Of a DNA stretch of 64,000 nucleotides, positions 1 to 64,000 are shown piece after piece. Under the pieces are notes generated by a model. That model made no database searches. It saw only the letters and a program-made list of their open reading frames with translations, and was not told where the DNA came from. The DNA is taken from the NCBI GenBank assembly GCA_032622095.1, contig CP136065.1:215926151-215990150 (forward strand). The letters are read 5' to 3'. The stretch comes from Siphonodentalium dalli. Taxonomy: Eukaryota > Mollusca > Scaphopoda > Gadilida > Siphonodentaliidae. Made by a program: the position numbers and the translations under genes. The first letter of the stretch is position 1. Each line of letters opens with the position of its first letter.

Positions 1-64
1 TCTACGTCAAGTGGCTTGATTTCATAGTGATATAAATCCTGTATGCTGTATTTCCTCCGCTATT

Positions 65-290
65 GAAACATAGCCCATTGTCAAGCTACTATAGCTGATG
101 AAAGAAATGTGAAACAGTCCAATCCATTTCATGATTCATTAAACATAGCCCATTGTCAAGCTACTATAGCTGATGAAAGAAATGTGAAACAGTCCAATCC
201 ATTTCATGATTCATTAAACATAGCCCATTGTCAAGCTACTATAGCTGATGAAAGAAATGTGAAACAGTCCAATCCATTTCATGATTCATT
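65..290 (+). repeat. 75-bp tandem repeat, three copies
   Basis: AACATAGCCCATTGTCAAGC at 67, 142 and 217. Copies are almost identical, and because 75 is a multiple of three they create a spurious repeating ORF. Confidence 0.95.
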
Positions 291-458
291 TTTCAAATCA
301 CCCATCAACACTCATCCCACATGTTGAACCACTTCATTCTAGATTCGGTTTAGGATGATTATCTTACTCGATAACGTTAATTTATGAGATGACCATTCCC
401 TATATTGCACACATTTTGCTTACTATTCGTTATTATATATACAGATTGGCAACACACA

Positions 459-576
459 CAAGCTTTGAAATAGTGTGTCTGTCATTTGCAGAATGAGGTT
501 CCCAGAGGGTGAATTTAGTGATGCTACCTCTGGGGACCTCATTCTGCAAATGACAAACTCACTATTTCAAGGCTTG
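459..576. mobile_element. Family A foldback MITE, single hairpin
   Basis: CAAGCTTTGAAATAGTGTGT, CTGTCATTTGCAGAATGAGG and GAGGGTGAATTTAGTGATGC, then the inverse. Terminal CAAGC.TTGAAATAGTG / CACTATTTCAAGGCTTG define the family. Confidence 0.8.
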
Positions 577-2349
577 AACACACACACCATCAATCATTCT
601 TATATTTGACTTGTTTGATGCAATATTGCAACATTTTTAACCGCAATTAACTCACTCTGAAAAAAATATTAAGTATTCACATTCTTTATATTGATATTTT
701 AGATCAGTTGTTGTGTACAGTAAATGTGAAAGTGGATTTTTTTTGTGTGGAAATTTTAGGTCTTTGTTACAATCTTTACAATCTTAAAGTGGGCCTGAGT
801 ACTATTAAATCATTTTGAATCACTGAAATAATTTAACAATATCCATTCCAATCTGTGAGAATGATATTCTAGGCCCTTATATTAATGAAATGCGTTAAGT
901 CTGTTAAACGGTTTGTTAAATAATAAATTGTCATTTCATAAGCAAACAATATCGAGAACTATAACCACCCCAAACATTACATGAAAAATTGTTTCAGCAT
1001 CGCATATAGAATTTTATTGGCTGATGATTTATCACTTTCAACACACAGCTATAACGTAGCATGACAGCTTTATTGGAGAAGGTTGTATACACCTGTAAAA
1101 TAAACAGCAAAAATTAAATCATCCTTTACTTACAAAGGTATCATATGCACTGTTGGTGAATCTGACGGAAAAGAAACCTGTTTCTGGCTGTGATTCATAA
1201 GATACTGTGATGAATTGTCATTTTTGTTTGTTCAGTGCATATTGGGCAGAACTCTATTTATAGCTATTGTCGGTAGATTTGATGGTTTCTATGTTTCATG
1301 AAATGGCGAAATTTGTTTATTTTAATAAGCATATTCAATGTCCATATAAATTCTTTAGGACAATTCTAATATTATAATAACTCGACATAGTTGACCATGA
1401 AGGCAATTTTATTTTTTTATTTTTCTCAAAAGTCGTCTACCTTCAAATCTCATTTCTTTTTAATGCCAAATATATATAGACAGAATTGCACAGCGTGTGA
1501 TTGTGGTGAATGTTATCGCACAAGTTTGTTGTGGCTCAATGTTACAACGAGCCATAAGACCCGAGTTGTAATTTGCAGCATAACAAACGAGTGCGATAAT
1601 GTTCACCACCTCCATTTGTCTGTGTGGTTTTGTATTTATTACACACCAGAAGTCAATATTCTTTAGCATTTAACAATTGGTTTTTTTTCTATTTGTTTTC
1701 AATGCTAGTTAGTCATCTACTGAACACAATACGAGATTGAATTATTATTATTATTGTAGTGCCAGTTGGATTTTTGTGCATGACGTCATGACGTGCAAAC
1801 TATCGGTATCACTCTTGTGCATTCGCGTGAAATTACCACACAATCTGATTAACCTAATCAATCGAAAGATAGCAATGGGTGTGTAATAAAGTACATTATC
1901 AACTGCCTCGAGAAAATTGTAATTTAAAAAATCGGCTGGGAACAGAGATAGTTAGACTGGTTGTTTTCGTTCATGTTAGTGTTTGTCTTGTGGATCAACT
2001 TCAAGAGACCCTTGTTCTGGTACAGATGTGTCACATTTTATATGAAACTAAAAGAGAAGCATTTAGGGTTGTGCCCAATGTTGAGCGAAACTAGTGAAAA
2101 ATATATATGCATGTTGCATTCCAAATATAGGCATATCAGAGATAATATGTATGATCGTTTATTTGATTTTGGATAGTTTGTCACCCTCTAGTTGTGTTGT
2201 GGAAATTATATTATATTGAAAGCAGATTGCCTGTTATGAATGGAATGAATGATCTTAGAAAAATTGTCACCCAAATTGTCATAATGTTATTGTGTATTCT
2301 GGTCATTAAATATCAACCTTAAGCAGAATTTAGATGCAGAATATTAAAT
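577..2349. other. Intergenic, no gene seen
   Basis: AT-rich with stops in all frames; only the foldback at 1503-1611 and an ATT microsatellite at 1740 stand out. Confidence 0.6.
1503..1611. repeat. Foldback repeat
   Basis: GTGGTGAATGTTATCGCACA and its inverse GAGTGCGATAATGTTCACCAC, 45-50 bp arms with mismatches. Confidence 0.7.
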
Positions 2350-2493
2350 ACAGTAATGCCCTAAATAATCGACTCCTTAACCACAGCAGAATTATGGGTA
2401 ATTTTTCAGGATTTAATCGGAAATATGGCTTGTTGCCACTCATCGGAAAGCTCTCAGTGGTTAAGGAGTCAATTATTTTTTAGGGCATTACTG
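2350..2493. mobile_element. pogo-like foldback MITE, family T
   Basis: CAGTAATGCCCTAAATAATC ... GGGCATTACTG inside TA, with GAATTATGGGTAATTTTTCA and CGGAAATATGGCTTGTTGCC. TA duplication with a CAGT start suits Tc1/pogo elements. Confidence 0.8.
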
Positions 2494-2767
2494 TAAATAT
2501 GTCTGATCCTGTACTGCATATCCATGAACATTTACATTTTATAAAGCTTACTAAAGCACAATACTATGGAAGGTTGTGAAAACTTGACTCTCAGTGAAAC
2601 CTCATTGTCTGGTAACCACAGGTTCCCAAATACAAGTCATGAGCAGGGTTTACGCTGTAGATTGCCAGCAGTTTACTCTTTTTCTGAGTATTGTTCAATT
2701 TGTTGTGCTATTAAAAGTTAAAATGCCGCATAATTTAGCAACTTTGAGCATATAATAAAAATAATAC

Positions 2768-2921
2768 CTACAGTTTTTTGTTTTGAATACCTGAAACATG
2801 TCATTCGTGTCTGGAAAGGTATATCAATTTTTCACTCCTGGCTTCGAATATTTTATATTTATTTCCAGACACTCATGAGATATTTCAGTGTTCAAACAAA
2901 AACTATAGGTATTCTCTATAT
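2768..2921. repeat. Palindromic repeat
   Basis: ACCTACAGTTTTTTGTTTTG and its inverse CAAAAACTATAGGT, with TCTGGAAAGG/TTTCCAGACA inside. The right half matches 24800-24825 and 25240-25272. Confidence 0.6.
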
Positions 2922-2930
2922 CTTTATTGT

Positions 2931-3056
2931 GGCGTTAACTGAAGGTGTTTTAGAAACTAAATGGAATCTCTCACAATACAGTCACTGTTATGATAGCATT
3001 AACTGAAGGTGTTTTAGAAACTAAATGGAATCTCTCACAATACAGTCACTGTTATG
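2931..3056 (+). repeat. 64-bp tandem duplication
   Basis: TTAACTGAAGGTGTTTTAGA begins at 2935 and 2999; the two copies are nearly identical. Confidence 0.9.
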
Positions 3057-3287
3057 ACCCAGGATACAAACTCTGAAACAACCTCATTGTAAAACAAGCA
3101 AATTGTAAGATGAAAATCTGCACACAGTGCCATATTACTAAGTTAAACCACTGAGAGGTGGTGTCTAACCCATTGAGGGGTGGTTTGAACCGTATTATTA
3201 TGGTTTTTACTATGTTCGCATCTGTTAATTGTGAATTCTGTTTATATTAGGCAGGTTTAGATTTGGAGGTTCTAACTTCAAACATCA

Positions 3288-3383
3288 GTCACTGTTAGCT
3301 ACCTATAGTCCCCTGGTTGACTGTTAGCTACCTATAGTCACCTGGTTGACTGTTAGCTACCTATATATAGTCACCTGGTTGAC
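3288..3383 (+). repeat. 29-bp tandem repeat, three copies
   Basis: GACTGTTAGCTACCTATAGT followed by CACCTGGTT; the third copy carries an extra TATA. Confidence 0.9.
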
Positions 3384-5247
3384 TCCATTGCCAGACTTGT
3401 TCATATACGGATAAATGTGAATCATTATCGATATGTGAGAGTCTGGTGATCACATACATTATCTGGTGGTTGGTAGCTAACAGCACCTTAAGTTTTAAGT
3501 TCTACATCTAAACCTCACTATTATGTTTCTTTTTACCTCAAGAATGCTTCCGTCCCACGTTTATAATACCTCCGTTTACAAGTCATTAATTCTTAATGAC
3601 AGTCCTTCAGCCAATGAAACAGATGTTAAATAACTGGGAATTTGAAGTTTGAGCATTCATCGAATAAAGCTAACACTTTCTCGGGTTGAAAAATGTCATA
3701 ACACATCTAAAAATAAAGAGAGGAATCTTGTGAAATATAGTTTCCTGGGGATGTCCCTATCATCCCTACATATATGAGCTAAGGTATTTGAGCCATAGGA
3801 TCGGAATCATGAAGATTTCAGTTTATGACCTCTTTGACTAAGAATCTCTCAAATGATTTACATGACACAGGAAATAGAACCGATGTTACTGATATTTTAT
3901 TCATTATGTTAATTTATTGATGTCATAGTTTGCATACACAGTGACACAATTAATCAAGTCAAAAGATGCAATTAGGGTTCCAAACCCCCATTTACAAAAA
4001 CAACAACAAACAAAAATTATTTTAACCATTTCTTCTGCTTTTTGTTCTATTGAATATTATTGAAAACAAAATATGACATTTAAACTGTACCTATAAATAC
4101 CAAAGAAAATCATTTTGTTAATGAAAATAAACAAAATAATTTTTGGTGTTCCTCTTTAACATGGAAATTGTATGAAATATATTCATAGAAAATTCAATAT
4201 CAAACAAAATGTGTATTTTTTTTTTTAAACGTGTTCTTTTATAAAAAGTAACATAGGTTTTGTAAAAATTAGCCTGGAACCCTGAATACAACTTTAAGTG
4301 TGCCTTCTTGCATTTTACACATACCTCATTCATAATATATATATGTACATGTATATATAATGGATGAACATAAATTGTTTCATTAAATGATTATCCTTTC
4401 AGCATACCGTATAAATGGCATTTTGTATGATGTCATAAATAAAACATACACAGATATCTCTAAATATCATTTATGCCACTTGTAAAATTGCTATTTAATA
4501 TTTCATTTTCTAAGTCATGAAATATATTAGCAATCTGACATGCATAGGACCTATTCAGAATTAGTATCTCATTATATACATAACTCCAGCCAAATTCTAA
4601 AATAACTCGGCTGTTCTGACTACATTGTAAGCTAGGATTCTGGGAATCTATTCTTTTCAATGCAATTTGGTTTCTTTCATCTGATTTGATTTGAAATCGA
4701 CTGTCCTGATTCGGATGGTATCAATTCATGGGCAACAGTTGCATTCTCATTACTTCAACAGACCATTTTTTTTTTTTTTGCGAAGATATATTATGATACC
4801 AATGAAAGACCACACATACAAAAATCATTATCGTCGAATAAGCTGTGCTATAGAAGCATGTTGAGACTGATGTAACTGACCTAGCAAAATTTCATATATA
4901 TGTCAAACTTGAGCTGCGTGAATGCGTTTGCTTACTGACTTCATTATTGCTTCTGATGTTTCATTATTGTATAGCAGAGATGGCTGCAAATAATGTGCGC
5001 TTAATTGGTTAAAATATGCATTTGATCCATTTATAGATAATATTTACATTATATACTGATGATCACTTAGCATCGTTATGCAGTGAGCAAATTAATACCG
5101 GTATGGCCACTCTGTCAAGTGATATCTACACCTTCACTATTGATATGTCTGATGAATTATTCGATTCGGAATCATTTGGTTGACTCGATTCAAGATACGA
5201 TACAATTCAGAATCATTTGGTTGAATCGATTTGAGATATGTGATTTG
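3384..5247. other. Intergenic, no gene seen
   Basis: AT-rich unique sequence with no coding signature or recognised repeat. Confidence 0.6.
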
Positions 5248-5501
5248 CAAGCCTTGAAATAGTGTACCTGTCATTTGCAGAATGAGGTCCCCAGAGGGTG
5301 AATTTAGTGATGCTATCCCGCATAGCGGGCTAGCATCACCAAATTCACCCTCTGGGAACCTCATTCTGCTGAGGTGTAAGCAGAATGAGGTCCCCAGAGG
5401 GTGAATTTGGTGATGCTAGCCCGCTATGCGGGATAGCATCACTAAATTCACCCTCTGGGGACCTCATTCTGCAAATGACAGACACACTATTTCAAGGCTT
5501 G
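5248..5501. mobile_element. Family A foldback MITE, doubled palindrome
   Basis: Two nearly identical hairpins of about 115 bp (GATGCTATCCCGCATAGCGG and inverse) meet at CTGAGGTGTAAGCAG. Family A termini at both ends. Confidence 0.85.
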
Positions 5502-5576
5502 GCGATTTGGAATCATTTGGCTGATTGACAGGGCCGTGTTGTTAGCTCTGAGCAGGACTGAGAATATGTTGCTGGA

Positions 5577-6000
5577 CATTTGCAGAATGAGGTCCCCAGT
5601 GGGGGTAATGCAGAATGAGGTACCCAGAGGGTGAATTTATTGACACTACCCCACTCAGCAGGCTAGCACCACCAAATTCATCATCTGGGGACCTCATTCT
5701 GCATTACCCCCACTGGGAGACTTAAGACTCAGATTTAAGTTCCCAAATGGTGAATATTGTGATGTGCACCCATTGGGCACCTCGTCTATGTAATGTGTTG
5801 TCTGCCAATTTTGGGATACAGAAAAGAATCTTTGTGAAGAAGTTTCTAAAGAAACTAAAAGCTTTTTAATTTGACAATAAATATAATTTCCAGCGAAGAT
5901 GAGGCCAAAAGCTGAATAAGGTCCCCGGAGGTTGAATTTAGTGATGCTAGCCCACTGCGGGGTAGCATCACTGAATTCACCCTCTGGGGACCACATTCCT
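5577..6000. mobile_element. Family A element, rearranged copy
   Basis: Hairpins at 5593-5702 and 5905-5996 with GCAGAATGAGGTACCCAGAG and inverse. The spacer contains the family A spacer phrase CAGATTTAAGTTCCCA and CCATTGGGCACCTCG. Confidence 0.7.
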
Positions 6001-7206
6001 CATATACCCAGCACCATATTCTCAGCCCTGACTCTGAGATATATAATGCTGAGCCAGAGTAAGTGCTTTTAAGTTTATTCCTTATCAGGCGATATCACAA
6101 AGATTTTCATGAATTCACTGTAACCTGTTTTCTAGTCTTGATAATGTCCAATCTCACTAATGTGGTATAAAATTTGGTATTGAATCATGACAAACATTTT
6201 GTTTGCCTGCAATTTGTTCATTATGGAATAAGTTCATATTTCTCTACCATCCATGATGAGGATCAGAATGTTTATTTCTGTCTATTTTTCACATACATTG
6301 CTGCCTGTGATCCAACTACATGTATGGGGCATTTTTGTTGTACGTGCTTATATATGACCACAAATTGTGGTCTCAATCCATTTCATTTTCAAAAACAAAT
6401 CCACTTAAATTGGCACTTATTCAAATAGATTTTTCCATTTCTGTTTCAGCCCAATACAGGGTTGCCATGGTTATTAATAGTCTTTGAATTCAGATCACTT
6501 TCTTGAAAAGTGCTGAAAATTCAAAAGAACAAAATTGAAAAATCAGTATTTCTACAATTGCCTAATATTATAAATATTTCCATTCATTGTACAACATGAA
6601 TTTTTTTTCAAATTAACCTGAATAGTTATGAATTTGATTTGAAATTCAATGAATATTTTACTTGCATTGGATTTTTGGATCATGTGCTTAGATCAGAGAA
6701 AGTAAAAGATAACCTTACTTTTTATGGTCTTCATAGCTAATACCATGTTCTCCTGATCTAGTGAGGAACATGGACACCAATAAAATTGTTACCTATATAT
6801 TTACTATAACAAACAATCTGTGATGACTGGTATGAATGAACTGTGATTTTGAAGAATTTTGTGATGGATTCGGTTGTGTAACTTGATCTCTTCAGGTCTT
6901 TGTCTGGTTTTGTTATATTGTAGATACAGACTTAGATTAATAAATGGACAAGATTTCCCTATGCTGTGTTGTGTTTCTACTTTGTTCATACCTCAGTTCT
7001 CAAAATTGCTCATGGCTGGCTTTACATGTACTAAATCCGAATTTCCTTCAACTAAAACCAGCAGCCATGAAATGACTGTCCAAATGGCCACAACTACAAG
7101 ACATGCCACGAAGAAAGCAACAGATTGGATAACCACCTGGGAGTGAAAATATGTCTGGGTAGTATAGTCAGTTGGTAAATAGAAACGTTTCGCAAAACAC
7201 AGAGTA
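6001..7206. other. Intergenic, no gene seen
   Basis: Short ORFs here lack splice context or recognisable motifs. Confidence 0.55.
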
Positions 7207-7404
7207 GGGCCCTGCGAATCGGAAATTCGGCAATTTGATGTCGACATCGAATCCGAATCGAATCAGGACAAGCATTGGATGGAGAAATTAATTATCCTTC
7301 TATATATCACTTAGTATAGCATATGACATATAGGTCACCTGAGCACAGACCTTGACCACTATAAAATGAGTAAATTCTACTGAAGATACACTACTCGACT
7401 ACTT

Positions 7405-7779
7405 TAGATTTTTTTTGGGTTGAATTGTTTTTGGGTATGCTTAAGCATGCTATAGCGAATTTAAAAACAAACTGGATAAAACCTTAGGGGCATGTTATAA
7501 CTCAAAACTATTACCAAGTATTCATAGTAATAATTTTGATGCCCATGAAAAACGTAAGATTCCCTGGCACTAAACCTACAAAATAAGTCTGTTAAAGAAT
7601 ATAAGAAAAAATTATTAAAATATTGTAAAAAATAATAACAAAAGATGAAAAATTGTTAGGCCAATGCATTCTCTTATATATGCGAGGCGGCCTATGGTCT
7701 ACTCGCATATATAAGAGAATGTATTGGCACAGGGTATATGGGTTGATACAGAAATCGGACCTGGCACTGAAAGGGTTAA
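7405..7779. mobile_element. piggyBac-like MITE, family P2, 5'-truncated
   Basis: Shares the TTGGGTATGCTTAAGCATGC region, the hairpin (7660-7727) and the right end GGCACTGAAAGGGTTAA with the 15553 copy. The left terminus is missing. Confidence 0.75.
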
Positions 7780-8150
7780 TGTGATTGTCAACGACTATGA
7801 CTGTATTCTAAGGATTTCAGGCCTGATGGACATGCTGTATCGCAACAATGGCATATGCATATCGATGCACATAAACCCGCCGCATCAGTACCCGGCGATC
7901 GGCCAACCTTCTGTATGCAAACATCTATTTCTGCCAAGTACGATAATCCAAGAAGTTGTGATTGCAGTACCCGGATGGGCTACTTGTAATAAGCATTGTT
8001 TTATGGGAGATAACTCTATATAATCACCATTTGCATTTTATCCCTGAATTTTTAATAAAAGATGGCATTACCTGGCTTACTTTTCCATCGCAATACATTT
8101 ATGTGAGGGACCATCTTAACATGTTAAATATATAGGTGGATTGTTGGATA

Positions 8151-8540
8151 TTAACCCTTTACCCAACAGAAGGGCCCTGTGCCAATGCATTCTCTTATAT
8201 ATGCGAGTCGACCATAGGTCGCCTCGCATATATAAGAGAATGCATTGGCTTAACACGTTAAAAATTATTAAATTGTTAAAGAATGCAAGAAAAAAAGGTA
8301 AAAAGTGTTTTAAAAAGATTTTGTTTAGGCCAATGCATTCTCTTATATATGCGAGGCGACCTATGGTCGACTCGCATATATAAGAGAATGCATTGGCACA
8401 TGGCATAACTGTAACTATCACAATGTGGTCAAGGAGCCGGTTCCAATGATATCCATATTTGTATGGTTCTATTGAGACAGACCGAAGATATTTTAGGCTG
8501 TTGAAGCTTTATTTGGCCGGTTTGTTGGGTAAAGGGTTAA
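8151..8540. mobile_element. piggyBac-like MITE, family P1
   Basis: TTAA-flanked, with inverted ends CCCTTTACCCAACA / TGTTGGGTAAAGGG. It contains two perfect hairpins in opposite orientation (8180-8247 and 8328-8397). TTAA target duplication with CCCTTT ends is the piggyBac pattern. No coding capacity. Confidence 0.85.
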
Positions 8541-8584
8541 CAGTATGGGGGGATTAAAATGTATTAATATGCAACTATCATAAA

Positions 8585-8879
8585 TTATGACACAAAACAC
8601 CCTTTGCCAGTTAACATAGGTATGAATGCGCATTTAGATCGATTAGAAGAACTATTGCTAACACTGACTATATAAAATTATGTGGACCGTAGATGTCTTG
8701 ACTTTTGACCTGTATATAGTGATTATAAGAACCACCAATGTAACGAGTGTTACACATAAGGTACCGGGTAGCAATACACGATTTCCAGCAATTTTGCCAA
8801 CCTTGGAGGGGGTACTGTACTTCAAATCAATGCTGAGCCATTATCTTTGGCATAGATCCCATCAAGCATGTTTTAATTT
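8585..8879 (+). repeat. 295-bp direct repeat D, copy 1
   Basis: TTATGACACAAAACACCCTT ... CATGTTTTAATTT. About 95% alike to 10051-10345 by eye. Confidence 0.9.
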
Positions 8880-8956
8880 GAACACAAGAAAGACTAAGAC
8901 AAGATTGATTTTGTTGTCATATATTATTAATCAATTTTCTCACATTTACAATTATT

Positions 8957-9569
8957 GTCCCCCGACGTTTCCGTCGGAGGACTATATAAATGACCCTCGT
9001 CCGTCCATCCGTCCGTGTGTCCGAGATTGGGTACCTTCATGGTGTAATCAACTCCTCCTACAGTTTTAAACGTGGAGATTAGAAACTCTGGGATATTGTT
9101 CCTAACATGTTGGTGATTTGCAACATCTATATAGCTAATCAAAAATATCATTTTTTCCATATTTTTGGGGGGGTATTCGACTTAGAAAATTTGGAACATT
9201 TTTGCCTTTTGGATGAGATTGGGTACCTTCATGGTGTAATCAACTCCTCCTACAGTTTTAAATGTAGAGATTTGAAACTCTGGGATATTGTTCCTAACAT
9301 GTTGGTGATTTGCAACATCTATATAGCTAATACAAAAATATCATTTTTTCGCGTTTGCATGCGTTTGTTCATCGGGTTGTTTTGTCCAAGAAATTTTGCC
9401 ATGGTTATTACAAGATTGTTCCAGTACTGATGTGATATTGTTGCTATAAACACATTGGTGGTTTGCAACATCTATATACTGTATAACATTGTTGCAAATA
9501 GTATCCTTCTAACAAATCCAATCATGAAGTTTACCACTCGAGTCGGGGGACATGTGGTCTGCGACCTTT
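8957..9569. mobile_element. 613-bp insertion with CCCCCGAC termini
   Basis: Starts GTCCCCCGACGTTTCCGTCG, has CGTCCGTCCATCCGTCCGTG, and ends near GAGTCGGGGGACATGTGGTC. It contains a diverged internal duplication (GGTACCTTCATGGTGTAATC at 9030 and 9222). The uninterrupted copy at 14536 shows the pre-insertion site; TTATT is the likely target duplication. Confidence 0.85.
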
Positions 9570-9776
9570 TATTTATTTAAATTTGATCACAATTATTACA
9601 ATAAATTATGATAAAGAACAATATATGCACAATAGACATTGCAATCATATTGTAGACTGAAAGGAACAACACATTATGAATGAAAATTTCTTGAGAACTT
9701 AGCTGAAGACATTTTCCCCAATATTCACGATTTCAATATCAGCATTCAAAGCCTATAGATCAAGAAATAGCAGAAG

Positions 9777-10040
9777 TTAAGCCTTTCATGACGGGAGCTG
9801 CACTAGTGCAGCATTAAAGATCATGTGCCAGTGCATTATCTAATATATGCTAGTCTCCCACAGGGAGCCTCGCATATATAAGAGCTAAATCATGCCATGA
9901 ATCTCTACTCTGGCTAACGCCCGTAGAGATCATATTCCACCAGTACAAAATCTTGGAACTTTTTGAAGTTTTGCCAGGGAACCTTGTGAAGTTGAAAAAA
10001 TAATGCGGGGAATATATTTTTTAGTTTTTATCTGTTCCTA
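9777..10040. mobile_element. Partial family P3 copy
   Basis: Same sequence as 14741-15003 (TTAAGCCTTTCATGACGGGA onward). It stops at TCTGTTCCT, where the 10051 direct repeat begins. Confidence 0.7.
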
Positions 10041-10050
10041 ATAAGCATTG

Positions 10051-10345
10051 TTATGACACAAAACACACTTTGCCAGTTAACATAGGTATGAATGCGCGTT
10101 TAGATCGATTAGAAGAACTATTGCTAACACTAACTATATAAAATTATGTGGACCGTCGATGTCTTGACTTTTGACCTGTATATAGTGATTATAAGAACCA
10201 CCAATGTTACGAGTGTTACACATAAGGTACCGGGTAGCAATACACAATTTCCAGCAATTTTGCCAACCTGGGATGGGGTACTGTACATCAAATCAATGCT
10301 GAGCCATTATCTTTGGCATAGGTCCCATCAAGCATATTTTAATTT
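10051..10345 (+). repeat. 295-bp direct repeat D, copy 2
   Basis: Same length as copy 1 and in the same orientation, with scattered substitutions. The pair flanks module E and resembles terminal direct repeats, but TG...CA ends are not convincing. Confidence 0.9.
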
Positions 10346-10806
10346 CGACAGAAATTTTAGGTGTAATCATTTGTCTGTACTTTAGCTTCTTCGTACAATT
10401 TGTCATTGAGTTATGCCCCTTTGCACACACAAAACGCTCAATTTTACCCAATTTTGGACTCAAATTGACCATTTTCAACCCAAAAACAGACCATGATAGA
10501 GCGAATGTCAGTAAATAAGCTTCTTCCACCTGGTAGAGCTATGTTAGAGCTGAGAAATATTTGAAATAGAAAAAAAGTTATCGTATCAATTATTTTTAAA
10601 TGTCTTGCGAGCCCAGATGACAGAATTCAGGGGAGAGAAATCGGACTATTTTCCTGTAACCAATAACACAGAGTTGGCCTTCACTGAATACGAAAACCCT
10701 GTTGTGTATCCAAATTTTTAACTTTTTTGAGAACTTTCCCAGATTTGTAAAATAATTAAACCTTCAAACCAGTAATGACACAGTTAACACAGGCTACACT
10801 GTTATG

Positions 10807-10826
10807 CCCCCCCCCCCCCCCCCCCC
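10807..10826 (+). repeat. C tract
   Basis: 20 consecutive C. Similar tracts at 11637-11651, 25521-25537, 55756-55769 and (as G) 63829-63851. Confidence 0.9.
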
Positions 10827-11162
10827 AAGATACTTATTTTTCTATTTTTCAGACCCCCTACAACCCGTGAAATCGTGTACTGCTACCTAATGACATCCGC
10901 GAAAGGGTGACGGACTGCAATTAGATGTAATCATTTAACTTATATAAACTCAAAACACATCATACATGGTGCCAGCGAGTCCTCCAGGTGGGAAAATCAG
11001 TACAATGTGGCTATTTCCCCTTCAATTGAGCTCCATAAATAATTTAGTTGTTGGTCCCCATAAACGGGAAAAAATGAGCTGATTTGAAAAGATACGAATC
11101 GGCTATCGATCCCGAATCTGGTCACCGATGTTGACACTGAATCGAAGCTTCGCAGGACCCTT

Positions 11163-13412
11163 AGATAGAGTTATGATTATGTTTAGAGTACTACGTCATG
11201 AAATTATGTGCAGGATCTCATCAAATTATGCGCACATTCGAACTAGCTGTGATATCCTAACCATCACCATGGATACGGTATCAATTCCTTTCATTTGTAT
11301 CAAAAACTTCATTAAATGATACAGACACTGTCAGTTAATTTTGTAGCACCCATCCACCTGTCAAGCCTCAAAAACTATCCTCAATTGGCTGATTGAATAG
11401 AAGGTTATTGAACATCTTGTGGATCATGCATAACGAACAATTCAACGCGAATGATTATCCATGCATTGCCGTGATCAGTAATCCTAATCATTATCTTTTG
11501 AGAAACATATTTTTTGGCCCCACATGAATTGTACGACTACGAATAGCTAGTTACATAGTAGTTACTCTATCTGTGAGTTGCAGAACCCCCCTAATATCTT
11601 AACTCTTTTACTGCCACCCCCGCCACATGGACATATCCCCCCCCCCCCCCCAAGTGCCAAGCATTCTGGATGTAAATACATAGAGAGTAATCAATTGGTT
11701 CCGAGAATTACGTTAAACAATTCACGAGAGACGTCGGTAAGAAACGAGTGCGCGTTAGTGCACCAGTAACGCGCATGAGTTTCTTACCAAAACGTCTCCC
11801 GCTTCGAGTGAATTATTTAACGTAATTCTCAGAACTAATTGATTACTCTATTTATTACACTTCTGCATCAATTTGGTTCGCCAAATATGATTAAAAACAC
11901 ACAGAATTAATGCATGAAAGTCCCGTTGTGGAGAAAGATCACTCATCGAAAATTGAGTCTTGATCAGTAAGCGAAGTAACGTCAATGACGTCACGGGAAA
12001 TGACATAATTCACTAGTGACATTACCATTTTTAAATAACAGCGTTTTCAATGGAAATCGCAAATAGGAGTGTAATAAAAGTATTTTATGCATATACGGGT
12101 AATGCAATGACTGTCGGGTAATTATTGATGTATTTATTTGAAACTTCACATGTGGGTATATATGGCAATGACCTATCATCAGCTGCTGTGGAAACCCATT
12201 GAAGGTCATAGGGGTCATCATATGGGTCACGTGACCTTGGCAGACATCTTTGATTTGCTTTAATTTATTTTTTATGTCATTTCCTAGTTTATTACCTTTT
12301 TCCTCGTTTCTGGTCGCTTTTTCGATCGCCGCAGCTTTTTGAATGCCTGATACTCATCAACTCGAAACCATGTGATTCCCCACCATGTACTAAAAGAACT
12401 GAATTAGATGGTGTCGCATTTCGGTTCCAAATTTAATAACGTGAACCCTTATGAAAATATACTACAGTATTATACAATAGTAAATACATATACCATATAT
12501 TGATTGCATCCTAACAAAAGTGAATTCGTCAACAGTATATTCTGGCTTGGACTGTACTCAGAACTTCAGGTGTAGCATGACCTTGACTGACCTTTCTTCT
12601 AAATTGTCAGCGCACACCAGCACTCTATAGAAAATAACCGAACCTCCTTTGTAATGCAACAAAACAATAGAATTACATCCATAATAACAGATGCACCCTC
12701 AAATTCGCATAAGTGGGCTATTGGCAGCGACTGGGTAACTCGCATTTATGCGAGATTGGCAGCGAAAGAGTTAAAGGTACACAGATCACTAAACTAGATC
12801 CATCTGAAGGATTTATCAGGCACTGCAATCCAGACAAACCCAATGATTTAAATCTAAAATTTGGGTTTTCTGCTTAGAATAACTCCCAGCAGTTGGGACA
12901 AAAATTATAATTGCGAGCATGCAGCACACAAAGTACTGTTTTCGTCATATAGTGTGGTAGTTTTATTCGGCATAATGATTAATTATTGAATGTAACACAG
13001 AAACTGAAGTGCATACCTTTTCTGAATAAACACTAGTTACATTTCAAGAATTTTCAACACTTTACCCAATAATCTATGATTATCTCTAATACTGTTCTAT
13101 AGCAGTGGATTTTAAAAGGTTTGATATTGTTGATATGAAAATAAATCATGATCGGTGAAATTCACAAGACTGCTCTGAGTACATTTATTTCTACTTCTAG
13201 AAAATGTCAATATATCCCCATTAAATCCCATTTATCTGTTTAATTACATATATATTACACAAGTAAAAGTGAAACAGTATGAAAAAACCATGTTCTTTTC
13301 TTTATATGAGACACATTAGAGACAATTGATGATATATCTGATCATAAGTTTCACTTATACTCTGCAGTCTACAATCATTCTTCCTCGTATATTCGGAGCA
13401 GTTGTGTTCTCT
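11163..13412. other. Intergenic, mostly unannotated
   Basis: Apart from the foldback at 11681-11851 and a C tract, only a hairpin-like relic with GGCAGCGA repeats (12700-12770) is seen. Confidence 0.55.
11681..11851. repeat. Foldback repeat with about 80-bp arms
   Basis: GAGTAATCAATTGGTTCCGA ... AGAACTAATTGATTACTC, including GACGTCGGTAAGAAACGAGT and inverse. Confidence 0.8.
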
Positions 13413-13778
13413 TATCATCTGTTAAAGTGATGGGAAACACTCCGGTATGGTGATCAACTAGAAATGGAGAATAATCTTGCTCAAAGTAGTAATTTTTACA
13501 AATAGTATACCCAAATTGCCAACAAACACCGTCATTCTTGTATATTAATTAAATACAATGACTCTCGATGGCGAAATCGTTTTTGTTAGCTTATCACAGA
13601 TAGTTGCGTCCCGAATTGAGAAGTAAATATTTACAATTGCGCCTAGTTCAGACGATGTTTTCTATGGAGTGGTAAGGTTGATTAGTTTGAAATTTTCAGT
13701 GATGTTACTAGAATGCTATATTCCTCCAGTGCCTGAATACTAACTTATTAGTTTCACGCACCGGAATACATGTAAATA
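13413..13778. repeat. 365-bp dispersed repeat, copy 1
   Basis: TTAAAGTGATGGGAAACACT, GGAGAATAATCTTGCTCAAA, TACAATGACTCTCGATGGCG, ATTAGTTTCACGCACCGG. Shared with 31570 and 41589. Confidence 0.8.
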
Positions 13779-14156
13779 CAATATATGTTTTTGCACAAAA
13801 TGTAATTTTCATTTGATTTTGCCAAATTTTGATGGCCATTTTGGAACAGACATTCTACCGATATGGTTTACGACTATACATTGTTTGTGTATATTTCTAA
13901 TTATTACTAATTTGGTACCTAATTGCTGTACCTACCCCATAAATTCATAATTTTCTGATACTGACGGCCATCTTGGACGCCATATTAAATTGGGAATTTT
14001 CTTTATCAATTTCTTCCGGGTCTAAGCGCATGACGGCCATACTATTATGGACAGGTCCAGACAAGGTTACTGGACTTCGATGTGCTGGACTGGACCTCCT
14101 AGCCGGTCCACACGACTGGTCTGGATGATTTAAACGCTCATTCCGTTGAAGGTACT

Positions 14157-14291
14157 CAATCGTGCTCAAACAGACAAATTGCGGGTGTAAGATGGATAAC
14201 TCTAAAATCAAGTGGTAATTATTGTTAATAACTAACCACTTGATTTTAGTGTTATCCATCTTACACCCGCAATTTGTCTGTTTGAGCACGA
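14157..14291. repeat. Foldback repeat with about 60-bp arms
   Basis: CGTGCTCAAACAGACAAATT, GCGGGTGTAAGATGGATAAC and the near-exact inverse, around a TTGTTAATAA centre. Related fragments at 16350, 39700 and 60700. Confidence 0.85.
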
Positions 14292-14460
14292 GGCAGACTA
14301 AATTAGTGTCCCAGATCTCGATAAATTAACGAATTCAAAAATCGATATCTGATCACTCTGAGCTTTGATGTGTGGGTTCCTCGACTCGAATCAAATATTT
14401 TTTACCCCTGAAGCCAAAGAAATAGTAATATAGGACCCTCTGATCGGATTGAGTACCTTT

Positions 14461-15003
14461 GAACACAAGAAAGACTAAGACAAGATTGATTTTGTTGTCA
14501 TATATTATTAATCAATTTTCTCACATTTACAATTATTTATTTAAATTTGATCACAATTATTACAATAAATTATGATAAAGAACAATATATGCACAATAGA
14601 CATTGCAATCATATTGTAGACTGAAAGGAACAACACATTATGAATGAAAATTTCTTGAGAACTTAGCTGAAGACATTTTCCCAAATATTCACGATTTAAA
14701 TATCAGCATTCAAAGCCTATAGATCAAGAAATATCAGAAGTTAAGCCTTTCATGACGGGAGCTGCACTAGTGCAGCATTAAAGATCATGTGCCAGTGCAT
14801 TATCTAATATATGCTAGTCTCCCACAGGGAGCCTCGCATATATAAGAGCTAAATCATGCCATGAATCTCTACTCTGGCTAACGCCCGTAGAGATCATATT
14901 CCACCAGTACAAAATCTTGGAACTTTTTGAAGTTTTGACAGGGAACCTTGTGAAGTTGAAAAAATAATGCGGGGAATATATTTTTTAGTTTTTATCTGTT
15001 CCT
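14461..15003 (+). repeat. 543-bp module E, uninterrupted copy
   Basis: GAACACAAGAAAGACTAAGA ... TTTTATCTGTTCCT. Matches 8880-8956 plus 9570-10040, with the 613-bp insertion absent. Confidence 0.9.
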
Positions 15004-15386
15004 TAATAATGTACTTCACTGTTGGTTAAGGTCGTAACTCGAAATTTCATCACGATTTCAGTGACTTTGTGAGCGATTTTGCTTTGCGTCGCTTACAATT
15101 TTCACCTTCAGTGAAGTACATTATTAAGGAACAGATAATAACGAAGAACTATTCCCCGCATTATTTTTCGACTTTATAAGGTTCCCTGTCAAAACTTTGA
15201 CAAGTTCCAAGGTTTTGTATATGAACTCTGCAGGCGTTAGCCAGAGTAGAGATTCATGGCATGATCTAAGAGCATGCACTGGCTTACAAGGTCAAGGTAA
15301 ATAATGTTATGCCAATGTATTGCATTGAATGCATTGGCACATGGTTTTTGCAAATTTTCAAGAAGCTCCAGCCATGGAAGGGTTAA
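14741..15386. mobile_element. piggyBac-like MITE, family P3 (long foldback copy)
   Basis: TTAAGCCTTTCATGACGGGAGC-type left end and GCTCCAGCCATGGAAGGGTTAA-type right end. Internally a large foldback: 14880-15003 is mirrored at 15110-15260. One hairpin-like module at 14790-14850. Confidence 0.7.
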
Positions 15387-15552
15387 TTTAGGCCAATATA
15401 AATAAATTACTAGATTCTCATCCAATTTGTTTGAGAAAATTGGGGCGGGTGGGCAAAGTTTTTATTTTTATATTTTATTCTTCCTAACATAAATGGTCAT
15501 GGACAGTTCTAGAAATTGAAGCAGAATCCTACCTTACACAATATAAGGTGAT

Positions 15553-16049
15553 TTAACCCTTTCAGTGCCAGGGGCCGATCTCATCGGCCCTAATTTACGG
15601 TCTGTAAAATCGGCCCTAAAAAAATTATAAAATAAAAAAAACAAACATTTTTTTATTTATTTTTTATTTTTTATTTTTTTGGGTTGAAATTTTTGTTGGG
15701 TATGCTTAAGCATGCTATAGCGAATTTAAAAACAAACTGGATAAAACCTTAGGGGCATGTTATAACTCAAAGCTATCACCAAGTATTCATAGTAATAATT
15801 TTGATGCCCATGAAAAACGTAAGATTCCCTGGCACTAAACCGACAAAATAAGTCTGTTAAAGAATATAAGAAAAAATTATTAAAATTGTAAAAAATTGTA
15901 AAAATTAACAAATGATGAAAAATTGTTAGGCCAATGCATTCTCTTATATATGCGAGGCGACCTATGGTCGACTCGCATATATAAGAGAATGCATTGGTAC
16001 AGGGTATATGGGTTGATACAAAAATCGGACCTGGCACTGAAAGGGTTAA
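15553..16049. mobile_element. piggyBac-like MITE, family P2 (longest copy)
   Basis: TTAA, CCCTTTCAGTGCCAGG / CCTGGCACTGAAAGGG, TTAA. It holds one hairpin (15930-15997) identical in sequence to the P1 hairpin, plus about 300 bp (TTGGGTATGCTTAAGCATGC) shared with the 7405 copy. Confidence 0.85.
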
Positions 16050-17207
16050 ATTGCCCAATCAGATCAAAATAGATTGATAAGTCATTGAAATGTACTTTGA
16101 TGGCTAAGGCATGAGAAACCACTAAAACTTTACAATCTTGCCACCTCCCCTTCACTTATTGACGATGGGGTATTTCATCACAGAGGAGAAGAGTTAAAGG
16201 TACTTCAGTTATCAGAATCGAGTAATTGCCCAGAAATAATGCTAACCACAGTCAACAATAGTATAAAATTGTCGAAAACCCAGGGAAAACCTGGTATTTT
16301 TCAACATTTTGTTCAACTAAAATTTGCCAGTTTGTCAAATATCTGACAAAATCAAGCCACTTGATTTTTCGAGTTATCCATCTTCATCCCCAATTTGGTC
16401 CGAGACTGTCTTCTCGTCAACTGTTTACTGGGCCACTTAAAATTATTGGCGGTGAAAAAAATTTCAAACATCGATATCTGATTACTCTGAGTTTTGATGG
16501 GTGGGTTCCTCGACTCGAATCAAATATTTATTACCCCCGAAGCCAAGGAAACAGTAATTTGTGAGCGTTAATTCAGATTATGCATCTTTAACAAAAGCAA
16601 ATGCTTGTTGTCTAATTCTCTATTTCCATATACCACCATCATATTCCATTGTATCATTGTGTGTTCTATTGTTTGTTTGTTATCTGATATTCTGATTTGG
16701 AAATAAAAATATGTTTACACTGAGGCATTAGAAATAAATGTTTACATGAAAATTATCCAAATATAACTTGACGAGGGGGGGGGGACTAAAAATAGGGTCG
16801 GGAGGGGATAAGAATCTAGCAATTTTCTTTATATTGGCCTTAGGCAGAATATTATGTTTTTTGTGAAGTTGGAGAACTCATAATTTATGGAAGTTTCAAG
16901 TCAAAGAGGGGGAATTTTCCACTCTTATATATAAAAGAGTAAGATCTGTCTGTCGGTCCATAATTTTCTCCCAGACCCCTCAACCTATTTCAACTAAATC
17001 TGGTATTAGTTTTCAAAATTTTGATTTAAAAAAATTTAATTAAACAAAATAATAATATTAACAATAGAACTTTTTAATTCAGCAGGGAGCTGTTCAAATG
17101 ATCCGTGCACAAAGGGGCTGCCACTGAATTAAGGCTCTGTCTAAGATCAAAATGTGCATGGAGCGCTCTCAGGGCCCCTAACACTCAAACAGGGCAAAGG
17201 CCCCTCC

Positions 17208-17335
17208 GATGCTGAATAAAGCGGTTCCAGAGGGTGAAATTGGTGATGCTAGCCCTCCATGTGGGATAGCATCACTAAATTCACCCTCCAGCGACCTCAT
17301 TCTATAAATACCAAACACACTATTTCCAAGCTTGT
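17208..17335. mobile_element. Family A hairpin, decayed
   Basis: GGTGAAATTGGTGATGCTAG and inverse, right terminus CACTATTTCCAAGCTTG. Confidence 0.7.
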
Positions 17336-17714
17336 ATTCAGGTGATGATTTTGATATTTTATATCTGACAATCCACTCCAATTCCATTAATACTTGACGG
17401 TAAACAGCACCACAGGGTGTCCCAGTTCTATCGCTGTCACATTCCAACTTGCATGAAAAAATTAGGTAGATATCAGGTAGCTAAACATCTGAAAGACAGA
17501 GCTAAAGCATGCACATCATCACAGAATTGTATATACATGTATCCCACAATAATTACTTGGCTTAACATTTTCTTTACTAAATACTCATTGACGAGTTGTA
17601 CCCTTTGGAAAAGTTCAGATAATAAGGGAGTTTGTTATCCCTGGAAAACAAAGTTTGGCAGGGAATATATAAATGGGCTCCATTTGGATTTTAATGATTT
17701 TCGGTATGTTGATG

Positions 17715-17777
17715 GGGCGGGGGGTGGGGGGGGGGGGGGGGGGGGGGGGGGGGGTGGGGGGGGGGTGGGGGGGGGAG
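17715..17777 (+). repeat. G-rich simple repeat
   Basis: About 60 bases of G broken by a few T; it encodes a false poly-glycine. Could form a quadruplex. The length is likely unreliable in assembly. Confidence 0.9.
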
Positions 17778-18658
17778 AAAATTTAGAAAACAGGTTTCGT
17801 CCATTTGAATTTTTCCAGAGTTATGGTCCTTAGCTTTAACATTGAGTAAAGGTGTTTAGTGTGAAAATGGATTTTGCTCTTTGCATGACTAAATAATTCG
17901 GCACAGCCTACAGGCCACATCCCTCATCAGTTAGTCACCAAACTTTATATGGATCTTCGGGGTAGCCTCTAGATTGGAGCAGTCAAATGTTTTCCTAAAA
18001 ATTTGTCAAAAAAACATGGTCACCAGCAGCCATATTGAATTTTACATTTAAGTCAATTGGCACACCCTGCAGCCCACATTTGTAAGAGGAAAGTTTTAAA
18101 AATTTAGAGAGATGTTCAGGATCACCTCCAGATGGGAGCTATTTAATTTGAACGATTATCAATGAAAAACATGGCCACCAGCAGCCATCTTGGATTTTAC
18201 TCTTTGCTTGACTAATTAATAGGCCATTCCAATGTATACTCTTATAATTGATGGGAGAATCCATTTAGTAATGAAAGAGTTGAAGGAGTGAACCCACATT
18301 GATTGTATGAAGTGGGTCTAAATTCTGAACAACAGATCACCGAAGAAATTGCCCTTTTGAATAATGGACCTTTTAAACAACAAACTTTCTGGTCCGTCTG
18401 ATTAAATCCCCGTAGGTCATTCCCTCCTTTAAAAATACACATCAACACAATATTGTGGTTCAAATGAGCCATGTCCCGTTTAAGGTACATTTCAGTATAT
18501 AGTAAGAAATGAAGTTTGGTCACTGAAATCATAGGGTAACTCAGTGCTAATCTTGAATACATGCAGACATCATAAATCCGTAACTGCAATAATGCTATGA
18601 ATCAAACACATAGCGTTACAAGATTTATATGTTTTTAGGTGTAATATTGTGGGATAAG

Positions 18659-19104
18659 CAAGTCTTGAAATAGTGTGTCTGACATTTGTAGAATGAGGTC
18701 CGCAGTGGGTGAATTTTTGGACGATATCCCGCACAGCGGGTTAGCATACCTAATTTCACCCAATAGGGACCTCATTCTGATTAGGCCTCATCTTCTAGGA
18801 AGTATCTATAGTCTCAAATTAACATTGTTTTCAGTCACTCTTTTCCTTCAGTTTCTATATCCCCTAATTTGCAGAAGATAAATTGCCTAATCGAGGAGAC
18901 GAATATGTGAACATCGCCAACTGCAACTGGGGAACTTCAGTCTGATCCTAGGTCTCCCATATGTAGCGTTTGAGGCCTTAGCAGAATGAGGTTCCCAGAG
19001 GATTGAATTTGGTGATGCTATCCTGCAGTGCGGGGTAGCATCACTAAGTTCACCCTCTGGGGACCTCATTCGGCAAATGACAGACAGACTATTTCAAGAC
19101 TTGG
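18659..19104. mobile_element. Family A full-length element
   Basis: Terminal hairpin, 190-bp spacer (GGCCTCATCTTCTAGGAAGT, TTTGCAGAAGATAAATTGCC), second hairpin, terminal CAAGACTTG. About 65 bp beyond the BTB gene's stop. Confidence 0.8.
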
Positions 19105-19167
19105 GGATAAGATACAATTCTGTCACATATAATAATAGTTTCATTGCAAAGATAACTTAACTATATG

Positions 19168-19362
19168 CTAGGATGATGAGAAAAAGAAATTAAGCGCTCG
19201 ATTTATGTCGTAGTCAGCAGCAACTGCAACTCTAATTAGTTCTCCTTCAGGGACGTCACTGCCGACGATGTCTCGTAGCATCGATAAGCACGCATCTAAT
19301 CTTGAGTTATCCTCAGCAAGGGCAAGGTCATCTGATGAACTCGATGTGGAACCAGCAAGATT
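19168..19362 (-). CDS. BTB gene exon 22 (stop), HBS1-N/UBA-like domain
   Basis: Residues 814-877 and the TAG stop. LDACLSMLRDIVGSDVPEGE and VAVAADYDINRALNFFF follow the pattern of the HBS1 N-terminal domain (CLDHMREVLG...P...VL..FDVQKAL). No clear AATAAA was found just downstream. Confidence 0.9.
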   Translation of the reverse strand, partial: NLAGSTSSSSDDLALAEDNSRLDACLSMLRDIVGSDVPEGELIRVAVAADYDINRALNFFFSSS

Positions 19363-22300
19363 CTGAAATAGAAATCTCATGTCAGACTAAGTACAGTAAT
19401 GCTCTAATTAATCGACCTCTTAACCACAGCAGAATTATGGGTAACTTTTCAGGATTTAGTCGGAAATATGGCTTGTTGCCATTCATCGGAAAGCTCTCGG
19501 CGAGCAAGCCATATTTCCGACTAAATCCTGAAAAGTTACCCATAATTCTGCTGTGGTTAAGAGGTCGATTAATTATAGCATTACTGTAGGAATGGTTAAA
19601 CCTTCCATGACTGGAGCTTCCTCACACATATAAGAGAATACATTGGCCTAACAATATTTTCCTTGACCTTGTAAGCCAGTGCATTCTCGTATATATGCGA
19701 GGATCCCTGTGTGAGACTCGCATATATATGAGAATGCGCAGGCACATGATCTTTAATGCTGCACCAGCGCAGCTCCCGTCATGAAAGAGTTAAACATAAT
19801 TTATTTTCCAACACAATTAATTCATTACATGTGAGTTTACGAATGTTATATATAGATGTATGCAAAAAAAGTAAATGAATTTCACTCTTACATTTGCATA
19901 TAATTATGTATATATCTAAAAATTTATATAAGATTTATGGAAGCACAGACTCAGTAGATATAGAAGTGTGAGCCTTTTATAGTCGTTCCTGTAGCAAGCA
20001 AAGCCCACAAAATATATGTGTTCACTAATTATAAATCTTGTATTATTACAGTAGTCAGTGGGTGAGACATTAGGTATAGTTTGTTAGTTGGATGGAAATA
20101 AAACTATGTTTAGCGTACAGAACAGAAAAAGAAGAAAAACAGTGGTTGTGTGCATTTGGGAAGAGCGCCACAAACCCTCCAATGATCCCATGTCTAACGA
20201 GTAGCGGGGTAGCATCACCAAATTCACCCTCTGGGGACCTCATTCTGCTGAGGTGTAAGCAGAATGAGGTCCCCAGAGGGTGAATTTGGTGATGCTAGCC
20301 TGCTATGCGGTGTAGCATCACTAAATTCACCCTCTGGGGACCTCATTCTGCAAATGACAGACACACTATTTCAAGGCTTGGACTTCTCTCTCTTTGATAA
20401 CTCTAGGATGGTCCCATTCTGAGTCAAACACAGACTATTGAACTCAAGCCTAGATATAGTGTGCCTGGCATTTTCAGAATGAGGTCCCCAGAGGGTGAAT
20501 TTAGTGATGCCACCCCACACAGTGGACTAGCATCACTAAATTCACCCTCCAGGGACCTCATTCTGCTTAGGCCTCATCTTCTGGGAAGTATCTATAGTCT
20601 CAAATTAACATTGTTTTAGTTACCTTTTCCCTTCTGTTCAGTTTCTATATCGCTTAATTTGCAGAAGATAAAATGCATCATCAAGGTGAACATCACCAAC
20701 TTCAACTAATAAACTTCAATCTGATCCTAGTTTTCCCAGCCAAAGCAGAATGAGGTCCCCAGAGGGTGAATTTGGTTATGCTAGCCTGCTGTGCAGGGTA
20801 GCATTACTAAATTCACCCTCTGGGGACCTCATTCTGCAAATGTCAGACACATTATATCCAGGCTTGTCCAGTTGTTTCTCTGGATGAAGAGTGCACAGCA
20901 AATTTTGGTCAGAGATATTCCGAGTTAACTATGTTTTGATTTTCTCCTCCATAGGAGCTTACATTATTAATATCTATACTCACAATTCTGGCCATTCCAA
21001 GGTTACACTCTAATTCATCAACTTCACTTAGACTAGAACCAGAACTGGAAGACACTCGACGTTTGCCTTTCCGACTTCTCGTCCTGAAATAAAAAATTTA
21101 GTAACTAAACAGTGATTTTGAATTAGGCGCATTTGAAACCCACAAATAAATAAGAAACTCACAAATATTATGATAGGAGTTTTAAAGCTCTGGTCAACAT
21201 GTTTGACACTTCATCTGATTTTAGATTTTGTAATAGTTTAACATGTAACAATGGTTCATACATGCCACAGATATTTTATTTGACTAACGGCAGCCATGTT
21301 GGATGCCATCTTGGATCCTGAATTTTGCCCAAAGCCCATTTTAGCCGATTTTGGATATGTTATACACGAGATTCTCCCACGTCGAATGACACCAAAACCG
21401 CTTCTTTACCAATTTCTTCTGGGTCTAACTCTATTTGTAATAGTTTAACATGTAACAATGGTTCATACATGCCACAGATATTCATTTAATTTCTATTCAA
21501 TACTAAGTAACACTTATCAGACTTTGCAAACACTGCAACTGGTAAATTTATGTGTGCTTAATTGCAATATAAACATAATTGAAAAAAATAACTATTTCAG
21601 TTGATGAATTCATGAGGAATTAACCACAATTTCTGGTAATATGCTTCACAATCAGCAAAGCTGGTTAATATCCAGTTATGAATAAGTGCTGAGTGAACTT
21701 CCGATAGCACGTGTCAATTATTAATAAATCATTTCGAAGTAAGAGTTATGAAAATCAATTGGATGTAATTAGTTAACCCTTACATGATTGGAGCTTCCTG
21801 AAATATTTCAAAAACCTTGTGCCAATGCATTCTCTTATATATGTGAGTCTCCCATAGGGAGCCTCGCATATATAAGAGTATACATTGGCCTAACAATATT
21901 TACCTTGCCCTTGTAAGCCAGTGCATATATGTATGAGAATGCATTGGCACAAGATCTTTAATGATGCACCAGCGCAGCTCCCATCATCGGGGTTTATCAC
22001 AACGGGGCAGATTTTTACACACATTATTTACCTATGCCATGATATAGCATCTTCTGCTTCCATTACTTACCTGTGCCATGATATAGCATCTTCTGCTTCC
22101 ATTACTTACCTGTGCCATGATATAACATCTTCTGCTTCGATTATTTACCTGTGCCATGATATAGCATCTTCTGCTTCGATTATTTACCTGTGCCATGATA
22201 TAGCATCTTCTGCTTTATTATTTACCTGTGCCATGATATAGCATCTTCTGCTTCCATTACTTACCTGTGCCATGATATAGCATCTTCTGCTTCCACTTGT

Positions 22301-25300
22301 AGATTTTTACACACATTATTTACCTGTGCGATGATATAACATCTTCTGCTTCCACTTGTAGATTTTTACACACATTATTTACCTGTGCCATGATATAACA
22401 TCTTCTGCTTCCATTATTTACCTGTGCCATGATATAACATCTTCTGCTTCCATTATTTACCTGTGCGATGATATAACATCTTCTGCTTCCACTTGTAGAT
22501 TTTTACACACATTATTTACCTGTGCGATGATATAACATCTTCTGCTTCCACTTGTAGATTTTTACACACATTATTTACCTGTGCCATGATATAGCATCTT
22601 CTGCTTCCACTTGTAGATTTTTACACACATTATTTACCTGTGCCATGATATAACATCTTCTGCTTCCATTATTTACCTGTGCGATGATATAACATCTTCT
22701 GCTTCCACTTGTAGATTTTTACACACATTATTTACCTGTGCCATGATATAGCATCTTCTGCTTCCACTTGTAAGTGCTCTGGTAAATCTGCAAACAACTC
22801 CTGATCGGCAACACCAGGGTGCTCAATCATGTATGCGAGCACATAGTCCTGAAATTAGATCAAAACCTGAGCTGTTAAACAGCAAACTAATAATCATATC
22901 ATGTGAAACATCATAACTACTTCATTGATATAGCAGTAGCACTGCTAAATTGTTTTATATCCCATGGTTTCAGGATTTTTTTTATCCAGGTTCGCTAAAC
23001 CTGGCACAATTTTTTTTCCCAGCGTCGAACAAGAACATCAATGAAAGTGTCAATGACACTGTAGCTCAACTTGGAAAGGGAATAATTTCATGTGTACAGT
23101 CAATGGAGTGATTAGGAATGTGGAAAGTTGAAAGGTCTAGTTATGCAAAGAGTAAAATCCAAGATGGCCACTGGCAGCCATGGTTTTTGCCGAATGAGCC
23201 CAAAATGACTCGTTCCCATTTACATGTCAATGTTAACTTCCACGACAAATTTCATGATGATCAGACCAACAGTATGGCCTGAAATCCAAGATGGCTGCTG
23301 GCGGCCATGTTTTTTTTCCGAATGACTCCAAAATGACTCGTTCCCATCTACATGTCAATGTTAACAGCCATGACAAATTTGATAAAGATATGACCAAAGG
23401 TACGACCTGTAGCCTGTGCCAAAATATTTAGTCATGCAAAGAGTAAAATCCAAAATGGCTGCTGGCGGCCATGTTTTTTGGCCGAATGACTCCAAAATGA
23501 CTCGTTCCCATCTACATGTCAATGTTAACAGCCATGACAAATTTGATAAAGATATGACCAAAGGTACGACCTGTAGCCTGTGCCAAAATATTTAGTCATG
23601 CAAAGAGTAAAATCCAAAATGGCTGCTGGCGGCCATGTTTTTTGGCCGAATGACCCCAAATGACTCGTTCCCATCTACATGTCAATATTAACATCCACGA
23701 TAAATTTCATGATGATCAGACAAACAGTATGGCCTGTAGCCCATGCTAATGGATTAAATTTTGAAATCCAAGACGGCCACTGGCATTCCCATCTACATCC
23801 CATTGTCAACATCTGTGACAAATTTCATGATGATCCGAATAAAGGTACGACCTGTAGCCCGTGCCAAAGGATTAGTCATGCAAAGAGTAAACTCCAAGAT
23901 GGCTGCTGGCGGCCATGTTTTTTGGCCGTATGACCCCATTATTACCCGTTCCCATCTGCAAGTCATTGTTAACATCCATGACAAATTTCGTGATGATCAG
24001 ACAAACAGTACGACCTGTAGCCCGTGCCAATTTTATTGAATTTTTAAATCCAAAATGCGGCGGCCATATTTTTTTTCCGAATGACCCCCAAATGACTCGT
24101 TCCCATCTACATGTCAATGTCAACAGCAATGACAAATTTTATAATGATCCGACCAAATGTACGACCTGTAGCCCATGCTAAAGGAAATTGTTGACGAATC
24201 ACACATGCACACACACATACCAAGCCATGGTAATAGCTCAAACTTCACAAAATAAAGTTAAGCTAATAAATATCTGTCAATTTCAATGCAACAATTGTCT
24301 CAAAATTCATTAACCAAACGACAATTTTGAAATCACATGAACTAAACAAGATTTCCCAACCTGGGTAAAAAATGCCAGTTTCAGCAAACATGGGTAAAAA
24401 CATTCCTGGTTTGTGTACCAATTCAACAGTAGTACTAGTCGCACTGGCATGAAACACCTGTTATAATGTTGATTTCAATTTGTGTGATTGTGGAACCACA
24501 GGAAATTAATTGTTGTTAATTAGATTCTAGTAGCAACATCCAGCATGATATTAATCAAGTTGTTGGTTTATTTCAAATTACATAGGAAACAGACGAAAAT
24601 GTTTAGGAAGAATTCAAACAAAAGGCCAATAACTCTGCCCAATACTTCCCAATATGAACTTAGTCTGTACTTGAAACCAAATAAACTTAATTTCTCTTAT
24701 TCAATATTTGGTCCATCACTTGGGCAAAAGATCATCACTATTTAAATTTCATATATCAGTATTTTTTGTCATCTCGCCACTTATCATGAAATTTTAATAT
24801 TTCTTTCCAGACACTCATGAGATATAGACAGTACACAACGCGCATCTTAATCGAGACTCTTTTATCGAATGAGTTGCGGATGGCGCAAATATAACTTTGC
24901 GCCATCCACAACGAGTTCGATAAAAGATTTGAGATTATGATGCAAGTTGTGTTCTGTATTTATTCTACACCGTTCAGTCAGATAAGTTCAATCCATGAAT
25001 GTCACCTTCATTGTTACTATAGCTACCTTTATTGTGATTTAAGTCTGACAAATAACCAGTAATTATGGGGGGTTCACCGGAAGCGGATGATCGACATAAT
25101 GTACGTCATCTTTCTTGGCGACAACGTCAACAAGAATAGTTCCAGCTTGTATTCCACTAGAGGTATACACTAATATGTATTCAATGGCTGGGATTCCGTT
25201 GAATACATGTGACTCACGTCAATGGGTGTGGAATAAATTTTGGTATTCAAACCAAAACTGTAGGTATTCTCATTTAATCGTATTCGTTTACCTTCAGTGT

Positions 25301-28300
25301 CTTGGAATTCAGTTGATCAGCCAGTGACAGCATATATAAAGCGTTTTCGTCATCACAGTGATGCTTCAGGGCCAGCTCACATAGGCTCTTCAGACCATCA
25401 ACCTACAAGATAAATGAAGTAATACAAGCTCAAACAGTACTACAGGGTTGAAAAAGGGGAATAACTCAACTGAAAAAGTCAGATGGACCTCATCATTGCA
25501 GATGCAATTCTAGCATACAACCCCCCCCCCCCCCCCCAATAACATTGGTATAATAAATGTCTGTCTTGTTAGGCAATTATACCTCCCCAGAGACAGCAGG
25601 AAGTACAGCAACATTTAGAGACCAGCATAAAATGAGAAAATCAAGCCTGTATTACATGGACAAGAGGATGTAGCTCCAGTGATAATGAATTTAACCCTTT
25701 CAGTGCCAAGTCCGATTTTTGTATCAACCCATATTTCCTCGATCATTTTTCAAATTTATTGATTATAATAATGTGATACATTGATGGAAAGAGCTCTTAG
25801 AAGTCAAGTCCGATTTTTGTATCAACCCATATTTCCTTGATAATTTTTCTAAGAGCTCTTTCCATCAATGTATCACATTATTATAATCAATAAATGATCA
25901 AGGAAATATGGATTGATACAAAAATCAGACTTGGCACTGAAAGGGTTAACAGAACCCAAAGTCACACTTTTCCTGCATCTAATGGAAGTCAACCCACAAA
26001 CAATATTTCATCAGGAACTGATAATCTATTTTTGGCAGTCTGTATGGTGTTGGTCACCTACTGTTTCAACTTGAATTGGAATAGGACACGTGAAACCAGA
26101 AAAATTGTTACCAAACAAATCTGTGTTGAGTTATAGTGTAATGTCATGTATTTCACATGCGGTATGCAGGATGAAATTGGCTGCACCTCATGAAGAGTCG
26201 GAATTTATCTGAACTTTTGGGAAAGGGACCTGGGCTTTTTCGATTGGGAAATTGGCACCATATATGGAGGCTTAAAATGGGGAATTTCTATATTAAAGTA
26301 ACAGAGACAAAAGGAACAATCATTGTCAAAAATCAGTGTAATCAAAACAGTTTAACAGCGGGCTAGCATCACCAAATTCACCCTCTGTGGACCTTATTCT
26401 GCTTACACCTCAGCAGAATGAGGTTCTAAGAGGGTGAATTTGGTGATGCTAGCCCACTATGCAGGATAGCATCACTAAATTCCGCCTCTGGGGACCTCAT
26501 TCTGCAAATGACAGACACACTATCTCAAGGCTTGCTGGATCACAACCAAGTGATTTGTTGTTAATTGGGAATTTTGGGAGTCAGAAATTGGGGAAAAAAA
26601 CAGATTATTTCTCATTGGGAACAGCGCCCATTTTTGGCCCCTGTGTTACCCAAAAAATCCATCCGAGTGGTATCTATTAATAAGAAGTGAAAGTAGGCAA
26701 TTGTGATGTTACCTCATATCTGTCAGCGAGAGTCATGAGATCAGCCATCTGTTCCGTAGACAAGTCACCTGTGTCCATCTGCCCACAATACAGGTAATCC
26801 AACAGCATCCGAAACAACAAATGACTTGTGTCATGTACAGTTATTTTTCTGTGGGAAAATAATCAGTATAATTATCATGACTGCATATTGTCAGGAATAC
26901 AGTAATGCCCTAATTAATCGACTTCTCAACCACAGGAGAATTATGGGTAACTTTTCAGGATTTAGTCGGAAATATGGCTTGTTGCCATTCATCAGAAATC
27001 TCTCACTGAGAGCTTTCCGATGAATGGCAACAAGCCATATTTCCGATTAAATCCTGAAAAGTTACCCATAATTCTCCTGTGGTTAATAAGTTGATTAATT
27101 AGGGCATTACTGTAATGATCACTTCCATGACTGGAGCTTCCTAAAATTTTGCGAAAACCCTGTTCCAATGCATTCTCTTATGTATGCAAATCTCCCTCGC
27201 ATATATAAGAGAATACATTGGCCAAACAATATTTACCCTGTCCTTGTAAGCCAGGGTATTTTCTTACTTATTACATGATCCGACCCTTATTCCATTCATT
27301 AAACCCATTCTACAATAATAATATATATGCAATGTTCATTGCATAACAGGAAATAGTTCCCAGTGTACCCAAATGTATATGAATCGATGTGTGACTGATA
27401 TAGATATAGTATTTCATTAAATTTAGGCGATTAAATATGTCAACGAGACCTATTTATCTAGAGACTATTTCCTTATGCAAACAAACAATGCATAGTTATG
27501 TGAAACATCATCGCTCGCCTTATAGAATCAGCCACTGTTTGTTTCACTACCCATTTTATTGATTTAAGTATGTTTTACGGAAATTTTGAATAGAGTAATA
27601 AATAGAATCTACAACTCGTCCCCAGTATAAAAAGGCTCGGTCCAGACTTAATTTACTGGATTTGTAGATCTTCCATACTGGTCTAATGATTCTCTCATAC
27701 CACTAAGATGAGCTCTGCGGTACGAGTCACATTGGGCTGATTTATTACATAGATGGTTTAGATGCTTATAAGTGTCACTTTCTTGTCTTTTGATTCTCTC
27801 ATACCATTAAGAAGAGCTCTGCGGTACCAGTCACATTGGGCTGATTTATTACATAGATGGTTCAGATGGTCTGCGGTACCAGTCACATTGGGCTGATTTT
27901 GTGACAGTGGTCTGAGATGCTTATAAATGCCTCTTACTAGTCTGTTGATACTCTCATACCTCTGAGGTCTTTACAGACCAGTCACATTGGGCTGATTTTA
28001 TCAGAGAGCAGGCTGGTATGCATACATACTAATCTGATTTACTTCTCTATTGAGTCACATTGGGCTGATTTATTGCATAGACCGTCCAGATGCTTATAAA
28101 AGCCACTTACTTGTCTATTGATTCTCTCATACCGCTGAGAAGCGCTCTGCGGAACCAGTCACAACGGGAAGCTATTATCACACAGTGGCCTGGAATACAG
28201 TGCACTTCTTCGTCCCTTTCGGGAGTAGAATGACTACACACCTCTCCATTTGAATGGTCTATCACCTCATCTCCAGAGTTATCTGTATATTATAACAGAA

Positions 28301-31300
28301 GAAAAATGGTCACAACTCCAATGATAGGACATCAAACAAATGTCTGTCATGGGTTTACTGGTAGTTTACTCTCAGAGAGCCTCGCATATATAAAAGAATG
28401 CATTGGCCCTATGGGAGACTCACATATGTTAGAGAATGCACTGGCACATGCTCTTTAATGCTACACCAGTACAGCTCCTATCATGAAAGGGTTAACATAA
28501 AATATGAAGATGTTGGGAAGCTTTTTACATTTATATTTCCCCATAAATGATATACTGACTTAAAAGCTCACAAATTGTATCCACTGCATATAATCTGTTG
28601 TAATAAATATACCTTTATATTATTCAAGTGTGGATAAAGTGTGTCTGACATTTGACAAAAGAGGTCCGAGAGGGTGAATTAAGTGACCAAGCATGACCAA
28701 GCGTCACCAATTTCACCCTCTCGGAACATCACTCAGCTTAGGCCTCAACTGCTATGGGAGACCTAGAATCAGTTGAAGTTGGGAATGTTCACTCATTAGT
28801 CACTTTGATTGTGCATTTTATCTTCTGAAAATTAGGGGAAATAGAAACTGAATAGAAGGAAAAAGTAACTAAAATCAATGTTAATTTTAGACTATAGATA
28901 CTTCCCAGAAGATGAGGCCTAAGCAGAATGAGGTTCCAGAGGGTGAATTTGGAGATGCTAGGCTGCTGTGTGGTTACAATCTCTAATTGCACCCTCTGGA
29001 GCCCTACTTTTAAATTGTAAAAAGTACTAATTCACCTAAATTTCTAACCACAACTAAAACAAGAGATTTAGAGTCTTCACAATTTGATCAAATTACAAAT
29101 GAAAATTTAGAATTGTTAATTTTTCTTCAATTTAATATTCTGTTATATCTTATTTTCAAGGGAAATATGATTCCAAATACTAATACAATTTTAATCAACA
29201 AAAACAGGATTCTGGATGCTTGCCCCCGACAGTGAAGAGCTTTATAGAAATAGGAACTTTTTTATAGCTCTAAGAAATAGCATTTGATTTATCAAGTTGA
29301 ATCGATCTATTACAGGGAATGTTCCAGAAACTGATCTCTGAAAAGAAACCCGACTAAACAAAACTAAGATATAGTCATAAGAATGTATATTCCTATGGAT
29401 TCAATATAACAGTTGACCAAATAAGAATATAACATACCTGAAACCTGTACAATTTCGAACGTCATGTCAGTTTTAGTCCGGTCATGTAGCATTTTGAGGG
29501 CACCCTTTGCTAGATTGCTCTCCCTTGCATAGGCTGGTACACACAGAGAATCCACAGAACTCAACTGAAGAAAGCAATAATTATGATTGAAATACAGTAT
29601 TCAGTAATGCTCTAAGTAATCGACCCCTTAACCACAGCAGAATTATGGGTAACTTTTCAGGATTTATTCGGAATTATGGCTTGTTGCCATTTATCGGAAA
29701 GCTCTCGGACAGACACGCTATATCAAGGCTTGTCCCCTGCAACCATGTCTCGCACCATAAGTACTCTGCTCAATAAATTATGTTTAACTCTTTCATGACG
29801 GGAGCTGCGCTGGTGCAGCATTAAAGATCCTGTGCCTGCGCATTCTCATATATATGCGAGTCTCACACAGGGATCCTCGCATATATATACGAGAATGCAC
29901 TGGCTTACAAGGTCAAGGAAAATATTGTTAGGCCAATGTATTCTCTTATATCAGTCATGGAAGGTTTAACCATCCTACAGTAATGCTCTAATTAATCGAC
30001 CTCTTAACCACAGCAGAATTATGGGTAACTTTTCAGGATTTAGTCGGAAATATGGCTTGTTGCCATTCATCAGAAAGCTCTCCCCGAGAGCTTTCCGATG
30101 AATGGCAACAAGCCATATTTCCGACTAAATCCTGAAAAGTTACCCATAATTCTGCTGTGGTTAAGGGGTCGATTACTAAGGGCATTACTGTAGGAGCTCA
30201 AAACTATCACAACTGAAAGGGATGATTATCAGCATACAGGTCTGAGAATGTGGTGCCGGACATTTGTAGAATGAGGTCTCCAGAGGGTGAATTTAGTGAC
30301 GCTACCCCACACAGCGTGCTGTCATCACTAAATTCACCCTCTGGGGACCTTATTCTCCTCTGGAAAGTATCTTCATTATCAAATTAACAAGTTTTTTAGC
30401 TTCTTTAGAACCTTCATTAGAAAGTTTATTTTTATATTTAGTTTAGATTCTCTCTATTACCAAATTGGCAGATGACACAATGCATAATCGAGGTGCCCAA
30501 TGGGTGCACATTACCATCTTCACCATCTGGGAGCTTCAATCTGAGTCTAGATCTCCAATAGCCGATGAGGCCATGCAGAATGAGGTCCCCAGAGGATGAA
30601 TTTGGTGATGCTAGCCTGCTGAGTGGAGTAGCGTCACTAAATTCACCCTCTGGGGACCTCACTCTGCAAATGTTCGGCACCATTAGTGCTGAAATGGTTA
30701 TGGGATTTTCATGACCAGTTAACCATTTGAATTAACAGAGGTTAACCATGGCTATGCAGGCCTATAGTGACATATGATGTCTATATCATAATATGATATA
30801 TATTATATACAAAACTTATTCAAGTCAAACAAAGGCTGACATGCTCAGTTATAAATGGAAAGCAAAATTGTTGCTAATTTGTAAACGTTTGCTCGATGTC
30901 AAGGAAATAGGCAAACCTTGCCGATTTCCGAACTGCAAAAGTGCAAAGCTATTGAGTTCCGAATGAAACTCGGGTGGTTCCTATTATCTCCCTTGCAGCA
31001 TATACCATCCATGTGTATAAGGGGACATATGTAGGTAGTACTAGTACTACGATTGTGCAGACAGGAAAGCCGTATATTAAAAAAAAATAAAGATGACTTA
31101 TGCATGTAATGAATGAATATAATTTCCATTATCAATAAATCACATGTTTGAACAAATACCATTAACATAGTCCGGGGTTATTGCTCAACTGTCTATGTAC
31201 TAATTTCACGCTACCCTGCACAGTGGGCTAGTATCACGAAAATTCATCTCATTCTGCATATGGGAGACATAGAATCAGATTGAAGTTCCCCAGTTGAAGT

Positions 31301-34300
31301 TGTTGATGTTCACCCATTAGTCACCTCGATAATGCAATTTATCTTCTGCAAATTAAGGGATATAGAAACTGATCAGAAGGGAAAAAGTAACTGGAAACAA
31401 TGTTAATTTAAGACTATAGATACTTCCCAGAAGATGAGGCCAAAGCAGAATGAGGTCCCCAGATGGTGAATTTAGTGAAGTTAGCCCACTGTGCAGGGTA
31501 GCATCACTAAATTCACCCTTTGGGAACCTCATTCTGCAAATGACAGACCCACTATTTCAAGGCTTGTGAAAGATTTAAAGTGATGTGAAACACTCCGGTT
31601 GGGTGAACACATAGAAATGGAGAATAATCTTGCTCAAAGTAGTTATTTTTACGAATATTAATCCAAATTTCCAGCACACACACCGTCATTCTTATATTTT
31701 AATTAAATACAATGACTCTCGATGGCGAAATCATTTACTTTAGTTTATCGCCGATTGTTGCATCCCGAATCGAGATGTAAATATTTACAATTATGCGTAA
31801 TTCAGACGATGATATCTATGGAATAGTATGGACGATTTCTTTGAGATTTTCGGCGATGTTAGTAGAATGCTACATTCCCACAGTTGGCATAGCGCCAGAG
31901 TACTAACTTGTCAGTTTCACGCACCCGAACAAGTACATAATATGTCTTTAACCCTTTACCCAACAAACCGGCCAAATAAAGCTTCAACAGCCTAAAATAT
32001 CTTCGGTCTGTCTCAATAGAACCATACAAATATGGATATCATTGGAACCGGCTCCTTGACCACATTGTGATAGTTATAGTTATGCCCTGTGCCAATGCAT
32101 TCTCTTATATATGCGAGTCGACCATAGGTCGCCTCGCATATATAAGAGAATGCATTGGCCTAAAAAAAATCTTTTTTTAACACTTTTTACCATTTTTTCT
32201 TACATTCTTTAACAATTTTATAATTTTTAATGTGTTACGCCAATGCATTCTCTTATATATGCGAGGCGACCTATGGTCGACTCGCATATATAAGAGAATG
32301 CATTGGCACAGGGCCGTTCTGTTGGGTAAATGGTTAATGATTATGAAACAAAGTTTTCATCGTGAACACAAAAAGTAGTCAGCCACATGCATAGATATTT
32401 ACCCTGGCATATTTAGTTAAGTTGTTCCTCGACGCAAATGGGTCTGGGCAAGCGATGTTAGATAGACCCAGAGCTTCCGCAGCACTCGAGAAGCTATCTC
32501 TGTGGACCATATCACAGCTTGATTTCACAAGAGATTCTATCGTGTGTCGGTTCGTCTGTGCTTTGTTTAATATCCATGACTGAAATAGAATGGGAAAATT
32601 CTATAAATATTCAAATCTATTAGGGAGGATGAACAGACTTCACAGTCTACCACCTAGGAACCATTCTAATTAAATTCTTGCTCTATTATTGTGGTGATCT
32701 TGTCACAGTTTTATATTATGTTGCCAATTGACAAGTTTTATGCTAAGCTTTTTCTAGGATGGATTTTTAATAGCATATATTGTAGATCATTTTATAAACT
32801 TAAATTCCTTCTTGGTATTCATTACTGTGGGCAACATCTGTGAGACAGTTCAATCATCTTGGTTGAAAATTTGTCTTGTGACAAATGTAAGACTTTTTTT
32901 GAGAACTAGTGTTTATGTGACAGTGCAGAAAACTCCACCGAACTATAGTGTATCAACTGATATGAAACTGAATCCCAGACCCAGTGCAAATGACAGGCAC
33001 ACTGAACTCAGGCTTGATTGTACAATGTACATTATTGTTGCATATGTTTCCTAGCTCCAGGTGGACTGAAAATAGCCCTCAAGTCAAATTTAGGCCTTTG
33101 AAATCCACCTTAAGATTTCCCGGAATCAAACTTACCACTTTAGCTGTTCCTAATTTAAACAGATATTTCCAGTCCTTCCACGTGAGTTTCTCATCAAGAT
33201 CCAGCATGAACTCCTCCAATTTCTTCAGAGTAATTGGAAGCTGACGAGAAAGAGAAACATGATATTTAAAGAAAAGCCAATAGGGTGCCTCACATATATA
33301 AGAGAATGCATTGGCCTAACAATATTTACCTTGATCTTGTAAGCCAGTGCAGTCTCTTTTATTTACATACACCTAATATAGCTTCCGATTACCCCGTTAC
33401 AATAGACACGCCCCCTGAGTCAATGTGTTCATAAACCTATAAATGCTATGTGATATCATTATCAATGTCGTTCAAAGGTTTATAAACACAGTGTTTGATG
33501 TAAATGATCCATAGACTGCTTGAGTATTCAGAATGTCTGGATTTGGCAAGAAATTTGTTTTGGTCTAATATAAGTTTTGTTACCCTTCACCAAACACCCA
33601 TCTCCTCTGATTAGACATCACACAGTCCACATCTCGACAATTGTTACCATGACATTGATGACAAGTACAACGTATGGAGATCTCTTACCATCCGCTCACC
33701 GCTATGTTATAGTTTAACTCTGTTTATAACCTCATAACTTTCGACATATCGCGTACAATGTTGTTTGCTCATTTGCATAATTATCGTTTTCAATTCGCAA
33801 TTGAAATGCGTTGTGCGTATATAGTGCTGCGACCGACGTAAATTTGTTTTATGGTGTAGGTTTCCTATTGGGGTCTTCTTATATGAGTACAGTGGACCAC
33901 ATTGTTGCACAATAGCATTATAATGCAGCTAATACTGAAATACTGCAGACAAATTAATCTAACTGCTACTCACCATATCGACTTAGTGTTTTGATATTAA
34001 TCAAACTGCTACTCACCATATCGACTGAGTGTTTCATGTGCTTCGATATGTATCTAACTCTCTGTTGCTGGGTGTTCTGTAAAAATTTGTCTCTATAGGA
34101 AGAATGAGAAATAAATTTATAGGTACATGCCATATTTGAACTAACACTGAAATTTGAGAGTAACAAGCTGTCAATAATTGATACAATTTACATCAAACTA
34201 TACTGCCATATGCAATCATCAGAAGCTGATACAACAACTGCACATAGCAAATCCCCATAAAGGTGGCTCTTCACCAAGTTGTATTAATTTTCTCAGATGG

Positions 34301-37300
34301 TTAATTCGTAAGATATTTTTTCAATTTAACCATGAAAAGGTGGAATTATTTTATAGATTCACAAAAATATATACATTTGTATACAATTTGACAAGATTTT
34401 CTCTCTATAAATTGCATCTAACTGACTTAAAGCCTTATCTGAAAAACGGTGGCCATGTTGAAAGCCATCTTGTCAGGTATTTACATGGCCACTTTTTTTT
34501 TCGTGTTAACATTGCTTAAAAGTTGAGGGACATAATAAGGAAGAAAATGAGTGGGGGATGCCAGGGTACCCTACCAGCTCCCAGACTATAAGCACATGTA
34601 TTGTTTTCACTCAAAATAACATAAACTCTACAAACATAGACAGACCCTGTTGTATGTAGTTATATTCCCCGATGGTTCATGGGTGCACCAAAGTGCATTC
34701 AAATTCAGCCAATGGTGATGAGATACAATTACATACTTATCATGGACAGGCACCAGACAGATAATAGGGCCGCGCACATTGAAATCATATTTCATTAACC
34801 CTTTACCCAACAGAACGGCCCTGTGCCAATGCATTCTCTTATATATGCGAGTCGACCATAGGTCGCCTCGCATATATAAGAGAATGCATTGGCTTAACAC
34901 ATTAAAAATTATAAAATTGTTAAAGAATGTAAGAAAAAATGGTAAAAAGTGTAAAAAAAAAGAATTTTTTTAGGCCAATGCATTCTCTTATATATGCGAG
35001 GCGACCTATGGTCGACTCGCATATATAAGAGAATGCATTGGCACAGGGCATAACTGTAACTATCACAATGTGGTCAAGGAGCCGGTTCCAATGATATCCA
35101 TATTTGTATGGTTCTATTGAGACAGACCGAAGATATTTTAGGCTGTTGAAGCTTTATTTGGCCGGTTTTGGCCGGATTGTTGGGTGAAGGGTTAACCGAT
35201 TGGGAATAGTTTTTCGATGATATGAAACATTTTTGTACTCATTTCATATCTTGCAATTAGCCAATAATCATAAGAAGAATGTCAAGTGAAAAGAAATTTT
35301 ATTCCATCCATCAACATAATCAATTTGATGTGAATAAAGTTAACCCTTTACCCAACAGAAGGGCCCTGTGCCAATGCATTCTCTTATATATGCGAGTCGA
35401 CCATAGGTCGCCTCGCATATATAAGAGAATGCATTGGCTTAACACATTAAAAATTATAAAATTGTTAAAGAATGTAAGAAAAAATGGTAAAAAGTGTTAA
35501 AAAAAGAGTTTTTTTAGGCCAATACATTCTCTTATATATGCGAGGCGACATATGGTCGACTCGCATATATAAGAGAATGCATTGGCACAGGGCATAACTG
35601 TAACTATCATAATGTGGTCAAGGAGCCGATTCCAATGATATCCATATTTGTATGGTTCTATTGAGACAGACCGAAGATATTTTAGGCTGTTGAAGCTTTA
35701 TTTGGCCGGTTTTGGCCGGTTTGTTGGGTAAAGGGTTAAGCAATCTATCTAAAATTATAAAACAAGTCAAAGAAAATTACACCTCTGGAAAATTCACCCT
35801 AAATTATGAATCCATTTTGATACATAATTTATTATTATAAATAATTATTTATTTGTATTCACCCTGATTCACTATCAATATTTTGAATGATATAATGCAT
35901 TCAATATTTCAATACCTTGCATAGTTTAATTTGGCAACAATTTTTAAAGCAAGGAAGTTTATTTTGTTGGAGCTATTTTTGGACAAGAGAGCATGTGACC
36001 TGTTTCAATAAAACTGCAAATTTGTGCCAAAAGTTAATCAACCGGCCCCCAGATATTTAAATGCTAAAATATTCTCAGTACATACTTTTGATGTGAAATT
36101 TGACGGAATGTTTCAGTTGCCTTCTCACTGAGTTTCTTTAGTTTCTTTAACTCTCTAATATGCAAAGCCTAAAAAACAAAATAACACAAATAAATAATCT
36201 GAGCCTGAATATTAAATAGTCTTACTTCTTCTAAACATTCCAGAAAGTGAAGAACAGACAAAATCAATGTTTACTGTTACATCTGAATAAGATAATGTGA
36301 CCATTTTGGGTGTAAACCCATATTGAAAATTTTGTCATGAGAAACACCCAATGTTACATTAAATCATACAGGTAACCCAAATACTACTACTATACTACTA
36401 TCGTTATATCTGCAGACCAGAATATGGGTGACCTTAATCTCTAAATAACCCACTTTCCCACACCACTCAATAATGTCATGGACAACTAACTCTACAAATC
36501 TAACAATATTTCTATATTCAGTATTGCCCAACATGAAAATATCACCCCATAGCATGTTTGTTAGTCTACTCACTGCATATCACTTATGCTTGTCACTGAG
36601 TCGTTTTGAAGTAATTTCGTTGGTTTGGGACGTTTAGGTTTTATTTCATATCAGGAGCTTCAATCAATCATTCTACATTGTTCATTCTACAATTCTATCA
36701 TTCCAATGTTCTACCAATTTAATCTGAACTATATCTGTGCTAAACATTAACTATTGGAGCAATAAATTATTAGAATGTGAAATCCTTACGTAATGAGAAC
36801 CATGAGTGAAAAACTGGACAAAAACCCAAATAGACCATAATAACTAGGGCTGCAACATTTCATCATGAATTCAATGCATTGTGACTCATGCATTGCATCG
36901 TCAGTGTCTGATGAAATCATGATTTATGAAAAGCATATATATGCACCCAAAACTCATCATATGCTATTCAAAATATCAAGTATTCATTGTGTCGAGATCA
37001 GTTTCCATAGGAACGTAGTCAATCAGTTTCATTTATAATGAGAGATACACTAAATTAATTTAACCTCCAGGGCTGAATTAATTCACAATGGCAACTGACT
37101 TCATTTTGCATCATGGTGCAGATTGCATCATCACATAAACATTGTGGTGCAGATCGGATCATCACATAAATATCGTGGTGTGGATCGCATCGTCATAAAA
37201 AACATTGTGATGTGCATTGCATCCTGAAGTTCCACATTGTTGCAGCCATCGAGTTCATCAGGAGCAGGTGGGTTAACCCTTCCATGACCGGAGCTTTCAA

Positions 37301-40300
37301 AACTTGTGTGAAAACCCTGTGCCAATGTATAGGGAATACAAGAGACTACATTGGCCTAACAATATTAACATTGACCTTGTAAGCTAGAGCATTCTCTTAT
37401 ATGAGCGAGGCTCCCTATGGAAGACTTGCATATGTAAGAGAATGCGCTGGCACATGATCTTTAATGCTACACCAGCTCCCACTAACAAAGTCATTTCACA
37501 CTCACATTTCTTAGTTTTCTTCCCAGTACATCACCCATATGGCCTTTCTTTGACTTTTCCCCTCTGTCTTGAGATCTGTCCGTAGAAGCAGCACTGTTAT
37601 TGATGATCTGATCGAGAGCAGTCTTCGCTTCCTTCCCATATTGAGAGATTGTGTCTATGACATCATACAACTAAATACCAAAGAGAACAAGACATTTACA
37701 AATATACACTATCATCTGCAAACTAAGAGCATATCCAGCTTCCTTAACCCTTTGAGTGCCAGGTTGATTTTTGTATCAACCCATATACCCTGTGCCAATG
37801 CATTCTCTTATATATGCGAGTCGACCATAGGTCGCCTCGCATATATAAGAGAATGCATTGGCCTAACAATGTTTTTTTTTTACAATTTTTTACAATTTTA
37901 ATATTCTTATATTCTTTAACAGACTTATTTTGTAGGTTTAGGGCCGATGAGATCGGCCCCTGGCACTCAAAGGGTTAAAGCCACACATAATGTTAGGTGT
38001 AAACAATATTTATTTATTTCGTCAACGAGCATTTACAAAGAAAAACATTTACATGATGATCATCTTGATTATTTTAGAATTACATTACATATATCATATT
38101 CCACATTTATAGATGCCAAAGGAAAAAGGAATCTCCCAAAATATAAATATATCACAGTCAGCCAATCAGGAAACACAAAAAACACTGTTGAAGTATGGAA
38201 GTCTGTAGAGAGAGTATTGAGCCTAACTGTAGTGGTTGGCTTTAGTGGCTATTGTATTTAATTTGTCCATTATTTATACTCTGAAAATCATTGACCCATT
38301 AACATTATTTTGGTTTTACCTCAGGAACAAAGAAGGTGGCGAGTTCCTCTCTTTGTGCAGCCGATAGGTGGGCACTGTGTTGAACCAAAGCATCCAACAG
38401 CTTCTGAACTTGTTTCATAAATACTGGCAATCTGAAAAAGAAACCACATTTCATTCCAGAATTATTATATATATTAAAGCCATGGATCAGTTTTCAACCA
38501 TTTATTTCATGCATAATTACCACAGGAATCAGACCTAAGTCATCAGACCTAAGCATCAGACCTAAGTCAAGCTATTTCATGACAATTTTGAAGGTTATTC
38601 CAGGCCCTATATTTTGAAATAACTTTTCTAGGAAATTTCAAAATCTTCTCAATTTGTTTTTAAAAACATCAAACGGAGCAGTGCAAATATCTAATTCAAT
38701 AATATTCAAGCCCCATCCCCCACATCCCATCCCACATCCTTTTAGAGTCATGGTAATAAAAGGCATCATACGGAGAATGTCGTAGATATACTGGCATGGT
38801 CATCTGTCATCAGAATTATGTAATACCTTGATCGGGTAAACTTGATAATATCATGTCTTTCTTCCCGTGACAGTTCACCTTTCCTCCGCGAGAATAAATC
38901 ACAAAGTATGACCAGCTTTACTCCAGCTGCAAAAGAAAGATTAAGTCGAAAAATAAATGTAAAGCAACAAGAAGCAAATAATTGATGTGATCCAAGTGTA
39001 ATAGGCATAATATACATAAATTATACTAATTAAAGTTTTACTAAATGCAAAATCACTAACCACTAACCACTTCACTATTCCCTGCCCATCCATAATATAT
39101 TTGCATATGCCGCAGTTATCTTTTCATTTCACACTCCAGTGTTTTATATTTTATTTATTTTAGGGTCAGCACAGCACAGTATAACGAATTCATGCCAACA
39201 TGTCTGTTTTCGTTATTTAAGTCAATTGTAATGTTCGTCCTGTGAATTGATGTGCTAGAACATATAAAGTATGTAGAAACCTTTACTACTGTTCCCATTA
39301 TTCACAACATTGCCCAAGGAGGATAACTCTAAGAAAATGGAACTTATAAATTTATAAGACACCTGGTTATATGTCTCATGCTAATAACCTACCAGGGGTT
39401 TTACAAGGAACCTATAACATTAGAATTGATCAAATCAGACATGTTCATCTGCAGTTAATCCTTTGAACCTGACATACTGGCCAGAGCAGTCAATCAAGTT
39501 AGGTCAGATGGGGATGGGGGCAGGTAAGGGTCCTCCAAATATAGAACCCTGTTATAATGAAATACAAAATCAAATATATTCCGGGAAACCTTTACTTGAG
39601 AAAGTATTGAATATGATCAATATGCAATTTTTTTCCAATCAAAACACACATTCGGTTTGACGACTTTTTCGAAAACAAAAATAAGTGCACATCTCGAGAA
39701 ATAACAAATTTCAAAAATCGATACTCTGAGCTTTGATGGGTGGGTTCCTCAACTCGAATCAAATATTTTTTACCCCCGAAGCCAAAGAAATAGTAATTTG
39801 GAAGCATTGATTCAGATTATTCATCTTTAAAATGAAAGTGCAATGGAAATGAGTACATATCCATGTAACAGGAGCACTGACCTACAGCCGACTCTCGCAT
39901 CGCTTGTTTCAGGAGGTACATTAGTCGAGTAGGATTTGACATCAGGGCATGATCAATGTTCATATGGCCTTCACTGCCGCCTGCACTCGACCCGAAGAGC
40001 TCCACAACCTTATCAACACAGCCATGTACTTCTGTTATAAGATTTCTGATTTCTGAAAATAATACAACAATCAATAGACAGCAGTAGAAAAATGGAACAC
40101 CTCAGCAACCAGCTTAGAGGGCGACTTTGGAGAGTAGTTCTCCCTAAAATGAGTCACTTCTCCCTATTGTTGTACCAGGGAGAAATGACTTCTCTCATAT
40201 ACCAGTATGCAAATCTCCCTACATATTTAACCCTTTACCCAACAAACCGGCCAAAACCGGCCAAATAAAGCTTCAACAGCCTAAAATATCTTCGGTCTGT

Positions 40301-43300
40301 CTCAATAGAACCATACAAATATGATATCATTGGAACCGGCTCCTTGACCACATTGTGATAGTTACAGTTATGCCCTGTGCCAATGCATTCTCTTATATAT
40401 GCGAGTCGACCATAGGTCGCCTCGCATATATAAGAGAATGCATTGGCCTAAAAAAAAATTCTTACATTCTTTAACAATTTTATAATTTTTAATGTGTTAA
40501 GCCAATGCATTCTCTTATATATGCGAGGCGACCTATGGTCGACTCGCATATATAAGAGAATGCATTGGCACAGGGCCCTTCTGTTGGGTAAAGGGTTAAA
40601 GGTGCCTATTATGCTCACTAATAACTTTTAAGTCCAGAACCTATTGGCTTTTATGCATTTATACTTGGAACAAAATAAACACGCAAATATATATTATACT
40701 AGGCCATTAAATATAATATCTCTGTTCTCAGGCAAATACGTATGGGAAATTGGATGACGCCTCCTGACGGATGGAGACTTTTTATTTTATCCAAGAATTC
40801 TAGAAATTAATGGATATATGGTTAATTCTATGGTAAAAAATCCCTACAATTTGCCAACCAATGTATAGAATTTATCCTCCCATGACATTTAACCACTATG
40901 TCTTCAACAGAGACCTAATCTAAATTTCTAGTGGATAAATTGGAGGAAGAGTTTTGAACTTTGAAAATTCTGGTTAAAAATGCAAATAACATTTTTGATG
41001 AGACCCTGTTTTGGGGGATGAGGGAGGTGCCTGAGAACGCAGCTTTTTTGTTATTATTTATTTGGCCTTTAAAATATTAACCCTTCCATGACTGAAGCTT
41101 CCAGAAATTTTTGCGAAAACCCTGTGCCAATGCATTCTCTTATATGCGAGTCTCCCATAGGGAGCCTCGATTATATAAGACAATACATTTGGTCTAACAA
41201 TATTTACATTGACTTTGTAAGCCAGTGCATGCTCTTATATATGCGTGGTTCCCTATGGGAGACTCACATATATATAAGAATGCACTGGCACAGGATCCCG
41301 TCATGAAAGGTTTAAGATATGTTCTAAAAAGACGTACAAATTTGACAGAAAATATTACCACAGAAAAAGTTACCACAGGTCACATAGATTCTCCAGTCCT
41401 GAACAATAATTACTGTTTGTAATACTGCCGTAAGTGCATACTATGTTTTTTTTAATGTTTCTAATATTTTGATGTGCTATACCTGTACATGTATCTTGCG
41501 ATACAAAATTAATTTAGCTTCATGTGCTAGTTTTTGTTGGCCATCTTGAACTAGGTAATAAAAACTACATTTTCATTGTGTATATTGTGTTAAAGTGATG
41601 TGAAACACTGCAGTAGGGTGATCAAATAGAAACGGAGAATAATCTTGCTCAAAGTAGTTATTTTTACAAATATTATATCCAAATTGGCAACGCACATCGT
41701 CATTCTTAAACGTTAATTAATGGGAGTTATTCTCGAAGGTGAAATCGTTTTTTTAGTTTGTTTATCACAGATAGTTGCGTCCCGATTCAAGGAGTCAATA
41801 TTTACAATTGAGGGTAGTTCAAACGATGATTTCTATGGAGGTGTATGGTCGATTTGCTTGAAATTTTCGGCGATGTTACTAATATGCTACATTCCTCCAG
41901 TTGACATAGTGCCTGAATGGTAACTTATCAGTTTCACATACTCAAATAAGTACATAATATGTCTTTAATAATTTAACATACGTTCTTTCAAAGCTGTGTT
42001 TTTCAGGAAAGTCTCGCAAAGCTGAGAAAACTTTGTGAATCCAGGGAGTTTGCCAACTTCAGAAATGCATGCCTTGGCAGTTTCCTCATAGAGACCCCTG
42101 GGAAGGCATTCAGAATATAAATAGTGAAGCGTCGTCTGCAGAACATCCTCTTTTAACCCTGTTAATGGTGGCGGTGTTTTCGTCCAATCAATATCTGGTG
42201 CATTGATACCAAGGATGATGGAATGCACACGAAACTGCAAAATTATAAAATAACATTGTTGGTGGTAAATATATACAGTAATGCCCTAAATAATCGACTC
42301 ATTAACCCCACAGTAGAATTATGGGTAATTTTTCAGGATTTAGTCGGAAATATGGCTTGTTGCCATTCATCAGAAAGCTCCGTGAGAGTCGATTATTTAG
42401 GGAATTACTGTAGAGCCACACTGGTGTCAGTTTAGATTAGTGATAATTTCATGAGAATGGCTGACATAACTTTACCATGAGATCTTTACTCATTTTTGAC
42501 TGGCAGTCAGTCAGTAAATAAATAAACAAAATATTTATGATTCAGATAGGCTTTTTGGATAATGTAATTAAATTGATGGCACATGGTAGATGTCAAAGGA
42601 TAAACAGCATCATTCTCAAAATATAAAAAACATCACTGAGTGCTAAAAAACAAGTAGCGAGGATTGCCGAGGAAGAGGAAGCCTAATGATTAATTATAAC
42701 AGCCATGTTAATTAGCAGAAATATGCTTTGTCTAAAAATTGCATATGCCAAAAATATTTCCTCAGCTAAAAAGCCTAGGATCCACATAGTTGCATGCTCT
42801 ACACATAAAACTTCAGTTTAAAATTGGAATCTGGTCAATTGTCATGGCAGACTGGTTGGATCTGGCTTAATATTGCTGATTATCAAGATTGGTCTCGTTA
42901 TCTCAGTAGTCCTTGGCATTCAACAATGAACTTTTGGTGTCTACAGACTTTCACAATGCGACACTGAGACAATGTCTTTCAATTTTGCACAAAACATTGT
43001 CAGGCACTGTAATTTGCCTTGGCTAATAAATAGCTGTCAAACTTTCTTTGTCTTTGAATTATCCCTAACATGGCTGAGGGCCAGAGCCTGAGGCTATAAA
43101 CTGTATATCATTTGTTTGAGATGTTCTGATAAGGCGCAAATTGAATTTCAATAACAGAGAAGTAGTGTTGGGCATCTTGCTCTTGTTCCGCTAATATTTT
43201 AGCTAATCTAGTTAATTTTATTAATAGAGATGCTAGACCTGAGTTTATAACTTTTTAAATGAGATGAACCTAAGCATGTTGCAAAGAGAGAGAGGAGAAG

Positions 43301-46300
43301 GAAATGATGTATGTACTTACCTCTCTCCCTGAATCTGCAGTGATGGTAACATCGGAGAAATATCCTTCTTCCAGTGCATTGAGGAATGAGAATGGAATAT
43401 CTTGCTTCGGATCACATGACGCTACCTGAAACAAGAGCATATTCATTGTTCCAAATGTAGACTTGAACAAAGGCCCATCTGAAGTGATGGTACAAAGACA
43501 GAGTTCAAAATCAAACTCAGCCTTAGTTTTCAACAAATGGCCATAACTCTGGTGAAAATTGGAGAGTGGAACCCAAATTTGAGCATGATCTGTACTTTGT
43601 GCTGGTAAACCCACATGCCAAATTTCATTTCATTCAGCTGAGCTAACTAAAGTTATCATCCGGAAACTAAAATATGGACAGACTCATAACATAATACGTC
43701 CTGATTTTTTAAAACAGGCATACAAAAATGTTCACAATAATACTTAACCCTTTGAAATCGACTGGCCGCAAAAGTGGCCAGCCAGAAAACGTTCATACAC
43801 CTGACTGGCTGCTTTTGCTGTCAATAGCATTCGGTGACGTCATAAACATATGTAGCATGTTTATATGTGTTACAACCATTGGTATATCCACTTATATCTA
43901 TGTAAATGATTCCCAGGAACTTCAGCAGTGCTATGGGTGCATTTGTATGGGTTTGTTGCCGACCAGTTGGGGTTGGAAAATATGCGCATAGCGCCGAATT
44001 CAACAAACGTACATTATTTGAAGCGATTCGCGTAACGCTATACATTGTTGAGCGGTTTGCAGGATTGTAGAAAGACACAATTTCGATCAATCTTATGGGT
44101 TTAAATTATTCTTGTATACATAATAAGAGTTCTGGCATATGCGAGGAAGGCGCAGTCACTTATTTGAGTCGATTTGTTCGCGCATGCGCTTAAGATACAA
44201 TGATAAATGTATGGGTTTTCACAATCACACCAAGGATCCCCACAACACATGAGTTTGCATCATACAGTTACCCGGTACTTGTTTTGACATTGCATCAGAG
44301 TAGTCCTGTGGAAAAGGGTTGCATGGTCACAATATCATCTAGTGCGATCTACTTGCGCGTGCGCATTACAAACATGTGTCAAATCTTGCTTATTGAGCAA
44401 TTCTATAAGTTTAAGACCTGTGGCACCATTTGAGCATGACCATCACCATGTCCCTATGCGATGTATAAAATGGGACATAATACCATTGTATGCACAGGGA
44501 AATGGTATCATTCGATCACTTGGGGTATATGCTTAGGCTTAGCAACCATTGATACCGTTAAATACAAGTTGGGTTCACTCTTCTGAGTTCTGACCAGATA
44601 TATCTAAAATTTCACAACATGAAATTGACTGCATAGAAAACTCAGTTTTTAGCGCTGAATTACGACGCTATAAGCTATAATTGCATATTACTTCCAATTC
44701 CGGGTAGTTGCATAGAAACCGTTACCAGGGAGTGATCGTGTGGCAAAGTTTACCAATCTTAAAAATACTCTGTGGTCCACTGGAACATAACTGTAAAGTT
44801 TGTGACCTGTGGCACCATTTGAACATAACCATCACCATGTGCATGCCATGGAATGTCTAAATTGGGGCATAATACAACTAAATACACAGGGCAATGATGT
44901 CATTCTACCATTTGGGGTATTTGCTTAGCAACCGTTGCTACCCTTAGATACAAGTTAGGTTCACTCTTCTGGTCAGATATATCTCAAATTTCACAATAGG
45001 GTATTGACTGCCTCAAAAATGCCACTTCCTTGGGCTGAATTATGACGATAAAGCTATAATTGTATTTTACTTTCCATATGGGGTAGTTGCCTAGCAACCA
45101 TTACCAGGGAGTGACCATGTGGCAATGTGACCAGATCTTAAAATAATCAGTAGTCCATGGGGAACATGCCTCTAAAGTTTCAGACATGTGGCACCACTTG
45201 AACATAAACAACACTGTACGCCTAAAAACTGCATACTATAAGTCAAAATACCACTGGGAGTCCAGGGTCAGGGTGTCGATCGTTGTGGGGAGCCAGGGTT
45301 CAAAGGGTTAAGATGTGACAGGCAAGATGGTTAATCCCATTTTGAAATACTACTGGAACGTGCTAAACTTAACCTTCTACGAAGAAAAAATATGTAGGAT
45401 TCAAGCTACAGTTAGCGTTCCAGTATGGTAGCAGGATCAACCATTTCACCTTGTAGTTATGTCCTAGGCACAGCTGAGATATCCAGGACTGCATATATAC
45501 GCAACATTGTCACTTCACTAATGTTGGCTTCTACACTTAACTGGTTTGATTTTAGTCAAATAAACCATTAATAAAGTCTTACATTTATAATTTAAACTAC
45601 ATGATATGTTAAACATGGTATTGTCATATATGCTGAAAGCAATGTAAAACAATTAATCGAAATTGTTGGAATTTTAGCTACATATATTCTAGATAGGGAG
45701 GGTAATAACAAAGCCAGAACAAACAACATGCTGGATTAAATAAGGAATAACGCTTTTAAGAATGCTTAGAGAAATTGGTTAATTTGGCATTTGAAAACCT
45801 TTAAAAGCTGCCTCATTTACACTATATTCACCCTCATTATTTCTAATAACGAGTTTAAAGGGGTACTGTACACTAAATCCGACCATTTATGGGACCATCT
45901 CCTTTTATCCTCAACAGAATATATGCAACAAAAGAATGAATATGAGCAATGGATTAGTGTAAAATACACTCATGTGCTGTATGATTGATACAAACAACAT
46001 GGTAATTATAATGATGAAAGTGTCAATGACACTGTAGCTCAACTTAGGTAAGGGAATAATTTAATGGTTGACAGTAAATGGAGGAATAGGAAAGGTGCTA
46101 ATTGAAATGTCTAACCTACATGTATGATGTAGCTGTGCCAAAGGATTTAGTCATGCAAAGAGTAAATCCAAGATGGCTGCTGGTGGCCATGTTTTTTGGC
46201 TGAATGACCTCAAAATGACTCGTTCCCATCTACATGTCATTGTTAACATCCATGACAAATTTCATGAAGATCCGACTAAAGCTACTACCTGCAGCCCGAG

Positions 46301-49300
46301 CCAAAGGATTTAGTCATGTAAAGAGTCAAATCCAAGATGGCTGCTGGCGGCCATGTTTTTTGGCCGAACGACCACAAAATGACTCGTTCCCATCTACATT
46401 TCAATATTAACATCCATGACAAATTTCATGATTATCAGTCGAATAGTACGACCTGTAGCCCGCACCAATGGATTTAATTTTTAAATCCAAGATGGCCTCC
46501 AGCAGCCATGTTTTTTGGCTGAATAACCTCAAAAGGACTTGTTCCCATCTACATGTCATTGTTAACATCCATGACAAATTTCATGAAGATCCAACTAAAG
46601 GTACGACCTGAGCCCGCGCCAAAGGATTTAGTCATGTAAAGAGTAAAATCCAAGATAGCTGCTGGCGGCCATGTTTTTTGGCCGAACGACCCCAAAATCA
46701 CTCGTTCCCATCTACATGTCATTGTTAACATCCATGACAAATTTCATGAAGTTCTGACCAAAGCTACAACCTGTAGCCCGCGCCAAAGAATTTAGTCATG
46801 CAAAGAGTAAAATCCAAGATGGCTGCTGGCGGCCATGTTTTTTGGCTGAACGACCCCAAAATCACTCGTTCCCATCTACATGTCAATATTAACATCCATG
46901 ACAAATTTGATGATGATCAGACGAACAGCACGACCTGTAGCCCGAGCCAATGGATTGAATTTTGAAATCCAAAATGGCCACCAGCGGCCATGTTTTTTGG
47001 CCGAATGACCCCAAAATGACTCGTTCCATCTACATGTCAATGTCAACATTCATGACAAAATTCATAAAGATCAGACCATAGGTACGACCTGTAGCCCGCG
47101 CCAAAGGATTTAGTCATGCAAAGAGTAAAATACATGATGGCTGCCATGTTTTTTGGCCAAACAACTCCAAAATCACTCGTTCCCATCTACATGTCATTGT
47201 TAACATCCATGACAAATTTCATGAAGTTCTGATAAAAACTACGACCTGTAGCCTGTGCCAAAGGATTTAGTCATGCAAAGAGTAAAATCCAAGATGGCTG
47301 CCAGCGGCCATGTTTTTTGGCCGTATGACCCCAAAATGACTCGTTCCCATATACATGTCAATATCAATATTCATGACAAATTTCATAAAGGTCAGACCAA
47401 AGGTACGACCTGTAACCCGCGCCAAAGGATTTAGTCATGCAAAGAGTAAAATCCAAGATGGCTGCTGGCGGCCATGTTTTTTGGCCGAACGACCCCAAAA
47501 TCACTCGTTCCCATCTACATGTCATTGTTAACATCCATGACAAATTTCATGAAGTTCTGACCAAAGCTACATGTAGCCCGCGCCAAAGAATTTAGTCATG
47601 CAAAGAGTAAAATCCAAGATGGCTGCTGGTGGCCATGTTTTTTGGCTGAATGACCCCAAAATCACTCGTTCCCATCTACATGTCAATATTAACATCCATG
47701 ACAAATTTAATGATGATCAGATGAAGAGCACGACCTGTAGCCCGCGCCAATGGATTGAATTTTGAAATCCAAAATGGCCACCAGCGGCCATGTTTTTTGG
47801 CCGAATGACCCCAAAATGACTCGTTCCCATCTACATGTCAATGTCAACATTCATGACAAAATTCATAAAGATCAGACCATAGGTACAACCTGTAGCCCGC
47901 GCCAAAGGATTTAGTCATGCAAAGAGTAAATCCATGATGGCTGCTGGCGGCCATGTTTTTTGGCCGAACAACCCCAAAATCACTCGTTCCCATCCACATG
48001 TCATTGTTAACATCCATGACAAATTTCATGAAGTTCTGATCAAAACTACGACCTGTAGCCTGCGCCAAAGGATATAGTCATGCAAAGAGTAAAATCCAAG
48101 ATGGCTGCCAGCGGCCATGTTTTTTGGCCGAACGACCCCAAAATGACTCGTTCCCATCTACATGTCAATATTAACATCCATGACAAATTTCGTAATGATC
48201 AGACGAACAGTACGACCTGTAGCCCGCGCCAATGGATTGAATTTTGAAATCCAAAATGGCCACCAGCGGCCATGTTTTTTGGCCGAATGACCCCAAAATG
48301 ACTCGTTCCCATCTACATGTCAATGTCAACATTCATGACAAATTTTATGATGATCGGACTAAAGGTACAACCTGTAGCCCGCGCCAAAGGATTTAGTCAT
48401 GCAAAGAGTAAAATCCAAGATGGCTGCTGGCGGCCATGTTTTTTGGCCGAACAACCCCAAAATCACTCGTTCCCATCTACATGTCATTGTTAACATCCAT
48501 GACAAATTTCATGAAGTTCCGATCAAAACTACGACCTGTAGCCTGCGCCAAATGATTTAGTCATGCAAAGAGTAAAATCCAAGATGGCTGCTGACGGCCA
48601 TGTTTTTTGGCCAAACGACCCCAAAATGACTCGTTCCCATCTACATGTCAATATTAACATCCATGACAAATTTCATGATGATCAAACGAACAGTACGACC
48701 TGTAGCCCGCGCCAATGGATTGAATTTTGAAATCCAAGATGGCCACCAGCGGCCATGTTTTTTGGCCGAATGACCCCAAAATGACTCGTTCCATCTACAT
48801 GTCAATGTCAACATTCATGCAAAATTTCATAAAGATCAGACCAAAGGTACGACCTGTAGCCCGCGCCAAAGGAAATTGTTGACGGACACACGCACACACG
48901 GACGACGGACGCCAAGCCATGGCAATAGCTCAAACTTACAAAAGTAAGTTGAGCTAAAAATGAATAAATGGCTGGAGTCATAAATTAATTTTCATTATAA
49001 TTACCATGTTGTTTGCATCATTCATAGAGCACAAGAGTGTATTTTACACTAATCCATGTCTCAAATTCATTCATTTGTTGCATATATTCTGTTAAGTATA
49101 AAAGGAGATGGTCCCACAAATGGCCGAATTTAGTTTACAGTACCCCTTTACGTCTCATGTCAACTTCAATTACATAGATCAGGAATTTCAAAAATTGGAA
49201 CAAACCTTCTGACACTGTAGCATACAACATCTGTCATAGGTAAGTAACATCAAATCATCAGAAATCTCTACCTGTTAACAAGGAAAACAAGTTAGTGTGA

Positions 49301-52300
49301 GCAATTACCTATTTAATATATATCAAAATCAATATATTAAAATATTTACATTCAATAACTAAATTTTGTCTGAGCCTGAAAGTCTTTCTGGTGATATTAG
49401 AACCATATCTATGAAAAGGTTAGAGCTCCAACATATGGCCCTCCAAACTAGAGGTGTGACTGTCCCAATGGGACGAAGGATACCCCCCGTGTTTTTTAAA
49501 TACTAAGATGTTTCACATGTCAGTAAACATTTAGTTAAAATAATAAAATAACAGTTCCAATTGCAGGTGCACAACCCTAACCCTAACCCTAATCTTAAAC
49601 CTATTACCGAAAAATTAGGAATAAAAGCTCGGACAAAATTATGCATGTTGCGAAAATGTTCTAAGTCGAAAAAGAGGAATAACTCCACACAAAAAAAGTC
49701 AGACAGACATCATAATCACAGGTGCACAGGTTCCCATGGTACTATTTATCAGTGCCAAGATTAAGAAATATTGACCTAAAAATGTAGGAATGAAAGCTCG
49801 GACAAACTTATGTATGTTACAAAAACATTTCTAAGTCGAAAAAGGGGGATAACTCCACCAAATAATGTCCGACATATGTCATAACCGCAGGTGCACAGGT
49901 TCCCACGGTACTAAATATCTGTGCCAAGTTTTAAAAAAAATTACCTAAAAATGTAGGAATAAAAGCTCGGACAAAATTTTACATGTTGCGAAAAAATTCT
50001 AAGTCGAAAAAGGGGGGATAACTCCACCAAAAAAAGTCCGACAGACGTCATAATCGCAGGTGCACAGGTTCCCATGGTGGTTGATGTCTGTGCCAAGTTT
50101 CACGGAAATTGATAAAAAAACGACTGAGAAAATCTCCGGACAAATTTGTGTCCACGGACGGACGACAGACAAGCTGATTCCAGTATATCCCCCCTAACTT
50201 CGTTGCGGGGGGTATAATTAGTGTTTTTAATTGGTTTCATGAATTGTGAAGAGGAGTGCCAAAAGATAACATCCACTTGCGACCAGATGTTATTCATGGT
50301 ATTGAAGACAGCTGGTCCTCATCTTACTGTTTTGTTCCCGCTATCAGAATTCATCATACTACTTGGGCCTTTCCAAATTGCAAATCTTGAGATTCGGACC
50401 TGCGTTGATGAGGTAAACATATTTTATTTCCAATCCTAAATTAACATGCACATATTATATAAATTCAAAAAACTATCTCTCTCCGATATTACATTTCAAG
50501 TCCTTCTCAACCGAACTAGGCCATCTCCACTCAATGGAGAGATGGCATGAAACAAAGGGGGTGTAATTTTAATATAAGAGACCTGTGTTGATAATGGAGC
50601 ATGAACTGAGATTTCATAAACAATAGATGAGTGAGTAGAAGCTATGATTAAAATATTGTTCAAAATCAAATTATGTTCATTAAAGTTATGGCACATATGC
50701 CGCGACACGGACAGACAGATGCACACCATCATTCATCAAACCATAGATTGAGTTTGTTGCAACACAAAATATTTTAATATATACGGTACCCAAAACCAGG
50801 GTGTTTGTCATAATGGCAGCTAGCAGATTTTGTAGGTTTAATTCCTGGGTGAGTTCAAATCTCTCTATGTTTGAAGAATATTTTTAATTAGGTGTCCCCT
50901 TATCATGTAAAAGTGGTAATGTAGTCATAAAAATGCAAATAAAAAATAAGTAACTTTAGTGATGTCAGAACTCTAGAGGTTATTTTGAAGTCAAGGAAAT
51001 GGATGTTGAGGTTGGACAAATTTGTCAGGTCAAATTTTCCATGAAATTCATTCATGAAGTTACATAAATTTGAATAAAACCGGAGGAAAATGCTGAATAA
51101 CACTTACCCTAAATTCAATGACATGGCCGCCATAAGTCCCCATAAACTTGAGGAGGACATGCTTTGCAGACTGCGGTGAAGCATTCACCTGAAAGAAAAA
51201 AAACACATACAAAGAGAATTCAATTGAGTTTTCAGTTAAAATTCAAGGTCATTTCACAACCATTTTAAAGTTTATCCAAGGCCCTCTATATTCAAGTTCA
51301 ATATTATTTTCAAATATGTTCTCAATGAGCAAAGCATATATCACCTAAAATCAAGGCTATTCAAGGCTCCATATCGTAACATAAGCACTTTCCAGGCCTT
51401 GGATAATTATTTGTCAAATTCAAAGTTATCCATATATTCAAGTCCCCACGGACACCTTGAGTTGAGTGGATACAATGTGGAACGGCCCGAACCAGAAATC
51501 CTTACCTCTGGCGCTCTCACTGTAGACTACTTGAATTCTGATCAGGTTGGAGGGTTTAGTATATAATCTAATAATATACTACCGTAAATAATCCCATGGA
51601 GATCATAGCTACATGTAACAAATTATCAATACATGTATTGTCAAAAACTTTTATTTTTATTAGGGTATAATTTGGTATTATATTCTGTTCATTTATTTAA
51701 GTACCTGACTACAGTAATGCCCTAATTAATCGACCCCTTAACCACAACTCTCGTGGAGAGCTTTCCGATGAATGGCAACAAGCCATATTTCCGACTAAAT
51801 CCTGAAAAGTTACCCATGATTCTGCTGTGGTTAAGGCCATAAGGGGTCGATTACTTAGGGCATTACTGTACCTGTCGGTAATGATATGACTTAGACTGCC
51901 AGATTTTAAATAATTGTTTTGAAAATATTATGTTAGTGACAGGGTCGAGTCCGGTAGTATCATGATTACATTTTTTTTTTAAATTATATATGAAATCAAG
52001 CCTGCAAATAGTTTGTCTGTCATTTGCAGAATGAGGACCCCAGATGGTAAATTTAGTGATGCTTTCTCACATGGAGGCTAGCGTCACCAAATTCACCCTC
52101 TGGGAACCTCATTCTGCTTAGGCCTCAACTGCTATAGGAGACCTAGGATCGGATAGAAGTTCCCCAGTTGAAGTTGGTGATGTTCACTCATTAGTCACCT
52201 CAATTATGCAATTTATCTTCTGAAAATTAGGGATATAGAAACTTCCCAGAAGGGGAAAAAGCAGAATGAGGGTGAATTTGCTGATCACGCTGTGTGTGAT

Positions 52301-54837
52301 AGCATCACTAAATTCACCTTCTCAGGACCTCATTCTGCAAATGACAGACACATTATTTGCAGGCTTGTATGAATACATAGCTCTGAGCCGAAAACCATAT
52401 GGACACTGTACTAAACATAGTGGTTATGACTGAGCTACAGACCTGGTTTATATCATCAACTTACCTCATAAGACTCGCAGTTGAAGAATGGCATACATTC
52501 AGCATCTTCTGAAACTCTCCAGGAAACATCGCCATTCTCATCCAAGTGGAACTCAGTTCTACAGTAATAAAAGTCTTATAAAATACATATCATTAGACCA
52601 AGTCTTCTCAGTCCACAACAGCTTGGGATATCGGTTGGGATGATGTTGTTTTGGACCGAGTCCTGCCCCGTTGCTCTTCTATAATGGAGTTTCATTCAAA
52701 ATGAGTACCACATGTACATGTGGCGGCCGGGCATTCACATAAACCCCTGAATGTGGTTAATCATCTGGCATGGCAGTGATTAATCTGTCTTCAAAATGAT
52801 ATATCATTTACCTCGATAGAAACAGGTAAAGTGATGATATGATCATCTAATATATTGTTTACATGCATTTTCTGATAGCATGACACATCAAAATTCTCTG
52901 GAAAACAAGGCTTTGTTTAGTTATAACTTTTTTGCTTTGACATTTAACGGATCTCATATATACGCATCTTTGATATCATCATGCTTGGGAAAGGCTGTCC
53001 TCTGTGTTCACATATGCAAAGCATCAATTTGACCTAATCCGAAGACATACAAGCAAGATAACTCCCGACACAATTCTAGGCATAAAGTCCTTTATAGATC
53101 TTCACAGGCATGGTAGGATTCTTTAACGTGCATACATTGTTGCACATGGGACAGACATGAGCTCCCGATCCGACGGTGTCCCTAGCATCGGCTTTCAATC
53201 AGACGCTAGCTATGCCTATATAGCACCTGTAGTGTCATCCGTGGACATAACACTAAATGTGGAGGGAGCGGAGGAGCGTTTTAGAGTGTGTTTGAGAAAT
53301 TTTTGCTCATACAATAATTTTCAGAGCATTGATCATGCATGCATCGATTCATGATGCTCATGATGCTACTGGGAAATGAGAGGCCTTATCCAGATCGATG
53401 ATGGGACCTTGGACGATTGGGATGTTGGACGATTGGGACCTTGGACGATTGGCACCTCAGACGATTGGGACCTTGGACAAGTCCGACTGATACCATGTCA
53501 GATTCGAACCCCAACCATATCGAAGACCATCACAAACTAAGGTGTAGCTCAGATGTCAGCCCACTCTACTACATTTCATCTCATTATTGCATAAGTACTG
53601 TATGTAAAATATACTCCGTGAATGATGTAATGGCCCTACCGGTACATTTATTATCTGTATTCACAGTTACTGGACATAAAGTCCCCAAAATAAGGTTTTA
53701 ATCGAATTTATAAAGTGGTATATTACTAATGGTAGAGCCCGAAGCCGCCATCGCACGCCGCCGCCGCCAGCCATATTGGCCACAAGCCGCCGCCAGCCAT
53801 ATTATTTCTAACGCCAGCCACATTTCAAAATCTCCGCCGCCGGAATTGTAAAATGGCTGAGCCGTGTGCATGGGCTTATATGTCAAGCACAACTGTACTG
53901 TGAATCGCAAAGAACTAAACCGCATTGCCTAATATTGGCATACTCGGATGGACACTGTATGGTTGTTATATTATCAGAACACCTGGCCCATTAATGTGGA
54001 ATAGACTATCCCAATGCATGCTTTCATATAACTGAATGGGCGCATCCATTCGGTATTGAAAGGGTTAAAATATAAATTGTTTATATCGACAACACCCAGT
54101 CTCAGACATCACTGGCATTTGTCAATATATACACATAAGAATAGAAAATAGTTTGAAATATTATATATCATTACTATCGGGTTCATCATTCAATGATGCA
54201 TGCATATATCGCAAGATGGCAGTGATGATAGCAGTCTGAAGTCGACAGAAGTCCCAATGTAACTACTTATACCGATTAGATGGGAAACTACATAGTATAT
54301 CCATGCCAGTCCTTCGTGAATTTTCGCCATAATGGAAAAGCCCAACATCAAAAGATTACGTGTGGTCTGGAATTCTACGGGTTCACCACAACGCTAAAAA
54401 AAACGGCGTCTATAACCGGTAACATGGGATTAGGAACATTTCGGAAACTTAAATACGCTGAATGATAACATCTCAGCCGGCTGAGCCGCCATATTTCGTC
54501 AGCCACGAACGTCGTGACTGAGCCGGCTTAGCTAGCAAACCAGCCACGAAAATCGGTTGAGCCAGCCATGAAAACTATTTGTCGTGGCTTCGGGGTCTAA
54601 CTAATGGCAATGAATTTTTTTTTAAATGAAAATGAAGAGGAAGACTACAATTACCCTTCAATTCCAGTCGTCTCTACTGTTCCAGACAAAGATACGCACT
54701 CCACAATCTGAAACAAATAGAACATCTCATTATTACAAGCATGACAGTGTAAAATACGATCAGAAAAGAGTACCGGTATATTTATTTAATTGTCTTACCC
54801 TCCATGTTCCATAATATGTAGACTCGTCAGTGGCCAT
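19168..54837 (-). CDS. Double-BTB protein with HBS1-N/UBA-like C terminus, complete 22-exon gene
   Basis: Exons, in order of transcription: 54837-54799, 54707-54655, 52558-52465, 51188-51108, 49271-49206, 43425-43321, 42234-41982, 40052-39882, 38926-38827, 38431-38320, 37670-37506, 36168-36086, 34092-34017, 33240-33136, 32579-32403, 29564-29438, 28282-28111, 26848-26713, 25402-25292, 22848-22736, 21083-20984, 19362-19168. All introns are GT-AG and all phases agree, giving 2,634 bp and 877 residues. Residues 1-111 form an unrecognised N-terminal domain. Residues about 125-230 look BTB-like (FSDVTITADSGRE, then FRVHSIILG and LHYLYSECLPRGL). Residues 230-560 are mostly helical and charged. Residues about 575-685 are a second BTB (CVIIASRCDWFRRALLSGM, LLDYLYCG), followed by a BACK-like stretch to about 780. 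A basic, serine-rich linker leads to residues 825-875, which resemble the HBS1 N-terminal UBA-like fold (LDACLSMLRDIVG, RVAVAADYDINRALNFFF). BTB-BACK proteins are often cullin-3 adaptors, so a ubiquitin-linked role is possible but is inference. I cannot name the orthologue. Confidence 0.9.
19394..19586. mobile_element. pogo-like foldback MITE, family T
   Basis: Nearly perfect palindrome of about 95-bp arms with CAGTAATGCTCTAATTAATC ends and TA flanks. It starts 31 bp from the coding start of exon 22, within the acceptor side of the last intron. Confidence 0.85.
19596..19803. mobile_element. piggyBac-like MITE, family P3
   Basis: TTAAACCTTCCATGACTGGA ... CCCGTCATGAAAGAGTTAA, with a degenerate hairpin (19678-19743). 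Immediately downstream of a foldback MITE, past the BTB gene's stop. Confidence 0.75.
20203..20380. mobile_element. Family A partial element
   Basis: GGGGTAGCATCACCAAATTC, central CTGAGGTGTAAGCAG, second hairpin and right end TTTCAAGGCTTG. The left part is missing. Confidence 0.75.
20455..20866. mobile_element. Family A full-length element
   Basis: CAAGCCTAGATATAGTGTGC ... CATTATATCCAGGCTTG with spacer and two hairpins. Last intron of the BTB gene, 118 bp from exon 21's donor. Confidence 0.8.
20984..21083 (-). CDS. BTB gene exon 21, basic/serine linker
   Basis: Residues 780-813 (RTRSRKGKRRVSSSSGSSLS onward), an RKGKRR basic cluster that could be a nuclear localisation signal. Donor GTGAGT. 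Confidence 0.85.
21226..21481 (+). repeat. About 48-bp direct repeat pair
   Basis: TTTGTAATAGTTTAACATGT and CAATGGTTCATACATGCCAC occur at 21226 and 21432. In the intron between exons 20 and 21. Confidence 0.85.
21773..21987. mobile_element. piggyBac-like MITE, family P3, right end lost
   Basis: Left end TTAACCCTTACATGATTGGA and one hairpin (21820-21889). It runs into sequence adjoining the exon-20-derived array and lacks its terminal TTAA. Confidence 0.7.
22017..22735 (-). repeat. Tandem array of exon-20 3' end plus 5' splice site
   Basis: About 15 copies of a unit derived from the last bases of exon 20 and the first bases of its intron: GAAGATGCTATATCATGGCA, then CAG|GTAAATAA. Units are 39 bp or about 58-59 bp; the longer ones add GTGTGTAAAAATCTACAAG. 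Most copies retain an intact GT donor. The array directly abuts the real exon end at 22736. Confidence 0.95.
22736..22848 (-). CDS. BTB gene exon 20, BACK-like
   Basis: Residues 743-780 (DYVLAYMIEHPGVADQELFA onward to EDAISWH). It ends in phase 2 at GTAAAT. The last 25-30 bases plus the donor are the repeat unit of the adjoining intronic array. Confidence 0.9.
23040..24267. mobile_element. Satellite-bearing element, short copy (about 7 units)
   Basis: Same left end (GTGTCAATGACACTGTAGCT) and same tail (CCAAGCCATGGTAATAGCTC) as the intron-5 copy, with about 7 more diverged units at 23135-24180. It lies in intron 19 of the BTB gene. Confidence 0.75.
24836..24953. repeat. Foldback repeat
   Basis: TTATCGAATGAGTTGCGGAT with GGCGCAAA, and the inverse TTTGCGCCATCCACAACGAG, TTCGATAAAAG. 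Intron 19. Confidence 0.8.
25292..25402 (-). CDS. BTB gene exon 19, BACK-like
   Basis: Residues 706-742 (VDGLKSLCELALKHHCDDEN, then ALYMLSLADQLNSKTLK). Phase 0 on both sides. Confidence 0.9.
25691..25949. mobile_element. piggyBac-like MITE, P2 ends with a different core
   Basis: TTAACCCTTTCAGTGCCAAG ... TTGGCACTGAAAGGGTTAA. The core is a long foldback (GATCATTTTTCAAATTTATT and its inverse) without the shared hairpin. Intron 18 of the BTB gene. Confidence 0.8.
26356..26534. mobile_element. Family A partial element
   Basis: Same truncated form as 20203-20380, beginning at CAGCGGGCTAGCATCACC. Intron 18. Confidence 0.75.
26713..26848 (-). CDS. BTB gene exon 18, end of second BTB
   Basis: Residues 660-705 (LLFRMLLDYLYCGQMD and MADLMTLADRYE), the classic BTB C-terminal helices leading into BACK. 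Confidence 0.9.
26900..27112. mobile_element. pogo-like foldback MITE, family T
   Basis: Full palindrome with GGAAAGCTCTCACTGAGAGC-type centre. Intron 17, 50 bp from the exon 18 acceptor. Confidence 0.85.
27120..27265. mobile_element. Family P3 fragment
   Basis: CTTCCATGACTGGAGCTTCC and one decayed hairpin, following the foldback MITE at 26900. Intron 17. Confidence 0.6.
27688..28075 (-). repeat. Degenerate repeats of the exon-17 3' end
   Basis: GATTCTCTCATACC followed by AGAGCTCTGCGGTACCAGTC, the plus-strand image of exon 17's end, recurs at 27688, 27792, 27868 (partial) and 27946. Short pieces (GTCACATTGGGCTGATTTAT) recur to 28075. Spacings are irregular. One copy (27920-27990) still has a GTAAGA donor-like site. 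Confidence 0.85.
28111..28282 (-). CDS. BTB gene exon 17, core of second BTB
   Basis: Residues 603-660. An acidic loop (DEVIDHSNGEVCSHSTPERD) is inserted between the first strand and the canonical HCVIIASRCDWFRRALLSGM. Degenerate copies of its 3' end lie downstream in the intron (27688-28075). Confidence 0.9.
28376..28495. mobile_element. Family P3 right-end fragment
   Basis: Half hairpin plus the right end TCATGAAAGGGTTAA. Intron 16, about 95 bp from exon 17's acceptor. Confidence 0.65.
28630..29011. mobile_element. Family A full-length element, diverged
   Basis: Two decayed hairpins (28655-28735, 28921-29008) around the spacer in reverse orientation. Intron 16. Confidence 0.65.
29438..29564 (-). 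CDS. BTB gene exon 16, start of second BTB
   Basis: Residues 561-603. KTDMTFEIVQ is the first strand of the second BTB domain. Ends in phase 1 at GTATGT. Confidence 0.85.
29602..29706. mobile_element. pogo-like foldback MITE, one arm only
   Basis: A single arm ending at GGAAAGCTCTCGG, joined directly to the right end of a family A element (GACAGACACGCTATATCAAG, to 29732). 37 bp from exon 16. Confidence 0.75.
29784..29969. mobile_element. piggyBac-like MITE, family P3
   Basis: TTAACTCTTTCATGACGGGA ... GTCATGGAAGGTTTAA, hairpin 29835-29900. It is the reverse of the 19596 copy and, as there, abuts a foldback MITE. Intron 15. Confidence 0.75.
29978..30190. mobile_element. pogo-like foldback MITE, family T
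   Basis: Full palindrome, TA flanked; centre AAAGCTCTCCCCGAGAGCTT. Intron 15. Confidence 0.85.
30236..30682. mobile_element. Family A-related element with altered ends
   Basis: Ends GTGCCGGACATTTGTAGAAT / CTGCAAATGTTCGGCACC replace CTGTCATTTGCAG. The spacer and both hairpins are retained. Intron 15. Confidence 0.75.
31195..31566. mobile_element. Family A element, left end lost
   Basis: Half hairpin at 31200-31255, reversed spacer, full right hairpin, CACTATTTCAAGGCTTG. Intron 15. Confidence 0.75.
31570..31947. repeat. 365-bp dispersed repeat, copy 2
   Basis: Same family, with GTGATGTGAAACACTCCGG at the left and CAGTTTCACGCACCCGAAC near the right. Sandwiched between a family A element and a P1 MITE in intron 15. 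Confidence 0.8.
31948..32337. mobile_element. piggyBac-like MITE, family P1
   Basis: Inverted orientation relative to the 8151 copy, with the same TTAA, CCCTTTACCCAACA ends and hairpin pair (32092-32160, 32242-32310). Intron 15 of the BTB gene, directly after a 365-bp MITE. Confidence 0.85.
32403..32579 (-). CDS. BTB gene exon 15
   Basis: Residues 502-560 (SWILNKAQTNRHTIESLVKS onward). Phase 0 on both sides; donor GTAATA. Confidence 0.85.
33136..33240 (-). CDS. BTB gene exon 14
   Basis: Residues 467-501 (LPITLKKLEEFMLDLDEKLT, then WKDWKYLFKLGTAKV). Phase 0 on both sides. Confidence 0.85.
33283..33360. mobile_element. Family P3 core fragment
   Basis: Only the middle (AGAATGCATTGGCCTAACAA, TTTACCTTGATCTTGTAAGC) remains. 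Intron 13. Confidence 0.55.
33961..34035 (-). repeat. 43-bp duplication of exon-13 end and donor
   Basis: The segment AACTGCTACTCACCATATCG is present at 33961 and again at 34004. The copy at 34004 contains the 5' splice site in use; the other is a second, identical donor 43 bp downstream in the intron. Confidence 0.9.
34017..34092 (-). CDS. BTB gene exon 13
   Basis: Residues 441-466 (DKFLQNTQQQRVRYISKHMK onward). The TATAG acceptor at 34093 is chosen over the nearer ACAG, because only it keeps the frame from exon 12. The exon end and donor are duplicated 43 bp downstream (33961-33991). Confidence 0.8.
34795..35195. mobile_element. piggyBac-like MITE, family P1
   Basis: TTAA-bounded, two hairpins (34824-34892, 34973-35042). 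One of two near-identical copies 144 bp apart in the same orientation, in intron 12. Confidence 0.85.
35340..35739. mobile_element. piggyBac-like MITE, family P1
   Basis: Second of the close pair in intron 12. TTAA ends intact, hairpins at 35370-35437 and 35516-35586. Only scattered differences from the 34795 copy. Confidence 0.85.
36086..36168 (-). CDS. BTB gene exon 12
   Basis: Residues 414-441 (ALHIRELKKLKKLSEKATET), a probable coiled-coil helix. Ends in phase 2 at GTATGT. Confidence 0.8.
36847..37247. mobile_element. Candidate hAT-like MITE
   Basis: TAGGGCTGCAACATTTCATC at the left and CACATTGTTGCAGCC at the right are inverted ends of hAT type. The interior repeats GCATCATCACATAAACATTG-like units. 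Intron 11. Confidence 0.6.
37273..37490. mobile_element. piggyBac-like MITE, family P3, right end lost
   Basis: TTAACCCTTCCATGACCGGA left end, two degenerate hairpins. The right end stops at CCAGCTCCCAC, 16 bp short of exon 11's 3' end. Confidence 0.7.
37506..37670 (-). CDS. BTB gene exon 11
   Basis: Residues 359-413 (LYDVIDTISQYGKEAKTALD, then a polar linker rich in S, D and K). Phase 0 on both sides. Confidence 0.85.
37744..37978. mobile_element. piggyBac-like MITE, family P2, short copy
   Basis: Opposite orientation; ends CCCTTTGAGTGCCAGG / CCTGGCACTCAAAGGG inside TTAA; one hairpin (37795-37863). Intron 10, 74 bp from exon 11's acceptor. Confidence 0.85.
38320..38431 (-). CDS. BTB gene exon 10
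   Basis: Residues 321-358 (LPVFMKQVQKLLDALVQHSA onward), an amphipathic helical stretch ending in FFVPE. Confidence 0.85.
38827..38926 (-). CDS. BTB gene exon 9
   Basis: Residues 288-321 (GVKLVILCDLFSRRKGELSR). Enters in phase 1 and leaves in phase 2. Confidence 0.85.
39882..40052 (-). CDS. BTB gene exon 8
   Basis: Residues 231-288 (IRNLITEVHGCVDKVVELFG, then a glycine/serine loop, then LMYLLKQAMRESAV). Predicted helical. Donor GTCAGT is weaker than the others. Confidence 0.85.
40227..40599. mobile_element. piggyBac-like MITE, family P1
   Basis: Opposite orientation, TTAA ends intact, with a shortened spacer between the two hairpins. Intron 7 of the BTB gene. Confidence 0.85.
41077..41314. 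mobile_element. piggyBac-like MITE, family P3
   Basis: TTAACCCTTCCATGACTGAA ... CCCGTCATGAAAGGTTTAA with two hairpins (41127-41192, 41221-41290). Intron 7. Confidence 0.8.
41589..41966. repeat. 365-bp dispersed repeat, copy 3
   Basis: Same family, ending ACATAATATGTCTTTAA 16 bp before exon 7's 3' end, so it forms the start of intron 7. Confidence 0.8.
41982..42234 (-). CDS. BTB gene exon 7, rest of first BTB
   Basis: Residues 147-231, the longest coding exon. LQTTLHYLYSECLPRGL matches the last BTB helices, and LPGFTKFSQLCETFLKNTAL follows as a helical segment. Donor GTATGT; phase 1 out. The usual BTB middle is shortened (ILGINAPDIDWTKTPPPLTG), so the fold is atypical. Confidence 0.9.
42276..42410. 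mobile_element. pogo-like foldback MITE, shortened
   Basis: Left arm complete, right arm mostly deleted (jump from CAGAAAGCTCCGTGAGAG to the terminal GATTATTTAGGG). 41 bp from exon 7's acceptor. Confidence 0.8.
43321..43425 (-). CDS. BTB gene exon 6, start of first BTB
   Basis: Residues 112-146. It contains LEEGYFSDVTITADSGRE, the typical opening strand of a BTB fold, which continues into FRVHS of exon 7. Confidence 0.9.
43744..45311. mobile_element. 1.57-kb TTAA-flanked element, family P4
   Basis: TTAACCCTTTGAAATCGACT at the left and GCCAGGGTTCAAAGGGTTAA at the right, so the same CCCTTT/TTAA signature with new ends. Inside are diverged tandem copies of about 400 bp (GACCTGTGGCACCATTTGA, CATGACCATCACCATGT). 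No transposase ORF. Intron 5 of the BTB gene. Confidence 0.75.
45312..45475. repeat. Foldback next to element P4
   Basis: GATGTGACAGGCAAGATGGT and CTACTGGAACGTGC mirrored by GCGTTCCAGTATGGTAGCAG and ATCAACCATTTCACCTTG. Confidence 0.6.
46018..48956. mobile_element. Satellite-bearing element with TAGCTCAACTT termini, long copy
   Basis: The left end has GTAGCTCAACTTAGG and the right end AAGTAAGTTGAGCTA, inverted to each other. Between them are about 17 tandem units of about 160 bp, then a unique tail with CACACGGACGACGGAC. The same left and right ends frame the shorter array at 23040-24267. Confidence 0.8.
46140..48875. repeat. About 160-bp satellite, about 17 units
   Basis: Each unit runs TTTAGTCATGCAAAGAGTAA, AATCCAAGATGGCTGCTGGC, GGCCATGTTTTTTGGCCGAA, CTCGTTCCCATCTACATGTC, ACGACCTGTAGCCCGCGCCA. 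Two unit types alternate in a regular pattern: one begins TTTAGTCATGCAAAG, the other GATTGAATTTTGAAATCC. This indicates higher-order repeats of about 0.5 kb. Each unit carries the short palindrome GGCCATG...TTGGCC. Confidence 0.9.
49206..49271 (-). CDS. BTB gene exon 5
   Basis: Residues 90-111, containing a cysteine-rich CCMLQCQK end. It is phase 0 on both sides. The next intron, 5.8 kb, carries the large satellite element. Confidence 0.8.
49447..50220. mobile_element. CCCCCCGT/GGGGGGTATAATTA element, long copy
   Basis: Left GGATACCCCCCGTG, right TTGCGGGGGGTATAATTA. It carries ACCCTAACCCTAACCCTAAT near the left, three tandem units of about 170 bp (AAAGCTCGGACAAAATTATG, GTGCACAGGTTCCCATGGT) and GGACGGACGACAGACAAGCT near the right. 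Intron 4. Confidence 0.8.
51108..51188 (-). CDS. BTB gene exon 4
   Basis: Residues 63-89 (VNASPQSAKHVLLKFMGTYG onward). It is phase 0 on both sides, with donor GTAAGTG. Confidence 0.85.
51712..51869. mobile_element. pogo-like foldback MITE, left arm shortened
   Basis: CAGTAATGCCCTAATTAATC then a deletion to CTCTCGTGGAGAGCTTTCC and a full right arm. Intron 3. Confidence 0.8.
51998..52367. mobile_element. Family A full-length element
   Basis: CAAGCCTGCAAATAGTTTGT ... CATTATTTGCAGGCTTG. Intron 3, 98 bp from exon 3's donor. Confidence 0.8.
52465..52558 (-). CDS. BTB gene exon 3
   Basis: Residues 31-62, with FHLDENGDVSWRV. Together with exons 2 and 4 it makes an alternating beta-like N-terminal domain with no family I recognise. 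Confidence 0.85.
53725..54606. mobile_element. Candidate element with about 25-bp inverted ends
   Basis: CTAATGGTAGAGCCCGAAGC at the left mirrors GCTTCGGGGTCTAACTAATGG at the right. Both ends carry GCC/CCAGCCA-rich runs (53745-53840, 54470-54590). Intron 2 of the BTB gene. Confidence 0.6.
54655..54707 (-). CDS. BTB gene exon 2
   Basis: Residues 14-31 (IVECVSLSGTVETTGIEG). The acceptor is TTTCAG and the donor GTAATT. It ends in phase 2, matching exon 3. Confidence 0.8.
54799..54837 (-). CDS. BTB gene exon 1 (start codon)
   Basis: Encodes residues 1-13 (MATDESTYYGTWR). The ATG at 54837-54835 is the only one in frame before the GTAAGA donor. The phase-0 exon is short, and the 5' UTR boundary is not defined. 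Confidence 0.8.
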
Positions 54838-55159
54838 TGTTCCACTGTTTACAAAATAACGCGCGTGCGCATTGCTTTATTTTGTTACTATTTTTAACAA
54901 TGAGTACATCGACACAACGTGTTTTCAGCATCATAAGTTCCAACTCACGCATTAGTCATTATCTGCTGTTTGGTAAACTAATAAATGTAACTGAATATGA
55001 AGACGATAATGTGTAGAACAAAAAATAATTATTATATAGAAATGAAATGTTGTATGTCAACATCGTGTTTTAAAAGGTCTTTCATAAAAATAAAATTCAC
55101 ACCGCTACATGCACTTCCGATATCGCGTCTAGATAGAACGTCAGACGCGACACTCACAC

Positions 55160-56894
55160 GGGTACCTCGAAACAGTGCGCGGAACTGCGCAGAAGTGCGC
55201 GGTACAAACAGAACTGTTATTATGCACGGGGAGTTGATTTAAACATGTATATTAATGAAATATAGTAGTAGAAGGTCTTCAGTTACGAATTTGCAAGGTC
55301 ATTTTACCGTTTTATTAGATATATAGTGAGTTGTAGAATCTACCGCGCACTGTTTCGAGAAAAGCTTACTGCATGCGCTATATATCTTCCGCGCATTGTT
55401 TCGAGAAAAGCTTACTGCGCAGTTGTTTCCAGAAACCTTACTGTGCGGTATCGGATTAATATAGCCATAGTTACGTCACTTACGTGATAAATTAGATATT
55501 ATAAAACAATTTTTTTTAAACTCCCATCAGCTTTTATCCGGGCTTTGAACCGGCAGACTAAAAAAGTCAGATAGTTGTCTTTCGTAGCGAACATATTATT
55601 TTTAGCAGCATTGGCCAAAATGAAATTACCGGAGCCATATATTTCAAATCTTATCTCTCTCTGTTGATCAGTTATTATGTAATTTCAATATTTTCCAATC
55701 AGTCTCTATTTTGATCACATTGTTTAAACTTTTACAGTTATTATTTGTAGGCTCTGCCCCCCCCCCCCCTGCCCTTGGATGCTTCCGGCGCCCTGAATAT
55801 ATTATATATTATGTATATATTGGTCGCTGGTCCAATGGCGAGGAATAATGTTTGGAATTAATTTGTGCTGGCAATTAAGATTAATACTTTTTCCTTTAAT
55901 TTTGGAATAAGAGTTTATCTGAAATAGCTATTATAGGCCATAAATGTTCAACAGATCAGTTTCGATTTCCTCATATGTTTCCAAATTATTTATTGTTAAA
56001 ATTCCGTTCGACGTGGAAAATATCCGATCAACGATTTTGGTTAGGTTCTTTTTAAATCTAAGGCGTGAGTCTAGAGTGAATCCCAGGAAAGTGGATTCGT
56101 TAGATTGCGTGATATGCGTGTGTCTCTTTCTGACATTTCGTCATTTATTTTTACTTTTATAGTTCTGTGTGTGAGAAATGGTGATATGAGTATAACCATT
56201 TTTAGGGGAGGTCTGTTGTCATTCTTAATTTATACCTAAGTACTTTGTGCCATACTGAATCGGACCGTCGGACGCTTTTCAGTTTCTATACATCTAAGAA
56301 TAGTGCCCCGGTTTTCCATTCTATATTCATTGCCGTTTTGATATCCTATATGTGAGTCTATATACTTGCACAGGAGCTTGGAATTTGGTCAAACCCCTCC
56401 CCTCTTCTATAGTTTGTGGGTATTGTATATGGTCTTTCCCAGGCTTAGGCATCATGGTTACTATTACATTTTTCCATATTTGTCATATTTTGGGATAGTA
56501 GCCAAGCCTCATGCATTTAGTATACAGGTTTGTGAGTCTGTTAAATAGGGTGTCAGGGGTTTGCCTAAGTATTCCGTAGGTGATTTTAAGTTTTTGCCAG
56601 TGTCTCACCTCCTGGTTAGTGCCACACGGGTACAACACTGATGAAGACATTGTTGAAGACATTGATTGTATCAGATCGAAGATCGAATGAAATTGTCAGC
56701 GTTGACTTCATACTTACACCCTGCAGATTTAATCACTCAATAATCACTGATGGTTGTGTTGTTTCAACATTTTAACTTCATGTTCATGTTTTAATTCAAC
56801 CCCCACCTGCCCCTGTGCATAATATAACTGTTTTATTTGTACCGCGTACTTCCGCGTAGTTCTGCGCAGTTCCGCGCACTGTTTCGAGGTGCCG
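55160..56894. mobile_element. 1,735-bp transposon with 9-bp target duplication
   Basis: The left end GGGTACCTCGAAACAGTGCG and the right end (reverse complement) CGGCACCTCGAAACAGTGCG are inverted repeats of about 60 bp. Both are flanked by CACTCACAC (55151-55159 and 56895-56903), an exact 9-bp duplication. A 9-bp duplication with long TIRs points to Mutator-like or Merlin-like elements. No transposase is seen. It contains partial internal copies of the TIR (55340-55440) and reverse-transcriptase fragments. It sits in the shared upstream region of the two genes. Confidence 0.8.
55930..56600 (-). pseudogene. Decayed non-LTR reverse-transcriptase fragments
   Basis: On the minus strand, 56570-56400 reads LFNRLTNLYTKCMRLGYYPK, a stop, then IWKNVIVTMMPKPGKD, the conserved non-LTR motif G.FP..WK...V.PI.KPGKD. 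Further down (about 56110-55950) is FLGFTLDSRLRFKKNLTKIV, typical of the thumb/connection region. The palm region between them is missing or scrambled, with stops. It lies wholly inside the 55160-56894 element. Confidence 0.6.
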
Positions 56895-57030
56895 CACTCA
56901 CACCGTCAAGACGCTTGCATCGTGCACTGTCCCGATTTTCGTTGGGAATACACCCATTTCCGGTTGTCGACTGCGGGTTTTTTTTTATTTTGTTGGTCAA
57001 AATTCTTTAAAAGTTGTTTATTGATCTGAT

Positions 57031-57120
57031 ATGCCTCCCTCGGGTCGACCTACCAGAGTTACCAGAAGAAAGTCTTTCGATAGAACAGTTTCGAAAACGT
57101 GTCCCAAGTGTAAGAAACCG
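57031..57120 (+). CDS. C16orf87: C16orf87-like exon 1
   Basis: Residues 1-30, ending with the first CxxC pair (TCPKCKKP). Donor GTAAGA directly follows. There are no in-frame ATGs upstream in the same context. Confidence 0.8.
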
Positions 57121-60100
57121 GTAAGACTCGGTGTTATAATTATTAAAAATAATATAAATGATAAGTTCCCACCCACCACCCCATCCCGCCACCCATAGTA
57201 TCTTATGCGCCGCAGGCGCTGGAGACTAATGCTACTGCCCACATAAATAATATGTGTAAGGCCCGCCCACCACCCCATCCCGCCACCCATAGTATATTAT
57301 GCGCCCCTAGATCATTAGAGTATTTACTCGAGGAAGCAGACTGAACCCACCTCCCATAGTATCTTATGCGCCGCAGGCGCTGGAGACTAATTTACTCACT
57401 AATGCTACTGCCCACATAAATAATATGGTCATCCACTTTTTTTCCATACAGTAGTCCAGGGTGGGTGGGTGGTTCAGCTGCGAAAAAGTAACTTTTCCTG
57501 AGTGGTCGCAATTTTTTCCTCTTACAACATTACTGCAATATAATTGCCTCGAAGTGTTCAGCATCATTGTTAAGGTGTGTATGACACTTAGGGCAGTGCT
57601 TAGGGGGTAGTTAGTGTGGATATGGGCATGATGCTTCTCATAAATCCAGATTACGAACCAACTCTCAGGAATTCGCCTTTAAGATCCGATAACATTGTCA
57701 TGTACCAATGCTACTGGTTCCAGATGAAAATGGACAGTTATGTAGCACAGGAATAAACTTTAACCCTTTACCCAACAGAAGGGCCCTGTGCCAATGCATT
57801 CTCTTATATATGCGAGTCGACCATAGGTCGCTTCGCATATATAAGAGAATGCATTGGCTTAACACATTAAAAATTATAAAATTGTTAAAGAATTTAAGAA
57901 AAAATGGTAAAAAGTGTTAAAAAAAGATTTTTTTTAGGCCAATGCATTCTCTTATATATGCGAGGCGACCTATGGTCGACTCGCATATATAAGAGAATGC
58001 ATTGGCACAGGGCTAATTGTAACTATCACAATGTGGTCAAGGAGCCGGTTCCAATGATATCCATATTTGTATGGTTCTATTGAGACAGACCGAAGATATT
58101 TTAGGCTGTTGAAGCTTTATTTGGCCGGTTCTGGCCGGTTTGTTGGGTAAAGGGTTAATGTAAATAAAATGAAAAAAGCTATTCATTTATAGCATTTAAT
58201 ATTTAGGCCTAAAAAAAAACATCTGTGTTTCCGGTTTCCCGACCTACCTGCCGAAATTGGGCCGACCTGGATTTGTTTTTGAAACTTTTCCCAAAAAAAA
58301 ATTATACATGTAATTGACATGTAAAACACATCTATATCACTTTTTGTCCATCACCTTTGTCATCTACTATAAAGATAAAGGCCGGAAAATAAACCATGGC
58401 TTTATTTTAGCACATGCTAAAATAAAGCAAGAACGGATACTCCAGCTATCATAATCAAGTCACGCTCTCAGAACTACAACCAAAAATCTTGCAATCGATT
58501 TAATTGTTTCCTAAAGAATTTCCCCATTAATTTCTTATCAAATTTAATAGATGTTAACGACTTTTATCGAGATAAAAACAAAACGGTCAAAACCCATAAT
58601 GTTTGACGAGATACAAGGTTTATTTCCTCGTATGATTCAGCAAATGGGGAACCTCGCTAAAGCTCGGTCCCCCATTTGCTGAATCATACACGTGAAAATA
58701 AACCTTGTTTCTCGTCAAACTATATGGATATTCTAGTATATATATATATAGTATATACTATGTTTACATAAAGCAGCAATAATTTTAGATGGAATTTTCA
58801 AAAACAATTTACTTCTATTAAGATACATGCGTTACGTACATGTATTTGTTGTTGCAGATGAATCCCAATTCAGGAATAAATCTGTTCTGAGAGTCGCACC
58901 GTGCGCCAGGTGAAAATGAGATGTCAACATGATGGCACAGAAGTTGTCTAGACTTTTGCTAGCAATGCCGATAGTATAAATGTTGTCATATACAGTTTGC
59001 GCACAGGACTCGTGACAGGAGATAGCATTTTCGTGTCCCTTCTTGGAACTCAGATCACTCCAAACTTTCTGGTGCATATTCTGGGTCTATTGTCAGATAT
59101 AAAACTAGTTTTCTGTCAGAAACTTCAGCAACTGGATACAAATTAGGTATTGAGAATACCAACTTTTATCTTGTTTTTAGAATATGGTGCATTATAGATG
59201 CCAAAAAAAAAAAAATCCCTACCTACCTACATGGATTTTTTTGCTCAAGAAATCGGAACAAACAAGTTTATTTTTTTGGCCTTACTCATTATACCTGATC
59301 AGACCAGATGACCCAGTCAAAATTGTATCGGAACTCGGACATGGGACTGTAGACTGCAACAATGCATATCACTGAGATAACAATCTTGAGATGGTGGGAC
59401 CCAGATAAAAGATTGGGCGAGCATACATAGAACTTGAATGTGTAGATATGGAGAAGGCTGCTAAGTGGAATAAACAGAATCAGAACAGACAAGTGAAAAG
59501 AAGGGAGAGAAAATATAATATAACTTAATATATATGCAAGTCTAAAAATAATGTGCTGGTCATCAGCAAAATGATCGAGGTCTGCAGAGGGTGATACTAC
59601 CCGGCATAGCATCAACAAATTCAACCTCTGACGACCTCATTCTATTTTGGTCTCGACCAACCATGGAGAAATAGCTACAAAATGAGGGTCACGTATGGTG
59701 AATTTGGTAATGATATAGCCCACTATGCCGTGTAGCATCACGAAACTCACCCTCCTTGGAGCTTATTGTGCAGGCTGCATATGACCGTCTTATTTTCAAG
59801 TTTCTATTTACACGTACATATATGTGTCTGAATGCTTGACCTGGGTCTGGTCTTAGCACAGTACCTAGCCCATGAACTCAGCTCATGGAAATGAAACTTA
59901 GTTTTGTGATACATGGTGGATTTCAGCTGAATACCTGTATTGTTGGAGAGTTAATTGCCAGGTGGTGTTGCCCTAATATTTTTTCAAAAATCATAATTGA
60001 CATAAATTCATGTGTCCCATGAAGCATGTATTTTCCCATGAAGAAAGTACGGTTTTTATAATTGGGTCAGGGTTGTAAAATTTAGACAAATTAATTGTCA

Positions 60101-62220
60101 CCACTTAAAGATATATGGTAGAATACTAATGAAATAATTCTCAATTTCAGACACCTGTGGCATGCAAAAGTTGCCGATGTGGATACACATTCAACACTAT
60201 ATCCAGAAGAGCAAGAAGCACATTGTCAAGTGAGTACCGTACAATGCAGCAATCTGAGTTATTAGCTGTTAAATCCAGTTGTAAGTCGGGATTTTTTTAC
60301 CCTGTGCCAATGCATTCTCTTATATATGCATAGGTCGCCTCGCATATATAAGAGAATGCATTGGCCTAACAATTTTTTATCATTTTTTTAAAAATAAATG
60401 TTTCTTACAATTTCTAGGACATAAAATAAAAAACGTCCATTACCCTGCAGGGAGCCCCATTGATGACTTGGTGTTCCTTGTCATACACATACCAGTGCAT
60501 TTTATTCAATAAATCTAACATCCCATCCAATCACCATCAGACTTAAAGGTACTCAATCCGATAAAACTCCTCTCAATTACTATTTCAATGGCTTCGGGGG
60601 TCAAAAATATTTGATTCGAGTCGAGGAAGTCGCCCATCAAAGCTCAGATATCGATTTTAGAAATCTATTATTTTTCATTATCGGGAATACTATCTGGCCC
60701 AGAACTCAGTCAAAATTGCGTTAAAATTACCACTTGATTTTAGAGTTATCCATCCTTGTCTGTTTGAATAGATTTGGAGTACACATCCAGAGCAGATTAC
60801 GGCAGTTATTAGTACTCATCTCGAGAACATAACAAATTTCAATATCTAATAACTCTGAGCTTTGTTTGATGGGTTCCTCGACTCGAATCAAATATATTTT
60901 ACCCCCAAAGCCAAAGAAATAGTAATATAGGACCCTCTGATCGGATTGTTGTTGTTGGAATCTGTTGAGATGGGGACCCTCTTTACGGATTGAATACCTT
61001 TAACATGTATGTTCGTGGTTCGACATCTAGATTGGACTATTTACCAGGGTTCCCGCTAGGGTTTGAGGCAATGGTACACCTACTATAGCCACTGGGGGAA
61101 ATCTCAGTCCATTAACAAATTGTGAATATCTAATAGTATTTAATAAATCAGTCGATAATTTAACTTGAGTTCTGATTGTCTAAATTAAATTCATGGATAA
61201 AATAAGTGTACTTACAATTTTTCATACCGCAAAATTTATTTCTATGTGCCTCTATAGTACATCCATGACAACATGTTATACTATGAAATATTCCTGATCA
61301 TCCTTCAGTGGCAAACATTGGGACCTCGTCTATATAGTCATAAATCAGAACCAGTCAGAGCAGTGTGTTATTTGAGAATGTAATCACAACGTAACCAGGC
61401 AGAATCAACCATGTGGCTTTAAGCGATGTCCACTTCGATATCTTTCAAAACATTAAAGGCAATAATTGTTGTTGTGTGTTAGGCCTGAAAATCATTCTTT
61501 TCCCGTAAAATGGTTCACTGGTGATCAGCATCACATTAGCGAGCAAATAAAATGATCTTTGTTTATAACTCCATGTTGGTTTTATTTAGTGTCAGATACA
61601 CATGTGATGTCAGCATTAATCTGTGGATCGGGTAGGATAATATCGGAGGGGAAATTTGTGTCAGGGAAATGGACCCGCTGCCCCTATAGTGGAAACCATG
61701 TATTTACTAACTACTAAACCAGTGCAATCCAAAATTTTCCAATAGAGTTCAGTTGTTTATTGATAATCAGATTAATCATTTCAAATTCCAATGCCCTCCT
61801 TTTCCCACCAAATTCATCAATGAAAATGGCATGCAGCAGCCGAACTTTACCATATTATACAGTAATGCCTAAAGAAATCGACCACTTAACCACAGCAGAA
61901 TTATGGGTAACTTTTCAGGATTTAGTCGGAAATATGGTTTGTTGCCATTCATCGGAAAGCTCTCAACAAGAGCTTTCAGATGAATGGCAACAAGCCATAT
62001 TTCCGTCTAAATCCTGAAAAGTTACCCATAATTCTGCTGTGGTTAAGTGGTCGATTATTTAGAGCATTACTGTAATTACATGTGGATTATTACAGTCCAT
62101 GAATCTGGAGGGCCCACCATCAGAAGAACTGAGAGAACAAAGAGAGTTCGACCAGATTTCTTCAATGCCATGGAATTTGGTGCTTGCCTTCGGAAACCAA
62201 GGAACAAGAAAGATTCTGAG
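57031..62220 (+). CDS. C16orf87: C16orf87/UPF0547-type zinc-ribbon protein, 5' three exons (gene runs off or is broken)
   Basis: Exons 57031-57120, 60151-60229 and 62096-62220, with GT-AG introns and matching phases, encode 98 residues. The N terminus is basic (MPPSGRPTRVTRRKSF). Then come TCPKCKKPTPVACKSC and CGYTF, the CxxC...CxxC ribbon that marks this family (human protein: SCPEC, QVPVACKSCPCGY). Exon 3 has RRTERTKRVRPDFFNAMEF, comparable to the family's KRRRTERVRRE segment. The conserved C-terminal block (aromatic, DEKAFVFS-like) is not found before 64,000, so a further exon presumably lies beyond the window. The function of this family is not known to me; a four-cysteine metal site is seen. 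The gene is divergent from the BTB gene, with starts about 2.2 kb apart. Confidence 0.8.
57760..58158. mobile_element. piggyBac-like MITE, family P1
   Basis: TTAA-bounded, hairpins at 57790-57857 and 57939-58008. Intron 1 of the C16orf87-like gene. Confidence 0.85.
58598..58722. repeat. Foldback repeat
   Basis: GTTTGACGAGATACAAGGTT, GATTCAGCAAATGGGG and inverse. Intron 1 of the C16orf87-like gene. Confidence 0.8.
59570..59773. mobile_element. Family A element, strongly decayed
   Basis: Two poor hairpins (GGTCTGCAGAGGGTGATAC; GAGGGTCACGTATGGTGAAT) with little spacer. Intron 1 of the C16orf87-like gene. Confidence 0.55.
60151..60229 (+). CDS. C16orf87: C16orf87-like exon 2
   Basis: Residues 31-57 with the second cysteine pair (ACKSCRCGYTFNT). 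Acceptor TTTCAG; donor GTGAGT; phase 1 out. Confidence 0.85.
60296..60376. repeat. Solo copy of the shared palindromic hairpin
   Basis: CCCTGTGCCAATGCATTCTC followed by TTATATATGC and the mirrored arm, with a shortened loop and a CCTAACAATTTTTTA tail. No TTAA ends. Between exons 2 and 3 of the C16orf87-like gene. Confidence 0.7.
60540..60990. repeat. Dispersed repeat with inverted halves
   Basis: GGTACTCAATCCGATAAAAC, GGCTTCGGGGGTCAAAAATA, TTTGATTCGAGTCGAGG, then a second, inverted set (CCTCGACTCGAATCAAATAT to GGATTGAATACC). Related pieces at 14380, 16490 and 39740. Confidence 0.65.
61860..62072. mobile_element. pogo-like foldback MITE next to a splice acceptor
   Basis: Full palindrome, TA flanked, ending 23 bp before exon 3 of the C16orf87-like gene, so it supplies the branch-point region. 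Confidence 0.85.
62096..62220 (+). CDS. C16orf87: C16orf87-like exon 3
   Basis: Residues 57-98, basic. The acceptor ATTATTACAG lies only 23 bp from the end of a foldback MITE and has little polypyrimidine tract of its own. Donor GTAGTT, phase 0. Confidence 0.7.
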
Positions 62221-62444
62221 GTAGTTATACATTGTACCTTGAAAATTCTCTTTAGATCTCGTTTTTGCCATCAGGAGATATTATATCCTTCATTTAATTA
62301 ACATCTTTTCAGGTGTCATGTGATCCATGCTATTAACTCAAATTGTATGACAAGCATGATTCAGGTGAATTTTGCAATTTGCATGGCACTGTTGGTTAGG
62401 TCATATTCAGCGTATTCTCCATCTAGTGTCAACCTGTTAGCCGG

Positions 62445-62566
62445 AGATTACTTCATTAGAATTTCTTCCCTTTCTTTAGTTCAATTCATTTATTCTTGTA
62501 TGAATATACAAGAATAAATGTCATTGAACTAAACAAAGGATGAACTTTAAATGAAGTAATCTCTTG
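62445..62566. repeat. Foldback repeat
   Basis: GAGATTACTTCATTAGAATT, TTCATTTATTCTTGTA, centre TGAATA, then the inverse to AATGAAGTAATCTC. Confidence 0.8.
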
Positions 62567-62753
62567 TGATATTCGCCGATGACGACACTGCATATTAACA
62601 GCAGACATCTAATTCACCATTGTACGCCCTCTGCAAGCACCCATTGCATCCTACCCATGTTTTCTCATTCAACAAGTGCCCCATAGAAGAAGGGCAACTC
62701 ATAGTAATTATCAGCAACAGGCTGCCATTATAATATTATTGCTGGTCAGAAGG

Positions 62754-62983
62754 TTAACCCTTTGAGTGCCAGGGGCAGATCTCATCGGCCCTAAACCTAC
62801 AAAATAAGTCTGTTAAAGAATATAAGAATAAATTATTAAAATTGTAAAAAAAAACAATTGTTAGGCCAATGCATTCTCTTATATATGCGAGGCGACCTAT
62901 GGTCGACTCGCATATATAAGAGAATGCATTGGCACAGGGTATATGGGTTGATACAAAAATCGACCTGGCACTCAAAGGGTTAA
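62754..62983. mobile_element. piggyBac-like MITE, family P2, short copy
   Basis: TTAA-bounded with the same CTTTGAGTGCCAGG ends and one hairpin (62865-62932). It is inserted just upstream of, or within, the cysteine-rich mobile-element relic. Confidence 0.85.
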
Positions 62984-64000
62984 CAATGATTTTAAATTTA
63001 TTGATATTAGCACCATAGCCTGCACCTTGGGATATGTGCGTTCGATGGCCATACTGATGTTCCATTCGTTCACAGGAAGTGACTTTACGTCATTCTTTTC
63101 TACTATTGGGAAAAAAGAAGGCATTTACAACCTGGTCGAATTTCCCGGAAATTTCTTACATATTCACCCAGTTGACAAATGATGTAAATGGAGATATTGA
63201 GATATGCATGCCGACTTTGGAGCGTTTCGTTGTATTGATGTATCACATAGTGAGCGACCAACTTACTGTCAACGGGGCCAGGAGGGAACTATTCTGCAAA
63301 CATAGTCGTCCTGTGGATCGGATTCCACCGACAAGGGATTCACTTGTCCAACATACGAGACGTGCTTCACGATATGCAAGTCGTTTATCGCAGGTGTTCT
63401 CCAACTAGAGATGGGCTTGTCCCAGATGGGACTAAGTAATACCCCCCGTATTCAAAATGTTATTCGAATGAAGTAGCCATTACCATATATTTGGCACTGA
63501 AATTACGTCAACAGGTAACCCTAAACCCCCTAACCCCTAACTCTAATCATAAATGTATTGACTAAATAAAAGCTGGGACAAAATTATGCATGTTGCAAAT
63601 TTTTTTCTCCAAGTCGAAAAGGGGGATAACTCCACCAAAATATGTCGGGCAAACGTCATAATCGCAGGTGCACAGGTTCCCATGGTGGTTGATGTCTGTG
63701 CCAAGTTTCACGGAAAATGATCATAGAACAACTGAGAAAAACTCCGGACAAAATTGTGTCCACAGACGGACGGCACGACAGACGGACGGACAAGCTGATA
63801 CCAGTATACCACCCCCACAACTCGTTGCGGGGGGGGGGGGGGGGGGGGGGGTATAATTACGTGGAACTACCTTTGCCTGACTTATGTGGATGGCAGAAAA
63901 TAGATGGCAGATGGATGCCATTTTGGGGAGAACTTCCACCCGTTAACCTTGCTCTCCGTGAGCTCATCAGATGCGGATGCAAAAAGAGACTCAAGTGCTG
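62984..64000 (+). pseudogene. Relic of a cysteine-rich mobile-element protein, interrupted by a MITE
   Basis: Frame pieces 62984-63110, 63105-63411 and 63857-64000. The first reads IACTLGYVRSMAILMFHSFT then GSDFTSFF, matching the HAxTGCDTTSxF motif of a multicopy protein family common in cnidarians, molluscs and hemichordates. After a shift at the A-run near 63109 comes KKKAFTTWSNFPEIS, then PTLERFVVLMYHIVSDQLTV and PPTRDSLVQHTRRASRYA. After the MITE it resumes with LPLPDLCGWQKIDGRWMPFW and ELIRCGCKKRLKC, the start of the cysteine-rich block. A piggyBac-like MITE at 62754-62983 cuts off anything upstream. The family assignment is from remembered motifs; I read it as a dead transposon gene, not a host gene. 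Confidence 0.65.
63409..63858. mobile_element. CCCCCCGT/GGGGGGTATAATTA element, short copy
   Basis: Same ends and internal motifs but only one internal unit and a 23-bp G tract near the right end. Flanking TA repeats suggest a TA target duplication inside the mobile-element relic. Confidence 0.8.

Follow-up and report, generated by a model that had tools for sequence, protein, structure and literature searches.

The 3' end of a coding exon, together with its 5' splice site, is followed by 15 further tandem copies within the adjoining intron of a BTB-domain gene in the window (the whole stretch of 64,000 nucleotides analysed here). This array is very probably a neutral minisatellite of the kind termed a mirage, that is, a tandem repeat begun by chance across an exon-intron border and removed with the intron. 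It is without detectable adaptive role and is best explained as young. The coordinates of the array, of its host gene and of two further donor-spanning arrays in the same gene are collected in Table 1.

Table 1. Features of the host gene and of its donor-spanning arrays, in positions of the window (a slash in a sequence marks the exon border)
Feature	Position	Strand	Evidence
Host gene	19168-54837	-	open frames, ortholog homology
Last coding exon, UBA-like domain	19168..19362	-	
Next coding exon after the array, 100 nt	20984..21083	-	
Host intron of the array, 1652 nt, of which 704 nt duplicated matter	21084..22735	-	
15 further copies, 59-nt and 39/38-nt units, all with AG/GTAA	22009..22712	-	
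Stretch with three GTAAGT distal donors (last exonic bases 22265, 22110, 22071)	22071..22265	-	
Source unit, 59 nt (36 exonic + 23 intronic)	22713..22771	-	sequence
In-frame TAA, read with any distal donor	22732..22734	-	sequence
20th coding exon of 22 placed	22736..22848	-	acceptor, donor, open frame, ortholog alignment
Third case: end and donor of the BTB exon, with five extra copies, diverged or truncated	27676..28163	-	
Second case: 43-bp unit, exon end ...GATATG/GTGAGT, one extra copy	33953..34034	-	

The source exon, read from 22848 to 22736, is flanked by a TTTCAG acceptor ahead of 22848 and a CAG/GTAAAT donor past 22736; its frame stays open into the following exons, and it can be aligned with orthologs. 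The repeat unit straddles the exon-intron boundary, joining 36 nt at the end of exon 20 to 23 nt at the start of its intron. When the window was scanned with a 35-base pattern built from the copies, 16 minus-strand matches appeared between 22023 and 22761 and none elsewhere, and 100 dinucleotide shuffles gave none. One of these matches is the true end of the exon, whose final base is 22736; the other 15 are additional copies, with AG/GT sites at 22677, 22638, 22579, 22520, 22461, 22422, 22383, 22324, 22265, 22226, 22188, 22149, 22110, 22071 and 22032. From the exon onward, the copies are spaced by 59, 39, 59, 59, 59, 39, 39, 59, 59, 39, 38, 39, 39, 39 and 39 nt, the 39-nt unit being the 59-nt unit minus 20 nt, and the final copy passes into unique intron sequence. 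The AG/GTAA motif is kept in all 16 copies, with CAG/GTAAAT as the donor 9-mer in 12, CAG/GTAAGT in three and TAG/GTAAAT in one. The mixed order of 59- and 39-nt units and an additional higher period of 196 nt suggest past exchange.

A sequence-only reading had described about 15 minus-strand copies of the end of exon 20 plus the start of its intron, most of them with an intact donor, at 22017 to 22848. The composition of the unit and the number of copies are borne out, the exon is indeed the 20th of those placed, and the donor proves intact not in most copies but in every one. The location likewise holds, whereas the exact limits do not: the duplicated matter runs from 22712 to 22009 (704 nt), behind a source unit at 22771-22713. 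A 140-base query against the genome itself (9 contigs, 2.2 Gb in all) yielded 6 matches, all within the 22009-22771 array; the search scored the best candidates only, making such counts lower bounds and leaving uniqueness unproven. The unit is apparently specific to one locus, and we rejected its origin from a dispersed repeat or transposon on the confinement of these lower-bound matches to the array. A coding or antisense reading of the array was also discarded, no frame being open through it on either strand.

Sixteen exons of the host gene were joined first; from 33240 onward, nine of them share a single open frame that closes with the stop of the final exon. With five orthologs as queries, tblastn then located additional exons towards the 5' end as well as one at about 34092-34017. 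The resulting model holds 22 exons, positioned from open frames and from similarity to orthologs, and the limits of its first few exons are approximate. Pfam detected one BTB domain above cut-off and a UBA-like C-terminus below it, for which the best match was UBA_RAD5A, likewise below cut-off; the name HBS1-like, given to the C-terminal domain in the sequence-only reading, is weak (HBS1_N, 17.4 bits against a cut-off of 26.4). A homology search that scored 7993 candidates identified 47 proteins, mostly uncharacterised, the best of them 55% identical (Haliotis), and members of this BTB/UBA-like family are found in molluscs, nemerteans, an annelid, a priapulid, arthropods, hemichordates and echinoderms. 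Judged by homology, the host gene is an uncharacterised invertebrate BTB gene with a UBA-like C-terminus. In a protein tree of 27 rows (the window protein and 26 chosen from the 47 matches), the window protein groups with 14 mollusc proteins (99/99), outside nine gastropods (98/99), the order within the mollusc group being open. The gene is thus most likely from a mollusc, not a lancelet.

Only the donor at 22736 keeps the frame to two C-terminal exons present in orthologs, its AG/G codon joining the next exon in a frame that reaches the UBA-like end as it does in them. We infer that normal splicing uses 22736, because no other donor gives the conserved protein. The sequence reads CAC AG/G TAA across this donor, and the in-frame AGG TAA, already recognized in the sequence-only reading, is therefore present in the products of all 15 distal donors; a truncated product would lose the last 97 residues, including the UBA-like domain. 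Between the TAA and the closest distal junction (22677) there are 55 nt, and another junction follows 100 nt beyond. Under the mammalian rule relating stop codons to the position of exon junctions, mRNAs made with distal donors would be expected to undergo nonsense-mediated decay. Since every distal product stops at 22734-22732, the array cannot replace a lost 22736 donor, and the earlier proposal that it buffers donor loss does not survive, whereas the description of an array of exon ends with intact donors and a stop beyond the first of them does. Tuning of gene output by the array, also proposed there, is conceivable at most.

The copies themselves show no sign of purifying selection on their donors: in 37 aligned columns of the 16 copies, 4 vary, two of the 9 in the donor 9-mer and two of the 28 elsewhere. 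Furthermore, a Trp codon of the exon is altered from TGG to TCG in 4 of the 15 copies, and the copies are therefore free of coding constraint. Eighteen of the 47 matching proteins were aligned; one ends before the Trp position, and Trp is present there in 14 of the other 17 orthologs. The intactness of all 16 donors speaks against a neutral reading; a young age of the array would explain it but is not proven by it. The anatomy of the array points to a simple history, in which one duplication would have copied 59 nt (36 exonic and 23 intronic), the 39-nt unit would have arisen when one copy lost 20 nt, and both forms would then have multiplied to 16 copies by unequal exchange or slippage. Splicing at the first donor, 22736, would discard the whole array with the intron, and the occasional choice of a distal donor would produce stop-containing mRNA and lead to nonsense-mediated decay.

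Two other exons of the host gene are followed by copies of their own ends. The exon ending at 34017 (ATG/GTGAGT) has one extra 43-bp copy of its end and donor, in which the donor is intact. Behind the BTB exon (end 28111), five copies extend to 27676; one has no donor region, one carries GA instead of GT, and for the other three the U1 pairing energy is only -2.9 to -4.5 kcal/mol, compared to -6.7 kcal/mol for their parent. The weakened or lost donors of this more diverged array support the neutral reading.

Enrichment of arrays at donors of the host gene was not significant in any of three counts. Arrays detected by Tandem Repeats Finder cover a donor in 2 of 13 cases against a mean of 2.8 expected (P = 0.88), those shorter than 800 bp in 2 of 10 cases against 0.97 (P = 0.24), and the small arrays taken together with the diverged BTB array in 3 of 11 cases against 1.26 (P = 0.10), the expected counts deriving from 20,000 random placements, for which the positions of the first few donors were approximated by tblastn ends. 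The excess in the last count is a weak hint of more arrays at donors. In a genome sample of 200 kb (20 loci of 10 kb at hand-picked positions on 9 contigs), 83 arrays with a period of at least 10 cover 11.2% of the sequence, and those with periods of 20-200 account for 10.0% (5.5% in the median locus, with a range of 0 to 59%); the corresponding values for the window are 10.9% and 8.8%. With about 10% of the sampled genome in arrays, chance landing on donors is to be expected, on the assumption that arrays settle on exon borders as freely as elsewhere. Three of the 33 donor-like motifs in the 200-kb sample lie inside arrays. Three donor-spanning arrays in one gene suggest that such structures arise routinely as a side effect in genomes rich in minisatellites, and they could be common raw material for splice variants.

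The closest known counterparts are the mirages of amphioxus, minisatellite-like tandem duplications of exon-intron boundaries in which many copies carry AG/GT; they differ in length between haplotypes, RT-PCR suggests that regular splicing is undisturbed, and they occur in Adh3, the globins BflGb6 and BflGb9 and troponin C, with imperfect cases in PGBD5 (PMC3087553, PMC3902484). The unit lengths of the array (59, 39 and 38 nt) fall inside the 10-160 bp minisatellite range of the amphioxus cases, and, as in BflGb9, it is the 3' border of an exon that is duplicated (PMC3087553). With 15 extra copies the array exceeds both of these globin genes, since the two haplotypes of BflGb6 have 6 and 3 repeat units and BflGb9 has a duplicate. 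The acceptor side is copied in BflGb6, whereas in the host gene three donors, and none of the 17 tested acceptors of the gene model, lie in arrays (for the acceptors, those listed by Tandem Repeats Finder). Unlike the lancelet cases, the host array is most likely in a mollusc gene, and it is known from one assembly. Within the literature searched (titles and abstract beginnings), the name mirage for such repeats was met for lancelet cases only and no mollusc case was found, the matches for minisatellites and mirages being lancelet cases and otherwise human segmental duplications.

Among the alternatives to a neutral minisatellite, the array could be an expression rheostat, in which a fraction of transcripts would use distal donors, meet the stop and end in decay or in a protein lacking 97 residues, with copy number setting the output; we regard this as unlikely. 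The computed energy of pairing with U1 is -8.3 kcal/mol for the real donor at 22736 and 11 of the copies, -13.7 kcal/mol for the three GTAAGT copies, which thus pair more strongly than the real donor, and -6.7 kcal/mol for the last array copy; the mean over 15 donors of the gene model is -7.2 kcal/mol. A local folding estimate assigns the real donor an accessibility of 0.005, the lowest of the 16, and the 15 copies values of 0.02-0.34. The hiding of donors by RNA structure was considered and rejected, as this estimate, to which we give little weight, makes the real donor the least accessible. A rheostat would accordingly have 15 intact competing donors at its disposal, three with stronger U1 pairing and all predicted to be more accessible, a stop codon that all distal products would meet in frame at once, and in each unit a further copy of the GA-rich exon sequence, a putative splicing enhancer. 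The donors are, however, no better conserved than the remainder of the unit, and of the exons that distal donors would define (172 to 817 nt, computed), the longer ones depart from the usual exon size.

Competition between tandem donors bears on this alternative as well. Where two comparable 5' splice sites compete, the intron-proximal site is said to be preferred, by a mechanism described as unknown (PMC6002489, 2018), a preference that would predict the use of distal donors in the array and that, with the three stronger distal donors, would count against easy use of 22736. The array resembles the instance described there, oestrogen receptor alpha exon 1, in having comparable donors, but it offers 16 sites as opposed to two, which are 33 nt apart in the receptor gene, and only the exon-proximal site gives protein. 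Its spacing of 38-59 nt is larger than the 23 + 12 nt that U1 is reported to cover (PMC6002489); even the 39-nt units just exceed these 35 nt, so that U1 could occupy every copy. Conversely, the amphioxus mirages seem not to disturb splicing in RT-PCR (PMC3087553), which speaks against a rheostat. That the device is at work, with U1 on many of the 16 donors at once, a share of transcripts ending at distal and in part stronger donors and being destroyed, and copy-number differences between animals setting the amount of full-length BTB-UBA protein, appears to us marginally less likely again. Under the neutral reading too, the array is a natural test of 5' splice-site selection by the spliceosome, in which 16 comparable donors compete and one alone is productive.

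An inflation of the copy number by the assembler is highly improbable. The array does come from a single assembly, but that assembly is chromosome-scale (9 contigs of 190-301 Mb each), the array measures only about 0.7 kb, its copies are partly distinguishable by substitutions and by their two unit lengths, and its ends retain distinct flanks.

There is least reason to credit an AG/GT ratchet, that is, stepwise splicing of array segments or an incipient intron under the Rogers duplication model, with each copy serving as both a 3' and a 5' splice site: any segment from the first GT to a later AG has the form GT...AG, and its removal would restore the normal mRNA, but the AGs of all 16 copies are weak as acceptors (a pyrimidine share of 0.45-0.50 over 20 nt, compared to 0.60-0.85 for 17 acceptors of the gene model), 39-nt segments are below workable intron length, and the array lies within an existing intron and hence provides no new intron position. 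Introns can nonetheless be created by duplicated AGGT (PMC4974935, PMC3443670), as exemplified by ATP2A1, fission-yeast 24-bp arrays and potato RdRp (PMC4974935). The host array shares with these cases a tandem duplication that takes in AG/GT, which in potato also crosses an exon-intron border, but its copies lengthen an existing intron and have weak acceptors; the gene model has them inside that intron, and nowhere does it place a new intron in what was once exon, flanked by copies of a duplicated AGGT.

Other repeats were observed in the window and in the sampled loci. A 164-bp tandem family (GCCAAAGGATTTAGTCATGCAAAG...) forms large arrays at 46137-48873 and 23155-24053, and apparently the same family is present on other contigs at sampled loci L011 and L013; it may be a dispersed satellite or a transposon tandem. 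An element containing GCAGAATGAGGTCCCCAGAGGGTGAATTTAGTGA and its near-complement, perhaps a small DNA transposon, recurs at several sites within the window and beside it, among them 5277-5472 as well as 8292-8487 of locus L008 and 4014-4209 of locus L010. Locus L013 further carries, from 5858 to 10000, about 70 repeats of a 59-bp unit that reach the end of the sampled stretch. Within the window, 62 bases at 17714-17775 are mostly G on the plus strand (86% match to a G run), and three 75-bp units with 100% identity occupy 66-290, an array that, going by its sequence, is very recent.
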